Assembly (NCBI RefSeq): GCF_026004075.1
Contig: NZ_BPIK01000001.1
Location: 1,590,041-1,654,040 of the forward strand
DNA: 64,000 nt
Reading direction: 5' to 3'
Source of the DNA: Meiothermus sp.
Lineage (GTDB): Bacteria; Deinococcota; Deinococci; Deinococcales; Thermaceae
Shown here: positions 1 through 64,000 of the stretch, in pieces
Layout of the letters: each line of letters starts with the position of its first letter
How positions within the stretch are numbered: position 1 is the first letter of the stretch
Notes under the pieces: model-generated
Told to the model about the DNA's origin: nothing
Databases searched by the model: none
The model's input: only the letters and a program-made list of their open reading frames with translations
Made by a program: the position numbers and the translations under genes

Positions 1-1399
1 TGCCCGTAACCGTAACAAACGAAGTATTGCCCAGCCACACGCGCTGCAAGCCGAATATCACCAGTACCAGACACAATAGCACCGCGCCGTAGACCGCTGC
101 CTCGTTGGGGTCGTAGCGTCCGGTCAGGGCCAGGAATACCTCGGTGGCCAGGAAGTTGCGGTCACCCCCCAGCAGCATAGGGTTGCCGAAGTCGGCCAGC
201 GACTCGATGATGGTCAGCAAAAATGCCGCCGCCAGCCCAGGGCGCAGCAGGGGCCAAGTAATGCGGCGGAAGGTATCCCAGGGGTGGGCCCGCAGGGTGG
301 CCGAAGCCTCCTCGAGGGCCGGGTTCAGGCCCTGCACCGAGCCGCGCAGAATCAGGAAGGCCACTGGGGTGAAAGCGAAAATTTGGGCAATGGCTACCCC
401 GTTGATGCCAAACAAAAAACTGGTTTTGAGGCCCAGCAGGTCGCTGGTGATGATGCCGCTGCGCCCCAGCCAGTAGATGAGGGCAAACGCGAACACAAAC
501 GGTGGGGTGATGAGGGGCAGCAGGCTGACCACCCCCAGGCTGCGGCGAACCCAGTCGGCCCTCGAGCGCTGCTCCAAGAGCGCGAACACCAGTCCCAGCG
601 CAGTGGTAATGGGGGCCACGATGAGGGCTAGGTACAGGCTGGTAGGAAATGCCCCACCCCCAAAAATGCCCGCACCCACAATCCAACCCAGCACCAGACC
701 CGCCACCAAACCGCTGAAGACTCGAGGCCAGCGCCAACCTCCACGGGCCGCCAGCCCCGCACCCAACAGCCCAGCGACCAGGGTAACCAGGCCCACCTGC
801 AAGCGCTCCGACTGGGCAGTGTAGGGATTCTCGATGGTGATGAACAGCGGTGAGCTGAGCACGCTTTGAATCTTGCTGAGGGTAAAGACACCCTTAACCA
901 CCACCGATTCGTGCAGCACGGTAAAAAGTGGATAGATAATGAACAGCAGCACAAACAGCGCAGACAGCAGGATACTGGTAGTGACAAAGGGGTCGTTTTG
1001 GATAATGCCTGACTCGCTCAGCCCAATGCCCACCACCGTCAGCAGGGCGACCAGCACCACCAGCGCGCCCAACCCCAGCGGCGCCGAGGTAGCCACCAGC
1101 CACCCCACACCTGCCAGAAAGCCCCCGGAACCTAGCACCACCAAGGCGTAGCCCCTATGCACCAGGGGAAGGCGGAGCAAGCTCAGGGCCGTAAGGCTGA
1201 GTGCAATGGCCAGCAGCACCGCTCCCAACACCGGGGCGGTGCTCATAGCCAGAAGGTTGGGGTTGAACTCGAGGAAACTTCGGTCGGTACGAACCCACGG
1301 CAGTAGCAAGAGGCCCAGCAGGCTTACCAGTCCGGCCATCCACGCAGAAGACCTTCCGCTGGCCATGCCCACAAGGCCGGTTTTTCCTATTACAGCCAT
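1..1399 (-). CDS. ABC transporter permease, ferric iron (FbpB/SfuB) type, partial at window edge
   Basis: The reading frame is open from an ATG at 1397-1399 leftward through the window edge, so about 466 codons are visible and the C-terminus is missing. An AAAGGAG ribosome site lies 5 nt before the ATG. The translation is a run of hydrophobic helices and contains a permease EAA-type loop with the core LEEASATLRAHPWDTF followed by a conserved glycine, the surface that contacts the ABC ATPase. Polytopic permeases of this kind serve ferric-iron and related oxyanion-binding proteins. It lies downstream of, and in the same direction as, the binding protein at 1507-2535, so the two should form one transporter; the ATPase gene would lie outside the window. 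Substrate is inferred from the partner protein only. Confidence 0.85.
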   Translation of the reverse strand, partial: MAVIGKTGLVGMASGRSSAWMAGLVSLLGLLLLPWVRTDRSFLEFNPNLLAMSTAPVLGAVLLAIALSLTALSLLRLPLVHRGYALVVLGSGGFLAGVGWLVATSAPLGLGALVVLVALLTVVGIGLSESGIIQNDPFVTTSILLSALFVLLFIIYPLFTVLHESVVVKGVFTLSKIQSVLSSPLFITIENPYTAQSERLQVGLVTLVAGLLGAGLAARGGWRWPRVFSGLVAGLVLGWIVGAGIFGGGAFPTSLYLALIVAPITTALGLVFALLEQRSRADWVRRSLGVVSLLPLITPPFVFAFALIYWLGRSGIITSDLLGLKTSFLFGINGVAIAQIFAFTPVAFLILRGSVQGLNPALEEASATLRAHPWDTFRRITWPLLRPGLAAAFLLTIIESLADFGNPMLLGGDRNFLATEVFLALTGRYDPNEAAVYGAVLLCLVLVIFGLQRVWLGNTSFVTVTG

Positions 1400-1441
1400 T
1401 CAGGCTCCTTTGATAGCGTTGTAGTTATCGCCCGCATCACT

Positions 1442-1473
1442 TGAATGACTCCGCCGTTAGGCGGAGTCATTCA
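1442..1473 (-). other. Perfect 14-bp stem hairpin between binding-protein and permease genes
   Basis: TGAATGACTCCGCC (1442-1455), a 4-nt loop and its exact complement (1460-1473) form a 14-bp stem. No T-tract follows on the leftward transcript, so it is not a classical terminator. By analogy with binding-protein/permease intergenic hairpins such as malE-malF, it may stop 3' exonucleases and keep the binding-protein message in excess over the permease message. That role is inference. Confidence 0.7.
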
Positions 1474-1506
1474 GCAAATCAACCAATCATCACTTCCAGC
1501 ATGGGT

Positions 1507-2535
1507 TTAGCGGCGCGGCAACGGGAATACCTCTCTTGTCCAGCGGGCAATCAGCCGCTGGCGCAGATCGGGGTCGCCGTACTTCTTGGCGTCGTAGTTG
1601 ATGAGCTTGAAGTCTTTGGGGTTGGGAATGCCTTCGATTAGAGGGGTTTTGGTGTTGGAAGGCAACGAGAAAATGCCTGCCCGGAAGCCCACCTGCTGGC
1701 CCTCGGGAGAAGTAGCCCAGTCCATGAAGGCCTGGCCGTTGGCTTTGTTCTTAGCCCCGCGCACCAGGCTCAGGCCGCCGATTTCGTAGCCTGTACCCTC
1801 ACAGGGAGCCACAATCTCGATGGGGAAGCCTTGCTTCTTGAACTCCACCAGGTCGTGCATGAACTGAATCCCAATGCCAATCTCACCGCGCCCCAGCGCA
1901 ATGCGCGGGGCCACGCCCGAGCGGGTGTATTCGGCCACGTTGCGGTGATAGCTCTTCATCAGATCGAACGCTTCATCCTCGCCGAACAACTGCACCAAGG
2001 TGGCAATCTGGGTGTAGGCGGTTCCGGAGGTGTTGGGGTTAGAGACCTGAATCAGACCCCGGTAAGCTGGGTTGGCGAGATCCTTCCAGCAGCGAGGAAT
2101 GGGTGCGCCGCGATCCTGGAGCACCTTGGGGTTAATGCCAAAGCCCAGAATCCCCTGGTAAAGCGGGGTGTAGGTCGTACCGATGGCCTGCTTCATGGTA
2201 GGAGACAAATCGTTGTAGGACTTGACCCGATACCATTCGGTGATGGCATCTTTGAAGGCTTCGTAGTGTGGATCGCCTGTGCCCCCAAACCACACATCAA
2301 AGGTGGGGTTGTTGCGCTCGGCCCGTAAGCGGGCCAGGGCCTCGTTGGTCGAGACGCTCACGATGCGCACCTCAATGCCCGTCGCCTGTTTGAAGGCCGG
2401 CCCCAAGGCCTCACACCAGTTTTGCGTGACGCTACAGATCACATTGACAACCCGCTGCTGGGCAAAGCCCATGCTTGTTGCTAGCAGTGCGAACACAAGA
2501 GCCCACCAACGGAGATTCCGCTTCAAAAAAGACAT
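1507..2535 (-). CDS. ABC transporter substrate-binding protein, ferric iron / oxyanion family
   Basis: 342 residues. The N-terminus has a Sec signal peptide: basic MSFLKRNLR, a hydrophobic core, and a likely cut after SMGFA before QQRVV. The mature part resembles the Fbp/SBP_bac_6 class of periplasmic proteins, with the early pattern VICSVTQNWCEALGPAF and the family-like segments FDVWFGGTGDPHYEAF and GYEIGGLSLVRGAKN. Such proteins deliver ferric iron, or in some relatives phosphonates or other anions, to an inner-membrane permease. A GAGGAGG ribosome site precedes the ATG. The gene heads the operon that continues into the permease at 1-1399. The ligand cannot be settled from sequence alone. 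Confidence 0.88.
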   Translation of the reverse strand: MSFLKRNLRWWALVFALLATSMGFAQQRVVNVICSVTQNWCEALGPAFKQATGIEVRIVSVSTNEALARLRAERNNPTFDVWFGGTGDPHYEAFKDAITEWYRVKSYNDLSPTMKQAIGTTYTPLYQGILGFGINPKVLQDRGAPIPRCWKDLANPAYRGLIQVSNPNTSGTAYTQIATLVQLFGEDEAFDLMKSYHRNVAEYTRSGVAPRIALGRGEIGIGIQFMHDLVEFKKQGFPIEIVAPCEGTGYEIGGLSLVRGAKNKANGQAFMDWATSPEGQQVGFRAGIFSLPSNTKTPLIEGIPNPKDFKLINYDAKKYGDPDLRQRLIARWTREVFPLPRR

Positions 2536-2550
2536 ATTTTTGCCTCCTCG

Positions 2551-2591
2551 GTTGAATCATACGGCTTGTCGGAAAAATGTCAAGATTCAAC
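2551..2591 (-). promoter_or_regulatory. Promoter with 8-bp inverted-repeat operator for the iron-type transporter
   Basis: On the minus strand TTGACA (2578-2583) and TATGAT (2556-2561) are separated by 16 bp, close to the sigma-70 consensus. A perfect inverted repeat GTTGAATC (2551-2558) / GATTCAAC (2584-2591) flanks the pair and overlaps the -10 box, so a dimeric regulator bound there would block the polymerase. The start codon is at 2535, which gives a leader of roughly 14 nt containing the ribosome site. Confidence 0.7.
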
Positions 2592-2713
2592 TGCCCTACA
2601 CGACAGAAAATAATTTATTGAACACCTGCAAAGTAGAGCAGGGCTATAGGCTCGAAAGAAGGCCTCGAGCTTTGCGCTATATGAATTTACGGCTTTTCTA
2701 GGTTCGAATTTGC

Positions 2714-2742
2714 TGGACTCTAGCAGTTATTGCGCCTATACT
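2714..2742 (+). promoter_or_regulatory. Candidate promoter of the Na/Pi cotransporter gene
   Basis: TGGACT (2714-2719), 17 bp, TATACT (2737-2742). Transcription would begin near 2749. This favours the GTG start at 2775 over an in-frame TTG at 2730, which lies upstream of the predicted transcript start. Confidence 0.5.
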
Positions 2743-2774
2743 TGCAGCAGATTGAGCGGTCAGGGGAAAGTCAA

Positions 2775-4367
2775 GTGTTAGAAGCCTTGGGCGGTCTGGC
2801 GTTGCTGGTAAAGGGGCTATCCTTCCTGTCCCAGGCCCTGGCAGTTGCAGTAGGTGGGCCCGCACGCCGGGTTTTGACCTGGGCTACGGCTCGCTCGAGG
2901 CGGGCCTGGCTGGCTGGAGTCCTGGTAGGTGCTTTGACCCTTAATAGTACTGCACTGGGCCTCACAGCGATCAGGCTGGCCGAATCGGGCATTGCCAGCT
3001 TCGGGTCGGCGCTGGTGCTGGGCCTGGCCGCCAAAGGGGGCGCCACGGTGGCGCTGCAACTGGCAGCCACCCCCATCAGCGCGATGGCCCTGCCGATTGT
3101 AGGGGTTGGGTTCGTACTATCGTTGTTCAAGCGGATCCAGGTCTGGGGTGAAGGAATCCTGGGGCTGGGAATGCTGCTGTTGGGAATTTCACTGATGGTA
3201 CAGGGGCTACTGCCCATGACCAGCTCGGAGCTTTTTATCCTGATACGCCAGAGCCTGGAATCTTCTCCACTGGGCCTGTGGTTGCTGGGTTTTGCCCTGG
3301 CCTCGTTGCTGGGCTCGGCCAATGCAGTGGCTGCGCTGGCCCTGGCGCTGGCGGCCTCGAGCGCCTTCAGTCTGTCGTCTGCGCTTCTGCTCACCCTGGG
3401 TGGGGGGGCTGGATCGGGGATGATTCTGCTGCTCAGCACCTGGGATAGCACCCCGGCGGCCCGTCGGATTGCGGCGGCTCACCTGGGCTGGAAAATACTG
3501 CTTTCCATTCCCTTTGTGCTGTTTTTACCGGCTTTCGCCCGCTTCAGTGGCGAGCTGGCACAGCAGCTTGGCCTGGGTTCTTCGGCTGCAGTAGCCCAGG
3601 GGCACCTGCTATATCACGTGCTGGCCTCGCTGCTGGTTTTGCCCGTGGTACGGCCCCTCGAAAGCGTCATGCATCGACTGATGCCCGATTCGGAGCACCG
3701 CATCAGCCCCCGATACATCTCTGAGGAGGCCCTCGAGTCACATGAATTGGCTTCCAGTCTGGCCTTGCGCGAGGTTGGGCGCATCGGCGACCAGCTCTCG
3801 GAAATGCTCACCGAGACCGTGAAGATTCTGGCCCACGGCAACGGTGATACCGCCGAGGTGGCCCGGCGGGAGGAGAAGGTAGACCAGCTGGCCCGTGCCA
3901 TTGTGCTCTATCTGAGCGACTTATCGGCCCGTCATCCGGGCAACTCGCCGCTGGTGCTAATGATGGCGGCCAGCGAGATTGAGCATATGGGCGATCAGGT
4001 GCGGCGTATGCTGCGCAAGCAGGACAAGCTGTACGCCCAGAACCTAGACTTCTCCGAGGAAGGCCGTGGCGAACTGGCCGAGGCTGCCGAGAAAGTGCTC
4101 AAGCGGCTGAAACTCTCATTGGCCGCTCTATCTACTCGCAATGAGGCCCTGGCCGAGCAGGTTATTGACGAGCACGCCAACCTGGAAAGCTATCTGCACG
4201 AGCTGCGTCGCTCCCATCTACGCCGCCTAGAAAAAGGGCGTATCGAAAGCCGCGCTACCACCCTGGCTCATCTGGATCTGCTTATTGTGCTGGACGAGCT
4301 TGATCGGAGCATTACCCGTCTGGCTTCACTTTCGCTCGAGCTTCACCGACCCCTGGCCGGTATCTGA
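2775..4367 (+). CDS. Na/Pi cotransporter family protein with C-terminal PhoU-like domain
   Basis: About 530 residues from the GTG at 2775, with an AGGGGAAAG site 4 nt upstream; the protein then begins VLEALGGLALLVKGLSF, which fits the family N-terminus. Two hydrophobic repeats fill roughly the first 300 residues; each carries a QSS-type-like polar helix (for example GVLVGALTLNSTALGLTAI). The C-terminal third is an all-helical PhoU-like domain (LREVGRIGDQLSEMLTE, ASEIEHMGDQVRRML). The family imports phosphate with sodium, or in YjbB-type members exports phosphate; the PhoU part is thought to gate it. The gene stands alone, divergent from the iron-type operon. Confidence 0.85.
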   Translation: MLEALGGLALLVKGLSFLSQALAVAVGGPARRVLTWATARSRRAWLAGVLVGALTLNSTALGLTAIRLAESGIASFGSALVLGLAAKGGATVALQLAATPISAMALPIVGVGFVLSLFKRIQVWGEGILGLGMLLLGISLMVQGLLPMTSSELFILIRQSLESSPLGLWLLGFALASLLGSANAVAALALALAASSAFSLSSALLLTLGGGAGSGMILLLSTWDSTPAARRIAAAHLGWKILLSIPFVLFLPAFARFSGELAQQLGLGSSAAVAQGHLLYHVLASLLVLPVVRPLESVMHRLMPDSEHRISPRYISEEALESHELASSLALREVGRIGDQLSEMLTETVKILAHGNGDTAEVARREEKVDQLARAIVLYLSDLSARHPGNSPLVLMMAASEIEHMGDQVRRMLRKQDKLYAQNLDFSEEGRGELAEAAEKVLKRLKLSLAALSTRNEALAEQVIDEHANLESYLHELRRSHLRRLEKGRIESRATTLAHLDLLIVLDELDRSITRLASLSLELHRPLAGI

Positions 4368-4424
4368 TACCACCTCTGCGTGTGAGAAGGGCATTTGAGG
4401 CGGCCTTTCCCAATCTTTACATAC

Positions 4425-4558
4425 GCATTTCGGTAGTATCGTTTACTTTGACAAGCCTAAACGATTCTACTGAAATGCTTTTCTACTCCCTTCGGTCGGC
4501 TTGAATCCTTCACCTCTGACTGCGCAGGGCGGTAAAGGATTCAAGCGGAAACGGTATC
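4425..4558 (-). repeat. Two-hairpin intergenic repeat, copy A
   Basis: Read on the minus strand this segment matches copy B at 7541-7666. It has hairpin 1 (4499-4546, arms of GCTTGAATCC type), a conserved linker AGCCGACCGAAGGGAG, and hairpin 2 (4425-4478, outer arms GCATTTC/GAAATGC, inner arms ATCGTTTA/TAAACGAT). Differences from copy B often fall on both sides of a stem, so pairing is kept. Copy A lies just after the stop of the signalling gene at 4611-7247 and in inverted orientation to copy B. No ORF is apparent. The rest of 4368-4610 shows nothing else clear. Confidence 0.75.
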
Positions 4559-4610
4559 AATTCGAGGGAACTGCGGTAATCCGCCTCGCGCATACCTTCG
4601 CTCGAGGTCT

Positions 4611-7247
4611 TCAAGCGTCAACCCCTCGAGCCTTGCGGCGCATGAGCTTGTCTTGATACATACGCTGGTCGGAAAGTCGCACCAAATCGCCGTCGGAGCT
4701 GGCCTCCTCGGGCAGCGTAGCTATACCCCGGCTAACACTGGCATTGGGGAACCCCTGTTGTTGTGTATGACGCACTGCTGCATCTATGCGGTGCAAAATC
4801 TCGCCGTGGTGATGGGTCTCCAGATAGGGCAGAATTGCAGCAAACTCGTCACCACCTATGCGGTATACCCTTCCCACGTCCAAAAAACTCTCTTGAACTG
4901 CCTGAGCGAAGGTACGCAGCAGTGCATCTCCACGCTCGTGACCTTCGGTATCGTTGAGTTGCTTGAGGGTATCCACGTCCAGAGCCAGCACGCTCAGGGG
5001 ATAGCCCACCCGGTAGGCGCGGGTAACCTCGCTCTCGAGGTCGGACTCAAAAGCCCGACGATTGCCCAAACCGGTCAGCACGTCGGTATGAGCCATTAAT
5101 TCCATGCGGCGTGCCAGCATCTGGGCTTCCCGGCGGGCCTGCTCGAGTTCACGGGTACGCTCGGCCAAAAGTTGCTCAAAGTTCTGCCTAAGCTGCTCAA
5201 CCTCTTTGTCGGCCCAGCCGAGCTGGGCCTTCTCGAGTTGCACCGAGAGCGAGAGGTCGGAGTCCAGGCGCTGCATATACTCTTCTACACCCACAGAGGC
5301 ATCGGCAAAAACGGCCAGACAGGCTTCCACCACCGCCGGGTCGAATTGCCTTCCGCTTTGACGCCGAATCTCGGCCAGGGCCTCCCCTACCGACCAGGCG
5401 CGCTTGTAGGGCCGCTCGTGGGTGAGAGCGTCGAGCACATCGGCCACCGCGACAATGCGGCCAGAGATGGGTATGTTCTGGCCCACCAGGCCATTAGGGT
5501 AGCCGCTGCCGTCAAAGTGCTCGTGGTGGGTAAGGGCAATTTCTTCGGCTAGGCGCAGAAGTCTGGAACGCCCCCCGGACAAAATGCGCGCCCCGATGGT
5601 GGTGTGCTCTTTTACAATTTCATATTCATCTGCAGTCAGTCGGTCGCGTTTGAGCAAAATGGCATCGGGAATGCCAATCTTACCCACATCGTGAAGGCGT
5701 GCGGCCAGCCGCAGAATCTCTACTTCGCCGGAGGGCCAGCCCAGCTGCTTGGCAATCATGGCCGCATTGCGCCCTACCCGGTAAGTGTGTTCGCCAGTCG
5801 CATCGTCACGAAATTCCGCCGCTAAAGCTAGCCGGGAAACGATTTCGAGCTGGGCAAATTCGAGCTCCTGGGTACGCTGAAAAACCCTGGCCTGGGCTTC
5901 TTCGCGGGCCTGGCGTTCCAGTTGGGTTCTGAGGCGAAGCTGCTCGGCTTCGGTTCGTACATGCTCGAGCTCGAGGTGGTTGATAAGAGTCTGTCGCTTA
6001 TGCTCGCTCTCTTCGTTGAACACCTCCCGCTCGAGGCGATGGTACTCTTCCAGGTGCTCAAAGGCCTTCTGGTATGCACCACCTGTGCGGTGTACCTGGG
6101 ACAGCAGTCGGTGGGCCAGGTAGGCACTGCGCTTGCGGTTGGCTTGGCCTGCAAGCTCGAGAACCTCCAGGCCACAGGCCAGGGCTTGCTCGAGTTCGCC
6201 CTGGGCCAACCAGGCCTCCCCCAGACTCAGGAGAACGTCCAGGACAGTAGTGCCCCAGCCGCTCGAGCGCGCCATTTGCAGTACTTCTGATAGGGTTTGG
6301 ACGGCCACTTTAGGCTGGCCCAGGGCCATCTGGGCTTTTGCCAAGCCCTCGAGGGCCGCGGCCTGTACGCGTTCCAAACCCTGTTCCTTGCTAGCCCGAA
6401 GGATGGTTTGGTAGAGTTCCTGGGCCTGTGAGAAATCCTGGCGTTTGTATGCCAGCTCGGCCATAAGTTGAATGACCTGGAGCTCAATAACCCGATCATC
6501 GGACTGGCGGGTCTCATCCAGGGCCAGCTCGTAGTATCGGTGGGCCTGATCGAAGTCGCCCATTTCCATGTAGAGATTGCCGATAGAGGCCAGGTTACCG
6601 GCACGGTTCCGAGCACTGTGCCCTTCTTGCTGGTAAAGCTGGTAGGCTTCTAAGAAGGCCTCGAGGGCCTGGGGGTACTGCCCCAGCTCGGTGCGAAGGA
6701 TTCCGATGTTATTGAGGTAGCTGGCCTGGGCCGCCGGGTTGTCCAAAGTACGCACGATGCCCAAAGCTCGGGTGAGTTTGTCCAGGGCTTGGGCATACTC
6801 GGCCCTGGCGTGGTGGATACCCGCTTGGAGATTAAGGCAGTCTGCTTCGGCAGCAGGCAGACGGGCCTCCTGGGCCAGTCGAATGGCCTCCTCCAGGTAC
6901 ATACTGGCCTGCCCCAGCTCACCCCGTTCGCGCAAGATGTTGGCCAGAAGTCGTAAGCTCTCTAATTGCTGTTCGGGATCCTGGGCCAGCCCGAGGCCGG
7001 TTTGTGCCACCCGAAGCGACTCGACTAACTGACCCAGCCGTAAGTAGGCCCTGGCTAAGATCAAGGCAGCCCGCGCCTCATGCATCGTTTGGCCGTTCAG
7101 GTGGGCCAGGGCTTTGGCTTGCTCAGCCAAGCGAACAGCCTGCCTGGGATTACGGCTCAGATGTCCTTGGGCATCCGACAGTAGCGACTCGACGGTTGCC
7201 GGTGCAGGCGTCGAGTGTCCAGTTGCCTTATCAGTATCGCGTTGCAC
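4611..7247 (-). CDS. TPR-HD-GYP-GGDEF protein, bifunctional cyclic di-GMP signalling enzyme
   Basis: About 878 residues. Start GTG at 7247 chosen because AGAGAGG lies 8 nt upstream; an in-frame TTG at 7253 is too close to that site. Order of parts: tetratricopeptide repeats (about 20-400), a coiled coil rich in E/R/Q, an HD-GYP phosphodiesterase domain with HDVGKIGIPD near 510 and HHEHFDGSGYP, a second coiled coil, and a C-terminal GGDEF diguanylate cyclase with intact GGDEF near 800. The RxxD inhibitory site expected before GGDEF is absent, so product feedback on the cyclase is unlikely. HD-GYP domains hydrolyse cyclic di-GMP and GGDEF domains make it; one may be regulatory. No signal peptide or membrane helix, so cytoplasmic with TPRs as protein-binding input. 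Confidence 0.9.
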   Translation of the reverse strand: MQRDTDKATGHSTPAPATVESLLSDAQGHLSRNPRQAVRLAEQAKALAHLNGQTMHEARAALILARAYLRLGQLVESLRVAQTGLGLAQDPEQQLESLRLLANILRERGELGQASMYLEEAIRLAQEARLPAAEADCLNLQAGIHHARAEYAQALDKLTRALGIVRTLDNPAAQASYLNNIGILRTELGQYPQALEAFLEAYQLYQQEGHSARNRAGNLASIGNLYMEMGDFDQAHRYYELALDETRQSDDRVIELQVIQLMAELAYKRQDFSQAQELYQTILRASKEQGLERVQAAALEGLAKAQMALGQPKVAVQTLSEVLQMARSSGWGTTVLDVLLSLGEAWLAQGELEQALACGLEVLELAGQANRKRSAYLAHRLLSQVHRTGGAYQKAFEHLEEYHRLEREVFNEESEHKRQTLINHLELEHVRTEAEQLRLRTQLERQAREEAQARVFQRTQELEFAQLEIVSRLALAAEFRDDATGEHTYRVGRNAAMIAKQLGWPSGEVEILRLAARLHDVGKIGIPDAILLKRDRLTADEYEIVKEHTTIGARILSGGRSRLLRLAEEIALTHHEHFDGSGYPNGLVGQNIPISGRIVAVADVLDALTHERPYKRAWSVGEALAEIRRQSGRQFDPAVVEACLAVFADASVGVEEYMQRLDSDLSLSVQLEKAQLGWADKEVEQLRQNFEQLLAERTRELEQARREAQMLARRMELMAHTDVLTGLGNRRAFESDLESEVTRAYRVGYPLSVLALDVDTLKQLNDTEGHERGDALLRTFAQAVQESFLDVGRVYRIGGDEFAAILPYLETHHHGEILHRIDAAVRHTQQQGFPNASVSRGIATLPEEASSDGDLVRLSDQRMYQDKLMRRKARGVDA

Positions 7248-7540
7248 TCGCAAGGCCTCTCTTCAAATCAGCTACCCGCATTATTGCCATATTCAAATCG
7301 GTACGCTTCAAACAAGCACTTCCAGGGTGACTAAACAGATGGTTTCGGTAGGCTGTATCATTGCCAACCGGTAGAAAGCAAGCAAGTAATATATCCCAAC
7401 CCGCTTACCGAAGAATCGATTTGTGTAGCTCCCATAATGCCACCCCTGTCTAAGAATAGGGCCTAAGGGGTATCACGGTTGTGACAAATAGCTACCGGGC
7501 AGCAGGCACAGGCCGATCGCCCCCAGTAAGTGCTCTGTTA

Positions 7541-7666
7541 TACCGGTTCCGCTCGAACCCCTCATTTTTTGATTACACCCAAAGGTGAAGGGCTCGAGCC
7601 GACCGAAGGGAGCAGGAGTGCATTCCGGCAGTATCGTTTAGGAAAAGTGAACGATAGCCGGAATGC
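7541..7666 (+). repeat. Two-hairpin intergenic repeat, copy B
   Basis: Shares with copy A the core GGTGAAGG..TC.AGCC, GACCGAAGGGAG and ATCGTTTAGG. Hairpin 1 pairs 7551-7560 with 7590-7599 (one mismatch); hairpin 2 pairs GCATTCCGGC (7620-7629) with GCCGGAATGC (7657-7666) and has inner arms ATCGTT/AACGAT. It lies in the roughly 500-bp non-coding stretch 7248-7749, which otherwise holds only the upstream region of the TPR-HD-GYP gene; I see no other feature there. Confidence 0.75.
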
Positions 7667-7749
7667 TATCAGAGCTGTTTGTGGTTGGTTATTCACGGTT
7701 TTATCGGAGCCAGCACAGTACAAACGCTTCCTCCGGGGCAGGATTGAGG

Positions 7750-8640
7750 CTATACGCCAGCAGACAAAGCTGACAAGGTGGCTCTCCGTAGCAGTTGCAG
7801 GTATTGGGCGGGGGTTCTCGAGCGTCCCACCACAATACCCCTCACACCCCGGTAGGGTGCGATCAGGTCTAGCCAGTGGGTTTCACCTTTCCCGGACAGC
7901 ACCAGTAAGCCGGGGGCCAGCCAGGGCACCGCACTCGATGCCAGGGTTGCATCTACCTTCGCTTTGACCTGAGCCGCGGAGACACAGGCATGGGGAATGG
8001 GAGCAAAAGGCTCCTTTGCCCACCCCATCCGATAGGCGAGATAACGGTAGGTCGGCCAGTCGTCAATATCGGAGCACCAAAGCCCATCGCCCCACTCGAG
8101 CAGTTCGATCTGCTTTTGGCGGGTACTCAAGATGGCCCTTGCCCCCTGGTCACCCTTGAGCCGAAGCACTTCCGGGAAAAGCCTCGCGGATAAATATACA
8201 GGGGGGCGTATCTGGCCCTCTACACTGGCCGCTACCGCGAGTATCTGAGGGGTTTTGGTCTCTATAGCTTCTCGCATTTGTTCGAGTCTAGTCGGCTCAA
8301 TTGCTGGCATATCGGCCAGAAGTACCAGTGCACCCGAAGCGCCCGAAAGCATGCGAATACCGGCCTTTAGCGAGGTGCTCTGTCCATACCGATAGTTGTG
8401 GTTAAGCACAGTTTTCACCCTCGAGTCCACACCTGGGGTGGTCTCTACCCAGCGCTCCACCACGTAGCGGGCCACCTTTGCTGCACGCCCCAAAACCACA
8501 ACTATGCGCCCATCTAACGCAAAAGCGGCCCGCTCGAGCACCCGAGTCAGCAGCACATGACCCTCGCCTGCTGGCAGCAAAAACTTTGGCACTCCGAACC
8601 TCGAGGCCCGCCCTGCCGATAGCACAATGGCATCCACCAT
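7750..8640 (-). CDS. MocA/MobA-like nucleotidyltransferase, probable molybdenum cofactor cytidylyltransferase
   Basis: About 296 residues from the ATG at 8638-8640 (MVDAIVLSAGRASRFG); an upstream in-frame ATG at 8668-8670 would add ten residues unlike the family. The N-terminal 190 residues are a nucleotidyltransferase fold: the glycine-rich LSAGRASRFG, the K of GVPKFLL, and VLLADMPAIEPT carrying the metal-binding LADMP. MocA enzymes join CMP to molybdopterin to make the MCD cofactor used by xanthine dehydrogenase-family enzymes including CO dehydrogenase. A C-terminal region of about 100 residues (GLLVLSGKGETHWLDL) is not one I recognise. It is divergent from coxMSL, which supports a role in CODH cofactor supply. 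No ribosome site is evident. Confidence 0.75.
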   Translation of the reverse strand: MVDAIVLSAGRASRFGVPKFLLPAGEGHVLLTRVLERAAFALDGRIVVVLGRAAKVARYVVERWVETTPGVDSRVKTVLNHNYRYGQSTSLKAGIRMLSGASGALVLLADMPAIEPTRLEQMREAIETKTPQILAVAASVEGQIRPPVYLSARLFPEVLRLKGDQGARAILSTRQKQIELLEWGDGLWCSDIDDWPTYRYLAYRMGWAKEPFAPIPHACVSAAQVKAKVDATLASSAVPWLAPGLLVLSGKGETHWLDLIAPYRGVRGIVVGRSRTPAQYLQLLRRATLSALSAGV

Positions 8641-8689
8641 AGCCCAGCAGCTTACAGAAATATGATTCAAACTGTAAGCTTAAACATTC

Positions 8690-8718
8690 TTGCCAGATAG
8701 GTTTAGGCCATAGATTAT
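8690..8718 (+). promoter_or_regulatory. Candidate promoter of the cox operon
   Basis: TTGCCA (8690-8695), 17 bp, GATTAT (8713-8718), followed by a strong GGAGG site (8740-8744) nine bases before the coxM ATG. It sits in the divergent region between the mocA-like gene and coxM. Confidence 0.5.
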
Positions 8719-8753
8719 TCTGGCTTGCAAAAGCAAAAAGGAGGCAGGACTGC

Positions 8754-9632
8754 ATGATACCCGCGGCCTTTGAGTATAAACGTCCGATGTCCCTCGAGGA
8801 GGCCCTGAGCCATCTGGCCCAGTACGGCTCTGATGCCCGTGTGCTGGCCGGAGGGCAGAGCTTGATTCCGGCCATGCGCTATCGCCTGGCCCAGCCTGCA
8901 GTGCTGGTAGATATCAACAAGCTACCCAACCTGGGCTATATGAAAGAAGAAAACGGGATGCTCCGCATCGGAGCGCTGGTGCGCGACACCGATGTAGAGT
9001 TCAGCCGGGATATACAAACCAGATACCACCTAATTAGCGACGTTTCGATGGTAGTAGCCGACCCCATCGTGCGCTACCGGGGTACGGTGGTGGGTTCCCT
9101 CTGCCACAACGACCCCTCCGGCGACTGGGCGGCAGCGGCCATTGCGGCGCGGGCGCAGATGGTCATTCAGAACCAGGGCGGGGCTCGAGTGGAGGCCATT
9201 GACCAGTTTTTGGTGGATAGCTTCGCGACCTCAATTGGCGAGGGCGAGATGGCTGTGGAGGTGCGGCTCCCAGTCCCCGGCGCGCTCACCTCTGGCGCCT
9301 ACGAAAAAATCGAGCGGAAGGTGGGCGACTACGCTACCGCCGCCGCCGCTGTACAGATTGAGCTCAACCCCGACGGTACCATCAAGGAAGCCGGCATCGG
9401 CATCACCGCCGTAGCCCACATGGCCCTGCGGGTTGAAGAGGCCGAGAAAATCTTGCGGGGTCAGAAACCTACGCTCGAGCTAATCCGGGCCGCCGCCGAA
9501 GAGGCCCGCAAAATTGCCGACCCCAATCCAGATGCGCGCGGCTCCGCCGAGTACAAAAAGGACATGGCCCGGGTACTGGTAGGGCGGGGCCTGATTAAAG
9601 CCCTGAAGCGCCTGAACGTGGTGGTGGCCTAA
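8754..9632 (+). CDS. coxM: Aerobic carbon monoxide dehydrogenase, medium FAD subunit
   Basis: 292 residues, the usual size for CoxM/CutM. It carries the FAD-binding motif LAGGQSLIPAMRYRL near residue 30 and a variant of the second flavin motif, GTVVGSLCHNDPSGDW. The subunit passes electrons from the [2Fe-2S] subunit to FAD and on to the respiratory chain. First gene of coxM-coxS-coxL, the gene order of form I CO dehydrogenase operons, with a strong GGAGG ribosome site. Assignment to CODH rather than another hydroxylase rests on the large subunit downstream. Confidence 0.93.
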   Translation: MIPAAFEYKRPMSLEEALSHLAQYGSDARVLAGGQSLIPAMRYRLAQPAVLVDINKLPNLGYMKEENGMLRIGALVRDTDVEFSRDIQTRYHLISDVSMVVADPIVRYRGTVVGSLCHNDPSGDWAAAAIAARAQMVIQNQGGARVEAIDQFLVDSFATSIGEGEMAVEVRLPVPGALTSGAYEKIERKVGDYATAAAAVQIELNPDGTIKEAGIGITAVAHMALRVEEAEKILRGQKPTLELIRAAAEEARKIADPNPDARGSAEYKKDMARVLVGRGLIKALKRLNVVVA

Positions 9633-9661
9633 AGCCGCTCTCTTACAGGTAGGAGCTCAGC

Positions 9662-10150
9662 ATGGAAATCACGCTAAAAATCAACGGCTCAGAGAAAAAA
9701 CTTAATGTGGAGCCCCGCACCCTGCTGGTGCATGCCATCCGCGATGCCGGTCTTACCGGAACCCATATCGGCTGTGACAGCTCTTCGTGTGGGGTTTGCA
9801 CGGTGGTGCTCGATGGTAAAACCGCGGTTAAAAGCTGCACCATGTTTGCAGTCCAGGCCGAGGGTCACGAAATTACCACCATCGAGGGCATGGCCCAGGG
9901 TGGCAAGCTGCACCCATTGCAGCAGGCCTTCCACGACCAGCACGGCCTGCAGTGCGGCTACTGTACGCCCGGCATGATTATGGCCGCGCACGTACTCTTG
10001 CAGCACAACCCCAACCCCACCGAGGAAGAGATTCGCTTTGGTCTCTCGGGCAACCTCTGCCGCTGCACCGGCTACCAGAACATCGTAAAAGCCGTTCAGC
10101 AGGCCGCTCAGATGTTGCAGCAACCCGCAGGCGCAGCCGCCGACGACTAG
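9662..10150 (+). CDS. coxS: Aerobic carbon monoxide dehydrogenase, small [2Fe-2S] subunit
   Basis: 162 residues. The N-terminal plant-type [2Fe-2S] cluster is held by CDSSSCGVC plus a later cysteine (VKSC), and the C-terminal four-helix domain holds the second cluster with QCGYCTPGM and NLCRCTGY. All eight expected cysteines are present. It relays electrons from the Mo-Cu site of CoxL to the FAD of CoxM. It begins 29 bp after coxM with an AGGAG site. Confidence 0.95.
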
Positions 10151-10214
10151 TGATCCAACCCCAGGCTACTGGCTTGTTGCTTCCAGCGATTTACCCAAGC
10201 AAAAAGGAGCACCC

Positions 10215-12614
10215 ATGGCAGTCCAGACCCCCAACCTCGAGCCCAAGGGCATCCAAGGACTCGGCAAGGCCATCAAGCGCAAGGAAGACGCTCGCTTTAT
10301 CGTGGGCAAGGGCAACTACCTCGACGATATCAACCTTCCAGGCATGCTCTACATGGCCCTGGTGCATAGCCCCTACGCCCACGCTAAAATTCTGAACATC
10401 GATACCAGCGAGGCCCTGAAAATTCCCGGTGTCAAGGCCGTCATCACCGCCAAAGACTTAGCCGCCGCAGGGCTTTCCTGGATTCCGACCCTGGCCGGAG
10501 ATAAGCAGATGGTGCTGGCCGACGGTAAAGTGCTGTACCAGCACCAGGAGGTAGCCGCCGTCTACGCCGAGACCCGTCAGGCCGCCGCTGACGGGGCTGC
10601 TGCAGTCCAGGTCGAGTACGAACCCCTACCGGTAGTGGTGGATCCCTACAAAGCCACCGCCCCCGATGCGCCGGTCTTGCGTGAAGACATTAAGGGCAAT
10701 ATGACCGGCGCTCACGGGCCTCGACGTCACGAAAACCACATCTGGACCTGGGACGTGGGCTCCAAGGACGAAACCGAAAAGGCCCTGGCCCAGTCTGAGG
10801 TGCGCATCAAGCAGCACATGATCTACCCCCGCAGCCACCCGGCCCCCCTGGAGCCCTGTGGCTGTATTGGCGACATGAACACAGCCACCGGACGCCTTAC
10901 GGTCTACATGACCACCCAGGCGCCCCACGCCATCCGCACGGTGCTATCGCTGGTAACTAAAATTCCCGAGAACAACATCCGGGTCATCTCGCCCGACATC
11001 GGCGGGGGCTTTGGCAACAAGGTGCCGGTCTACCCCGGCTACGTGTGCGCCATCGTGGGTAGCATCGTGCTGGGCGCCCCGGTCAAGTGGGTCGAGACCC
11101 GTACCGAGAACCTCACCACTACCGGCTTCGCCCGCGATTTCCACATGGACATCGAGATTGGGGCCACCAAAGACGGCAAGGTCACGGCCATGAAGGTCTA
11201 TACCCTGGCCGACCACGGGGCCTTTGACGCCGCCGCCGACCCCAGCAAGTACCCGGCGGGCCTGTTCAGCATCTGCACCGGATCCTACGACTTCCAGAAG
11301 GCCTACGCCCAGGTGGAGGCGGTCTACACCAACAAGGCCCCCGGCGGGGTGGCCTACCGCTGCTCCTTCCGCGTGACCGAGGCCAGCTACCTGATCGAGC
11401 GCAGCATGGACGTGCTGGCCCACGAGCTCAAGATGGACCCTGCCGAGCTGCGCCTCAAGAACTTCATCCAGCCCCACCAGTTCCCCTACCCCTCGGCCCT
11501 GGGCTGGACCTACGACTCCGGCGACTACGAGAAAACCCTGAAAGTGGCGCTCGAGAAAATCGGCTACGCCGAGTTGCGCAAAGAGCAGGCCGAGAAACGG
11601 GCCCGGGGCGAGCTGATGGGCATTGGCATCTCCACCTTTACCGAGATTGTGGGGGCCGGGCCCAGTAAGGACTTCGACATCCTGGGCATCAAGATGTTCG
11701 ACGGGGCCGAGATTCGGGTACACCCCACGGGCTCCGCCATCGTGCGGGCCGGCACGCGCCACCAGGGCCAGGGCCACGAGACCACCTGGGCCCAGATCGT
11801 CTCGGAAGAGCTGGGCCTGGACGTGGACAAAATTATTGTGGAGGAAGGCGATACCGACACCGCCCCCTATGGCCTGGGCACCTACGCCAGCCGCAGCACC
11901 CCCACCGCTGGCGGGGCCATGGCCCTGGCCGCCCGCCGCATCCGCGAGAAGGCCAAAAAGATCGCCGCCCACCTCCTCGAAGTGGGTGAAAACGACGTGG
12001 AGTGGGTGGATAAGAAGTTCCAGGTCAAGGGCGTACCCGGCAAGAGCGTGACCATGAACGAGGTGGCTTTTGCCGCCTACACCAACCTGCCCCCTGGCCT
12101 GGAGCCTGGACTGGAAACCACCTACTACTACGACCCCCCCAACCTGACCTTCCCCCACGGGGCCTACGTCTGCGTGGTGGACATTGACAAAGGCACCGGC
12201 GAGGTCAAGGTGCGCCGCTTCGTGGCCATTGACGACTGCGGCACCATCATCAACCCCATGATTGTGGAAGGACAGGTGCACGGCGGCCTGACCGAAGGCT
12301 TCGCCATGGCCTTCATGCAGGAGATCGCCTTCGATGAACAGGGCAACCACCTGGCCTCCAACTTCACCGATTACCTGCTGCCCACCGCCCTCGAGACCCC
12401 CAAATGGGAGACCGGCCACACCGTTACCCCCAGCCCCCACCACCCCATTGGGGCCAAAGGGGTGGGCGAGTCGCCCACGGTGGGCAGCCCGGCCGCCTTT
12501 GTGAACGCCGTGGTGGACGCCCTGGCTCACCTGGGTGTGCGCCACATCGACATGCCCATCACCCGCGAAAAGGTCTGGAAGATTTTGCGGCAGGCCGGAG
12601 TGGACGCTTTCTAG
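10215..12614 (+). CDS. coxL: Aerobic carbon monoxide dehydrogenase, large molybdenum-copper subunit, form I
   Basis: 799 residues. The active-site loop reads AYRCSFR with the cysteine at residue 383; this is the diagnostic form I CODH motif, and the cysteine corresponds to the copper ligand of the CuSMoO2 site (Cys388 in Oligotropha). The catalytic glutamate is in GAKGVGE (Glu752). MCD-binding stretches such as GGGFGNK and ALEPCG-like [10 protein letters not shown] are present. The reaction is CO + H2O to CO2 with two electrons to the respiratory chain. AAAAAGGAG ribosome site. This motif separates it from the xanthine dehydrogenase large subunit at 38980-41298 in the same window. Confidence 0.96.
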
Positions 12615-12694
12615 CCAGAACTGATATCCCAAGCGCCTGCGACCTGTCGCGAACTGCATTGGGCTTCTGTTAATCGTCGTTCGTTGCAGCAAGA

Positions 12695-12738
12695 ATGGGG
12701 TGGACAGTCTCCGTTCTGTAGTAAGCTGCCCACCCCAT
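12695..12738 (+). other. Hairpin in the coxL-coxG gap
   Basis: ATGGGGTGG (12695-12703) pairs with CCACCCCAT (12730-12738), extended by CAG/CTG across a one-base mismatch, with an 18-nt loop. No T-tract follows, so it may be a processing or stabilising hairpin between the structural genes and the accessory genes. The remainder of 12615-12830 shows no clear promoter or ORF. Confidence 0.45.
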
Positions 12739-12830
12739 CGCTGCGCGCCCACCGGGCCTGGCATGTTGTGCGCCAATGTGTTGGAAGACTGGCTTTTGGG
12801 CCAATTCAGGCCATTTGTGAGGTGTGAGAT

Positions 12831-13280
12831 ATGAAACTCGAGTACAAAGGTCAAGAAAACGTTCAAGCCAACCCCGAAAAAGTTTGGAGCTTTATCCAGG
12901 ATCCCCAAAAAGTAGCCTCCTGCCTGCCCGACCTCAAGAGTGTGGAGATCAAGGACGATAAGCACATGGTTGCCACCGTAGGGGTGGCGGTGGGGCCTGT
13001 GCGGGGTACATTCAAGTTCAACATTGAGCTTGACCCTCGTCCAGACGAAAACAAGGTGATGGTGCGTATCCGCGGCGGTGGACTGGGTAGTGCCGTGGAT
13101 CTTACCGCCAGCGCCGACATCAAAGGCCAGGACAACCAGACCACCCTGCTCGACTGGCAGGGCCAGGCCACGGTGAGCGGCCCCGCCGCTACAGTGGGGG
13201 GGCGGGTGCTGGATGCCCAGGCCAAGCGGCTCATCGAGACGGTGTTTGCCAACATGGGCCAAAAAATGAGCGAAGTATAG
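12831..13280 (+). CDS. coxG: CoxG-family SRPBCC protein, short form
   Basis: 149 residues, the SRPBCC/CoxG fold: MKLEYKGQENVQANPEKVW at the start, VASCLPDLKSVEI, and GGRVLDAQAKRLIETVF near the end. CoxG proteins are needed for CO oxidation, with roles proposed in recruiting CODH to the membrane or ferrying quinone. Longer CoxG proteins carry a C-terminal tail or membrane helix; this one ends right after the fold with MGQKMSEV and has none. It sits between coxL and the maturation genes, in the same direction. A GAGGTGTG site precedes the ATG. Confidence 0.85.
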   Translation: MKLEYKGQENVQANPEKVWSFIQDPQKVASCLPDLKSVEIKDDKHMVATVGVAVGPVRGTFKFNIELDPRPDENKVMVRIRGGGLGSAVDLTASADIKGQDNQTTLLDWQGQATVSGPAATVGGRVLDAQAKRLIETVFANMGQKMSEV

Positions 13281-13439
13281 TTGATCCTAGGGGCTAAGCG
13301 TCGGTGAATATAGCGACTGCTAACCTCGGAAGTGCGCAGGCCTCCCTCGAGTGCTGGCTTGGACGCCCGATGGTTTAATGCCCGTTTTGTGATTAGCGGT
13401 TGATTTTCCAGTTTAATCTGGCTTTACGCTTGAATACAA

Positions 13440-14504
13440 ATGGACATCTACAGCAGAATCGCTGAACTCAGGCAAACCGGCCAGTCGTTTGCGCTGGCTA
13501 CGGTGGTCTCGCGGCAGGCCCCGGTCTCCTCGCATTTGGGCGACAAAGCCATCATCTTTGAAGATGGGTGCTTTGAAGGGTATGTGGGGGGTGCTTGTTC
13601 ACGGGAAATTGTGCGCAAACAGGCCCTCGAGGCCCTGCGCCTGGGCAAGCCCCGGCTGGTCAGGATTACCCCGGAGGCGGCGGCTAAGGTGGTGCTCGAG
13701 CACGCCGACGAGGTGGTCATTCCCATGACCTGCGCCAGCGAGGGCGCGGTGGACGTCTACATCGAGCCCCTGATTGGCAAATCCTGCTTGCTGGTGGTGG
13801 GGGGTTCGCAAATCGCCCTCACCACCGCACAGATAGCTGCCCGCATGAACTACACCGTCACGCTGGCCTGCGATAAGCCCGAGCTGGCCGGGGTGAGCCT
13901 CGAGTCCGAGATTCAGGTGCTGGACTGGCGCGAGCTGGGGGGCTGGCTCGACGCGCAAAACCCCGCCAAAACCCATATCGTAATCGCCTCGCAGGGCCAC
14001 TACGACGAAGACGCCCTGGTGCTCATCGCCCAGCACATGCCCCGCCCGGCCTACCTGGGGCTGGTGGCGAGCCGAAAGCGCGGGGCTGCAGTGCTGGACA
14101 ATCTGGAAATTCTGGGGGTGCCCAGAACCACCTTCCCCCAGCTCAAATACCCCGCCGGCCTCGACCTGGGGGGGCGCGGGCGCGACGAGGTAGCCGTCTC
14201 GATCCTGGCCGAGATCATCTCGCTCAAGCACCAAAAGAACGCCCGGGAAGTAGTCGTAGAGGCCTCCCCAAACCCCTTGCAGGCGCTCGATCAGGTTCAA
14301 GCCATCGCAGCCGATACCCCGGTGGTTTCAGCGCCCACCAGCGTCCCTAGCGGTATGGCTATAGACCCCACCAGCGGCGAGATGGTTGAAATCGCCAAAG
14401 CCGTCAGCGCCGAGTACCAGGGCCAGACCTACTACTTTAGCTGCCCCAATTGCCGCGCCAAGTTCCTGAAGAACCCCGAAAAGTACCTGAAGGGCAGGGC
14501 ATGA
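13440..14504 (+). CDS. XdhC/CoxF-family maturation protein with C-terminal YHS metal-binding domain
   Basis: 354 residues. Residues 1 to about 110 form the XdhC/CoxI N-terminal domain (ALATVVSRQAPVSSHLGDKA, GYVGGACSREIV) and about 115-265 the Rossmann domain (LLVVGGSQIALTTAQIA, ASQGHYDEDAL, GLVASRKRGAAVL). After a proline-rich linker, residues 305-352 are a YHS domain: GQTYYFSCPNCRAKFLKNP, with a CxxC pair, but the usual DPVCGM cysteine is DPTSGE here. XdhC-like proteins load sulfurated molybdenum cofactor. YHS domains bind copper and other soft metals, and CODH alone in its family needs copper, so copper insertion is an attractive inference. No ribosome site is seen; its stop overlaps coxD. 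Confidence 0.85.
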   Translation: MDIYSRIAELRQTGQSFALATVVSRQAPVSSHLGDKAIIFEDGCFEGYVGGACSREIVRKQALEALRLGKPRLVRITPEAAAKVVLEHADEVVIPMTCASEGAVDVYIEPLIGKSCLLVVGGSQIALTTAQIAARMNYTVTLACDKPELAGVSLESEIQVLDWRELGGWLDAQNPAKTHIVIASQGHYDEDALVLIAQHMPRPAYLGLVASRKRGAAVLDNLEILGVPRTTFPQLKYPAGLDLGGRGRDEVAVSILAEIISLKHQKNAREVVVEASPNPLQALDQVQAIAADTPVVSAPTSVPSGMAIDPTSGEMVEIAKAVSAEYQGQTYYFSCPNCRAKFLKNPEKYLKGRA

Positions 14505-15397
14505 ACCCGGCTGAGCAGAATTCCCTTCTACAAAGCGTCGAGGGCATCCAGGCCATCCTGCGCGAGCGCAACTACATCGCCGACCTGCCCATGGCCACCG
14601 CCCTGCGGCTGGTGATGGCTCTGCGCAAGCCGCTGCTGGTCGAGGGCCCCGCCGGGGTGGGCAAAACCCAGCTCGCCAAAACCCTGGCCGAGGTGCTGGA
14701 TACCCGGCTGATTCGGCTGCAGTGCTACGAAGGCCTCGACACTGCCCAGGCCCTGTACGAGTGGAACTACCCCAAGCAGATGCTGCACATCCGCCTGACC
14801 GAGAATTCGGGCGAGAGCGTGGCCCAGCGCGAGGCCGAGATTTTCAGTGAGGCCTACCTGCTGCGCCGCCCGCTGCTCGAGGCCATCTCGCAGGATAAAC
14901 CCCCGGTGCTGCTGATTGACGAGATAGACCGCACCGACGAGGAGTTCGAGGCTTTTTTGCTCGAGCTTTTAGCCGAGTTTCAGGTCACCATCCCCGAGCT
15001 GGGCACCCTCAAGGCCCGGCACCGGCCCTACGTGATCCTGACCTCCAACCGCAGCCGCGAGCTGTCGGACGCCCTCCGGCGGCGCTGTTTGTACCTGTGG
15101 CAAAACTACCCCAGCTTTGAAAAAGAGGTCGAGATCATCCGGGCCAGGCTACCGGGCATCAACGAGCGGCTGGCGCAAAAGATTGCAACGGTGGTGGCCC
15201 ACCTGCGCGAGCTGCCCCTGAACAAGGCCCCCGGCGTGGCCGAGAGCCTGGACTGGGCCGAGGCCCTGGTCTCGCTGCACAAGGAGTCCCTCGATATGAG
15301 CATCCTCGAGCAGACCTGGGGCGTAATCATCAAGGACAAAGACGACCTGGCCCTGGTGGAAGCCCATAAAGCCCGCATCGCCGAGCTGGTCGTCTGA
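14501..15397 (+). CDS. coxD: AAA+ ATPase CoxD, CO dehydrogenase maturation (MoxR type)
   Basis: 298 residues from the ATG at 14501, which overlaps the previous stop as ATGA and so implies coupled translation. Walker A GPAGVGKTQLAK, Walker B VLLIDEIDRTDEEFE, sensor ILTSNRSREL, and arginine-finger region ALRRRCLYLW. In Oligotropha CoxD is an ATP-dependent chaperone needed for sulfuration of the Mo site, with copper insertion following with CoxE and CoxF. The match in gene order (XdhC-like, D, E) supports the same role. Confidence 0.93.
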   Translation: MNPAEQNSLLQSVEGIQAILRERNYIADLPMATALRLVMALRKPLLVEGPAGVGKTQLAKTLAEVLDTRLIRLQCYEGLDTAQALYEWNYPKQMLHIRLTENSGESVAQREAEIFSEAYLLRRPLLEAISQDKPPVLLIDEIDRTDEEFEAFLLELLAEFQVTIPELGTLKARHRPYVILTSNRSRELSDALRRRCLYLWQNYPSFEKEVEIIRARLPGINERLAQKIATVVAHLRELPLNKAPGVAESLDWAEALVSLHKESLDMSILEQTWGVIIKDKDDLALVEAHKARIAELVV

Positions 15398-15429
15398 GCA
15401 GATCAAGCTGGCTGTTGGAGACGCTACCC

Positions 15430-16635
15430 ATGCCGCCCAACGCTTTTCCTCATGGCAACCTGCTCGAGAACCTGGTGGCCTTTGGCGAGCACCTGCGCCG
15501 CACCACCCAGCAGTTCAATGTCGGGCCACAGGAAGTACAGGATGGCTTGCTCGCGCTCGAGGCCGTGCACCTGGGCAACCTGCAGGAGGTTCGACAGGCC
15601 CTCAAGCTGGTCATGTGCAGCAGCCTCGAGCAGGAGCGGGTGTTCGACGACCTGTTCTTTCAGTTTTTCCTCTCGGGGAGGCAGCGTCCGGCAGCCCCCA
15701 ACCACCCCCCCAAAGCCACCCCCGGCGGCCCGGAGGAAGGCCACGAGCAGATACCGGCCCGTCGGTCTTCTTCTCCCGAACACCCGGAGGGCGCAGGTGA
15801 CCTGAGTGGTAAGGGCCGGCCACATCCCCACGAAGATACCCCGGCCGACTGGGCCGCCCCCCTGCTCAAAGCCATGTTCAGCCGTATCGAAGGGGCCGAG
15901 GCCCCGGAAGTGGAGATACCCCAACAAGACCTCGAGGCCATGTTGCAGGCAGCTACCCAGATGGTCAACCAGGTGCGCCTGGGGCGCAGCCGCCGCTGGA
16001 CACTGGCCAGCAAAGGGCCGCGCTTTCACCTGCGGCGCACCCTGCGCAAATCCCTGCACACCGGCGGCGACCCCCTCTACCCCGCCTGGCAGCACCACCC
16101 CAAACGCCAGCCCCGCTTTATATTCGTGCTCGACGGGAGCCGCTCGATGCAGGACTACGCCGACCGGCTGTTGCAGTTTGCCTATGCCCTGCGGATGCGC
16201 TGCAACCGGGTGGAGGTTTTTGTTTTCTCTACCCAGATGGAGCGCATAACCCGGCAGCTCGAAAAAGCCAAAAGCCTTTCCGAGCGGCCCCGGCTCCACC
16301 GGCTGGGCCGGGCCTGGGGCGGCGGCACCAGCATTGGGGAAAACCTGTTGCGGCTCGAGCAGCAGTACGGCGGCCTGATTCGCGGCGACAGCATTGTGAT
16401 TGTAGCCAGCGACGGGCTGGATACCGGGGCAACAGAAATCCTGGAAATGGCCCTGCGCAAAATACGCCAGCGCTGCGCCGCCCTGATCTGGCTCAATCCC
16501 CTGCTCAACCAGAAGGGCTACGACCCTCGAGCCAACTGCATGAACACAGCCCTGCCCTACCTCGACCGGTTCTGCACCGCCGAAGACCCCGAGGCCTTCG
16601 CCCGGCTTACCCAGCGGCTCAGGTTCCGAAAATAG
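15430..16635 (+). CDS. coxE: CoxE, VWA-domain protein of CO dehydrogenase maturation
   Basis: 401 residues from the ATG at 15430, preceded by GGAG at a 10-nt distance; an in-frame TTG at 15415 would overlap that site. The C-terminal half is a von Willebrand A domain with a complete MIDAS: DGSRSMQDY, GGGTSIGENL and SDGLDTGATE. The middle (about residues 80-140) is low-complexity, rich in P, G and E. It works with the CoxD ATPase, as MoxR and VWA proteins commonly pair. Last gene of the cox run; the next gene is convergent and only 3 bp away. Confidence 0.9.
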   Translation: MPPNAFPHGNLLENLVAFGEHLRRTTQQFNVGPQEVQDGLLALEAVHLGNLQEVRQALKLVMCSSLEQERVFDDLFFQFFLSGRQRPAAPNHPPKATPGGPEEGHEQIPARRSSSPEHPEGAGDLSGKGRPHPHEDTPADWAAPLLKAMFSRIEGAEAPEVEIPQQDLEAMLQAATQMVNQVRLGRSRRWTLASKGPRFHLRRTLRKSLHTGGDPLYPAWQHHPKRQPRFIFVLDGSRSMQDYADRLLQFAYALRMRCNRVEVFVFSTQMERITRQLEKAKSLSERPRLHRLGRAWGGGTSIGENLLRLEQQYGGLIRGDSIVIVASDGLDTGATEILEMALRKIRQRCAALIWLNPLLNQKGYDPRANCMNTALPYLDRFCTAEDPEAFARLTQRLRFRK

Positions 16636-16638
16636 CCG

Positions 16639-18228
16639 CTATCCCAAAAGTTCGGCCCAGTTGGTCGGCGTGCGGGGCTGGGTGTAGTCGGTGTCCATCT
16701 GGGCGAGCTGTAGCCTGCCGGAGTACTCCTCGTTCACCGCCTGCCAGTAGGTGTATTCTTCGATGACCCAGACGCCGCTTTCACGCGCACCGTTGCCGCT
16801 GCCCCGGATACCCCCAAACGGCAGGTGGGCTTCGGCCCCTACGGTGGAGTTGTTGATGCTGGTCATGCCGGCCTTAATCTCGGTTTTGAAGCGGTAGGCC
16901 CAGTCGCGGCGGTTGGTGTAGACCGCACTCGAGAGCCCGTAGGGGTGGGCGTTGGCCGCCTGGATGGCCTCGTCCAGCCCATCCACCCGCACCAGGTTGA
17001 TGGTCGGGCCGAAGATTTCCTGTTCAAACTGCCGCATCCCCGGCCGGGCTTCCCAGACCGTAGGCCAGCCGAACAGGCCGGCCTCGGGGTCGCCCTTGAA
17101 GCGGGGGTAGGGGTTCGAGGCGGTTATGCGGGCTTTGCCAAAAAGCAGCGTAGCACCGTCGGCCTGGCCCCAGCTATAGTGCTCGATCCAGCGCTCGTAC
17201 AGGCGGGCGTTGATAAAAGGCCCATAGGTGACCTCGGGGTGCTCGAGCGGGTTCCCCACCACCGTAGACTCGGTTTTCTCCAGGAAGCGCTTTTTGAACT
17301 CGTCGTAGATGGGGGCCTCCACGATGATGTTGCCGGCGCTGGTGCAGCGCTGGCCGCCGGTGGCGAAAGCGCTCCACCAGGCCCCTTCCACGGCCAGCTC
17401 GAGGTCGCTGTCGCGCAGCACCACCAATGGGTTTTTGCCACCGAGCTCGAGGGTCGGGCGCAGCAGGTTGCGGCCCGCCACCTCGCCAATCCAGCGCCCC
17501 ACCGCGGTGCTTCCGGTAAAGGCAAACTTGTTCAGGAGCCCCTCGTCCATCAGCTCCACCAGCCACTGGCCCGTGGAGTCCTTGCCCCCCCCAAACACCA
17601 CGTTGATCACCCCAGGGGGCAGGCCCGCCTCTTCAAATAGCTTCACCAGCACATACGACAGCGCGGGCGAGTCGTCGGAGGGCTTCCAGACCACGGTGTT
17701 GCCGGTCAGAACGGCCGGAATCAGCTTCCAGGAGGGCACCGCGATGGGGAAGTTGCCCGCCGTAATCATCCCCACCACCCCGACGGGCCGGCGGAAGGTG
17801 AAGAGTTCTTTGTTCTTCATCTCGCTGGGCACGGTCTGGCCGTAGAGCCGGCGGCCTTCCGAGGCGAAAAAGATAGCGGTGTCAATGGCCTCCTGCACAT
17901 CCCCGCCGGCTTCTTTGAAGGTCTTGCCTACCTCGCGCACCATCAGCCGCACCAGGGTGGCTTTTTCGCGGGTCAGCACCTCGGCCAGGTTCATCAGCAC
18001 CGCCCCACGCACCGGCGCTGGGGTGCGCGACCAGTCCTGGAAGGCTTTCTGGGCCGCCTGGGCCGCTTTGCGCAGGGTTTCTTTGGAGGCTTCGGGGAAA
18101 CGGGCTACCAGGTCGGCGCGGTCGGCGGGGTTGTGGCGCTCGAGCATCCGCCCCTCAAACACCTCCTCTCCCCCAATCAGATGGCCTATTTCCAGGGCTT
18201 TACCGTATTTGCTTGGGTGTGTCTGCAT
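16639..18228 (-). CDS. NAD(P)-dependent aldehyde dehydrogenase
   Basis: 529 residues, normal ALDH length. Catalytic cysteine in FATGGQRCTSAG, general-base glutamate in LELGGKNP, nucleotide-binding stretch AFTGSTAVGRWIGE and C-terminal HLPFGGIRGSGNG are all present. The sequence is reminiscent of the ALDH7 / aminoadipate-semialdehyde and pyrroline-5-carboxylate-like classes, but the substrate cannot be read from sequence. It is convergent with coxE and 3 bp before coaD on the minus strand, reading in the same direction downstream of coaD. Confidence 0.88.
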   Translation of the reverse strand: MQTHPSKYGKALEIGHLIGGEEVFEGRMLERHNPADRADLVARFPEASKETLRKAAQAAQKAFQDWSRTPAPVRGAVLMNLAEVLTREKATLVRLMVREVGKTFKEAGGDVQEAIDTAIFFASEGRRLYGQTVPSEMKNKELFTFRRPVGVVGMITAGNFPIAVPSWKLIPAVLTGNTVVWKPSDDSPALSYVLVKLFEEAGLPPGVINVVFGGGKDSTGQWLVELMDEGLLNKFAFTGSTAVGRWIGEVAGRNLLRPTLELGGKNPLVVLRDSDLELAVEGAWWSAFATGGQRCTSAGNIIVEAPIYDEFKKRFLEKTESTVVGNPLEHPEVTYGPFINARLYERWIEHYSWGQADGATLLFGKARITASNPYPRFKGDPEAGLFGWPTVWEARPGMRQFEQEIFGPTINLVRVDGLDEAIQAANAHPYGLSSAVYTNRRDWAYRFKTEIKAGMTSINNSTVGAEAHLPFGGIRGSGNGARESGVWVIEEYTYWQAVNEEYSGRLQLAQMDTDYTQPRTPTNWAELLG

Positions 18229-18231
18229 ACT

Positions 18232-19321
<1,090 letters not shown>

Positions 19322-19327
19322 GACAAG

Positions 19328-19729
19328 TTACTGACCCGGTACGCGGGTGGGGATTTGCACGATGTCCGGGCTACGGAACCAGATCTGGCACTGCACGCCC
19401 TGGCTCTGGGTGGGTCGAACCCGCACCTCAAAGCGGCTGCTGGCCCCATTGGCCAGACTTCGCACGGCAATTGGGGCCGAATTGGTGCCATACACCTTTC
19501 GGTTCGGAACCCCGCTGACTGTGGTAACCACCTTGTCCACCACCCGCAGGTTGACACGCACGTTGTTGAGCGTCTGACCCGACTGGTTGACCACGGTTCC
19601 CCGCGCAATCATTACCCCGGCGCTGGGCGTACAGCTCCACTCGGTTACGCGCAGCTTATACACCGTCCCCTGCGCATAGCCCAGGCCCAAAAACAAGAAG
19701 ATTCCCAAAGCGATAAGGCTTAATCTCAT
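19328..19729 (-). CDS. Exported protein of unknown function, tandem paralogue 1
   Basis: 133 residues. A clear Sec signal peptide (MRLSLIALGIFLFLGLGYAQ) is followed by a beta-rich domain of about 110 residues with two cysteines, in EWSCTP and VQCQIWFRSP. The middle part (VVNQSGQTLNNVRVNLRVVD) resembles FxLYD-like or small immunoglobulin-type domains. It shares the frame WSC...C.(I/L)WFR.P..(V/I)QI with the next gene, so the pair arose by duplication. Function unknown. Reads toward rsmD. Confidence 0.75.
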   Translation of the reverse strand: MRLSLIALGIFLFLGLGYAQGTVYKLRVTEWSCTPSAGVMIARGTVVNQSGQTLNNVRVNLRVVDKVVTTVSGVPNRKVYGTNSAPIAVRSLANGASSRFEVRVRPTQSQGVQCQIWFRSPDIVQIPTRVPGQ

Positions 19730-19765
19730 AGCCGCAATGTTACCAAATATCCGCTTTCCAGCAGC

Positions 19766-20140
19766 TCAACGAGGATTGGGCACCAGGGTGGCGATCTGAA
19801 TGACTCGAGGGTTGCGGAACCACAGCTCGCAGCGGCTCACCGTATCGAAGTTGGTACGAACCCGCAGCTCAAAGCGCGCCGTCTCCCCCGGAAGCAGGTT
19901 GCGATCCTGTAAAGGCACCGAGTTGGTGGCCATGCGCAGCCCTGGGCCAATAATCCGGGCGCTCACCCGCAAGTCCTGCAAAGGCCGGGCGCTGATGTTG
20001 CGCACCATACCCTGAATTAGAGCACCTCGAGAGAAACTTTGGCAGCTCCAGGAAAGAACCCGCAAGCGGTACGGACTGGTCTGGGCAACGGCCAAACCGG
20101 CCACAATCAAGGCCCCTGCAAAGACTAGAAAACGTTTCAT
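19766..20140 (-). CDS. Exported protein of unknown function, tandem paralogue 2
   Basis: 124 residues from the ATG at 20138-20140 (MKRFLVFAG), giving a signal peptide that ends VAQ; a further upstream ATG would spoil it. The mature protein carries SWSCQSF, the repeat-like GMVRNISARPLQDLRVSARI, and SRCELWFRNPRVIQI, matching the neighbour at 19328-19729. Two cysteines at conserved positions may form a disulfide outside the cytoplasm. Function unknown. Confidence 0.75.
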   Translation of the reverse strand: MKRFLVFAGALIVAGLAVAQTSPYRLRVLSWSCQSFSRGALIQGMVRNISARPLQDLRVSARIIGPGLRMATNSVPLQDRNLLPGETARFELRVRTNFDTVSRCELWFRNPRVIQIATLVPNPR

Positions 20141-20288
20141 GGTTCTGCTGTAAAAAGACGCTACCAAAAGGGCACCGCCTATAGAAGACTTCACCTACAA
20201 GAGCCCAGTCTAAGCTCTTTACGAGTTTCGCCAAACGTTATTTGAGTCGGGTGAGAGCCCGACCCGATGCGTTGCTTGAAAGATAGGT

Positions 20289-20365
20289 TGGTCGAGGAGA
20301 CTGGATTCGAACCAGCGACCCCCTGCTCCCGAAGCAGGTGCGCTACCAGGCTGCGCTACTCCTCG
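20289..20365 (-). tRNA. tRNA-Pro (CGG)
   Basis: 77 nt including an encoded CCA (20289-20291). Acceptor arm CGAGGAG (5' end 20365) pairs with CTCCTCG; the D-arm contains AGCGCAGCCTGGTAGCGC; the anticodon arm is CTGCTTCGGGAGCAG with CGG anticodon; the T-arm contains GGTTCGAATCC. Confidence 0.96.
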
Positions 20366-20575
20366 GCACCAGCGAGTATTGAGTATAGAACGGACTCGAG
20401 GCTTTGTCTAGGCCGCAGCAAGCTGAACTTGAAAAGCCACCGCATTTTGGATGAAGTCAGCCTTAATGCAAGGCCTACAAATTTAGAGTTACACAGGACG
20501 TATCCTAAAAGTTAGTTGCGTAAATACGCTTGCGACAGTAGGTTTTCTGCACCACACTAACCTATAGGAGTTTGG

Positions 20576-23131
20576 ATGAAGCAGTGGCTGGGTTTGTTCT
20601 TGGTAGCATTTTTAGTGGCCTGTAACACCGATGGCGTAGGGGTCTCGCCGCCCAACGGCCCCAACCCAAGCCGCACTGGACTCTGGTCCGACCCCAAAAC
20701 CTGGCCTAGCGGACAGCTACCCCGCGCCGGCGAGGTGGTGGTGATTCCCGCTGACCTGGCTGTGGTGCTCGACGTAAGCCCACCCCCCCTCAAGGGCCTG
20801 ACCATCAACGGCGTTTTGCGCTTCGATAACCGAGACCTGGAACTCAGCGCAGACTGGATTATGGTGCACGGGAAGCTCGAGGTCGGCACCCCCAGCCAGC
20901 CTTTCCGCAACCGGGCCATCATCACCCTCACCGGCAACAACCCCGACGAAGACCAGATGGGTATGGGCACCAAGGTGCTGGGGGTGATGGGGGGCATTCT
21001 GGACTTGCACGGCGAGCCCCGCAACGGCTGGACCAAGCTGGCCCAGACCGCCCCCGTCGGGGCCACCCAGATCAGCGTGCTGGACGCCAGGGGCTGGCGC
21101 GTGGGCGACCGCATCGTGCTAGCCTCGACCGACTATAACCCGCGGCAGGCCGAGGTGCGCACCATCCAGGCCATTAGCGGTAATACCCTCACCCTGGACG
21201 CCCCCCTCAAGTACCCCCATTTTGGCGAGATCACCTTTGAGGTAGACCAGCGGGGCGAGGTGGGGCTGCTCTCCCGCAACATCCTGATCCGGGGCGACGA
21301 CTCGTCGAGCAGCACCGGTTTTGGCGGCCACATTATGGCCATGATGGGCAGCACTATGCGGGTCTCCGGCGTGGAGCTATACCGAATGGGACAGCGCAAC
21401 CGGCTGGCCCGCTACCCCATCCACTGGCACCTGATGGGCAGAGCCGCTGGGCAGTACATCAAACAGTCCGCCATCCACGAATCCTTCAACCGCTGCGTGA
21501 CCGTTCACGGTACCAGCGAGGTCGAAGTGTCGGGTAACGTATCCTACAACACCCTGGGCCACTGCTACTTCCTCGAGGACGGCGCCGAAACCAAAAACCT
21601 CATCGAGGGCAACCTGGGCATCCTGACCCGCGAACCCGACCTAGCCAAGGGCGAAGAGGGCGTGATTCCCACCGACAAAACCCCGGCCACCTTCTGGATC
21701 TCCCACCCCGACAACATCGTGCGGAACAACGTGGCCGCCGGTTCCGACCACACCGGCTTCTGGTACGCCCTGCCCGAGAACCCCACCGGCCCCTCGGCCA
21801 CCACCACCATCTGGCCCCGCCGCACCCCATTGGGTGAGTTCTCGGGGAATGTGGCCCACTCTAATTGGGATGGCCTGATGGTCGACCGCGGCCCCAACAA
21901 AGACACCTTAAAAGCAGAGCCCGCCGTTTATAACCCCCGTACCAACCCCAGCAACTTAAGTAACAACAATACCGAGAACCCGCCCGTAGTAGCTGAGTTC
22001 AAAAACTTTACCGCCTATAAAAATCGAGGCAACGCTGCCTGGCTGCGCGGCATCAATCACAAAGTCACCGGGGCCAAGCTGGCCGACAATGCCATTGGCG
22101 TGACCTTCGCCTCGCACGAGAGCACGCTGGAAGACTCGCTGATAGTGGGCGATAGCGCCAACAAGGGCTTCGCCGAAAACTGGGAATTTCGCGGTAGCGA
22201 CGGGCGCAGCCTGCCCAGGCCCTGGGCGGCCAGTGGGGGCCCTATCGCGGACAACTTTCCTATTCGCGGTTTTGAGTTCTACGACGGTAAAGTTGGCTTC
22301 CGCAATGTACATTTCATCAACTTCCAACCATTGCAAATCCAGAATGCCCAGGGCAGCCATACCGCCATCCGTGAAGCTGGGGCCCTGAGCTATCTACGCT
22401 TCACTGCTTTTGCCATTGACAGCCGCAACTTTGCTGAAGGTGCGCGTTTCACCAACGCCAAACCCGTATACCTGCCCCCCCGCCCGGAACCCACCCCCGA
22501 AGAGATCGCCAAAGATGACAACGCCGATGGCTACCGGGGCAGCGTTTTCGTGGACGCCGATGGTACGGTAGGGGGTAGCCGGGGCCATGCCATTGTGCTC
22601 AATACCCCCTTTCTGCTCGATACCAACTGCCAAATTAGGGCTGACTGGAACGCTGGTGTGTGCAACTACAGCTATGGGCGGCTGTACATTTATAACGAAA
22701 GCGGCGGCAACATCGCTCCGGTCTCGCTGACCCGCAACGATGGTAGCAACCCGGTATTTCAGATGTGGGGCGCGCCACGGGATGGTGATAACAGTAACTT
22801 TGGGGCTACTGTCATCAAGGGCCGTAACTACACCTTGGGCGTGAATGGCGTCATCCCCAATAAGCTCAAGCTTCGCTTTGACGACAGTGTGTCAGGAGAA
22901 TTTATCTACGTGGCTATCCCATACAGCGGGGAGCCCTTCATCTACCGCGACTACTGGATAGACAACCGCAATAAACTGGTTCGGGCAGTATCCCGGGCCG
23001 AATTTGACGGCAGCACCGGAGACCGTTATTGGAGCGAAGGCGGAATGATTTTTGTAAAACTAGTGGTACGAGACCAACCAGGGCGTGACTGGGCGGTGCT
23101 GGATATCTGCCGCAGCGATTTATGTAGATAA
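20576..23131 (+). CDS. G8-domain lipoprotein with beta-helix, CEMIP/TMEM2-like
   Basis: 851 residues. A lipoprotein signal (MKQWLGLFLVAFLVAC) places it outside the cytoplasm, anchored by lipid. Residues about 35-150 look like a G8 domain: GLWSDPKTWPSGQLPRAGE at the start, several glycines, then VHGKLEVGTPSQPF. It is followed by a long right-handed beta-helix region with repeats such as IHESFNRCVTVHGTSEVEV and NTLGHCYFLEDGAETKNLI. This order matches animal CEMIP and TMEM2, where the domain set is linked to hyaluronan depolymerisation. Bacterial relatives lack a known substrate, so a role in binding or cutting an extracellular polysaccharide is inference. TAGGAG ribosome site. Monocistronic. 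Confidence 0.8.
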   Translation: MKQWLGLFLVAFLVACNTDGVGVSPPNGPNPSRTGLWSDPKTWPSGQLPRAGEVVVIPADLAVVLDVSPPPLKGLTINGVLRFDNRDLELSADWIMVHGKLEVGTPSQPFRNRAIITLTGNNPDEDQMGMGTKVLGVMGGILDLHGEPRNGWTKLAQTAPVGATQISVLDARGWRVGDRIVLASTDYNPRQAEVRTIQAISGNTLTLDAPLKYPHFGEITFEVDQRGEVGLLSRNILIRGDDSSSSTGFGGHIMAMMGSTMRVSGVELYRMGQRNRLARYPIHWHLMGRAAGQYIKQSAIHESFNRCVTVHGTSEVEVSGNVSYNTLGHCYFLEDGAETKNLIEGNLGILTREPDLAKGEEGVIPTDKTPATFWISHPDNIVRNNVAAGSDHTGFWYALPENPTGPSATTTIWPRRTPLGEFSGNVAHSNWDGLMVDRGPNKDTLKAEPAVYNPRTNPSNLSNNNTENPPVVAEFKNFTAYKNRGNAAWLRGINHKVTGAKLADNAIGVTFASHESTLEDSLIVGDSANKGFAENWEFRGSDGRSLPRPWAASGGPIADNFPIRGFEFYDGKVGFRNVHFINFQPLQIQNAQGSHTAIREAGALSYLRFTAFAIDSRNFAEGARFTNAKPVYLPPRPEPTPEEIAKDDNADGYRGSVFVDADGTVGGSRGHAIVLNTPFLLDTNCQIRADWNAGVCNYSYGRLYIYNESGGNIAPVSLTRNDGSNPVFQMWGAPRDGDNSNFGATVIKGRNYTLGVNGVIPNKLKLRFDDSVSGEFIYVAIPYSGEPFIYRDYWIDNRNKLVRAVSRAEFDGSTGDRYWSEGGMIFVKLVVRDQPGRDWAVLDICRSDLCR

Positions 23132-23257
23132 GCTGTCTGAAGCTCGCAGGGCAATTTTGTCCTGGTTGGGATTCACGTGACTCTTGCAGGCGATAAGCAT
23201 TGGAATTGCGCAGCCTGGCAGGAGCTTCCGGGTTCGCAAAGCCCTCAAAAAAGAACT

Positions 23258-23263
23258 TATAAT
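23258..23263 (+). promoter_or_regulatory. -10 element of sucCD promoter
   Basis: A perfect TATAAT lies about 65 bp before the sucC GTG. No good -35 hexamer stands at 16-18 bp. The GGAGG ribosome site is close to the start. The rest of 23132-23327 holds no gene. Confidence 0.5.
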
Positions 23264-23327
23264 GGCGTGCGGCAGCGCTAGGTAGCTGTTTGGTTAGCAA
23301 AAAGGCAAAGAGACCACGGAGGCAAGT

Positions 23328-24464
23328 GTGAACCTACATGAATATCAGGCCAAAGACATCCTCGCCAAATACGGCATCCCGGTTCCCCCGGGAAAAATCG
23401 CTTTTACCGCCGATGAGGCCAAGCAAATCGCCAGCGAGTATGGCGACCTAGTGGTCATTAAAGCCCAGGTACACACAGGCGGGAGAGGTAAAGCTGGGGG
23501 CGTAAAGCTAGCTCGAAACCCCGAAGAAGCCCGCGAAAAAGCTGCCCAGATTCTGGGGCTCAATATCAATGGCTTCATCACCAAAAAGGTACTGGTAGCC
23601 AAAGGGCTCAATATCGCCAAGGAGTACTACGCGGGCATGATTCTGGATCGGGTGAGCCAGCGGGTGGTGCTGATGCTCTCTAAGGAAGGGGGCGTGGACA
23701 TCGAAGAGGTGGCTGCCACCCGCCCTTACGCCCTGATTAAGTACCCCATCGACCCTCATAAGGGTTTACGGCCTTTTGAGGCGCGGGAGCTGGTCAAGCG
23801 CGCCGGCATGGAGGGCAATCTCAACAAGCTGGCTGATGTGCTGGTCAAGCTCTACCAGGCTTATGTAGGCATTGATGCCTCTACTGCTGAGATCAACCCG
23901 CTGGTGATCACCGACACTGGCGAGGTGGTAGCTGCCGATGCCAAAATTGTGCTGGACGACAACGCGCTCTACCGCCACCCCGACCTGACCCCTCTGCGTG
24001 AGTTCGAGGCCGAGCACCCCCTCGAGGTCGAGGCATCCAACTACGGCTTTAGCTACGTCAAGCTCGACGGCAATATCGGCGTAATCGGTAACGGCGCAGG
24101 GCTGGTCATGTACACCCTCGACCTGGTTCAGCGCTGCGGCGGTAAGGCGGCCAATTTCTTGGATATTGGCGGCGGAGCCAAGGCCGATGTCGTGTACAAC
24201 GCGCTCAAAGTGGTGCTGAAAGACCCCGATGTAAAGGGTATTTTTATCAATATCTTTGGGGGTATTACCCGCGCCGATGAAGTAGCCAAAGGGGTTATCC
24301 GTGCGCTTGACGAAGGTATCCTGACCAAGCCGGTGGCCATGCGCGTCGCCGGTACTGCCGAAGAAGAAGCCAAAGCCCTCTTGAAAGGTCGACCCGTGTA
24401 TATGTATCCCACCTCGACTGAAGCCGCCAAAGCCATTATCTCGATGACGGGAGGTACGAAGTGA
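23328..24464 (+). CDS. sucC: Succinyl-CoA synthetase (ADP/GDP-forming), beta subunit
   Basis: 378 residues from a GTG start with GGAGG upstream. N-terminal ATP-grasp domain beginning [20 protein letters not shown], the nucleotide-binding [14 protein letters not shown], and the C-terminal ligase-CoA domain with [11 protein letters not shown] and [14 protein letters not shown]. With SucD it interconverts succinyl-CoA and succinate with ATP or GTP formation in the citric acid cycle. The stop overlaps the sucD GTG by 4 bp. Confidence 0.97.
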
Positions 24465-25333
24465 GCATTCTGGTCAACAAAAATACCCAGGTCATCGTGC
24501 AGGGCATTACTGGGCGTGAAGGAGCCTTCCACACCGAGGCCATGATGAAGGCCGGCACCAAGGTGGTCGCCGGTGTCACCCCTGGCAAAGGGGGCCAGAC
24601 TATGCTGGGCGTGCCCGTCTACGACACCGTTAAGGAAGCGGCCACCCACCACCATGTGGATGCTTCCATTATCTTTGTGCCAGCACCTGCCGCTGCCGAT
24701 GCAGCCCTCGAGGCCGCCCATGCCGGTGTGCCGCTGGTGGTACTGATCACCGAAGGCATCCCTACCATGGATATGGTCAAAGCCGTGGCCGAAATCAAAG
24801 CTATGGGGAATGTGCGTCTGATTGGTGGTAACTGCCCAGGCCTTATCACGCCCGAAGAGTGCAAGCTGGGCATTATGCCCGCCAGCGTGTTCAAGAAGGG
24901 TCGGGTAGGCCTGATCTCTCGCTCGGGCACCGTTACCTATGAGACAGCCAAGGCCCTATCCGACGCAGGCTACGGTATCTCTACCTGCATTGGCATTGGG
25001 GGCGATCCCATCATCGGTACCACCTTCAAAGATCTGCTGCCCCTCTTCAACGAAGATCCCGAAACCCACGCTGTGGTGCTTTGCGGCGAAATTGGTGGCT
25101 CCGATGAAGAAGATGCTGCCGCCTACGTTAAGGAGCACATGAAGAAGCCAGTAGTGGGCTTTATCGGTGGGCGTAGCGCGCCTAAGGGCAAAAAAATGGG
25201 CCATGCTGGCGCCATCATCATGGGTAGTGTGGGTACGCCCGAGAGTAAGCTGGCGGCCTTTGCCGATGCCGATATTCCGGTGGCCGACACCATAGACGAA
25301 ATCGTGGAGCTAGTACGCGCCAAGCTAGGCTAG
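24461..25333 (+). CDS. sucD: Succinyl-CoA synthetase (ADP/GDP-forming), alpha subunit
   Basis: 290 residues. CoA-binding N-terminus ([19 protein letters not shown]), then [17 protein letters not shown] and the active-site region with the phosphorylated histidine in [13 protein letters not shown]. Starts GTG in GTGA overlap with sucC, so translation is coupled. Followed by a strong hairpin. Confidence 0.97.
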
Positions 25334-25354
25334 CGAAAGCGAGAAAAGACCAGA

Positions 25355-25382
25355 GGCGCGCCCCACCAAGGTGGGGCGCGCC
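25355..25382. terminator. Bidirectional terminator hairpin between sucD and the FadN-type gene
   Basis: GGCGCGCCCCACC (25355-25367), AA, and its complement (25370-25382) make an 11-13 bp GC-rich stem. The minus-strand side continues with TCTGGTCTTTTC, moderately T-rich; the plus side has only TGTCTGTG. It sits between two convergent transcription units. Confidence 0.75.
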
Positions 25383-25456
25383 TGTCTGTGCAATACCAGG
25401 TTGGTGAACTATCCGAATCCGGTTTGAGGCCTATCGGGTTGGCTCCCAGCGCTGCT

Positions 25457-27748
25457 CTAGTTCCGCAATGGCTTGCCAGTCTTGAGGGTGTGGGCAATGC
25501 GCTCCTGGGTTTTCTTGGTGCCAAGGAGTTTGAGGAAGCCCTCGCGCTCCAGATCCAGGATGTCCTGCTCGGTCACCTCGCGGGCCGGCCCGTCCCCGCC
25601 GCACAGGACGTAGGCCACGGCCTTACCCACCACCACGTCGTGCTCGCTGGCCTGTTTGGCTTCGTGGAACTGCCACAGGGCGTAGTGCAGGTTGCCCAGC
25701 GCCTCCTTGCCCAGGGCCCGCACCTTCATGGGGGGTTGTGGCACGAAGTCGGGGGCCATGAAGAGCACCCGGCGCTTGGCGTCGGCGATCAGGCGGTCGC
25801 GGTTCATGCTGATGCCGTCGCTCGGGCGCAAAAAGCCCATGTTGCGGGCCTCGAGGGCGCTGGTGCTGGTCTGGGCCAGCATGATCATCTGGAAGGCCCG
25901 CTTGACCCCTTCGAACAGGTCAATCTCGGGCCCATAGGCCGCAAGCTCCTGGGTGAAGCGGAAGAGCATCTCCTTGGTGCCGCCCCCGCCGGGCAGCAGG
26001 CCCACCCCGGTCTCGACCAGGCCCATGTAAAGCTCGGCGTGGGCCTGAATGGCGCTGCTGTGCAGGCTGAACTCGGCCCCACCGCCCAGGGTCAGGCCGA
26101 AGGGTGCGGCCACCACCGGGAAGGGCGAACGGCGCAGGCGCATGGAGGTCTGCTGGAAACGGCGGGTGGCCAGCTCGAGGTCGTCCCAGGCCCCTTCCTG
26201 CGCGGCCATCAGCACCAGCGCCAGGTTGGCCCCGGCGCTAAAGGTGCGGGGGTCTTCGTGCCCAATCACCAGGCCCGCATAGCCGTTGGCATCAACCCAG
26301 TCCAGCGCTTTGTGCAGCCCCGAGATGGAGCCATCCCCCCAGGTACCCATCTTGGCCCGGTTCTCGAAGAGAGCCACCCCATCGCCCAGGTCGAGCAGGG
26401 CGTACTCCTTGCCTTCCAGCAGGGTCTTGCCGGCCTGCTTGACCGTTTGCAGCCGGATTACGCCTTCTTCCGCCGGGATGGGGTGATACTGCCCATCGAA
26501 GCCCAGGTAGTGGCCGTCTTTGTAGAAGCTGCCCTGGGCTTTTTTGAGGAGTTCAGGCTCGGGCAGGCCCAACTCGGCAAAGCCTTTACGCAGGTAGTCC
26601 AGGCCCACCGCGTCCATGTTCTTGAAGGGGCCCTGCTCCCAGGCGAAGCCCCACTCCAGCGCCCGGTCTACCGAGACGATGTCGTAGGCGATTTCCTGGG
26701 CCTTCTCGAGGGCATAGTGGGCGTTGTGCAAAAACAGCTTGCGAGCAAAAGCCCCGTACTTGCCGGGCAGGTCGCCCACCCGCTTCAAGCGCTCGTTCAG
26801 GGGCAGGTCTTTGATGGCGGCTATTTCATCCAGGCGTAGCTTTTGCTGGGGCTTGTACTCACCGCTGGTGTAGTCGTAGGTATAGATGTCCTTGCCCACC
26901 TTTTTGTAGAAGCCGGCCCCGGTTTTCTCGCCCAGGTTGCCCTGCTGGATGAGGTTCTCTACCCAGTCGGGCATGCGGAAGTCCTCGCCGGTGGTGTGCG
27001 AAAGCTCGGTAGAGACCAGCTTAAGCACGTCCAGGCCGGAGATGTCGCCGGTGCGGAAGGTGGCGCTCTTGGGACGGCCCACCAGCGGGCCGGTGAGGGC
27101 GTCCACCTCGTCGATGGTGAGGCCCTCCGACATCATCAGGCGCATGGCCTGGGCCATCCCGAACACGCCCAGCCGGTTGGCAATAAAGCCGGGGGCGTCC
27201 TTGCAGATGACCGTGCCCTTGCCCAGAATGCGCTCGCCGAAGCGGCGCATGGCCTCCAGCACCACCGGGTCGGTCTCGGGGGTGGGGATCAGCTCCAGAA
27301 GGTGCAGGTAGCGCACCGGGGCGAAGAAGTGCGTGCCCAGGAAGCGCTTGCGGAAGGCCTCACCCCGTCCCTCCAGCAGGGTTTTCATGGGGATACCGGA
27401 GGTGTTGGAGCTCACGATGGCCTGGGTGCCCAGGGCCTCGAGCCGGGCAAACAGGGCCTGCTTGGGCTCCGGCTTCTCGATGATGACCTCCACGATCCAG
27501 TCGCAGTCTTTGAGTTTTTCCAGCTCGTCGGTGGTGCCCAGCTCGATTAAGGAGGCCCGGCTTTTGTCCATGAAGCTGGCCGGCTTGCTCTTGAGCTGGC
27601 GCTCGAGGCCTTTTTTGACCAGCTCGAGCTTGTCTTCCTGGCCGGGAATGTCCAGCATCACCACCGGCACCCCCGCCGAGGCCGCCAGCGCGGCAATCGC
27701 TCCGCCCATCGTCCCCGAACCCACCACACCGATCTTCTTGATTCGCAT
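25457..27748 (-). CDS. 3-hydroxyacyl-CoA dehydrogenase / enoyl-CoA hydratase, FadN/FadB type
   Basis: 763 residues. The N-terminal half is the NAD-binding hydroxyacyl-CoA dehydrogenase (GVVGSGTMGGAIAALAA, THFFAPVRYLHLLELIP, KDAPGFIANRLGVF); the C-terminal half is a crotonase-like domain (FSAGANLALVLMAAQEG, TLGGGAEFSLHS, VETGVGLLPGGGGTKEM). This order is that of Bacillus FadN and the reverse of E. coli FadB. It carries out the hydration and oxidation steps of fatty acid beta-oxidation in the cytoplasm. No thiolase or acyl-CoA dehydrogenase lies beside it. Confidence 0.93.
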   Translation of the reverse strand: MRIKKIGVVGSGTMGGAIAALAASAGVPVVMLDIPGQEDKLELVKKGLERQLKSKPASFMDKSRASLIELGTTDELEKLKDCDWIVEVIIEKPEPKQALFARLEALGTQAIVSSNTSGIPMKTLLEGRGEAFRKRFLGTHFFAPVRYLHLLELIPTPETDPVVLEAMRRFGERILGKGTVICKDAPGFIANRLGVFGMAQAMRLMMSEGLTIDEVDALTGPLVGRPKSATFRTGDISGLDVLKLVSTELSHTTGEDFRMPDWVENLIQQGNLGEKTGAGFYKKVGKDIYTYDYTSGEYKPQQKLRLDEIAAIKDLPLNERLKRVGDLPGKYGAFARKLFLHNAHYALEKAQEIAYDIVSVDRALEWGFAWEQGPFKNMDAVGLDYLRKGFAELGLPEPELLKKAQGSFYKDGHYLGFDGQYHPIPAEEGVIRLQTVKQAGKTLLEGKEYALLDLGDGVALFENRAKMGTWGDGSISGLHKALDWVDANGYAGLVIGHEDPRTFSAGANLALVLMAAQEGAWDDLELATRRFQQTSMRLRRSPFPVVAAPFGLTLGGGAEFSLHSSAIQAHAELYMGLVETGVGLLPGGGGTKEMLFRFTQELAAYGPEIDLFEGVKRAFQMIMLAQTSTSALEARNMGFLRPSDGISMNRDRLIADAKRRVLFMAPDFVPQPPMKVRALGKEALGNLHYALWQFHEAKQASEHDVVVGKAVAYVLCGGDGPAREVTEQDILDLEREGFLKLLGTKKTQERIAHTLKTGKPLRN

Positions 27749-27903
27749 TCTGTCCTCCAGGCGAAAAAGGGTTATAGCTTTGGGTTAGCTATTTTTATAC
27801 CGAGTCAAAGTTTATAACAACCGGATAGCCAAGTCTAGCAGGTTCGGTTCTGTCTTCTTCAGATGATCTGGTCAGATAATGGTTCCTATCATAAACTCTT
27901 GGT

Positions 27904-28311
27904 ATGTCCGCAAGCCTGCGCGAGCGAATTAGGTCTTTGCTAGAGCAAACTCTCAAAAATTGCGATCTAGACGAATACGTAGTGCAAGTCGAGTACTCCT
28001 CACCCCTGGGCAGTGCCATCCGAGAAACCGACAGAAGGGTAGATATTGCTGTTCTGCGAAAGGAGAACGGCGAACTCAAACCCTACCTCTACATTGAGTG
28101 TAAAGAACAAAAAACCAGTGGCTCGGCAGAAGACAAACTGTTTCGGGCCCTTGAAGAAGCCAAGCGAGACCGTTTGTTGGGTGTACACTCCATCGTCGTG
28201 TTTTCCGGAGCCGGCTTTCGCCAATCCTACGAACGCTGGGCTATGGTTGAGGGGTTCGTGCGCGAGGAATACGCCGATCTTTGGTTCAAGCGGTTTTTTT
28301 GTAGAGAATGA
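27904..28311 (+). CDS. PD-(D/E)XK restriction endonuclease, type II
   Basis: 135 residues. The catalytic core is visible as ETDRRVDIAVL followed by the beta strand YLYIECKEQ, a D...ExK arrangement of the PD-(D/E)XK nuclease superfamily; then an alpha helix and the strand GVHSIVVFSGAGF. Eight bases separate it from an adenine methyltransferase, the standard layout of a type II restriction-modification pair. No ribosome site; TATCAT (27887-27892) 11 nt before the ATG suggests a leaderless transcript. Lower GC than neighbours and no CTCGAG, consistent with transfer. Specificity is unknown. Confidence 0.75.
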   Translation: MSASLRERIRSLLEQTLKNCDLDEYVVQVEYSSPLGSAIRETDRRVDIAVLRKENGELKPYLYIECKEQKTSGSAEDKLFRALEEAKRDRLLGVHSIVVFSGAGFRQSYERWAMVEGFVREEYADLWFKRFFCRE

Positions 28312-28319
28312 GGTGACCA

Positions 28320-29120
28320 ATGGTAGCCGAACCACTTTTTAGGGTTGGCCTGCCCCCGCTGCTCAAGTGGGCTGGAGGGAAACGCTGGCTGGTGAAACAC
28401 CTCCAGCCGTACTGGTCTAAACACCGCGACCGGCTTTTCGTCGAGCCCTTTGTTGGCGGAATGGGGGTCACTTTGGGCCTGAGACCCAAATCTGCTCTGC
28501 TAAACGATACCAATCCACATCTGATCAACTTTTATCAGTGGGTTCGTCGTGGGCTGCAAATTTCGATACCAATGGTTTACGAGCGGGAATTCTATCTAGA
28601 CTATCGCAAGCGTTTCAATCAGCTCATACGTGAGAAAAGAGCCAATACTGCTGAAGCAGCGGCGCTGTTCTACTATCTCAACCGAACGGGCTACAACGGG
28701 CTGTGTCGCTTCAACGCTTCGGGTGAGTTTAATGTACCGTTTGGAAAGTATAAGACGGTCAACTACCAGACCGATTTCTCGGGCTACAAAGAAGTTTTCC
28801 GCGACTGGGAGTTTAAGACCGGCGACTTCAGCGAACTTGCAATTGACCCCGACGCTTTCGTGTACGCCGACCCCCCTTATGACGTTGAATTCACGCAGTA
28901 CAGTCCGGGAGGGTTTTCCTGGAATGATCAGGTTCGTTTGGTGGAGTACCTAGAAAAGCATCGCGGCCCCGTGATAATTTCCAACCAACTCACCGATCGA
29001 ATTCACGAACTCTACACCAAATCGGGCTATGCAATCATTGTCCTGCCAGCGCCCCGCCGTATCAGTTGTGACGGAAACCGCCAAGATGCCCTCGAAGTTC
29101 TGGCTTTCAAAAACATTTAG
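28320..29120 (+). CDS. DNA adenine-N6 methyltransferase, Dam/D12 class
   Basis: 266 residues. AdoMet-binding motifs KWAGGKRWLVKHL and FVEPFVGGMGVTLGL, the helix NDTNPHLINFYQWV, RTGYNGLCRFNASGEFNVP and the catalytic YADPPYDVEF (DPPY) are all in the order of the D12 class (Dam, DpnM, EcoRV). It should protect sites cut by the upstream nuclease. AGGTG lies in the short gap after the nuclease gene. Its last 14 bp overlap the convergent NUDIX gene. Confidence 0.93.
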   Translation: MVAEPLFRVGLPPLLKWAGGKRWLVKHLQPYWSKHRDRLFVEPFVGGMGVTLGLRPKSALLNDTNPHLINFYQWVRRGLQISIPMVYEREFYLDYRKRFNQLIREKRANTAEAAALFYYLNRTGYNGLCRFNASGEFNVPFGKYKTVNYQTDFSGYKEVFRDWEFKTGDFSELAIDPDAFVYADPPYDVEFTQYSPGGFSWNDQVRLVEYLEKHRGPVIISNQLTDRIHELYTKSGYAIIVLPAPRRISCDGNRQDALEVLAFKNI

Positions 29121-29676
29121 CCCTGAGCCAGTCCACCACCACCTTCGACCAGCCCTCGAGCCCCTCGTACACCTGCTGCACCTCTTCCAGCGAGGCCAGG
29201 CGGCCCTCGAGCTTCTCTGCTTCCATCACCCGCGGTTCGTCTTCGGCCTCCACCACAAACACCACGCCCGTGTGCACCCGGCTCACCGGGCTGTCGGCCA
29301 TAACGATGAAGCCCACAGGCTGCGCAGCGTAGGCCCGAACGCCCACCTCTTCCAAAAGTTCGCGGCGCAGCCCATCCAAGACCGGGTTGCCGCCCACATC
29401 TTCAGGGTTGATGTGCCCGCCCACGCCCAGGGTGTACCGGTTATGGAGCCGGGCCTCGCCCCCGCCTTTGGTGCGGCGCATCAGGAAAAACCGGCCCCGG
29501 TGGCGCACCACCGCATAGGGGATGATCTGGCGGTGGGTGGGGTCTTCCTCGGCCAGGGGGCGCTCGAGGAAAAACCCCTCCTGCTCGATTTTCCGTAAGA
29601 GCGCGGCCTCGAGCGGGATGAGGGAAGCCTGGGCCGCTGGAAACACCGAGGCCGGAAGCACATACACCTGTTCCAT
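29107..29676 (-). CDS. NUDIX hydrolase
   Basis: 189 residues from the ATG at 29674-29676; a TTG at 29685 is also possible and would overlap the stop of the guanine deaminase. The NUDIX box is VGGHINPED...REL LEEVGV, with the REL-EE-G core intact and a longer-than-usual first segment. These enzymes cleave nucleoside diphosphates linked to another moiety. Last gene of the purine cluster, so a nucleotide clean-up role is plausible. Its last codons overlap the end of the adenine methyltransferase, the edge of the transferred block. Confidence 0.85.
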   Translation of the reverse strand: MEQVYVLPASVFPAAQASLIPLEAALLRKIEQEGFFLERPLAEEDPTHRQIIPYAVVRHRGRFFLMRRTKGGGEARLHNRYTLGVGGHINPEDVGGNPVLDGLRRELLEEVGVRAYAAQPVGFIVMADSPVSRVHTGVVFVVEAEDEPRVMEAEKLEGRLASLEEVQQVYEGLEGWSKVVVDWLRAKCF

Positions 29677-29681
29677 GCGGG

Positions 29682-30974
29682 TCAAGATACCATCACTTCG
29701 CGGCCCTCGAGCCAGACCCTGTGCACCTGGGCCTCGCCGTGCAGGGTGAAGAGCGAGCCCAGCAAGTCCTCTGCCGAGTCCAGGTGGCGGAAGTGCACCT
29801 CGAGGGTGCTGCCGGGTTCGGGCCGCACCCAGATCACGTCGGCGGCCTTGCCGGGGGTCAGACTCCCTACGGTCTCCCCTAGGCCCAGCACCTCGGCCCC
29901 GGCCAGGGTAGCCAGGTAAAGCAGGTGGGCCGGGGTCAGGCCCACCCCCTCGGGGGCGTAGCGCTGGGCCAGGTAGGCCATCAGGCCCTCCTTGAGCAGA
30001 CTAAACCCGGTGCCGCCCCCCACATCCGAGCCCAGCCCGAAGCGAACCCCGTGCCGCAGGTGTCGGTTCATGGGGAAGATGCCGCTGCCGATAAAGGCGT
30101 TGGAGCTGGGGCAGTGGGCGATGGCCGCCCGGGCCTCGGCCAGGCGGGCCAGTTCGGGTTCGGTGGGGTGGACGTTGTGGGCAAACACCGAACGCTCGGT
30201 GACCAGGCCAAAGCGGTCGTAGGTGTGCAGGTAGTGCTGGCTCCAGGGGAAAAGCTCGGCTACGGTGCGAATCTCCTCGAGGTTCTCGTTGATGTGGGTG
30301 GTGAAGTGCAGGTCGGGGTGCTCCTGCAAAAGCGCCTGGCAGACCTCGAGCAGCCCCTCCGAGGCCGAGAGGGCAAAGCGGGGGGTCACCGCGTAGCGCA
30401 GCCGGCCCCGGCCATGAAAACGCTGGATGAGCATCTTCTGCTCGGCGTAGCTCTGCTCGGGGGTGGTGTGCAGCTCGGGGCGCAACATGCGGTCGGAGCA
30501 GACCTGCCCGGCAATGATGCGCAGGCCTACGTCCTCGGCGGCCCCAAACAGGTTGGCGGTGGCCCCCTGAAAGTGCGAGCCGAAGACCAGCGCGGTGGTG
30601 GTGCCGTTGCGCAAGAGGAGCCAGACGAACTCGCGGGCCAGCTCACGGGCCAGCCTGTTGTCGGAAAGCCGGGCCTCCAGGGGCAGGGTGCGCTTTTCCA
30701 GCCAGTCCAGCAGCGAGTAGCCCATCGCGCCAATTACCCGGGTTTGCGGGTAGTGCACGTGGGTGTCCACCAGCCCCGGCAGCAGCACCCCTTCGCGGCA
30801 GTCCTGCACCGGGGCCTCGGGGTAGTGTTTGCGAACCTCAGAAAAGCTGCCCAGCGCAACGATCTGCCCATCCCGCAAGGCCAATCCCCCATCGGAAAAG
30901 GCCTCGAGGGCCCCGGCGGTGTGGAAAGGGTTTTGGGGTGTGTGAAGGATCAGACCACGCAGTAGAACGGTCAT
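29682..30974 (-). CDS. guaD: Guanine deaminase
   Basis: 430 residues of the amidohydrolase superfamily. Metal ligands are in LVDTHVHYPQTRVIGA and FTTHINEN; the family-specific HCPSSNAFIGSG and GLGSDVGGGTGFSLL are present. It converts guanine to xanthine and ammonia, which feeds the xanthine dehydrogenase encoded upstream in the same cluster. It lies 6 bp downstream of adenine deaminase in the same direction. Confidence 0.94.
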   Translation of the reverse strand: MTVLLRGLILHTPQNPFHTAGALEAFSDGGLALRDGQIVALGSFSEVRKHYPEAPVQDCREGVLLPGLVDTHVHYPQTRVIGAMGYSLLDWLEKRTLPLEARLSDNRLARELAREFVWLLLRNGTTTALVFGSHFQGATANLFGAAEDVGLRIIAGQVCSDRMLRPELHTTPEQSYAEQKMLIQRFHGRGRLRYAVTPRFALSASEGLLEVCQALLQEHPDLHFTTHINENLEEIRTVAELFPWSQHYLHTYDRFGLVTERSVFAHNVHPTEPELARLAEARAAIAHCPSSNAFIGSGIFPMNRHLRHGVRFGLGSDVGGGTGFSLLKEGLMAYLAQRYAPEGVGLTPAHLLYLATLAGAEVLGLGETVGSLTPGKAADVIWVRPEPGSTLEVHFRHLDSAEDLLGSLFTLHGEAQVHRVWLEGREVMVS

Positions 30975-30980
30975 GCCGAC

Positions 30981-32726
30981 CTATTCTACAAAGAGCCCCA
31001 CCACCGCCCCCTGCCGCACATCCACCAGGCCGTAGTCAGTCAGGCGCAGCTCGGGAATCACCGCCAGCCCCAGGAAGGAGAGCACCATATAGGGGTCGGG
31101 CAGGGTCACCCCCAGGGTTTTGGCGGCGGCCTCGAGGGCCTGTAGCCGGGCGTCCACCACCTCCAGCGGCTCATCGGTCATCAGGCCGGCGATGGGCAGG
31201 CCCAGCTCGGCCAGCACCTCACCGTCGGCCACCGCCACCATCCCACCGCCCAGGGCCCAAAGCCGCCGGGCCGCCGTTACGATGTCGGCGTCCGAGACCC
31301 CCACCGCCATCAGGTTGTGGTGGTCGTGGCCCACCGTGCAGGCCAGGGCTCCTTTTTGCAGGCCAAACGCGGTCACCAGACCCTTACCGATGCGGCCGTT
31401 TTTGCCGTGGCGCTCAAAACACACCAGCTTGGCCAGGTCGCGGCTGGGGTCGGCCACCACCTCCCCATCGCGCACGGTGGGCTCGAGGTGCTCCTCGGCG
31501 GTTAGCACCTGGTGCGGTATGGCCCGGATCACCCGCACCTTTCCTGCGCTGGCCGGAATTCGCAGATCCTGGGGGCCAAGGTCGGGCAGCCGGACGGTAT
31601 GGGAGACCGCCCTCGAGGCCCCAGCCCGGGGGAGCGGCACTTCCAGTTGCCCCTGGTGGGCCACCCGGCGACCCCGTTGATAGACGGCCTGGGCCCGGAA
31701 GCTGTGCAGGTCGTCCAGCACCACCAGGTCGGCCTGGAAGCCGGGGGCAATAGCACCCCGGCGCAAAAGACGGTAGTGGCGGGCCACGTTCCAGCTACCG
31801 GCGCGGATGGCGTAGGCCGGGTCTACCCCCAGCCCGATGGCCTTGCGCACCAGGAAGTCCGCTCCGCCCTCCCTGAGCAGGTCGGAGGGCAGGCGGTCGT
31901 CGGTTACCAGGCCGACGCGCTCGCCGTGTTCCGGGCGCAGCAGCGGAGCCAGGGCCTCCAGGTTGCGGGTGGTGGAGCCCTCGCGCACCATCAGGAAGCA
32001 GCCGGCCTCGAGCTTGGCCCGCCCTTCCTCCAGGGTGGTGCTCTCGTGGTCGGAGGCGATGCCGCTGGCTAAATAGCCCTGCAGCGCGGGCCCCATCAGG
32101 GTGGGGGCGTGGCCTTCGGGCGACTTGCGGGAGCGCTCGGCCAGGAGCACCTTGCCAAGCTCGGTGGCATCGGCGGCCAGGATGGCCGGAAAGCTCATCA
32201 GCTCGGCCACCCCCACCACCCGAGGATGGGCCAGCAGCCGCTCGATTTCGGCCAGCCCCAGCACTGCACCGCTGGTCTCGAGGGGCGTGGAGGGCACCGA
32301 GGAGGGCACGGTGATCCAGACCTCCAGGGGAAGTCCCTCGCTGGCCTCCATCAGCCACTCGATGCCCGCTACCCCGGCCACATTGGCGATCTCGTGGGGG
32401 TCAGTGACCACCCCGGTTACCCCCCTGGGCACCACCCCCCGCGCATACTCGGCCGGGGAGACCAGGGAGGACTCGAGGTGCACGTGCCCGTCAATCATGC
32501 CGGGGGCCACCCAGCGGCCCTCCAGATCCACCACATCTGTTGCCTGGGCCGAGGCGTACTCCGGCCCCACCGCCGCCACCAGCCGCCCGGCCAGCAGGAT
32601 GTGGGTGTGCTGGATTTCCAGCGTGAACACATTGACCAGCCGGGCATTTTTGAGCAGCAGGCTTCCCGGCTGGCGGCCCATCGCCACGTCCACCGCGTAC
32701 TGGAGGTCGGATAGCTGGAGGTTCAT
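30981..32726 (-). CDS. ade: Adenine deaminase
   Basis: 581 residues from the ATG at 32724-32726; a longer frame to 32765 begins before any plausible promoter and is not family-like. Metal-binding GMIDGHVHLESSLVSP, the loop VTDPHEIANVAG, VAELMSFPAIL and ASDHESTT are characteristic of the Ade family; the C-terminal domain has VGHDHHNLMAVG. It makes hypoxanthine from adenine. No ribosome site; TTGCGA and TACCAT (just 9 nt before the ATG) suggest its own near-leaderless promoter after the terminator at 32784-32816. Confidence 0.93.
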   Translation of the reverse strand: MNLQLSDLQYAVDVAMGRQPGSLLLKNARLVNVFTLEIQHTHILLAGRLVAAVGPEYASAQATDVVDLEGRWVAPGMIDGHVHLESSLVSPAEYARGVVPRGVTGVVTDPHEIANVAGVAGIEWLMEASEGLPLEVWITVPSSVPSTPLETSGAVLGLAEIERLLAHPRVVGVAELMSFPAILAADATELGKVLLAERSRKSPEGHAPTLMGPALQGYLASGIASDHESTTLEEGRAKLEAGCFLMVREGSTTRNLEALAPLLRPEHGERVGLVTDDRLPSDLLREGGADFLVRKAIGLGVDPAYAIRAGSWNVARHYRLLRRGAIAPGFQADLVVLDDLHSFRAQAVYQRGRRVAHQGQLEVPLPRAGASRAVSHTVRLPDLGPQDLRIPASAGKVRVIRAIPHQVLTAEEHLEPTVRDGEVVADPSRDLAKLVCFERHGKNGRIGKGLVTAFGLQKGALACTVGHDHHNLMAVGVSDADIVTAARRLWALGGGMVAVADGEVLAELGLPIAGLMTDEPLEVVDARLQALEAAAKTLGVTLPDPYMVLSFLGLAVIPELRLTDYGLVDVRQGAVVGLFVE

Positions 32727-32783
32727 GTTCTGCGCATGGTACAGGTAAGCCCAGGCCCCTCGCAAGCGCAGGCCCGCCCCGCC

Positions 32784-32816
32784 AAAAAAACCTGGCCTGG
32801 TCTGCCCAGGCCAGGT
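32784..32816 (-). terminator. Rho-independent terminator after the BMP-type binding-protein gene
   Basis: On the minus strand a stem of CCTGGCCTGG with CCAGGCCAGG (32791-32815, 5-nt loop) is followed by seven T (32784-32790). This ends the transporter transcript 19 bp after the stop codon at 32835, so downstream ade-guaD needs read-through or its own promoter. Confidence 0.9.
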
Positions 32817-32834
32817 AAAAAGCTTTCGCTGAGA

Positions 32835-33983
32835 TTATTTGGGCTCGTCCGGCACCGGGCCCACCACCCCAGGGGCCACCCACTGCATCTCGTTGAGCTC
32901 CTTCACGGTCATCTTGCGCCCCGCCGGCACGCGCAGCACCCCGTTGCGGTCGCGGATGGGGCCGGTGAAGGGATCCCACTTGGGGTTGGGGCTCTGGATG
33001 TCTTTGTACAGCTCCATCACCCGGTCGTAGACGCTCACTTTCCTGCCGTTCACGGTCATGCTAGCCTGCTTCAGGGCCGCCTCGAACTTGGGGTTGATGG
33101 GCATGCCCACCTGAGCCCCCAGCATCACCGCTTTCTCGCGGGCCAGCCACCAGTAGTCTACGTTTTGCAGGTTCTTGGGGGTGTAGGTGCCGTTCTGCAC
33201 CTTCTTCAGGATATCAATGTAAATGACGCTCCAGTCCACCAACTGCCCCGAGACCACGTAGTCGGGCGCATACTTGTACATCGAGTTGTAGTGGCTGAAG
33301 CTGGGCACCCTGCGCCGGGCTGCGGTCTGGATGACGGTCGCGGTGTCCTCGGTAAAGGCCAGAATGTCGTTGCCCTCGGCCATCAGGGCCTCGGCGGCCT
33401 CGCGGGCCTTCACGGGGTCGTACCAGGCGTTGATCCACTTGACGTTCACGGTGGCGCGGGGGTTCACCGCCCGCACGCCCAGGGCGAAAGCCGAGATATG
33501 ACGCTTGAGCTCGGGGATGGGGAAAGCCGCCACGTAGCCCACCTTGCCGCTCTTGGTGAGGGCACCCGCCATCAGGCCGTTCAGGTAGTAGATCTGGTAG
33601 AAATCGGCCATGTAGGTGAGCATGTTGGGGGCCCGCTTAAAGCCGGAAGCATGGGCGAAGATGACCTCAGGGTACTTTTTGGCGGCCTCGAGGGTCGGAT
33701 CCATGAAATCGAAAGAGGTGGTGAAGATTACGTTGCAGCCGCCCGCAACCAGCCGGTCTACCGTGGCCAGGGTGTCGGCGGGCTTGACCGACTCCACATA
33801 CTGGGTGGTGAGCCCCGGAATGGCCTTCTCGGCAGCCCGCCGGGCCTCGTCGTGGGCATAGGTCCAGCCCACATCGCCAATGGGGCCCACGTAGATAATG
33901 CAGGCTTTGAGGTTGGACTGCTGGGCCATCCCCAGGCCTAACACCAGCGCCATCACCGTACCAATCAACCAAGTCTTTCGCAT
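32835..33983 (-). CDS. BMP-family ABC transporter substrate-binding protein, purine nucleoside/nucleobase type
   Basis: 382 residues from the ATG at 33981-33983, with GGAGGGG 5-6 nt upstream. Signal peptide MRKTWLIGTVMALVLGLGMA then QQSNLK; it lacks the lipobox cysteine that many BMP proteins have. Family segments: YVGPIGDVGWTYAHDEARR, FTTSFDFMDPTLEAAKK, GYVAAFPIPELKRHISAF. BMP proteins bind nucleosides or purines for import. It is followed by a terminator and preceded by two permeases and an ATPase, giving a complete transporter. Confidence 0.92.
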   Translation of the reverse strand: MRKTWLIGTVMALVLGLGMAQQSNLKACIIYVGPIGDVGWTYAHDEARRAAEKAIPGLTTQYVESVKPADTLATVDRLVAGGCNVIFTTSFDFMDPTLEAAKKYPEVIFAHASGFKRAPNMLTYMADFYQIYYLNGLMAGALTKSGKVGYVAAFPIPELKRHISAFALGVRAVNPRATVNVKWINAWYDPVKAREAAEALMAEGNDILAFTEDTATVIQTAARRRVPSFSHYNSMYKYAPDYVVSGQLVDWSVIYIDILKKVQNGTYTPKNLQNVDYWWLAREKAVMLGAQVGMPINPKFEAALKQASMTVNGRKVSVYDRVMELYKDIQSPNPKWDPFTGPIRDRNGVLRVPAGRKMTVKELNEMQWVAPGVVGPVPDEPK

Positions 33984-34025
33984 ACATCCCCTCCAGCAAC
34001 ACACCTTATTGAGCAGGCCAAGGCT

Positions 34026-34898
34026 TTAGCGTTCCCCTCGCCGATAGGGTTTTCCCAGCCCCTCAGGGGCGTTGCCCTGCTGTCCGCGCAGGCCGGACAA
34101 AGCCAGCACAAGTATAACCAGAAGGTAGGGCAGGCTCGCAAATACCTCCGAGGGAATGGCTACCTGCCCCTGCAGCCGAAACTGCAGGTAGTACAGAAGC
34201 CCGAAAAAGACCGCCCCGAATACGGCGCGTAGGGGGCTCCAGCCCACAAAAATCACCAGCGCCACCGCAATCCAGCCCAGCCCCGCGGTCATACCGTCGG
34301 TCCAGGAGGGGCGGTAGACCAGCGAAAGGTAGGCCCCAGCCAGCCCAGCCAGCGACCCACCCGCCGCCACCGCAGCGTAACGAACCCGCAGTACGTTGAT
34401 GCCCAGCAGGTCGGCAGCCGCCGGGTTCTCGCCCACCGAACGCAGCGAAAGCCCCGTCCGGGTGGCATACAACACAAAGGCCAGCAGACCCGCCAGCACA
34501 AAGGCCCCCAGGGTGAAAGGCCACTCGGGGGGCTGGTTGAAGAGCGGCAGCCCCTCAAAGCGTTTGCCCAGCAATCCCGCCGTACCCAGGCCCACCATGG
34601 TCAGGGCCAGGCCCGAGACAAACTGGTTGGCCTGCAGGGTGATGGTTACAAAGCCGTGCAGCAAAGCGGCCAGCGCCCCGGCCAGCATGGCCGCCAGCAC
34701 CGCCAGCCAGAGGTTGCCATCGCCTGCGCCGCTGCCGTAGGCCACCGCAAAACCGGCCAGGGCCCCCAGGGCCATCATGCCCTCCACCCCCAGGTTCACC
34801 ACCCCGGCCCGCTCGTTCAGGATGGCTCCCAGGCAGGCGATTAAGAGGGGGGTGCCAAAGGATAGGGCTCGAGCCAGGGCGTTGATGATCTCTTCCAT
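34026..34898 (-). CDS. ABC transporter permease, nucleoside type (second permease)
   Basis: 290 residues, polytopic. Family stretches IACLGAILNERAGVVNLGVEG, QANQFVSGLALTMVG and LRSVGENPAAADLLGINV mark the BPD_transp_2 class found with BMP-type binding proteins (YufQ-like). The ATG at 34896-34898 has no clear ribosome site, so a slightly upstream TTG is possible. It is separated from the first permease by an unrelated antitoxin-like gene. Confidence 0.9.
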   Translation of the reverse strand: MEEIINALARALSFGTPLLIACLGAILNERAGVVNLGVEGMMALGALAGFAVAYGSGAGDGNLWLAVLAAMLAGALAALLHGFVTITLQANQFVSGLALTMVGLGTAGLLGKRFEGLPLFNQPPEWPFTLGAFVLAGLLAFVLYATRTGLSLRSVGENPAAADLLGINVLRVRYAAVAAGGSLAGLAGAYLSLVYRPSWTDGMTAGLGWIAVALVIFVGWSPLRAVFGAVFFGLLYYLQFRLQGQVAIPSEVFASLPYLLVILVLALSGLRGQQGNAPEGLGKPYRRGER

Positions 34899-34940
34899 AC
34901 ACAAACACGCAGCTTAGACCAGCGAAGCGCTTAAAGTCGC

Positions 34941-35165
34941 TTACTCATCCAAAAGACCCCATAGCTCCGCATGCGCGTAAGCTCTCATCCTACGACCCGC
35001 CTCCGGCACGACGGGCAGGATAAGTTGAGCCGTACTGGTGGCTTGACGATTCAAACCCTCCTCCAAGCACCTCAGCACTATTTCCCCCAAGGGTTTCCCC
35101 TCCCGAACAGCCAACTGCTCGAGTCGCTTGTACAGGTCATCGGGCAAGTCCAGCGTGGTTCGCAT
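34941..35165 (-). CDS. Orphan ribbon-helix-helix (VapB-like) antitoxin
   Basis: 74 residues. The N-terminus MRTTLDLPDDLYKRLEQLA is a typical ribbon-helix-helix DNA-binding arm; the C-terminal AHAELWGLLDE looks like the toxin-binding tail of VapB proteins. No toxin gene or recognisable toxin fragment lies downstream (34899-34940) or upstream. TATGCT (35177-35182) 11 nt before the ATG may be a near-leaderless promoter. Its position splits the two permease genes of the purine transporter. Confidence 0.7.
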   Translation of the reverse strand: MRTTLDLPDDLYKRLEQLAVREGKPLGEIVLRCLEEGLNRQATSTAQLILPVVPEAGRRMRAYAHAELWGLLDE

Positions 35166-35210
35166 AAGTTCGTACCAGCATAACCGCTTCCGGCGGGCAT
35201 TGGGTTCATC

Positions 35211-36266
35211 TTACCTGCCCCAGCGGACACGGTAGCGCAAAAAAAGCTCTGAACCAATCAGGCAGAACAGAATCACCCCGCTGAAGATGTCCACGATGCG
35301 GAAGGGCATGTTCAGGCTTACCTTCAGCAGGTCGCCCCCGGCCAGCACCAGGCCCATCAGGGGGGCGGTGAGGAGCACCAGGGCCGGGTGACCTCGAGCC
35401 AGCCAGGCCACGATGATGGCGGTAAAACCATAGCCACTGGAAAGCTGGCTGGGCTCGATGAGCCGGTGGTGGATGCCCGCGATCTCCCCCACCCCGGCCA
35501 GACCGGCCATACCCCCGGTGATGAGGGCCAGCAGCAGCAGCACCCAGCCCTGGGCAATCCCCAGGTAGCGCGCGGCCCCTGGGTTCTCGCCCACGATGCG
35601 CATGCGGAAGCCCAGGGTGGTGCGGAAGAGCACAAACTGCAAGACCAGGGCCAGCAGCACCCCCAGCAGCAGGGTGGGCCAGTGCACGCTCGAGCCCGCC
35701 CAGACCGGAATCTGCTGGTACTCGGCGAAGCGGTCGGAGTAGATGTAGCCCCGCACATCCTTGCCCCGCCAGGGGCCGTTGATGAGGAAGATGACCAGCG
35801 ACTGGGCCACGTAGTTGAGCATCAGGGTGGAGAGGATTTCGTTGACGCTGAAGCGCAGCCGCAGCCAGGCCGCCAGGCCGCACCACAGCGCCCCGCCCAG
35901 GGCGCCGGCCAGCGCCATGGCCGGGAGGCTCAGGGGCGCCGGCAAGGGCACGAAAAGGGCCACCCCGGCGGCCAGCACCGCCCCCAGCAAAAGCTGACCC
36001 TCGGCCCCGATGTTGTAGAACTGGGTGCGAAAAGCCAGGGTCAGGCCCACCCCAATCAAGAGCAGGGGGATGCTGCGGCGAAGGATTTCCTGCCAGCCCT
36101 TGGCGTCCAGTAGAGTGCCGGTGAGCATGATGCGGTAGACCTCGAGCGGGTTCTGCCCATAGGCCACAAACACCGCGCCCACCAGCACAAAGGCCAGCCC
36201 CAGCGCGGCCAGCGTGACCCCCAGCACCCGCCCGGGCGAGGCATTCGCCAGGGGCTCGAGCCTCAC
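35211..36266 (-). CDS. ABC transporter permease, nucleoside type (first permease)
   Basis: 351 residues from a GTG at 36264-36266 that overlaps the ATPase stop as GTGA; an ATG seven codons upstream is an alternative. About eight to ten hydrophobic helices. Family stretches FRTQFYNIGAEGQLLLGAV, VNEILSTLMLNYVAQ and RIVGENPGAARYLGI mark the YufP-like class. It pairs with the second permease at 34026-34898. Confidence 0.92.
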   Translation of the reverse strand: MRLEPLANASPGRVLGVTLAALGLAFVLVGAVFVAYGQNPLEVYRIMLTGTLLDAKGWQEILRRSIPLLLIGVGLTLAFRTQFYNIGAEGQLLLGAVLAAGVALFVPLPAPLSLPAMALAGALGGALWCGLAAWLRLRFSVNEILSTLMLNYVAQSLVIFLINGPWRGKDVRGYIYSDRFAEYQQIPVWAGSSVHWPTLLLGVLLALVLQFVLFRTTLGFRMRIVGENPGAARYLGIAQGWVLLLLALITGGMAGLAGVGEIAGIHHRLIEPSQLSSGYGFTAIIVAWLARGHPALVLLTAPLMGLVLAGGDLLKVSLNMPFRIVDIFSGVILFCLIGSELFLRYRVRWGR

Positions 36267-37759
36267 GCCGCACCCCCGGTCATCCACAGGCCGATGGCCT
36301 CGCGCGAGACCTCTTCCACCGCAAACGGCCCCTGCAAAGCCCCCCGGTAGAGCACCCCGATGCGGTCGGAGAGCGAGAGCAGCTCCTCCAGATCCTCCGA
36401 GACCAGGAGCACCGCCGCCCCCTGCTGGGTTTTTTCCAGCAAGACCCGGTGCACCTGCTCGGTGGCCCCGATATCGAGGCCGTAGGTGGGGTGCACGGCC
36501 AGGATGAGCTGGGGATGCCCGGCCAGCTCGCGGGCCAGAATGACCTTCTGGATGTTGCCGCCCGAAAGGAGCCTCGAGGGGGTGCGAAGGCTGGGGGTGG
36601 CGATGGCGTAGGCCTGCACCTGCCGCCGGGCTTCCTCTTCAAAGGCCCTGGGGTTGAGCAGGCCGCCGCGGGCCCAGGGGGGTCGGTCGAAGGTGCGCAG
36701 GGCCAGGTTTTCGGCTACGTTCATGCTGGGTACGGTGCCCATCTGGATGCGGTCTTCGGGGATGTGGGCCACCCCCATATCGAACAGCCGTGCCGGATGG
36801 GGCGGCAGGGGCCGTCCCAGGAGCCGCACCGAGCCCGCCTCGATGCTTCGGAGCCCTGCCAGCACCTCCACCAGCTCGCTCTGCCCGTTGCCCGCCACCC
36901 CGGCCAGGCCCAGAATTTCCCCACGGTGTAGCCGGAAGGAAACCCCCTGCAAGGCCGGGAGGTTGCGGTGTGACCTCGCCCGCAGACCATCCACCTCGAG
37001 GATCACCTCTCCCAGCAAGGCGCTTTGCCGCTTGCGCTCGAAGCTCACACTGCGCCCCACCATCAGCTCGGCCAGCCTGGGCTTGCTGGCCTCTTCCCTT
37101 TGCAGGCTGCCCACCACCCGCCCCCGGCGCAGCACCGTGCAGCGGTCGGCAATGGACAGCACCTCCTCGAGCTTGTGGGAGATAAAAATGAGTGACTTGC
37201 CCGCCGCCCGCAGCTCCCGCATCACCCTGAACAGTGCCTCGGCCTCCTGGGGGGTGAGCACGCTGGTCGGCTCGTCCAGGATGAGCACCTTGGCCCCCCG
37301 CAGCAGGGCCCGCACGATCTCCACCCGCTGCTTCTCGCCCGGCGAAAGCTGGAAGACCGGGGCCCTGGGGTCAATCTGCAGGCCGTAGCCCTGGGCGATT
37401 CGCTCCACCAGGGGCACGATGCGCTGGGCCGGCCACAGGGGGCTGCCAATGCCCAGGGCCAGGTTCTCGGCCACGGTGTGGCGGCCCACCAGCGTGGGGT
37501 GCTGGGGCACCAGCCCGATCCCCAGCCGGAGCGCGTCCATGGGGGAGGCAATCCGCACCGGACGGCCCTCCATCCAGATCTCCCCCTCGTCGGGGCGGTA
37601 GAGGCCATACAGAATCGAGATGAGGGTGGACTTGCCAGCCCCGTTCTCCCCCAAGAGCGCCAGCACCTCGCCGGGGTAGACCTCGAGGCTCACCTCGTCG
37701 TTGGCGACCACCCCCGGGAAGCGCTTGGTGATGTTTTTCAGCTCGAGCAGCGCCGGCAT
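36263..37759 (-). CDS. ABC transporter ATP-binding protein, double ABC domain, nucleoside/sugar type
   Basis: 498 residues with two ABC modules. First: Walker A GENGAGKST, signature LSPGEKQRVE, Walker B VLILDEPTS. Second: degenerate Walker A GVAGNGQSE, signature LSGGNIQK, Walker B LILAVHPTYGLD. This asymmetric pattern, with a weak second site, is usual for the RbsA/YufO class. It powers the BMP-type purine transporter encoded downstream. Confidence 0.94.
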   Translation of the reverse strand: MPALLELKNITKRFPGVVANDEVSLEVYPGEVLALLGENGAGKSTLISILYGLYRPDEGEIWMEGRPVRIASPMDALRLGIGLVPQHPTLVGRHTVAENLALGIGSPLWPAQRIVPLVERIAQGYGLQIDPRAPVFQLSPGEKQRVEIVRALLRGAKVLILDEPTSVLTPQEAEALFRVMRELRAAGKSLIFISHKLEEVLSIADRCTVLRRGRVVGSLQREEASKPRLAELMVGRSVSFERKRQSALLGEVILEVDGLRARSHRNLPALQGVSFRLHRGEILGLAGVAGNGQSELVEVLAGLRSIEAGSVRLLGRPLPPHPARLFDMGVAHIPEDRIQMGTVPSMNVAENLALRTFDRPPWARGGLLNPRAFEEEARRQVQAYAIATPSLRTPSRLLSGGNIQKVILARELAGHPQLILAVHPTYGLDIGATEQVHRVLLEKTQQGAAVLLVSEDLEELLSLSDRIGVLYRGALQGPFAVEEVSREAIGLWMTGGAA

Positions 37760-37785
37760 TGCCGCAAATCATACCGAAAACAGCG

Positions 37786-38625
37786 TTACTCGGCCACCTT
37801 GGTGCGGCCCGGCTGGGCCTGGGGGCTATCCTCGAAAATAAAGGGCAGCAACTGGGCCGCCGTGGCGATGGCGATGGCCTCTGGCGCTTTGCTCCTGACC
37901 CCCGGCAGCCCGATGGGGGTGGTGACCCGCTGCAAGTCCTGGTCGGAAAAACCCTGGGCCTTTAGCTTTTGGCGGAAGCGGGCCCACTTGCCCGCGCTCC
38001 CGATAAGGCCGATATAGCCCAGGTCGGCGCGGCGCAGGGCCATCTCGAGCACGAACAGATCCTCGGCGTGGTCGTGGGTCATGACCACCAGGTGCGCACC
38101 CGCGGGCAGGTCGCTTACCACCCCGTCCAGGATGGGCGCGTGGAAGGCTTTAATCTCGGCCTGGCCGCGGTGCATGGGTGCTAAGCGCGCCTCGTCCAGC
38201 ATGGGGGCCCTCGAGTCCACCAACCAGAGGGCCACCGGGCAGATCGAGAGCACCCGGGCCAGGGCCAGCCCCACATGCCCCACCCCAAAGAGGGCCACGG
38301 TGGGCCGGGCCGGCGTCACCCGCTCGAGCAGGATGGTCACCTCGCCCCCACAGCACTGCACGCCGTACTCGGCCGGGGCCTGTTCGGTGAGCCGCAGGGT
38401 GTGCATCTGAGGGCTGGCAGCGCCCGCGGCCAGCATCTGCCGCGCCAGCCCAATGGCGGTGGCCTCGAGGTTCCCGCCCCCAATAGTGCCGTAGACCGCC
38501 TCCGCCGTCACCAGCATCTTGGCCCCGGCCTCGCGGGGCGCATGGCCACGCACCACCACCAGGGTGACCAGCACCAGGGGTCGCTTGCGCTCGGTTAGTT
38601 GGGCCAGGTGATCGAACCAGCGCAT
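37786..38625 (-). CDS. xdhC: Xanthine dehydrogenase accessory protein XdhC
   Basis: 279 residues. N-terminal XdhC domain with HAPREAGAKMLV and GTIGGGNLEA, the CCGGEV motif (YGVQCCGGEVTILLE) and a C-terminal Rossmann-like domain with LFGVGHVGLALARVL and YIGLIGSAGKW. XdhC binds molybdenum cofactor, aids its sulfuration and inserts it into xanthine dehydrogenase. It lies between the dehydrogenase subunits and the purine transporter. It differs from the cox-linked XdhC relative at 13440-14504, which has an extra YHS domain. Confidence 0.93.
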   Translation of the reverse strand: MRWFDHLAQLTERKRPLVLVTLVVVRGHAPREAGAKMLVTAEAVYGTIGGGNLEATAIGLARQMLAAGAASPQMHTLRLTEQAPAEYGVQCCGGEVTILLERVTPARPTVALFGVGHVGLALARVLSICPVALWLVDSRAPMLDEARLAPMHRGQAEIKAFHAPILDGVVSDLPAGAHLVVMTHDHAEDLFVLEMALRRADLGYIGLIGSAGKWARFRQKLKAQGFSDQDLQRVTTPIGLPGVRSKAPEAIAIATAAQLLPFIFEDSPQAQPGRTKVAE

Positions 38626-38637
38626 CGTTCCTCCAGC

Positions 38638-38721
38638 CTAGCCCAGCGAGGCTCCTTTCAAGAGCTCGACGCCAGGCTTAACCAACCAATGCCAGCATCC
38701 ATGCAAAAGCCCCACCTTCAT
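38638..38721 (-). pseudogene. Possible VapC toxin relic after the Phd-type antitoxin
   Basis: A 27-codon frame starts ATGA-overlapped with the antitoxin stop, the usual layout of antitoxin-toxin pairs. Its product starts MKVGLLHGCWHWLVKPGVEL, which lines up with VapC N-termini of the form M.LLLDTH..LWWL..P if the catalytic Asp-Thr were deleted. The rest of the toxin is gone. This is a short match, so the call is tentative. Confidence 0.35.
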
Positions 38722-38948
38722 TCCCATTCCTTCAAATCTTCCTCGGGAAGCGGCTCAAAGAACGCTTCATCCACTTTCCCGAGCCCTTTCATGAGGCCCA
38801 GCTTGCGCTTTTGGGGTTTCTCCAGCGGCACCAGCCGCGCGTAGGGCTGGCCGTTTTTGGCTAGGATGATCTCCTCCCCTGCCCGAACCCGCTCGAGCAG
38901 GCTCGAGAGGTGCGTTTTTGCTTGGCCCACATTGACCACCGTTGGCAT
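38718..38948 (-). CDS. Phd/YefM-family antitoxin, apparently orphan
   Basis: 76 residues from the ATG at 38946-38948. MPTVVNVGQAKTHLSSLLER, EEIILAKNGQPYARLVPLE is the Phd/YefM fold; the tail ...FFEPLPEEDLKEWE is the toxin-binding end. Antitoxins of this kind repress their own operon and neutralise a VapC or Doc/RelE toxin. No intact toxin gene is present; only a possible relic follows. It lies between xdhB and xdhC. It contains two CTCGAG sites, so it looks at home in this genome. Confidence 0.85.
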   Translation of the reverse strand: MPTVVNVGQAKTHLSSLLERVRAGEEIILAKNGQPYARLVPLEKPQKRKLGLMKGLGKVDEAFFEPLPEEDLKEWE

Positions 38949-38979
38949 GAGGCTAGTTTGGTTTGAAACGCCGAGTTTA

Positions 38980-41294
<2,315 letters not shown>

Positions 41295-41298
<4 letters not shown>

Positions 41299-42680
41299 AC
41301 GGCCACCTCCGCGGTCTCGGCATGGAACTTTTGTAAGAGATTGCCCAGCATGGCCGTGCGGTAGGCCGCGCTGCCCCGGTGATCGTCTATGGGCCTGAAC
41401 TCACCCCGGATCACCTCGGCTGCGGCCCGCACGGTGCGCTCGTCCCAGGGCTTGCCCTGCAAAAAGGCCTCGGTCTGGTAGGCCCGCGCGGGGGTGGCGG
41501 CCACCCCACCCAGGCCAATGCGGATGTGCTGCACCAGGCCCGCCTCCAGCCGCAGGGCAAAGGCGGCGGCCACCGTGGAGATATCGTCCATAGGCCGTTT
41601 GGCTACCTTGTAGAAGCGGGCCTGCGGGGCCAGGGGCAGGGGGATGCGCACCGCACGGATGACCTCGCCGGGCTGCCGGGCGGTCTGGCGGTAGCCGGTG
41701 AAGAAGCGCTCGAGCGGCAGCACCCGCTCCCCTGCCGCGCCCGCAAGCACCACCTCGGCCCCCAGGGCCAGCAGAACCGGCGGGCCGTCGCCGATGGGCG
41801 AGGCCGTGCCCAGGTTGCCCCCCAGGGTGGCCCGGTTGCGAATCAGGCGCGAGGCAAACAGCGGAAACCACCCGGCCAGGAGGGGGATGCGGCCATTTAG
41901 CCAGTGCTCGAGCGCGCTCAGAGGAACCCCCGCGCCAAGCTCGACATAGCCCTGGCCCCAGTGTAGGGTCTGGAGTTCGGGCAGGACGCTCAGGTCGAGG
42001 AGTGCCTCGGCTCGAGCAAAACGCTGGTTGACCTCCACCACCACATCGGTGCCGCCGGCCACCAGCCGGGCCTGGGGATGCTCCTCCAGGGCCTGGAACA
42101 GCTCGGGCAGGGAGGCCGGGCGCAGGTAGGTGGGGCCGGCCTGGTAGTGCAGGGGGCCCAGGGGTGGGGCGGGTTCCTGGCAGCGGCGGGCCAGGGGGTC
42201 GTCGGGGGCGGGCTGGCCCAGCGCGAGCGCCGCGTCCCGGATGGGCCGGTAGCCGGTGCAGCGGCAGAGGTTGCCGGAGAGGGCCTCGAGGTCGAACCCT
42301 TCCCGCCCCTTGCGGTAGTACTCCGCCGCCATGCTGACCACAAAGCCCGGTGTGCAGTAGCCGCACTGCGAACCCCCCTGCAGCATGGCCTGTTGAACCG
42401 GATGGAGCTGCGCATCGGAAGAAAGCCCCTCCACCGTCCAGACCTCCTGGCCGGCCAGGCTGGGCAGCAGCAGCAGGCAGCCGTTGACGGCCTCGAGGCG
42501 CGAACCCCGGTCGTCGGGCTTGCGCAGCAGCACCGCACAGGCCCCACACTCCCCTTCCGCACAGCCTTCTTTGCTGCCGGTCAGGCCCACCTGGCGCAAC
42601 CACGAAAGCAAGGTGGTATGCGGGTCCACATCGCAAATCTGAACGGATCGTCCATTCAACTGAAAGCTCAACTCGGCCAC
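41295..42680 (-). CDS. xdhA: Xanthine dehydrogenase, iron-sulfur/FAD subunit
   Basis: 461 residues. Two [2Fe-2S] domains with CAEGECGAC and the pair QCGYCTPGF / [10 protein letters not shown], then a FAD domain with LVAGGTDVVVEVNQ and ATLGGNLGTASPIGD. This fusion is the small subunit of XdhAB-type enzymes. GTG start with AGGAGG six nt upstream. First gene of the leftward purine run, preceded by a plausible promoter. Confidence 0.95.
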
Positions 42681-42717
42681 CCCAGCCCTCCTGGAATCTG
42701 GCTATCTATGGTGTTTT

Positions 42718-42723
42718 ATTTTA
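42718..42723 (-). promoter_or_regulatory. -10 element of the purine cluster
   Basis: TAAAAT on the minus strand, about 38 bp before the xdhA GTG and followed by an AT-rich leader with an AGGAGG site. No good -35 hexamer is visible, so an activator may be needed. Confidence 0.4.
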
Positions 42724-42761
42724 CTGCCCGCAGCACTACAGACTGACGCGCAGTTTTCTAT

Positions 42762-43733
42762 TTACCGCCTTTGCAAACGCTCAAGGAGCTCGAGTTCCCG
42801 TTCCCGGCTCATACCGGCCCGAAGGGGTTCGCTGCGGGTCTTGTCCCAGGCCAGGGTATCTTGCACGGTTTGCTCGAGGGGGCGCATGCTGAAACCAGCA
42901 GCCTGGGCCCTGGCATTCTGAATTTGGCCGAGGCCGCGGCCCGGTGCAAAAGCAGGAATCCAGGCCGGGAGGTCGGCCCAGGGCGTAACCTGATTGTCCA
43001 AAAGCCACTGCTCATCGGCCCAGACCGCCTCGGCAGGGTTGGGCGCGGCTTCTTGACAGGCTTTCACCAGATGGCCCCAGGTCACCGGTGTAGAGGCTGC
43101 GTTGTAGGCTCCGCTCAGGCCTTTCTCCAGACCCAGAATCACAAACTGCCCCAGGTCGCGGGCATCCACAAACTGCAAGGTATTTTCGGGCTTGCCCGGC
43201 ACCAGCACCCGGCCTCCTCCAGCAAAACGGCGCGGCCAGTAGGTGAAGCGGTCGGTGGGGTCGTGGGGCCCGACCACCAGGTGGGGGCGCACCACCAGGC
43301 TGCGCTCGCCAAAAGCGCGCTCGACCTCGAGCTCGCACAGCACCTTGAGCCCGCCGTAGGTTTCGGGGGTCACCTCTTCCACTGTGGGGTCGGCCAGGGT
43401 TTGCAAGGGTGCGTTTTCGTCCAGCGGCGCAGCCGACTCCCGATACACCGAGACCGTGGAGATAAAGGCGTAGCGGCCCACCCGACCTTTGAGCACCCCC
43501 ACCGCCTCCCGCACCTCCCGCGGCAGGTAGCCATTGACATCCACCACAGCGTCCCAGATACGGCCCTCGAGCGCCCCCAGGTCACCTTTTTTGCGATCCC
43601 CCACCAGCGACTCGGCGCCGGGGAGGGGGTTGGTGCCACGGGTAAAGGTGCTCACCCGGTGGCCGCGCTGCAAAGCTGCTTCGGCGATGTGCCGGCCCAC
43701 GAAGCGGGTTCCCCCCAAAAGCAGGATGTTCAT
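42762..43733 (-). CDS. NAD-dependent epimerase/dehydratase family protein
   Basis: 323 residues of the extended SDR class. NAD-binding LLLGGTRFVGRHIAEAA at the N-terminus, AVVDVNGYLPREV, FISTVSVYRESAAPLDE (active-site Ser region) and YGGLKVLCE in place of the classical YxxxK (Y-G-G-L-K). Such proteins act on nucleotide-sugars, or bind RNA in the case of chloroplast CSP41 relatives, which this resembles at the N-terminus. Substrate unknown. Stands between the purine cluster and clpA. Confidence 0.8.
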   Translation of the reverse strand: MNILLLGGTRFVGRHIAEAALQRGHRVSTFTRGTNPLPGAESLVGDRKKGDLGALEGRIWDAVVDVNGYLPREVREAVGVLKGRVGRYAFISTVSVYRESAAPLDENAPLQTLADPTVEEVTPETYGGLKVLCELEVERAFGERSLVVRPHLVVGPHDPTDRFTYWPRRFAGGGRVLVPGKPENTLQFVDARDLGQFVILGLEKGLSGAYNAASTPVTWGHLVKACQEAAPNPAEAVWADEQWLLDNQVTPWADLPAWIPAFAPGRGLGQIQNARAQAAGFSMRPLEQTVQDTLAWDKTRSEPLRAGMSRERELELLERLQRR

Positions 43734-43771
43734 GGGTCGAGCATACCCTATGGGCCGTTGGTTCTTCGTGC

Positions 43772-46012
43772 TTAGGCCGGATGGGCCTTTAGCGCGATCT
43801 CCCCATCCTGGCGCACAATCTGCAAACGCCCCCCCTGCTTAAGCGGGCCAAAGAGCAGCAGATCGGCCAGGGGTTTCTTGATTTTTTCCTGGATCAGCCG
43901 GGCCAGCGGGCGGGCTCCCATCAGGCGGTCGTAGCCGTGCTCGGCCAGCCAGGCGGTGGCCTCGGGCTGCACCTCGAGCGCCACCTTGCGCTCTTTGAGC
44001 TGGGCCTCGAGCTGCCCCAGGAACTTGCCCACAATCTGCTGCATGATGGCCGGGGAAAGCGGGTTGAAGTGCACGATGGCGTCCAGGCGGTTGCGGAACT
44101 CCGGGGTGAACATGCGCTTGAGGGCCTCTTCGCTGGCCTCGCTGCGGGTGCCCCCCAGAAAGCCCACCCGCAGTTCGCTGGCCTCGGCGGCCCCGGCGTT
44201 GGTGGTCATGATCAGGATGGTGCTGCGGAAGTCCACGGTTTTGCCGTTGTGGTCGGTGAGCCGGCCATAGTCCATGACCTGCAACAAAATGGCGTAGAGG
44301 TCGGGGTGGGCCTTCTCGATCTCATCCAGCAGGAGCACGCAGTGGGGGTTTTGCAGCACCGCGTCGGTGAGGAGGCCGCCCTGGTCGAAGCCCACGTAGC
44401 CCGGCGGTGCACCGATGAGCCTCGAGACCGAGTGCTTCTCCATGTACTCCGACATATCGAAGCGCAGCAGCGGCACCCCCAGGGAGGCCGCGAGCTGGCG
44501 GGCCAGCTCGGTTTTGCCCACCCCGGTGGGGCCGGCGAACAGGTACGAACCCATGGGTTTTTGCGGGTCGCGCAGGCCGGCGCGCGCAAGCTTGATGGCG
44601 CTGGCGACTTCCTCCACCGCCCTGTCCTGCCCGAACACCGCGCGTTTTAGCTCCTGCTCGAGGCTGGCCAGCACGGCCTCGTCGTCACGGCTCAGGTTCT
44701 TGGCCGGAATGCGGGCGATGCGGGCCACGGTGGCCTCGACCTCGGCCACCCCGATGCGGTTCTTGCGCTTGCCCGGCGGCAGCAGGGCCTGGGCGGCCCC
44801 GGCCTCGTCCAGCACGTCCAGCGCGGAGTCGGGCAGGCGGCGCTCGGAAAGGTGGCGGGCCGCCAGCTCCACCGCCCGCTCGAGGGCCGCTTTGGTATAG
44901 GTGAGCTGGTGGTGGGCCTCCAGACGCGGCTTAAGCCCCTCCAGGATTTTCACCGCGTCGGCGTGGGAAGGCTCGCCGATGTCAATCTTCTGGAAGCGCC
45001 GGGCGATGGCCCGGTCTTTTTCGAAGTGCTTGTACTCGGCAAAGGTGGTGGCCCCAATGCACCGGAGTTTGCCGGTGAGGGCCGGCTTGAGCAGGTTGCT
45101 GGCGTCTACCGTAGAGCCGGTGGTGGAGCCTGCGCCCACGATGGTGTGAATCTCGTCTATGAACAGGATGGCGTTGGGATGGGCCTCGAGGGCCTTCATC
45201 ACCGCCTTGACCCGCTCCTCGAAGTCGCCGCGGTAGCGGGTGCCGGCCAGCAGGCTGCCCATGTCCAGCGCGAAGACCTCGGCCCCCACCAGCCGGCTGG
45301 GCAGGGGAAGCGCTGCGGTCTGGGCCACGATGTGCTGGGCCAGCCCCTCCACCAGCGCGGTCTTGCCCACCCCAGGGTCGCCCACCAGCAGGGGGTTGTT
45401 CTTCTGCCGGCGGGAGAGCACGGTCAGGATGCGCTCGAGCTCCCTCTCCCGCCCAACGAGCGGGTCGAGCTCGCCCTTGCGGGCCCGTTCGGTGAGGTTG
45501 GTGCAGTAGGCCTCGAGGGGGTTCTGGGCCACACCCGCGCCCTCCTCGCCCATCTGCACGGGCTCGATGTTGGACGACGCCCCCCGCGGCAGGGCCCCCC
45601 TCGAGAGGGCCGAGGTCAGGTCGAGCCGGCTCACGCCAAGCTGCTCCAGCAGGGCATAGGCCGCCGACTGCCGCTCGTCCATGATGGCGACCAGCACATT
45701 GGCCCCGTTGGCCTGGTCGCGCCCGGCGGAGCGCATCTGCAACACCGCCCGCTGGATCACCCGCTGAAAAGCCGTGGTGGGCTCGGGTTCGCTGCCCGGA
45801 ATGCGCTCGAACTGGCGCAGCGACTCCTCGAGCATCGCCCGCAGGTGTTCGAGGTTGACCTTGCAGTACTGCAACACCCGGCTGGCGTCGGGGTCGTCGA
45901 GCAGGGCCAGGAGCAGGTGCTCGAGGCCGGCGTACTCGTGCCCGCGCTCGAGGGCAATCTCCAGCGCGCGGCGGATGGTACGTTCAAGGGTGGGGGTCAG
46001 GGGGGTCTCCAT
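43772..46012 (-). CDS. clpA: ATP-dependent Clp protease ATP-binding subunit ClpA
   Basis: 746 residues. Clp-N repeats at the N-terminus ([20 protein letters not shown]), AAA-1 with [13 protein letters not shown] and [15 protein letters not shown]-2 with [13 protein letters not shown] and [12 protein letters not shown]. The loop VGFLGG after [13 protein letters not shown] occupies the place of the IGL/IGF tripeptide that docks on ClpP. It lacks the ClpB coiled coil. Unfolds substrates, including those brought by ClpS, for ClpP. clpS lies one gene upstream. Confidence 0.93.
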
Positions 46013-46069
46013 ACCTGCTGGCTCGAGTCTAGCAGGCCGGTGGTTTCCGATTGTTGCAAAAGTCGCCTG

Positions 46070-46714
46070 CTAGCCTCCGGTATGGCAAGCACACGCAGCG
46101 CCATGGGCCTTGGCGAAGGCTTCGCGGCCTTCGGTAAAGGACAGGTAGGCCAGGCCCAAAGCCCCCAGGCTATCCACAAACCAGATGCCGCTCAGGGTGT
46201 AAACCAGGCTCGACAGGAGCAGCAGGCCCGACATGTACATGCAGACCCGTGCACACTTGGCATCGGCCAGGATGGCCTCCGAGCCCAGCGCCACACCCGC
46301 CTGGGTTTTATAGTGAATCAGCGCCCACATCAGCGAGATCGAGATGACCGCAATCACCACGCCCGCCAGGGTGGTCTCGGGCTTGTGCTGGGTGCTCAGG
46401 TTGTAGAGGGCCATGGCCGAAAGAATCCCGGTCAGCCCGTAAAAACCGGTTCCGGTAATCTGTAAGGCAGTTTTCTCGAAGCGACCCTTGGGCGCTCCGG
46501 GGTACTGCCAGATGCGCAGCACCATCGCCAGAATGCCCAGGCCCGAGATCATCTCAATGAAGCTATCCAGGCCAAAGCCAAACAGGGTGAGGGACTCGTC
46601 GGCAACGCCGAACCATACCGAGACCAGGCCCTCGAGCAGGTTGTAAGCAACGGTCAGAATCGCCAGAACAAAGGCCAGCCGGTACCAGCGTTGATCCTGG
46701 GAGGAAAGATACAT
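46070..46714 (-). CDS. CDF-like multi-pass membrane protein (cation transporter family)
   Basis: 214 residues from the ATG at 46712-46714, with five to six hydrophobic helices. FGFGLDSFIEMISGLGILAM and SEAILADAKCARVCMYMSG hold the aspartates at the positions of the metal site in cation diffusion facilitators (D.x3.E and D.x3.x). Unlike typical CDF proteins there is no cytoplasmic C-terminal domain; it ends in ACACHTGG, a short Cys-His tail. A divalent cation is the likely substrate. It sits between clpS and clpA, in the same direction. Confidence 0.7.
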   Translation of the reverse strand: MYLSSQDQRWYRLAFVLAILTVAYNLLEGLVSVWFGVADESLTLFGFGLDSFIEMISGLGILAMVLRIWQYPGAPKGRFEKTALQITGTGFYGLTGILSAMALYNLSTQHKPETTLAGVVIAVISISLMWALIHYKTQAGVALGSEAILADAKCARVCMYMSGLLLLSSLVYTLSGIWFVDSLGALGLAYLSFTEGREAFAKAHGAACACHTGG

Positions 46715-46796
46715 GCCCAAACCCTACCCCAGGCACCGGCGCTTTTTTGTACGTTTGGCACCTTGGATATTGCAATTCCGGCATCAAAAACCGGCC

Positions 46797-47093
46797 CTAC
46801 TCGGGCTCCATGGTGCACTGCAGCGGATGGCCCTCGGCGCTGGCCGCCGCCATCACCTGGTTGACCTTGGTCTCGGCAATTTCAAAGGGATACACCCCGG
46901 CCACCCCCACCCCCGCGTGGTGCACCTGCAGCATGATGCGGGTGGCTTCGAGCCTGCTTTTTTTGAAATAGCGCATCAGCACCTCCACCACAAAGTCCAT
47001 GGGGGTGTAGTCGTCGTTGAGCAGCAACACCTTGTAGCGCGGTGGGGTGCGGGTGGCGGTCTGACTGCGGGTCTTGGTGGCGCTGTCGCTCAC
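46797..47093 (-). CDS. clpS: ATP-dependent Clp protease adaptor ClpS
   Basis: 98 residues from a GTG at 47091-47093. The core [38 protein letters not shown] is the ClpS fold with the N-degron pocket residues NDD and the histidine helix. It delivers N-end rule substrates to ClpAP. It follows the RDD gene by 6 bp. Confidence 0.95.
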
Positions 47094-47099
47094 AGTTTT

Positions 47100-47576
47100 T
47101 TAGTCTAGCAAACCACCGCCCTGTCGCGCTCGGAGCACCACCACAAAAGTCTCTGCCATCATGTCGTGCAGGGCCTGGTGGTCTTGATCCCACAGCACCA
47201 GCAGCAGGCCGAGGTTCAGTACCATGGCGTTCAGCCAGCGCCCCAGGCTTTCCCGCACAAAAGCCTGCCACAGGCTGGGGGGCCGCCCAACCTGGTTCAC
47301 CACCCAAAGCCCCATCAGCTCCTTACCCAGGGTCTGGCCCGAGCGCGATAGCGGCAAGACCGCGTAGGTAAACCAGGCCAGCGGGGAGAACAGGCCAAAT
47401 AGAATCAGGCCCTCGGTTGAAAAGTGGTGGCCCGGGTGGGTGGGCGGAAACAGCGCGGTTGCCGCCCGTACAATGCCAAACTGCAAGCCCGCCAGCACGC
47501 CCAAGTCGATCAAACCAGCCAGCAAGCGGCGGGCCAGGTAGCGCACGGTCGCGCGGGTGGGCTTGCGTCTCACCAC
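47100..47576 (-). CDS. RDD-family membrane protein
   Basis: 158 residues with three hydrophobic helices and the RDD signature: RRLLAGLIDLGVLAGLQ (R..D with AGLID), SGQTLGKELMGLWVVNQVG, and DQDHQALHDMMAETFVV at the C-terminal end. Function of the family is not settled; some members are linked to ion transport. Upstream of clpS in one transcription unit, divergent from the YyaL-type gene. Confidence 0.85.
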   Translation of the reverse strand: MVRRKPTRATVRYLARRLLAGLIDLGVLAGLQFGIVRAATALFPPTHPGHHFSTEGLILFGLFSPLAWFTYAVLPLSRSGQTLGKELMGLWVVNQVGRPPSLWQAFVRESLGRWLNAMVLNLGLLLVLWDQDHQALHDMMAETFVVVLRARQGGGLLD

Positions 47577-47612
47577 ACTTTTACTCTAACGCCCAATGGC
47601 TAGGCTGGGGGT

Positions 47613-49631
47613 GTGCCAAACCGACTTGCCAAGGAAAGCAGCCCCTATCTTTTGCAGCACGCCCATAACCCGGTGGACTGGTACCCCTGGGGCGAGGAAG
47701 CCTTCTCCAAAGCCAGGGCCGAAAACAAGCCCATTTTTTTGTCGGTGGGGTACGCCACCTGCCACTGGTGCCACGTGATGGAGCGGGAGAGCTTCGAAGA
47801 CCCCGAAGTGGCTCAATTTCTGAATGCCCATTTCGTGCCCATCAAGGTAGACCGCGAGGAGCGGCCTGATGTGGATCAGGTCTACATGTCGGCCCTGCAG
47901 GCCATGACCGGCTCGGGCGGCTGGCCCATGAACATGTTCCTGATGCCCGACCTGCGGCCCTTTTTTGGCGGAACCTACTGGCCGCCCGAAGACCGGCAGG
48001 GCTTCCCCAGCTTCCGGCGGGTGCTGGCCGGCGTACACAATGCCTGGCTGCACCAGCAAAAAGAGGTTTTGGAGAACGCCGAGCAGCTCACCACGTACCT
48101 GCAAGACCAGCTCAAACCACGGGCAGGGGTCTTGTCAGAGGAACTGCACACTGCTGCCCTGGCCGGGTTATCCAGGGCCTTCGACCAGGCCTATGGCGGC
48201 TTTGGGGGTGCGCCCAAATTTCCCCAATCACCGGGCCTGTTGTATTTGCTCTCCCACGCCTGGTTGGGCGACGAAACCGCTTGGAAACACCTTCAGCTCA
48301 CGCTGGATCGGATGGCCGAAGGTGGCATCTACGACCAGGTAGGGGGTGGCTTCCACCGCTACGCCGTGGACGGCATCTGGCGGGTGCCGCACTTCGAAAA
48401 AATGCTTTACGACAATGCCCAGCTAGCCCGGCTTTACGCTGCAGCCAGCCGAATGCCCCAGGCCACCTTTGAGCAAGCCCGGCGCTACCGACGGATTGCT
48501 CAAGAGACCCTGGACTATGTGTTACGGGAAATGACCGGGCCAAAGGGCGAGTTCTGGTCGGCCCAGGATGCCGACTCGGAGGGTGTGGAAGGAAAATTCT
48601 ATGTCTGGCAGGAGGCCGAAATCCGTGAAATTCTAGGTGCGGAGGCCGATGCTGCCATCAAGCTCTTCGGCGTCTCGGAGGCCGGCAACTGGGAGCACAG
48701 CAACGTGCTGGAACGCCGCTTCCCCGATCAGGCCTTGATGCAAAGCCTGGGTATGGGGCCCGAAGCCTACCAGAGCTGGGTTAACAGCGTTCGCCAGCGC
48801 CTCTACGAAGTTCGCAAAAAACGCGTCTGGCCCCTCACCGACGACAAAGTGCTGGCCGACTGGAACGGCCTGATGCTGCGGGCCATGGCCGATGTGGGAC
48901 GCTGGCTGGAACAGCCCCAGTATATCGAGGCCGCCCGCAAAAATGCGTCGTTTGTGATGCAGGAGATGTACCAAGACGGTCTGCTGCGGCATAGCTGGCG
49001 CAACGGTCTGCTCAAGCCCCAGGCCTATCTGAGCGACCAGGCCCAGTACGGACTGGGTCTATTGGCGCTCTTTGAGGCCACCGGGGAGATGGGGTGGCTC
49101 GAGAATGCCCTAAAACTGGCTGAGGCCATTCTGAGCCACTTCAAGGAGCCCGAGGGGGCCTTTCGCGACTCGCTGGACACCACCCTGCCGGTCAAGGCCC
49201 GGGATGCCTACGATGGCCCTTATCCATCGGGGAATGCTTCGGCTGCCGAGCTACTGTTCCGGCTGGCAGCGCTTTATGAGCGCCCGGACTGGCATCGGGC
49301 GGCTCTTTCGGCGGTGGAGTTCTATGCCCAGAGTCTGGCACGCAATGCCTTTGGCTTTCCGGCCTTGCTCCAGGCCCACCTGGTGGGCACCCGCGGCAGC
49401 GAGCTGGCCCTGGTAGCACCAACAGAGATGATCCACCCCATTCGCCAGTGGTTTTTGCCCCTCACCACCCTGGCCTATGGCCCACCCAACGCGCTCCCGG
49501 TTCTGCAAAACCGAGAGCCCGGTCTGGCGTACCTGTGCCAGCACGGGGCCTGCCGCCTTCCTGTGAACAGCCCGGAAAAACTCTGGGGGGAGCTCGAGGT
49601 CATCTACCCGGGCCTAGCAACCCAAAGCTAG
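47613..49631 (+). CDS. YyaL-type thioredoxin-domain protein (DUF255, N-acylglucosamine epimerase-like barrel)
   Basis: 672 residues from a GTG. N-terminal DUF255 thioredoxin-like domain with the opening [21 protein letters not shown] and redox motif [10 protein letters not shown] (CxxC). The rest is an (alpha/alpha) barrel with the family segments [30 protein letters not shown] and [13 protein letters not shown]. Homologue of animal spermatogenesis-associated protein 20. Biochemical role unknown. Confidence 0.93.
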
Positions 49632-49659
49632 GTGCCCTGCTGCTAATATTCTCCCGGGA

Positions 49660-49760
49660 AGCGCAAATAGGTGCTCAAACGGGAAAACACCGTTTGTTAC
49701 AACGGGCCAAGGGGCGAAGCTGCCCGTGGGGAAGTTAGAGCCTGCGGTCTTTTGCACCCC
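49660..49760 (+). other. Possible structured leader before the YmdB-type gene
   Basis: The 160-bp gap 49632-49791 can form alternative pairings: CCGTT/AACGG around 49690-49705 competes with ACGGGC/GCCCGT just downstream; GGTGC near 49669 can pair with GCACC near 49753. No T-tract or known riboswitch core was recognised. No ORF. Confidence 0.25.
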
Positions 49761-49791
49761 GTCATTCCGGCAGCCGCGATAAGCTGGGCCT

Positions 49792-50556
49792 ATGCGTGTT
49801 TTGTTTGTCGGCGATGTCTTTGGAGAGCCGGGCTTGCGGGCCGTGGCGATGCACCTTCCCGACCTACGCCCCCACTACGATCTGGTCGTCGTCAATGGCG
49901 AGAACGCCCACCACGGCAAGGGCCTGTCCAAGCCCGCCTACCGCAAACTGCGCGAAGCCGGTGCCGACCTGATCACCCTGGGTAACCACGCCTGGGATCA
50001 CAAAGACGTCTACGAACTCATCGAAACCGAGCCGATCATTCGCGCCCTCAACTACCCCCCCGGCACGCCCGGGCAAGGCCACTGGGTGCTCGAGGCCAAA
50101 GGTGAAAAACTCCTGGTGATGCAGGTGATGGGACAGGTCAACATGGGCCTGAACCTCTACGACCCCTTCCGCAGCAGCGAGGCCTTGCTGGCCGAGGTCG
50201 AGCACGACTACGCATTGCTCGAGGTGCACGCCGAGGCCACCAGCGAGAAATATGCATTAGGCCACTACCTGGGCGGCAAGATCGCAGCCCTGCTGGGCAC
50301 CCACACCCACGTCCAGACCGCCGATGCCGGCTTTCTAGCCAATGGCACCGCCATCCAGGCCGACGTGGGCATGACCGGCCCCATTCACTCCATCATCGGG
50401 GGTGAGATCGAGAGCTTCCTGGGCCGCTTCATCACCCAGCGGCCCACCCCCTTCAAGGCTGCCCCAGGTCGGGCCATGTTCTGCGCGACCGAGCTGGTTT
50501 TGGAAGGGGGCCGGTGCACCTCGATCCGGCCTATGCGCTGGGATGAGCCTGTTTAG
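49792..50556 (+). CDS. YmdB-family metallophosphoesterase (TIGR00282), cyclic nucleotide phosphodiesterase
   Basis: 254 residues, the family's usual size. Metal ligands in LFVGDVFGEPG, NGENAHHGKGLS, TLGNHAWDH and GTHTHVQTAD, plus DVGMTGPIHSIIG near the end. YmdB of Bacillus hydrolyses 2',3'-cyclic nucleotides and affects biofilm and RNA turnover; Deinococcus DR1281 is a structural relative. Often next to rny, which is not seen here. Confidence 0.93.
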   Translation: MRVLFVGDVFGEPGLRAVAMHLPDLRPHYDLVVVNGENAHHGKGLSKPAYRKLREAGADLITLGNHAWDHKDVYELIETEPIIRALNYPPGTPGQGHWVLEAKGEKLLVMQVMGQVNMGLNLYDPFRSSEALLAEVEHDYALLEVHAEATSEKYALGHYLGGKIAALLGTHTHVQTADAGFLANGTAIQADVGMTGPIHSIIGGEIESFLGRFITQRPTPFKAAPGRAMFCATELVLEGGRCTSIRPMRWDEPV

Positions 50557-50865
50557 CCGGTTATGCATGTACTTCCATGTTTCGGCTGCAAGGCCAACCA
50601 ATAGTTTGGAATAGTTCTGATTATGACATTCATGGTGGATTTTTGCCAAGAATAGCTCTTCGGTACTGGCTTGTCGCGGTTCCCTGATTTTGAGGATTGC
50701 TGGGTTCTTTCCGAAAACCGCTCTGGTCAGCCAACAGCCAAACAGCGCATTTCGATTTTGCAACACAAGTGTAGCCGGCAACACAAACGTTTTGGCTGCC
50801 CAACTTAGTGTATTTGCATGCAACTACTGGTTCAGTGGTCTGACCAATAAGGGGGCTGGCTTCCG
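50557..50865. other. Non-coding stretch upstream of the FadR-type regulator
   Basis: 309 bp, more AT-rich than its flanks and without CTCGAG. It holds a direct repeat GCAACACAA (about 50762 and 50780), a palindrome TTGCATGCAA (about 50814-50823), and the operator at 50836-50846. No convincing ORF or RNA gene. Confidence 0.6.
50836..50846. promoter_or_regulatory. GntR/FadR-type operator
   Basis: TGGTCTGACCA is an exact match to the TNGTNNNACNA consensus of the FadR subfamily. It ends 19 bp before the regulator's ATG, so autoregulation of the whole peptide-uptake operon is likely. Confidence 0.7.
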
Positions 50866-51549
50866 ATGGTGCGCCCGACCCGTGTTTCCGAGAAGCTCGC
50901 CAAAGACCTCGAGCAGCTGCTTCAGGACGGCGTTTGGCGGCCTGGCGACCAGTTGCCTGGTGAGCGCGACCTGGCCAGCCGCTTTGGCGTGAGCCGCTCT
51001 TCGGTGCGGGAGGCCTTGCGCATCCTCGAGCTTCACGGCTGGGTGGAAATCCGGCAGGGGGACGGGACACGGGTGGCCTCTCCTTCGGAGAGCTTTGGTC
51101 GCCGCTTGCGCTCGAGGCTGCACCAGGAAGACTTCATCGTCGAGCTTTTTGAGGTACGCCGCATCCTGGAGCCAGCGGTGGCCGCCCTGGCCGCGGAGCG
51201 CAGCCACCCACAGGGGGTTACCCGGCTCGAGGAATTGCTCGCTCAGCAGCAGGCAGCCAAAGGAGATCTGTACCGATTTGTCGAGCTCGACATGTTCTTT
51301 CACAAAACCCTGGCCGATATGAGCCGCAACGCGGTGCTGAGCGAGATCGTAAGCTTACTGGAAGTCGAGTTGCGACAGATCCGCCTGGTATCCACCGCTA
51401 AACGCTACCGCCCAGAAATTACCCTTTCTGAGCACCTGCGCATCCTCGAGGCCATTCGGGCTTCCGACCCCGAAGCGGCCCGTCAGGCTATGTTGGCCCA
51501 CCTGAGCACGGTTGAAAACTCGGCCAAAATCAAGGAGGTAGACCGATGA
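50866..51549 (+). CDS. FadR-subfamily GntR transcriptional regulator (FCD domain)
   Basis: 227 residues. Winged helix-turn-helix with PGDQLPGERDLASRFGVSR and SVREALRILELHGWVE; C-terminal FCD domain with the metal-site histidines in DMFFHKTLAD, SEHLRILEAI and AMLAHLSTVE. FCD regulators bind small organic acids and release DNA. It shares a 4-bp overlap with the following binding-protein gene, so it is the first gene of the operon, with a matching operator upstream. Confidence 0.93.
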   Translation: MVRPTRVSEKLAKDLEQLLQDGVWRPGDQLPGERDLASRFGVSRSSVREALRILELHGWVEIRQGDGTRVASPSESFGRRLRSRLHQEDFIVELFEVRRILEPAVAALAAERSHPQGVTRLEELLAQQQAAKGDLYRFVELDMFFHKTLADMSRNAVLSEIVSLLEVELRQIRLVSTAKRYRPEITLSEHLRILEAIRASDPEAARQAMLAHLSTVENSAKIKEVDR

Positions 51550-53033
51550 AAAAGTGGTTGGCAGCAGTTGTTCTCTGGAGCCTGGGCGGTTTGGGGCTGG
51601 CCCAAACGGTCACGGTGGGGTTGGACGCCGACCCCCCCAACCTCGACCCCCTGCTTTCTTCTGCCCTCGTGGATCGGCAGGTGCAGAACCAGATTTACGA
51701 CAAGCTGGTCGATCTTGACGAAAACCTGCGCATCGTGCCCATGCTGGCAACCAGCTGGCGCGTAGAGGAAGACGGCAAGGTCTATGTTTTCAACCTGCGG
51801 CAGGGCGTCAAGTTCCACGACGGCACCGACTTCAATGCCGAGGCGGTCAAGTTCAACCTGGATCGCTACCGCAGCGCCCCCGGTTCCCGCCGCTCGGGCG
51901 AGCTCTCGCTCATCACCAACGTGCAGGTTGTCAACCCCTATACCGTGCGGGTGACCCTACGGGAGCCCTTCGCACCCTTCCTGGCCATCCTGTCCGACCG
52001 CTCAGGGATGATGGTCAGCCCCACGGCTGTCCAGAGGCTAGGGGCCGAGTTTGGCAACAACCCCGTGGGCACCGGGCCCTTCAAGTTCGTGGAGCGGCGC
52101 CGGCAGGATCGCATCGTGCTGGCGCGCAACGAAAACTACTGGCAGCGCGGCCTTCCCCGCATCGAGCAGCTCGTTTACCGCCCGTTCCCCGACGACGACG
52201 TGCGGGTTGCCAACCTGCTCTCGGGTGCGGTGAGCATCATTACCCCGGTAGCCGCTAAAGACCTCGCAGCCATCCGCAATAACCCCAACCTTGTGGTCAA
52301 CAACTTCCCGGGCATCGGCTACCAGGGCATCTGGCTCAACCACACCAAGGGGCCCTTTACCAACAAAGCCTTGCGTCAGGCTTTTGCCGCCACCATTGAC
52401 CGCGATGTGGTAGACCGGGTGGTGTTTTTGGGCACGGCCCTCCCTTCCAATGGGCCCTTCCCCCCCGGCACCCTGGCGCACGACAAAACCATTCCCGTTC
52501 CCAAGCGCGACCTGGCCCTGGCCCGGCAGAAGCTGGCCGAAGGCGGCCGTCCACAGGGCTTCAGCTTTACCCTGACCATTGCGCCTGGCCCCGTTTTGGC
52601 CCAGTTGGCCCAGGTGTATCAGGCTATGGCCGCCGAAGCAGGCATTCAGGTGCGCATCGAGCAGGTGGAGTTTGGCACCTTGCTGGATAGGGCCGCTAAG
52701 CTGGAGCTCGAGGCGGTGGCGGTGGGCTGGAGCGGGCGGCCCGACCCCGACGGCAACATCTACGACTTCGTTCGCTGCAAAGCACCCAACAACTACTCCG
52801 GTTACTGCAACCCGCGGGTGGACAACCTGCTCAACCGGGCGCGCACCGTGCGGCTGCCGGAGGCCCGCCGCGACCTGTACAGCCAGATCACCAAAATCAT
52901 CCAGGAAGACCTGCCCTACATCTACGTCTACCACCCCCAGACCACCATCGGCGTGAGCCGCCGCCTGAGCGGCCTTCCGGTTATTCCTGATGGCATCCTG
53001 CGCTTCCGCAGCGTGAGCCTGGGCGGTCAGTAG
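51546..53033 (+). CDS. ABC transporter substrate-binding protein, peptide/glutathione (SBP_bac_5) family
   Basis: 495 residues. Signal peptide MKKWLAAVVLWSLGGLGLAQ, then the SBP_bac_5 pattern: DADPPNLDPLLSS, YDKLVDLDENLRIVPMLAT, VYVFNLRQGVKFHDGTDF. Members bind di- and oligopeptides, glutathione or nickel. The gamma-glutamyltransferase at the end of the operon makes glutathione or gamma-glutamyl peptides likely ligands. Overlaps the regulator gene (ATGA). Confidence 0.92.
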   Translation: MKKWLAAVVLWSLGGLGLAQTVTVGLDADPPNLDPLLSSALVDRQVQNQIYDKLVDLDENLRIVPMLATSWRVEEDGKVYVFNLRQGVKFHDGTDFNAEAVKFNLDRYRSAPGSRRSGELSLITNVQVVNPYTVRVTLREPFAPFLAILSDRSGMMVSPTAVQRLGAEFGNNPVGTGPFKFVERRRQDRIVLARNENYWQRGLPRIEQLVYRPFPDDDVRVANLLSGAVSIITPVAAKDLAAIRNNPNLVVNNFPGIGYQGIWLNHTKGPFTNKALRQAFAATIDRDVVDRVVFLGTALPSNGPFPPGTLAHDKTIPVPKRDLALARQKLAEGGRPQGFSFTLTIAPGPVLAQLAQVYQAMAAEAGIQVRIEQVEFGTLLDRAAKLELEAVAVGWSGRPDPDGNIYDFVRCKAPNNYSGYCNPRVDNLLNRARTVRLPEARRDLYSQITKIIQEDLPYIYVYHPQTTIGVSRRLSGLPVIPDGILRFRSVSLGGQ

Positions 53034-53045
53034 GAGCTAAAAGCG

Positions 53046-53522
53046 GTGTTCCTCTTCGTCCTGCGGCGCTTGATGGGTGGATTGCCCACCCTGTTGCTGG
53101 TCACAGTGCTGGTTTTTACGCTGACCCGGGTGTTACCGGGTGACCCGGCCCGGCTGCTGCTGGGCGAAGAGGCCACCCCCGAGCTGGTCGCGCAAATCCG
53201 AGAGGAACTGGGGCTCAACCGGCCCATCCTGGTGCAGTATGCCGACTGGCTGTGGGGCCTGGTGAGGGGTGATCTGGGGCGCTCGATTCGCGGCAACGAG
53301 CTGGTAGCCCCCATTATCTGGCAAAAACTACCCACCACCCTGGAGCTCAGCTTGTTCTCGCTTTTGGTGGCCATCGCGATTGGCATTCCGGCGGGGGTGC
53401 TGGCGGCGTTGCGAAGAAACACCGCAATTGATGCAAGCGTGACCGTGATGGCCCTTTCGGGCATCTCGATCCCTAACTTTTTTCTGGGCATCTTGCTGAT
53501 ATATGCCTTTAGAGCCTGCTAA
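53046..53522 (+). pseudogene. Peptide ABC transporter permease (DppB/GsiC type), 5' part, split by an IS
   Basis: GTG start at 53046. About 155 residues of a normal permease (MFLFVLRRLMGGLPTLLLV, VLPGDPARLLLGEEATPEL, GDLGRSIRGN) run to 53511, where the IS begins; the frame then reads three IS codons (R-A-C) and stops at 53522. Joined to the 3' part at 54379-54857 without the IS, it gives 315 codons in frame. The insertion should inactivate the transporter and may be polar on the second permease and ggt. Confidence 0.93.
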
Positions 53523-54376
53523 CTAGCTGTTCGTAAAAGCTCCACAGTTTTCGCTGTCATCAGAATCGAAAAAGCCAACCAGTGCCAACCTCGCAAGGTC
53601 TCAGCCAGCCGCTCATAGTCTCGCGCCAGCCTGCGAAACCGGGATGTCCAGGCAAACGAACGTTCCACCACCCAACGCTTCGGCAGCAGCACGAATCCTC
53701 GTTTGGCCCCTTCCACCTTGACCACACACAGGGCGATGCCTTCCGCCTCTGCCGCTTGTGCCGCTTCCTCCCCAGTGTAACCCTGATCCACAAAGGCCAC
53801 TTCCACCTGCTCCCCCGTCACTTCCTGCACCTGTTGACTGAGGGCTCCCACCTGGGCCCGTTCCTGTTCACTGGCCGCCGTTACTACCAGGGCCAGCAGA
53901 TGCCCCAGGGTATCTACCGCCAGGTGAACTTTGCTTCCCTTGCGTCGTTTGTACCCATCGTATCCGGCCCGCTCCCCACTTTGCGGGGTGGACTGTAGGG
54001 TGCGAGCATCGTAGATGGCAGCGCTGGGATGGGCGGCTTTGCCCTGGAGCATTCGCAGGGTCATGCGCAGGTCGTGTACCAGGTCTTCGAAGACCCCCCG
54101 GTTCATCCAGCGGTAGGCTTGCGCCTGAACGATATGGGGGGGTGGGAAGTCGTGGGGCAGGTAGTCCCACTGAGCACCGGTTCGAACCATCCAGCGCAGG
54201 GCGTTGAACACTTCGCGCAGGTCGTACTTGCGCTGGGGTGCTTCCAGCGGGGCGAGGGTCAAATAGGGCAGCACCAGAGCCCATTCCTCATCACGGACGT
54301 CCGATGGGTAAGCACGGCGGTTCATGCTCTAAACATAACTGCAGTGCCTGATTTGGGTAAGGTGGTTTGTAGATTC
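53512..54376 (-). mobile_element. IS5-family insertion sequence, intact copy, inserted in the permease gene
   Basis: 865 bp. Ends are imperfect inverted repeats: GAGCCTGCTAACTAGC at the left against GAATCTACAAACCACC at the right end read inward (10 of 16 match). Flanked by a TA duplication (53510-53511 and 54377-54378). A second copy lies at 63142-64000 in the opposite orientation. One transposase gene. Confidence 0.92.
53519..54325 (-). CDS. IS5-family transposase
   Basis: 268 residues. N-terminal DUF4096-type domain ([38 protein letters not shown]) and DDE domain: first Asp in [13 protein letters not shown], second in [13 protein letters not shown], and Glu in [20 protein letters not shown]. 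Complete frame, so probably active. ATG at 54323-54325. No CTCGAG in the element, unlike the chromosome around it. Confidence 0.95.
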
Positions 54377-54378
54377 TA

Positions 54379-54857
54379 GCATCCGGCTGGCCTGGATACC
54401 GCCTTCCGGCTACGTTGAGCCCTGGGTAGACCTGCAGAAAAACCTTCTCCTGATGCTGATGCCCGCCATTACCCTGGGTACCGCGCTGGCCGGCGCCATC
54501 GCCCGCTTCACCCGCAACAGCATGCTGGAGGTGCTCTCGCAGGACTACGTGCGCACCGCACGAGCCAAGGGTCTGGAAGGCCGGGTGGTGGTGTACAAGC
54601 ACGCCTTGCGCAACGCCGCTATCCCGGTCGTAACGGTGATCGGTTTGCAGCTAGGCGGTTTGTTGGGAGGCGCGGTGGTCACCGAGCAGGTTTTCTCCAT
54701 CCCCGGCTTTGGGCGGCTGCTGGTGGACTCGGTCTTCAACCGCGACTTCCCGGTTTTGCAGGCGGTGGTGCTGATCTCGGCCCTAGCGGTGTTTCTGATC
54801 AACGTGCTCACCGACCTGCTCTATGCGGCCATTGACCCGCGCATCCGCTACCACTGA
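54379..54857 (+). pseudogene. Peptide ABC transporter permease (DppB/GsiC type), 3' part after the IS
   Basis: Resumes in frame after the IS: IRLAWIPPSGYVEPW, then the permease EAA-like loop SQDYVRTARAKGLEGRVVVY, and the C-terminal FSIPGFGRLLVDSVFNRDFP. It has no start of its own at the junction; an internal ATG at 54453 could give a short fragment of no likely function. Adjacent to the second permease (one-base spacing after the stop). Confidence 0.93.
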
Positions 54858-54858
54858 G

Positions 54859-55692
54859 ATGAGCAACCGTACGCTACGTGCCTTTTTTGCCAATCGCCTG
54901 GCCCTGGCCGGGATGGTCATGCTGTTGCTGCTGGTGCTGGGGGCCATCTTCGCGCCCATCCTGGTGCCTTATAGCCCTACCTCGACCGATTTCAGCGCCC
55001 TGCAACAACCCCCCTCGAGCCAGCACTGGTTTGGCACCGACCAGCTCGGGCGGGACATCTTCTCGAGGGTGCTCTATGGGGCTCGTGTCTCGCTGGCCGC
55101 GGGCTTAATCTCGGTGCTGCTGGCCCTGCTGCTGGGGGGCCTGATCGGGCTGGTGGCTGGCTTTTACGGCGGTTGGATTGACGATGTGCTGATGCGCCTG
55201 ACCGACGCCATGCTGGCCTTTCCATTTCTGGTGCTGGCCATCGCCCTGGCCGCCGTGCTGGGCCCGAGCCTGCAAAACACCATGCTGGCGATTGGGGTGG
55301 TCACCACCCCGGTGTTTGCCCGCCTGATTCGCGGACAGGTGCTGGCCGAACGCCCCCGCGAGTATGTGCAGGCCGCCGTCGCCCTGGGCGGCAGCGATGG
55401 CCGCATCATCACCCGGCACCTGTTACCCAACATACTGGGGCCATTAATCGTTCAGGTGAGCCTGAGCACGGCCACGGCGGTGCTGGCCGAGGCCACCCTG
55501 TCCTTTCTGGGGTTGGGGGTGCAGCCACCCACGCCTTCGTGGGGCTCGATGCTCAACGATGCTCGAGGCTACCTGAGCCAGGCACCCTACATGGCCCTGT
55601 TCCCAGGCCTCGCTATCTTTTTGGCGGTGCTGGCCTTTAATCTGATTGGGGACGGCCTGCGCGATGCCCTGGATCCGCGCATGAAGAAGTAG
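54859..55692 (+). CDS. Peptide ABC transporter permease (DppC/GsiD type)
   Basis: 277 residues from the ATG at 54859, one base after the stop of the split permease. Hydrophobic N-terminus ANRLALAGMVMLLLLVLG, HWFGTDQLGRDIFSRVLYG (family signature), and the EAA loop PREYVQAAVALGGSDGRII. The gene is intact but its partner is broken. No DppD/DppF ATPases are encoded in the cluster, so the transporter must have borrowed them from elsewhere. Confidence 0.93.
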   Translation: MSNRTLRAFFANRLALAGMVMLLLLVLGAIFAPILVPYSPTSTDFSALQQPPSSQHWFGTDQLGRDIFSRVLYGARVSLAAGLISVLLALLLGGLIGLVAGFYGGWIDDVLMRLTDAMLAFPFLVLAIALAAVLGPSLQNTMLAIGVVTTPVFARLIRGQVLAERPREYVQAAVALGGSDGRIITRHLLPNILGPLIVQVSLSTATAVLAEATLSFLGLGVQPPTPSWGSMLNDARGYLSQAPYMALFPGLAIFLAVLAFNLIGDGLRDALDPRMKK

Positions 55693-55736
55693 GGCGGGTG
55701 CAAAAATTACGCCCAATTTCAGAAAGGTCCCGTGCT

Positions 55737-57326
55737 ATGAACCTCAACCAGTATCCCTATCCCTCCCGCCGCAACGTGGTGACCGGCAAACGGGGCGCAG
55801 TAGCCACCAGCCAGCCCCAGGCCGCCCTGGCCGGCATGGAGATGCTCCTGGCCGGGGGCAACGCGGTGGATGCGGCCCTGGCTATGGCTATAGCCCTGAC
55901 CGTGCTCGAGCCCACCTCCAACGGCATCGGCTCCGATGCGTTCGCCCTGGTGCACGATGGACAGAAACTGCACGGCCTGAGCGCCAACGGCCTGAGTCCG
56001 GCTGGTCTGGACTTTGCGACCTTTGCCGCAGGCGGAGCGGTGCCCACCCGCGGCTGGCTACCGGTCACGGTGCCGGGGGCACCCGACGCCTGGCGCGAGC
56101 TGCATCAAAAGTTTGGCAAGCTGCCCTTCGAACGGCTTTTCGAGCCGGCCATCCGCTACGGCGAGGAGGGCTTTGCCGTCACCCCCGAGACCGGGCGCAA
56201 CTGGCGGCGCATCGAGGCGGTGTATGGCCCCCTGCAGGACGCCTGTTTTCAACCCTTCAAAGCGGTGTTCATGCCCGGCGGCAAGGCCCCCCGGCCTGGC
56301 GAGATCTGGCGCAGCCCGCGGCACGCCGAGACCCTGCGGGAGCTGGCCCGCACCCACACCGAGAGTTTTTACCGCGGTAAACTGGCCGACCGGATCGCCG
56401 ATTTTGCCGCGGCCACCGGGGGTTACCTGACCCACGCCGACCTGGCCGCCTACCGCTCGGAGTGGGTGGAGCCCCTCTCGGTGCGGTACCGGGGCCTCGA
56501 GGTACACCAGATACCCCCTCCAGGGCAGGGCATCGCGGCCCTGATGGCGCTGAAAATCCTCGAGGGCTTCGAGCTAAGCCAGTACCCCCGCGACTCGGTG
56601 GAGGGCTTCCACCTGCAGCTCGAGGCCATGAAACTGGCCTTTGCCGACGTGCAAAAATACGTGGGTGACCCCCGCTACATGACCGTCTCAGCCACCGACC
56701 TGCTGAACCCGGACTACCTGGCCCAGCGCCGGAGCCTGATAGGCGAGCAGGCCCTGCCGGTGCAGGCCGGTGCGCCCCAAGGGGGCACCGTCTACCTGTG
56801 CGCCGCCGACGGCGAGCTACAGGTCTCCTTTATCCAGTCCAACTACATGGGCTTTGGGGCCGGTATTGTGGTGGACGGCACCGGTATCTCGCTGCAAAAC
56901 CGGGGTGCCGGTTTTGTGCTGGATGAAGGGCACGTCAACCAGTATGCGCCGGCCAAGAAACCCTTCCACACCATCATCCCCGGCTTCCTCACCCGCGAGG
57001 GCAAGCCCCTGGGGCCCTTTGGGGTGATGGGCGGGCATATGCAGCCCCAGGGGCATCTACAGGTGGTGGTGAACCTGGAAGACTACCACATGAACCCCCA
57101 GGCCGCCCTGGACGCCCCCCGCTGGCAGTGGACGCGGGGCCTTCGGGTGGAGCTCGAGCCCGCTGTGCCCCTGCACGTGGTGCAGGGCCTCAGAGAACGC
57201 GGCCACGAGGTGGTGCTGCAAAGCGAGTGGGCCTCGTTTGGCCGGGGCCAGATGATTTTGAAGCCCGCCGAAGCCTTCCTAGCCGCCACCGAGCCCCGTG
57301 CCGATGGCATGGCCCTGGCGTGGTGA
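55737..57326 (+). CDS. Gamma-glutamyltransferase family protein, no signal peptide
   Basis: 529 residues from the ATG at 55737. Ntn-hydrolase proenzyme: opening GAVATSQPQAALAGMEMLLA, LEPTSNGIGSDAFALV (normally GGGF), and the putative self-cleavage threonine in APQGGTVYLCAADG (Thr after GG). Later FIQSNYMGFGAGIVV and GVMGGHMQPQGH are family-like. Unlike classical GGT it has no export signal (MNLNQYPYPSRRNVVTG), so it should act in the cytoplasm on imported gamma-glutamyl peptides. It ends the peptide-uptake operon. Confidence 0.88.
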   Translation: MNLNQYPYPSRRNVVTGKRGAVATSQPQAALAGMEMLLAGGNAVDAALAMAIALTVLEPTSNGIGSDAFALVHDGQKLHGLSANGLSPAGLDFATFAAGGAVPTRGWLPVTVPGAPDAWRELHQKFGKLPFERLFEPAIRYGEEGFAVTPETGRNWRRIEAVYGPLQDACFQPFKAVFMPGGKAPRPGEIWRSPRHAETLRELARTHTESFYRGKLADRIADFAAATGGYLTHADLAAYRSEWVEPLSVRYRGLEVHQIPPPGQGIAALMALKILEGFELSQYPRDSVEGFHLQLEAMKLAFADVQKYVGDPRYMTVSATDLLNPDYLAQRRSLIGEQALPVQAGAPQGGTVYLCAADGELQVSFIQSNYMGFGAGIVVDGTGISLQNRGAGFVLDEGHVNQYAPAKKPFHTIIPGFLTREGKPLGPFGVMGGHMQPQGHLQVVVNLEDYHMNPQAALDAPRWQWTRGLRVELEPAVPLHVVQGLRERGHEVVLQSEWASFGRGQMILKPAEAFLAATEPRADGMALAW

Positions 57327-57327
57327 G

Positions 57328-57540
57328 CTATTCTCCCTCGTCGAGCCGGAAACCAACCAGGAGCGTGACCTGGTAGGTGTTCACATAGCCGTCGGTCAGG
57401 CTGCCGCGAATCTCCTTGACCTCGAACCAGTCCAGGTTCCGCAGGGTTCGGCGGGCTCGAGCCAGCGCTACTTTGATAGCGTCCTCGAGGCTCTCTGAAC
57501 TGCTGCCTACCAGCTCCACCTTCTTGTAGACCTTGCTCAT
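57328..57540 (-). CDS. Dodecin
   Basis: 70 residues, MSKVYKKVELVGSSSESLED, then ARARRTLRNLDWFEVKEIRG with the flavin-stacking tryptophan. Dodecins form hollow 12-mers that store flavins (and CoA in the Thermus protein). Close in sequence to Thermus dodecin. Stop codon is 1 bp from the convergent gamma-glutamyltransferase stop. Confidence 0.96.
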   Translation of the reverse strand: MSKVYKKVELVGSSSESLEDAIKVALARARRTLRNLDWFEVKEIRGSLTDGYVNTYQVTLLVGFRLDEGE

Positions 57541-57635
57541 CTGTGACCCCCTTGGCCCCAGGATATCTTACGGGTAGACGGATAAATGGCCCGGTAAGGT
57601 AATGATAATCAACTTGGCAGGCCCAGCAGAAGCCT

Positions 57636-58631
57636 TTAAGCGCGGCTATAGTGAACGACCCCGTCAAGCTCGAGCCGCTTTACCTGCCCCTCGGCCACCA
57701 GATACTCCAGGTGCGCCAGGGTTTCCGACCAGGCGAAGCGCCGCTGGGCCAGGTTGAGGTCGCCCGGAAACAGCCCCAGCGATAGCTGCCAGCAGGTTTG
57801 GGGCGTGCTATCCATAAGGCCGAGCAAGAACCCCAGCCGCTCACGGTGGTGGGCCTTAAGCTCGGCCACCCGCCCGGCGATGTCCCGGATGGGCCGGTAG
57901 TGCCCCGGCAGGGCCAGCGAAGCCCCCAGGGCGGCGGTTTTCTCCAGCGAGTCGAAGTAGTGCTGCAAAGGGTTGGGGTATGAGTAGGCCCAGAGGCCAA
58001 TGTTGGGCGAGATGCGCTCTAAGATCTGGTCTCCGGCCAGCAGCACACCATCCGACTCGCGCAGCAGCATGGCGTGGCCGTCGGCGTGGCCGGGCGTCCA
58101 GACCGCGCGGAAGCGCATGCCCGCGAGCGTAAGGGCCTGTCCATCACCAAAGATCTGAAGGTTCCGGGCCGGGTGCACCCGGCTGCGGGTTTTAGCCATC
58201 TCCCGGCCCAGGTCGCTCAGGTAGGCCTCGCTCACCCCGTGCCGCTGGAACAACGCCTGCCCGATGCGGGTCATCTCCTCGGGCTCGCTCCAGAAGATGT
58301 GCCCTCGAGCCTTCTCCACGTCCAGCATCCAGACCGTAGGCCCCTGGGCCTCGATCAGCCCGGCCAGGCCGTAGTGGTCGGGGTGGTGGTGGGTCACCAC
58401 CAGGTGTTGAAGGTCACTAAATTCCAGCCCGTGCTCTTGCAGGGCGGCCTCGAGGCCGCTCCGGGCCTCCGGGGTATCCAGCGCACAGTCCACCAGCACC
58501 GGGCCCTCACCAACCCCAGGGCCCGGCACAAGCAGGTAACAGTTCACATACTTGAAGGGGTACGGGATGGGAACCGGGATGGCAAATATGCCCGGCGCAA
58601 CCTCGGAAGACAGGCGGGTGGCACGTGCCAT
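57636..58631 (-). CDS. MBL-fold metallo-hydrolase
   Basis: 331 residues from the ATG at 58629-58631; a longer frame to 58718 includes non-family residues. Zinc ligands in VVTHHHPDHYGLA, the histidine of TPGHADGHAML, and the aspartate of LLAGDQIL, then a C-terminal winged-helix-like tail typical of glyoxalase II/LACTB2-like members. Substrate unknown. TACAAT about 8 nt before the start codon suggests a leaderless transcript. Confidence 0.9.
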   Translation of the reverse strand: MARATRLSSEVAPGIFAIPVPIPYPFKYVNCYLLVPGPGVGEGPVLVDCALDTPEARSGLEAALQEHGLEFSDLQHLVVTHHHPDHYGLAGLIEAQGPTVWMLDVEKARGHIFWSEPEEMTRIGQALFQRHGVSEAYLSDLGREMAKTRSRVHPARNLQIFGDGQALTLAGMRFRAVWTPGHADGHAMLLRESDGVLLAGDQILERISPNIGLWAYSYPNPLQHYFDSLEKTAALGASLALPGHYRPIRDIAGRVAELKAHHRERLGFLLGLMDSTPQTCWQLSLGLFPGDLNLAQRRFAWSETLAHLEYLVAEGQVKRLELDGVVHYSRA

Positions 58632-58816
58632 GCATAGATTGTACCAAGTCAAACTTTTTTGGCTACACGAAAAGTAAACGGCTCTGGACACAACATGGGC
58701 CCGACGTGGTACGATCAAATCCCGTGATAGTCTGGCTGCTCTACCGCAGGGGTTGAGCGTTAGTAAGCCAAGTTTTCGTAGCGCTGCGTCGGGTAGCGCA
58801 GCACGGGGGTTTGTTT

Positions 58817-60454
58817 ATGAAATACATTTTTGTGACCGGCGGTGTGGTGAGCAGTCTGGGCAAGGGCATCCTTACCTCGAGCCTGGGGGCCATTTTGCGG
58901 GGGCGCGGCTACCGGGTGACCGCTATCAAAATTGACCCTTATGTCAACGTGGACGCCGGTACCATGCGCCCCTACGAGCACGGCGAGGTGTTCGTCACCG
59001 GCGATGGGGCCGAGACCGACCTGGACATTGGCCACTACGAGCGCTTTCTGGACATAGACCTCTCACGGGCCAACAACATCACCACCGGCCAGGTGTATCT
59101 GTCGGTGATCCAGAAAGAGCGCCGCGGGGAGTACCTTTCCCAGACCGTGCAGGTGATTCCCCATATCACCGACGAGATCAAAGACCGCATCCGCCGCGCC
59201 GCCCAGGAGCAAAACGCCGAGATTGTGGTGGTGGAGGTGGGGGGTACGGTGGGCGACATCGAGAGCCTGCCCTTCCTGGAGGCCATCCGCCAGTTTCAGT
59301 TCGACGAAGACGATCAGGACATCATGTATCTGCACCTGACGTTGGTGCCCTACTTTGCTGCCTCCGAGGAGTTCAAAACCAAACCCACCCAGCACTCGGT
59401 CTCCACCCTGCGCGGGGTGGGTATCCAGCCCGATGTGCTGGTGCTGCGCTCGGAGAAGATGGTGCCGGAGGATGTGCGTAAAAAAGTGGCCCTATTTACC
59501 AACGTGCACGCTGGCGAGGTCTTCAGCAGCCCCACCGTGCAGTACCTCTACGAGATGCCTTTGGTGCTGGAGGAGCAGGGCCTGGGACGGGTGGTAGAGA
59601 AAAAGCTGGGCCTCGAGCCCATCCAGCCCAACCTGAGCTTCTGGCAGAACGCCGTGCGCAAACTCAAGCAGCCCGCCGCCGAGGTGACGGTGGCCTTCGT
59701 GGGCAAGTATGTGAAGATGCCCGACGCCTACCTGAGCATCCTGGAAGGCTTCCGCCACGCCGGCATCGCCCACGACGCACGGGTCAACGTCCAGTGGGTC
59801 AACGCCGAGGAAATTACCGACCTGGCTAAGGCCGCCGAGCTGCTGGGCGATGTGGACGGTGTGCTGGTGGGGCCGGGTTTTGGCATCCGGGGGGTGGAGG
59901 GCAAAATCCTGGCGGCCCGCTACGCCCGCGAGCACCGGCTGCCCTATTTTGGCATCTGCCTGGGGTTGCAGATTGCGGTGATCGAGTACGCCCGAAATGT
60001 GCTGGGCCTCGAGGGGGCCAACAGCACCGAGTTCGACCCCTACACCCCCCACCCGGTGATTGACCTGATGCCCGAGCAGCTAGAGGTCGAGGGGATGGGC
60101 GGCACCATGCGGCTGGGCAACTGGCCCATGCGCATTCACCCCGAAACCCTGCTCTACAAGCTCTACGGCAAGGAACTGGTCTACGAGCGCCACCGCCACC
60201 GCTACGAGGTCAACCCCGCCTACGTGCAGCGGCTCATCGAGGGCGGCCTGACGGTCTCGGCGGTCACGCCCGGTGTGCAGGGCCGCGGTGAGGGACTGGT
60301 GGAGGCGATTGAACTGGCCGACCACCCCTTCTTTATTGGCCTGCAAGCCCACCCCGAGCTCTCCAGCCGCCCCATGCGGGTCTCACCGCCCTTCTTTGGC
60401 TTCATTGGCGCCGCCCTCGAGCGCAGGCGGCAGGCCCTGTTCCAGTCCATCTAG
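58817..60454 (+). CDS. pyrG: CTP synthase
   Basis: 545 residues from the ATG at 58817. Synthetase domain: KYIFVTGGVVSSLGKGILTS, DPYVNVDAGTMRPYEHGEVF, EVGGTVGDIES. Glutamine amidotransferase domain: GPGFGIRGVEGKI, the catalytic cysteine in YFGICLGLQIAVIEYARN and the histidine/glutamate in QAHPELSSRP. Makes CTP from UTP, ATP and glutamine. TGGACA with TACGAT about 19 bp apart lie roughly 100 bp upstream as a weak promoter candidate. Confidence 0.97.
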   Translation: MKYIFVTGGVVSSLGKGILTSSLGAILRGRGYRVTAIKIDPYVNVDAGTMRPYEHGEVFVTGDGAETDLDIGHYERFLDIDLSRANNITTGQVYLSVIQKERRGEYLSQTVQVIPHITDEIKDRIRRAAQEQNAEIVVVEVGGTVGDIESLPFLEAIRQFQFDEDDQDIMYLHLTLVPYFAASEEFKTKPTQHSVSTLRGVGIQPDVLVLRSEKMVPEDVRKKVALFTNVHAGEVFSSPTVQYLYEMPLVLEEQGLGRVVEKKLGLEPIQPNLSFWQNAVRKLKQPAAEVTVAFVGKYVKMPDAYLSILEGFRHAGIAHDARVNVQWVNAEEITDLAKAAELLGDVDGVLVGPGFGIRGVEGKILAARYAREHRLPYFGICLGLQIAVIEYARNVLGLEGANSTEFDPYTPHPVIDLMPEQLEVEGMGGTMRLGNWPMRIHPETLLYKLYGKELVYERHRHRYEVNPAYVQRLIEGGLTVSAVTPGVQGRGEGLVEAIELADHPFFIGLQAHPELSSRPMRVSPPFFGFIGAALERRRQALFQSI

Positions 60455-60466
60455 CCCGGCCCAGGG

Positions 60467-61531
60467 CTACTGCTGATTGGCGAAGTGCCGGGCGGTGCGC
60501 CCGGAAAAACCCCGCCCCCCCAGGGCAAACTGCAAGGCTGCCGTGCGGGTGTCGGGGTCTAGCTCCCTTCCGAGCAGGTGGGCCACGGCCTCCAGATAAA
60601 GCTGTTGGTCGAAGGGCGGAAAGGTGAGCACCAGCCCAAAACGGTCGGCCAGGGCCAGCTTGTCCTGCAGGGTGTCCCAGGAAGCGGGGTCGCTGGCGTT
60701 GGGGTCGGGGCGCTCGGCCCAGTGCTGGGAGACCAGGTTGCGCCGGTTGGAGGTTGCCACCACCAGCACGTTGGCGGGCCGTTCGTAGACCGCGCCCTCG
60801 AGCAGTACCTTGAGCCGGTGGAATCGCTCATCCCCCTCGGCAAAGGCCAGGTCGTCCATGAACAGCACAAAGCGAAACGGCAACGGGGCCAGCTCCTCCA
60901 TCAGCAGGGGAAGCTGATCCAGCCCCTCGGATAAAACCTCCACCAGCCGCAGGCCGCGCTCGGCGTAGTGGGTGCGCAGGGCTTTGACCGAGGTGGATTT
61001 GCCGGAGCCTCGAGCCCCGTACAGCAGCATCGGCACCGCCGGTTTTCCGGCCAAAAAACGTTCGATGTTGGTGCGCAGCATGCCAATTTGCCGGGTGTAG
61101 CCCACCAAGTCGTCAAAACGCGCCGGATCGGGCTTTTCCACGGCCCTTACCTGTCCATCGAACACGAAAGCGCTGTGGTGAGTGTAAATTCCATATCCAT
61201 AGATCCGATAAAGCGCCTGCACATCCATCGACGAGCCGCGCAGGAGCACGTCCAGCGCCTCAACCTCGGCCGGGCTGGGCTCACGATTCCCAAAGTCGGC
61301 ATACGGGTATTGCTTCCTGAGGTGCTCCAGCTCGCGCCGCAGGCGTGCTAGCTCTTCGTCAATCCAGGCCGCCAACCCAGGGCTCAAAGGCTCGCAAAGC
61401 AGCCGCCGGGGCACAGCTTCGCTGGCCAGTATCCGTTGGGCCAGTACCCAGGCCCAGGGCTCCCCTTTGGGCACTCGAGCATGAAACAGTTCGGTCAGTG
61501 GGTTTTGATCCAGCGGAGGGAAAAGCTGCAT
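60467..61531 (-). CDS. DUF815-family AAA ATPase
   Basis: 354 residues. Walker A GARGSGKSTSVKAL, Walker B FRFVLFMDDLAFAEGD, sensor VVATSNRRNLVSQHW and LADRFGLVLTFPPFDQQLY. The N-terminal 130 residues are helical and charged. Function of the family is not known. Convergent with pyrG (12 bp gap). Confidence 0.9.
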   Translation of the reverse strand: MQLFPPLDQNPLTELFHARVPKGEPWAWVLAQRILASEAVPRRLLCEPLSPGLAAWIDEELARLRRELEHLRKQYPYADFGNREPSPAEVEALDVLLRGSSMDVQALYRIYGYGIYTHHSAFVFDGQVRAVEKPDPARFDDLVGYTRQIGMLRTNIERFLAGKPAVPMLLYGARGSGKSTSVKALRTHYAERGLRLVEVLSEGLDQLPLLMEELAPLPFRFVLFMDDLAFAEGDERFHRLKVLLEGAVYERPANVLVVATSNRRNLVSQHWAERPDPNASDPASWDTLQDKLALADRFGLVLTFPPFDQQLYLEAVAHLLGRELDPDTRTAALQFALGGRGFSGRTARHFANQQ

Positions 61532-61595
61532 TGGGGGTTATTTTAGCCCAGTCGCAGCCAAAAATGCCCGGCACTTTCAGCTAAGCACAAAGAAG

Positions 61596-63011
61596 CTACG
61601 CTCTAACGCCGGTTTTACTAGGGTTGGCAGCCTCCATGGCCTCCTTGCCGGAGGGCGAGGTGATACGCTTGATAAAAATGTCAACCAGCTTGGGATCGAG
61701 CTTTTTACCCTTGAGGCGGTTAAGTTCCTCGATAATTTCCGCAGGTTTCCAGGCCCGCTTGTAGGGGCGAGGGCTGTAAAGCGCATCGAAGGTATCCACC
61801 ACCGCAAATATACGTGCCAGGACGGGGATGTCCTGACCCTTCAAACCGTCGGGGTAACCGCTGCCGTCCCAGTTTTCGTGGTGGTGGCGCACCACCTCAA
61901 GGGTTTCCTGAGGCAGAAAGGGCACCCGCGAGAGCATCTCCCAACCCCTCACCACGTGGCTTTTCATAATCTCCCATTCTTCATCGTTGAGCTTATCGGG
62001 CTTGCGCAGAATGTTGTCGGGGATGGAAAGTTTACCGATATCGTGCAGGTAGGCCCCCCAGCGCAGGAACTTGCGCATAGAAGCATCGAGGCCCACGTCC
62101 TGCGCGAGTTGATCAGACCAGGCCACCACCCGCTTGGTATGACCCTGGGTCTCGTGGTCGCGGAATTCCAGCGCCAGCCCCAAAGCGCGCAGCGTGCCGT
62201 CGTAAGCGTCCTCGAGCTGCTTGAGGGCTTCCATCTGGCCCAGCTGCGCCCCCATTATTCGAGCCAGCGAGTTGGCTATGGCTTTTTCGTCTGATTGAAA
62301 GGGCTTATTTCCCTCACGGGCCAGAATAATCACTCCAAGTGGGCGTTTCTGTCGAGCCGAGACTGGCACTGCAGCTGTAGACCAGCCCGCGCTTTCGGGA
62401 ATGCCCTCGAGGTAGTTTCCTACCGTAAAGTTGTCGGTGAGGGAGGCGTGGGTACTCAGCTTCTGTTGGGGTAGGTGGCGCCCCCGGTAGCGCTCGAGGG
62501 CCCCACGCGCGCTAACCACCACCGGCTTGCCTTCTCGAAAGCGCACGAAGGCCAGGTGTGGAGCAATATCGAGGTGGTACAGCGACGTCATGGCACTCTC
62601 GGTGAGCTCCAAGGGGTCGTTGGACATACTGATATCCAAGCTCGCTTCTTCTAACAAATGCATGTAACGCAGGGACTCTTCAAGTTCCCTCTGCGAGCGA
62701 CGATCACGCTCACGCAACCAGGCTATAAAGCCCAGGGCTACCAGCCCAGGTAACGTGGTCACTAAAAGGCTGTCCAGGCTCAGGTTTGGTTTGGGGAACA
62801 GGTGCTGGATCACCGTATAAACAAGTACCAGTGACCCAACCCACACCAGGCTTCGTGGCCCCCCCTTCCAGACCCAAGGGATCAAGAACAAAAAACTAAA
62901 AGTCTGGTAAATGTCCGGGAGAAACAAAAACGAAACAACCCCCCAGCCTAGCAAAGCCGCCACACTCAGAAGAATTTGATTGCGCGATGTTTTCCTATTC
63001 AAAATCCCCAT
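61596..63011 (-). CDS. Membrane GAF/HD-GYP protein, putative cyclic di-GMP phosphodiesterase
   Basis: 471 residues. Three or four N-terminal membrane helices (about 10-105), a short coiled coil, a GAF-like sensor domain (about 120-265) and an HD-GYP domain with GHTKRVVAWSD, YLHDIGKLSIPD, HHHENWDGSGYPDG and YKRAWKP. HD-GYP enzymes hydrolyse cyclic di-GMP. With the TPR-HD-GYP-GGDEF protein at 4611-7247 it is the second such protein in the window. No GGDEF here. Confidence 0.92.
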   Translation of the reverse strand: MGILNRKTSRNQILLSVAALLGWGVVSFLFLPDIYQTFSFLFLIPWVWKGGPRSLVWVGSLVLVYTVIQHLFPKPNLSLDSLLVTTLPGLVALGFIAWLRERDRRSQRELEESLRYMHLLEEASLDISMSNDPLELTESAMTSLYHLDIAPHLAFVRFREGKPVVVSARGALERYRGRHLPQQKLSTHASLTDNFTVGNYLEGIPESAGWSTAAVPVSARQKRPLGVIILAREGNKPFQSDEKAIANSLARIMGAQLGQMEALKQLEDAYDGTLRALGLALEFRDHETQGHTKRVVAWSDQLAQDVGLDASMRKFLRWGAYLHDIGKLSIPDNILRKPDKLNDEEWEIMKSHVVRGWEMLSRVPFLPQETLEVVRHHHENWDGSGYPDGLKGQDIPVLARIFAVVDTFDALYSPRPYKRAWKPAEIIEELNRLKGKKLDPKLVDIFIKRITSPSGKEAMEAANPSKTGVRA

Positions 63012-63102
63012 AGCACGTACGCTGCTCTAAATGTAGCATTCAAACAAAAGACCCTTAGGTCATTTGTCGCAAAATGCCCATAGCCGGGATTGCTTGAGAG
63101 GC

Positions 63103-63134
63103 AAAATAAAAACCAGGGCGGTTCACCCTGGTTT
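63103..63134 (-). terminator. Rho-independent terminator reading leftward
   Basis: AAACCAGGG and CCCTGGTTT (63110-63134, 7-nt loop); on the minus strand the stem is followed by TTTTTATTTT. It faces away from the HD-GYP gene and would end a leftward transcript coming from right of the window. The IS copy begins 7 bp to its right and now separates it from that gene. Confidence 0.85.
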
Positions 63135-63141
63135 CTTGCTA

Positions 63142-64000
63142 GAATCTACAAACCACCTTACCCAAATCAGGCACTGCAGTTATGTTTAGAGCATGAACCG
63201 CCGTGCTTACCCATCGGACGTCCGTGATGAGGAATGGGCTCTGGTGCTGCCCTATTTGACCCTCGCCCCGCTGAAGCACCCCAGCGCAAGTACGACCTGC
63301 GCGAAGTGTTCAACGCCCTGCGCTGGATGGTTCGAACCGGTGCTCAGTGGGACTACCTGCCCCACGACTTCCCACCCCCCCATATCGTTCAGGCGCAAGC
63401 CTACCGCTGGATGAACCGGGGGGTCTTCGAAGACCTGTACACGACCTGCGCATGACCCTGCGAATGCTCCAGGGCAAAGCCGCCCATCCCAGCGCTGCCA
63501 TCTACGATGCTCGCACCCTACAGTCCACCCCGCAAAGTGGGGAGCGGGCCGGATACGATGGGTACAAACGACGCAAGGGAAGCAAAGTTCACCTGGCGGT
63601 AGATACCCTGGGGCATCTGCTGGCCCTGGTAGTAACGGCGGCCAGTGAACAGGAACGGGCCCAGGTGGGAGCCCTCAGTCAACAGGTGCAGGAAGTGACG
63701 GGGGAGCAGGTGGAAGTGGCCTTTGTGGATCAGGGTTACACTGGGGAGGAAGCGGCACAAGCGGCAGAGGCGGAAGGCATCGCCCTGTGTGTGGTCAAGG
63801 TGGAAGGGGCCAAACGAGGATTCGTGCTGCTGCCGAAGCGTTGGGTGGTGGAACGTTCGTTTGCCTGGACATCCCGGTTTCGCAGGCTGGCGCGAGACTA
63901 TGAGCGGCTGGCTGAGACCTTGCGAGGTTGGCACTGGTTGGCTTTTTCGATTCTGATGACAGCGAAAACTGTGGAGCTTTTACGAACAGCTAGTTAGCAG
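63142..64000 (+). mobile_element. IS5-family insertion sequence, second copy, reaching the window edge
   Basis: Matches the element at 53512-54376 in opposite orientation, starting at GAATCTAC after a TA (63140-63141). 859 bp are visible; given two 1-bp deletions, only the last 4 bp of the element lie outside the window. Both copies show near-identical sequence by eye, so the spread is recent. Confidence 0.93.
63193..63997 (+). pseudogene. IS5-family transposase, frameshifted copy
   Basis: Compared with the intact gene at 53519-54325 it has lost one G at about 63276 (GCTGGAAG to GCTGAAG) and one G at about 63430 (CCTGGTAC to CCTGTAC). The frame shifts twice, so the N-terminal part and the DDE domain (resuming as [12 protein letters not shown]) are in different frames. 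All catalytic residues survive in the last segment. Sequencing error cannot be ruled out. Confidence 0.9.

Follow-up and report, generated by a model that had tools for sequence, protein, structure and literature searches.

A C-terminal YHS domain of the chaperone CoxF accompanies form I coxL in four phyla and is a candidate copper-handling domain

In four phyla, the fusion of a YHS domain to the C-terminus of the XdhC-family chaperone CoxF tracks form I coxL almost without exception. Aerobic carbon monoxide dehydrogenase (CODH) is a main sink of atmospheric CO and possesses a [CuSMoO2] active site. The link of the YHS domain to this copper enzyme is well supported. With regard to function, the sequences suggest a candidate role: the domain would be a CODH-specific copper-handling module of CoxF, which holds Cu(I) and passes it to CODH (probability about 0.6). 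As far as the open literature shows, CoxF-YHS is a real, widespread and apparently previously unremarked variant of a known chaperone; a search of open-access publications yielded no description of a YHS domain in connection with XdhC or CODH.

The protein was analysed in a window of 64,000 nucleotides, the whole stretch of Meiothermus sp. DNA under study (contig NZ_BPIK01000001.1, positions 1,590,041 to 1,654,040). The coxF gene (13440–14504, plus strand, as are all its parts named below) was identified from the list of open reading frames and by Pfam matches and codes for 354 residues. XdhC_CoxI (PF02625; residues 11–76, 13470–13667, 56.6 bits) and the Rossmann domain XdhC_C (PF13478; residues 117–259, 13788–14216, 78.6 bits) are both above the curated Pfam cut-offs, which places the protein in the XdhC/CoxI family. 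They are followed by a fast-evolving linker of low model confidence (residues 267–305, 14238–14354) and by the YHS domain (PF04945; residues 306–352, 14355–14495), whose profile matches residues 308–352 with 42.5 bits at a cut-off of 30.3. In the AlphaFold model, the XdhC body and the YHS domain are both confident and are connected by a disordered linker; the body resembles the mycobacterial XdhC structures 2we7 and 2we8. The isolated YHS domain (AF2, pLDDT 88.6) gave weak Foldseek matches (E-value 0.1 or more) to YHS and eL24 structures, the nearest folds at these weak E-values being YHS-like regions of the toluene/methane (diiron) monooxygenases and ribosomal eL24.

Cys98 (13731–13733, in PMTCASEG) is invariant across the aligned CoxF proteins. 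It occupies the place of the family-wide XdhC cysteine and of the MCPSHGTM motif of CoxF from Oligotropha (PMC2997495, PMC4240915), and would correspond to Cys82 of R. capsulatus XdhC (PMC2997495). The CoxF of Oligotropha (Afipia) carboxidovorans shares with the window protein the orthologous XdhC core, the location in a cox cluster and this cysteine, but it terminates after the core and has no YHS domain. Likewise, the XdhC (TIGR02964) and XdhC_rel_AOR (NF045664) proteins contain XdhC_CoxI, XdhC_C and the conserved cysteine but lack YHS. The window CoxF stays below both equivalog cut-offs (19.4 versus 161.6 bits for TIGR02964 and 93 versus 350 bits for NF045664).

The surrounding genes are arranged in the order coxM-coxS-coxL-coxG-coxF-coxD-coxE, with coxF located between coxG and coxD. 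On the plus strand, Pfam matches identify coxM (FAD subunit, 8754–9632), coxS ([2Fe-2S] subunit, 9662–10150), coxG (12831–13280) and coxE (VWA protein, 15415–16635). The coxL gene (10215–12614, plus strand) scores 1306.7 bits on TIGR02416, whose cut-off is 991, and is therefore of form I; the motif AYRCSFR is encoded at 11352–11372. As CoxF is encoded beside a coxL above this cut-off that contains AYxCSFR, its neighbourhood is that of a form I CoxF. The start codon of coxD (AAA+ ATPase, 14501–15397, plus strand) overlaps the coxF stop codon in an ATGA (14501–14504), so that translation of the two genes is probably coupled. A MobA/MocA-like nucleotidyltransferase gene (7750–8670, minus strand) is divergent from coxM; about 100 C-terminal residues of its product have no Pfam match. 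The window also encodes the XdhC of a xanthine dehydrogenase cluster (37786–38625, minus strand), which reaches 253 bits on TIGR02964 (cut-off 161.6) and is thus a true xanthine dehydrogenase XdhC. The sequence-only reading had contrasted a cox-linked XdhC relative carrying a C-terminal YHS domain with this XdhC lacking one, and the Pfam matches bear out the contrast.

The same reading had proposed to compare YHS fusion with the presence of form I coxL. For this comparison, 845 genomes from four phyla were surveyed (101 from Deinococcota and relatives, 246 from Actinomycetota, 251 from Chloroflexota and 247 from Acidobacteriota). Form I coxL is present in about 125 of these, and the fusion in about 120 of the 122 with a readable CoxF. 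Fusions were not equally frequent where form I coxL is missing: no intact fusion was found in such a genome among all 845, a count that may miss weakly similar fusions, since the profile was built on fusion proteins and the top candidates per genome were scored. The only copy without form I coxL is broken, a frameshifted CoxF-YHS in genome G630. In Deinococcota and relatives, 21 of 21 form I genomes (G057 and G092 being counted from fragments) and none of the 80 others have the fusion. Form I coxL is present in 43 Actinomycetota genomes, above the cut-off in 41 and in fragments in G228 and G208, and each of the 43 also has CoxF; 41 of these CoxF copies are complete, and YHS is present in 40 of them. 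Among the Chloroflexota, 55 genomes are above the form I cut-off, and in 54 the CoxF match extends into YHS, most of these YHS parts being judged by the profile match and not read individually. The exception, G544, has its coxL at a contig end, and G438 contains a probable form I fragment. Five Acidobacteriota genomes are of form I (one as fragments), four of them with YHS. The apparent exceptions G208, G228, G776 and probably G438 are carriers of form I fragments. When Fisher tests were applied to the first three phylum tables, with the exceptions still unresolved, p values fell below 1e-20; these are not true probabilities because the genomes are non-independent through shared descent.

XdhC paralogs were never found with a YHS domain, including the XdhC of the form II CODH in the window's genome. 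The same holds for the nearest paralogs of CoxF, some of which lie beside other molybdenum hydroxylases.

A scan of a genome collection yielded 80 loci, which represent seven phyla. In 62 of them the form I motif AYRCSFR is encoded within 8 kb, and in seven further loci coxL is present by similarity. Of the remaining eleven, nine are close to the end of a contig; L037 and L044 contain coxD, or coxD plus coxE, and the available stretch lacks form I coxL. That the fusion is unique to the window can therefore be ruled out. Plasmid records with the fusion come from Thermomicrobium, Burkholderiales and the haloarchaeon Natronorubrum, those without it from Afipia (Oligotropha), Bradyrhizobium, Rhizobium, Shinella and Rhodobacterales; the contrast between Alpha- and Betaproteobacteria is thus one between plasmid sequences. 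Outside the Alphaproteobacteria, the fusion is the usual architecture of CoxF. Many clusters of Acidimicrobiia, Dormibacterota and Chloroflexota combine coxMSL and CoxF-YHS with no coxD or coxE within about 8 kb (L062, L063, L067, L070, L085, L089, L092, L096 and L108 lack them), which runs counter to the statement that coxDEF are always grouped (PMC3471820).

In a tree of XdhC cores, computed by a quick method without bootstrap, all CoxF proteins of form I clusters, whether or not they carry YHS, fall into a single clade that excludes the other XdhC proteins (SH-aLRT 100). The window CoxF groups with the Oligotropha CoxF in this clade. The tree requires six state changes of YHS: a single early fusion with five later losses (in Alphaproteobacteria and in four other places) has the same length as two gains and four losses, so that the tree is compatible with either gain or loss for the Alphaproteobacteria. 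Other form I CoxF proteins that have lost YHS are those of L056, L094, L114, L159/L174 and L210. Three YHS-less CoxF proteins end in Cys/His tails, namely L056:1542-2393 (DDGDHHCCHT), L210:4795-5712 (SSSSCCRDSD) and L094:7986-8858 (LHACSHGGA); 49 paralog tails contain zero cysteines in 810 residues. These very few cases hint that a Cys/His tail may be a replacement metal site in two or three YHS-less lineages.

Purifying selection acts more strongly on the YHS domain than on the chaperone core. Among 13 Meiothermus genomes, sequence identity is 91% for YHS, 85% for the core and 40% for the linker, and the corresponding dN values are 0.044, 0.095 and 0.711, while YHS and core differ little in synonymous divergence. 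The architecture of XdhC_CoxI, XdhC_C and YHS is present in 47 of 47 aligned relatives; since YHS is moreover the best-conserved part of the protein in Meiothermus, the fusion is not due to chance. The conservation within Meiothermus likewise indicates that the domain is in use and that its cysteine losses, described below, do not reflect decay.

The canonical metal ligands of YHS domains are an Asp or Cys, the DPVC cysteine and the cysteines at positions F+1 and F+5. In the window protein, Asp309 and Cys338 (F+5, 14451–14453) are kept, but the ligand set is incomplete. Ser312 (14373–14375) occupies the position of the first canonical cysteine (DPVC to DPTS) and Ser334 (14439–14441) that of the second at F+1, while Cys335 (F+2, 14442–14444) has been added as the first cysteine of a CPNC pair (YYFC.. 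to YYFSCPNC). One of three canonical cysteines is therefore left. The replacement of DPVCGM by DPTSGE, already seen in the sequence-only reading, is real, and the second change from Cys to Ser at F+1 had been missed. Neither a sequencing error nor decay can account for it: 12 further Meiothermus genomes all carry the replacement, and conservation of the domain is strong.

Among 148 aligned fused YHS domains, 115 contain both the DPVC and the F+1 cysteine. The remaining 33 contain neither and have a cysteine at F+2 (FxCxxC); intermediates do not occur, and Cys338 is invariant in 148 of 148. The swapped domains occupy three positions in the tree (Meiothermus ruber group, Deinococcales and Thermoleophilia), and at each of these three separate events, a number that does not permit a significance test, both cysteines change together. 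The swapped site is not a common YHS type: it is absent from about 20 non-CoxF YHS proteins of related genomes; the last canonical cysteine is missing from one of these, and the others have the full set. Note that the CoxF-YHS proteins of Trueperaceae (L036, L037) have an extra cysteine at the Asp position (CPTC/CPVC...FCCPNC), giving five in total.

The loss of two of the three canonical cysteines from the window domain speaks against a copper role. It would suit a metal-free docking or structural module that places CoxF on CoxL, CoxD or CoxE, as would the nearest folds, found in YHS-like regions of the hydroxylases of toluene and methane monooxygenase; the YHS domain of toluene-4-hydroxylase binds no metal in its solved structure (PMC4626032). 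However, a docking module predicts neither the invariance of Cys338 and the presence of FxCxxC in every domain without the canonical pair, nor the confinement to a copper enzyme, and we consider it unlikely.

For the copper-handling reading, the experimental background comes from Oligotropha. Mutants in coxE and coxF produce a CODH with normal molybdenum, near-normal sulfane sulfur and almost no copper; for coxF, the copper content is 0.043 compared to 1.47 mol/mol (PMC4240915). CoxF was proposed to be the copper donor of CODH on the basis of its MCPSHGTM motif (PMC4240915). This motif cannot explain the specificity for copper, because its cysteine is the position conserved across the XdhC family (PMC2997495). 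The YHS domain of the copper P-type ATPases and of the M. phlei adenylyl cyclase belongs to the same family as that of CoxF and is similarly tethered C-terminally; in the cyclase it confers a response to copper and to no other metal tried (PMC4626032). Outside the XdhC proteins, the YHS domains with the best matches belong mostly to heavy-metal P-type ATPases. Most CoxF relatives share the canonical cysteines with these proteins, whereas in the window domain two of them are Ser and one cysteine is added to give FxCxxC. A CxxC pair on a small domain used for copper hand-over would also be reminiscent of the Cu(I) chaperones Atx1 and CopZ, which are of a different fold and family; a Pfam search of the window CoxF gave no match to the HMA domain (MxCxxC), which sets it apart from them.

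A CxxC pair is also a common redox motif, and XdhC proteins act together with a cysteine desulfurase in the sulfuration of the molybdenum cofactor (PMC2997495). The cysteines of YHS could thus serve sulfur or redox chemistry, for example as a persulfide carrier or in protection of Mo-SH, instead of copper handling. This is improbable, given that YHS is absent from the XdhC proteins that serve other sulfurated molybdenum enzymes and that it is copper, and not sulfur, that the Oligotropha coxF mutant is missing.

The Alphaproteobacterial CoxF proteins, including the experimentally studied one of Oligotropha, argue against a copper role, as they are devoid of YHS. No other lineage has been studied biochemically, and Oligotropha is the one organism in which a coxF mutant is known to yield copper-free CODH. 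No YHS domain was found on the Oligotropha plasmid pHCG3 either, so copper can enter CODH without one, and the domain can at most be one route among several. The copper function proposed in the sequence-only reading is partly supported: the association with the copper enzyme holds in four phyla, but the domain is not universally required. That the Oligotropha CoxF works without YHS is what one expects of a purely regulatory domain. As in the M. phlei adenylyl cyclase, which copper switches on via YHS (PMC4626032), the domain might sense copper and license the action of CoxF on CoxL, the copper itself coming from CoxE or a cytosolic pool. A sensor is, however, somewhat less likely still than a docking module: loss of coxF leaves the enzyme without copper (PMC4240915), and a sensor would not need to track the enzyme strictly across phyla and should have a stable ligand set. 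Co-occurrence within an operon does not in itself identify the metal.

If the domain handles copper, the XdhC part would be the chaperone working on the molybdenum site of CoxL, and the YHS domain on its flexible linker would provide a small cysteine-based metal site specific to the copper enzyme. It would hold Cu(I) beside the chaperone body that contacts the molybdenum site, and Cu(I) would then move to the sulfurated molybdenum centre, perhaps via Cys98. The site would consist of the canonical DPVC...FC...C cysteines plus Asp in most lineages and would have been reset to the two-cysteine FxCxxC form in the lineage of the window and in two others. A dedicated cis copper-donor domain on the molybdenum-site chaperone, which switched as a block from three cysteines to FxCxxC at least three times and which a Cys/His tail may replace after its loss, is a tentative model to which we give somewhat less than even odds.

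The published model of copper insertion is built on the Oligotropha CoxF and its copper motif. The YHS domain, which follows the copper enzyme across phyla, is a short piece that can be deleted and has two testable cysteines, and it is a good candidate for the copper hand-over part in most form I CODH bacteria. Furthermore, the fusion suggests what to add for expression of form I CODH in foreign hosts.

Elsewhere in the window, a protein of 851 residues that combines a G8 and a CEMIP beta-helix domain (20576–23131, plus strand) is a bacterial relative of human CEMIP/KIAA1199. Two IS4/5-type DDE transposases (53519–54325, minus strand; 63347–63997, plus strand) are identical in protein sequence over their shared part.
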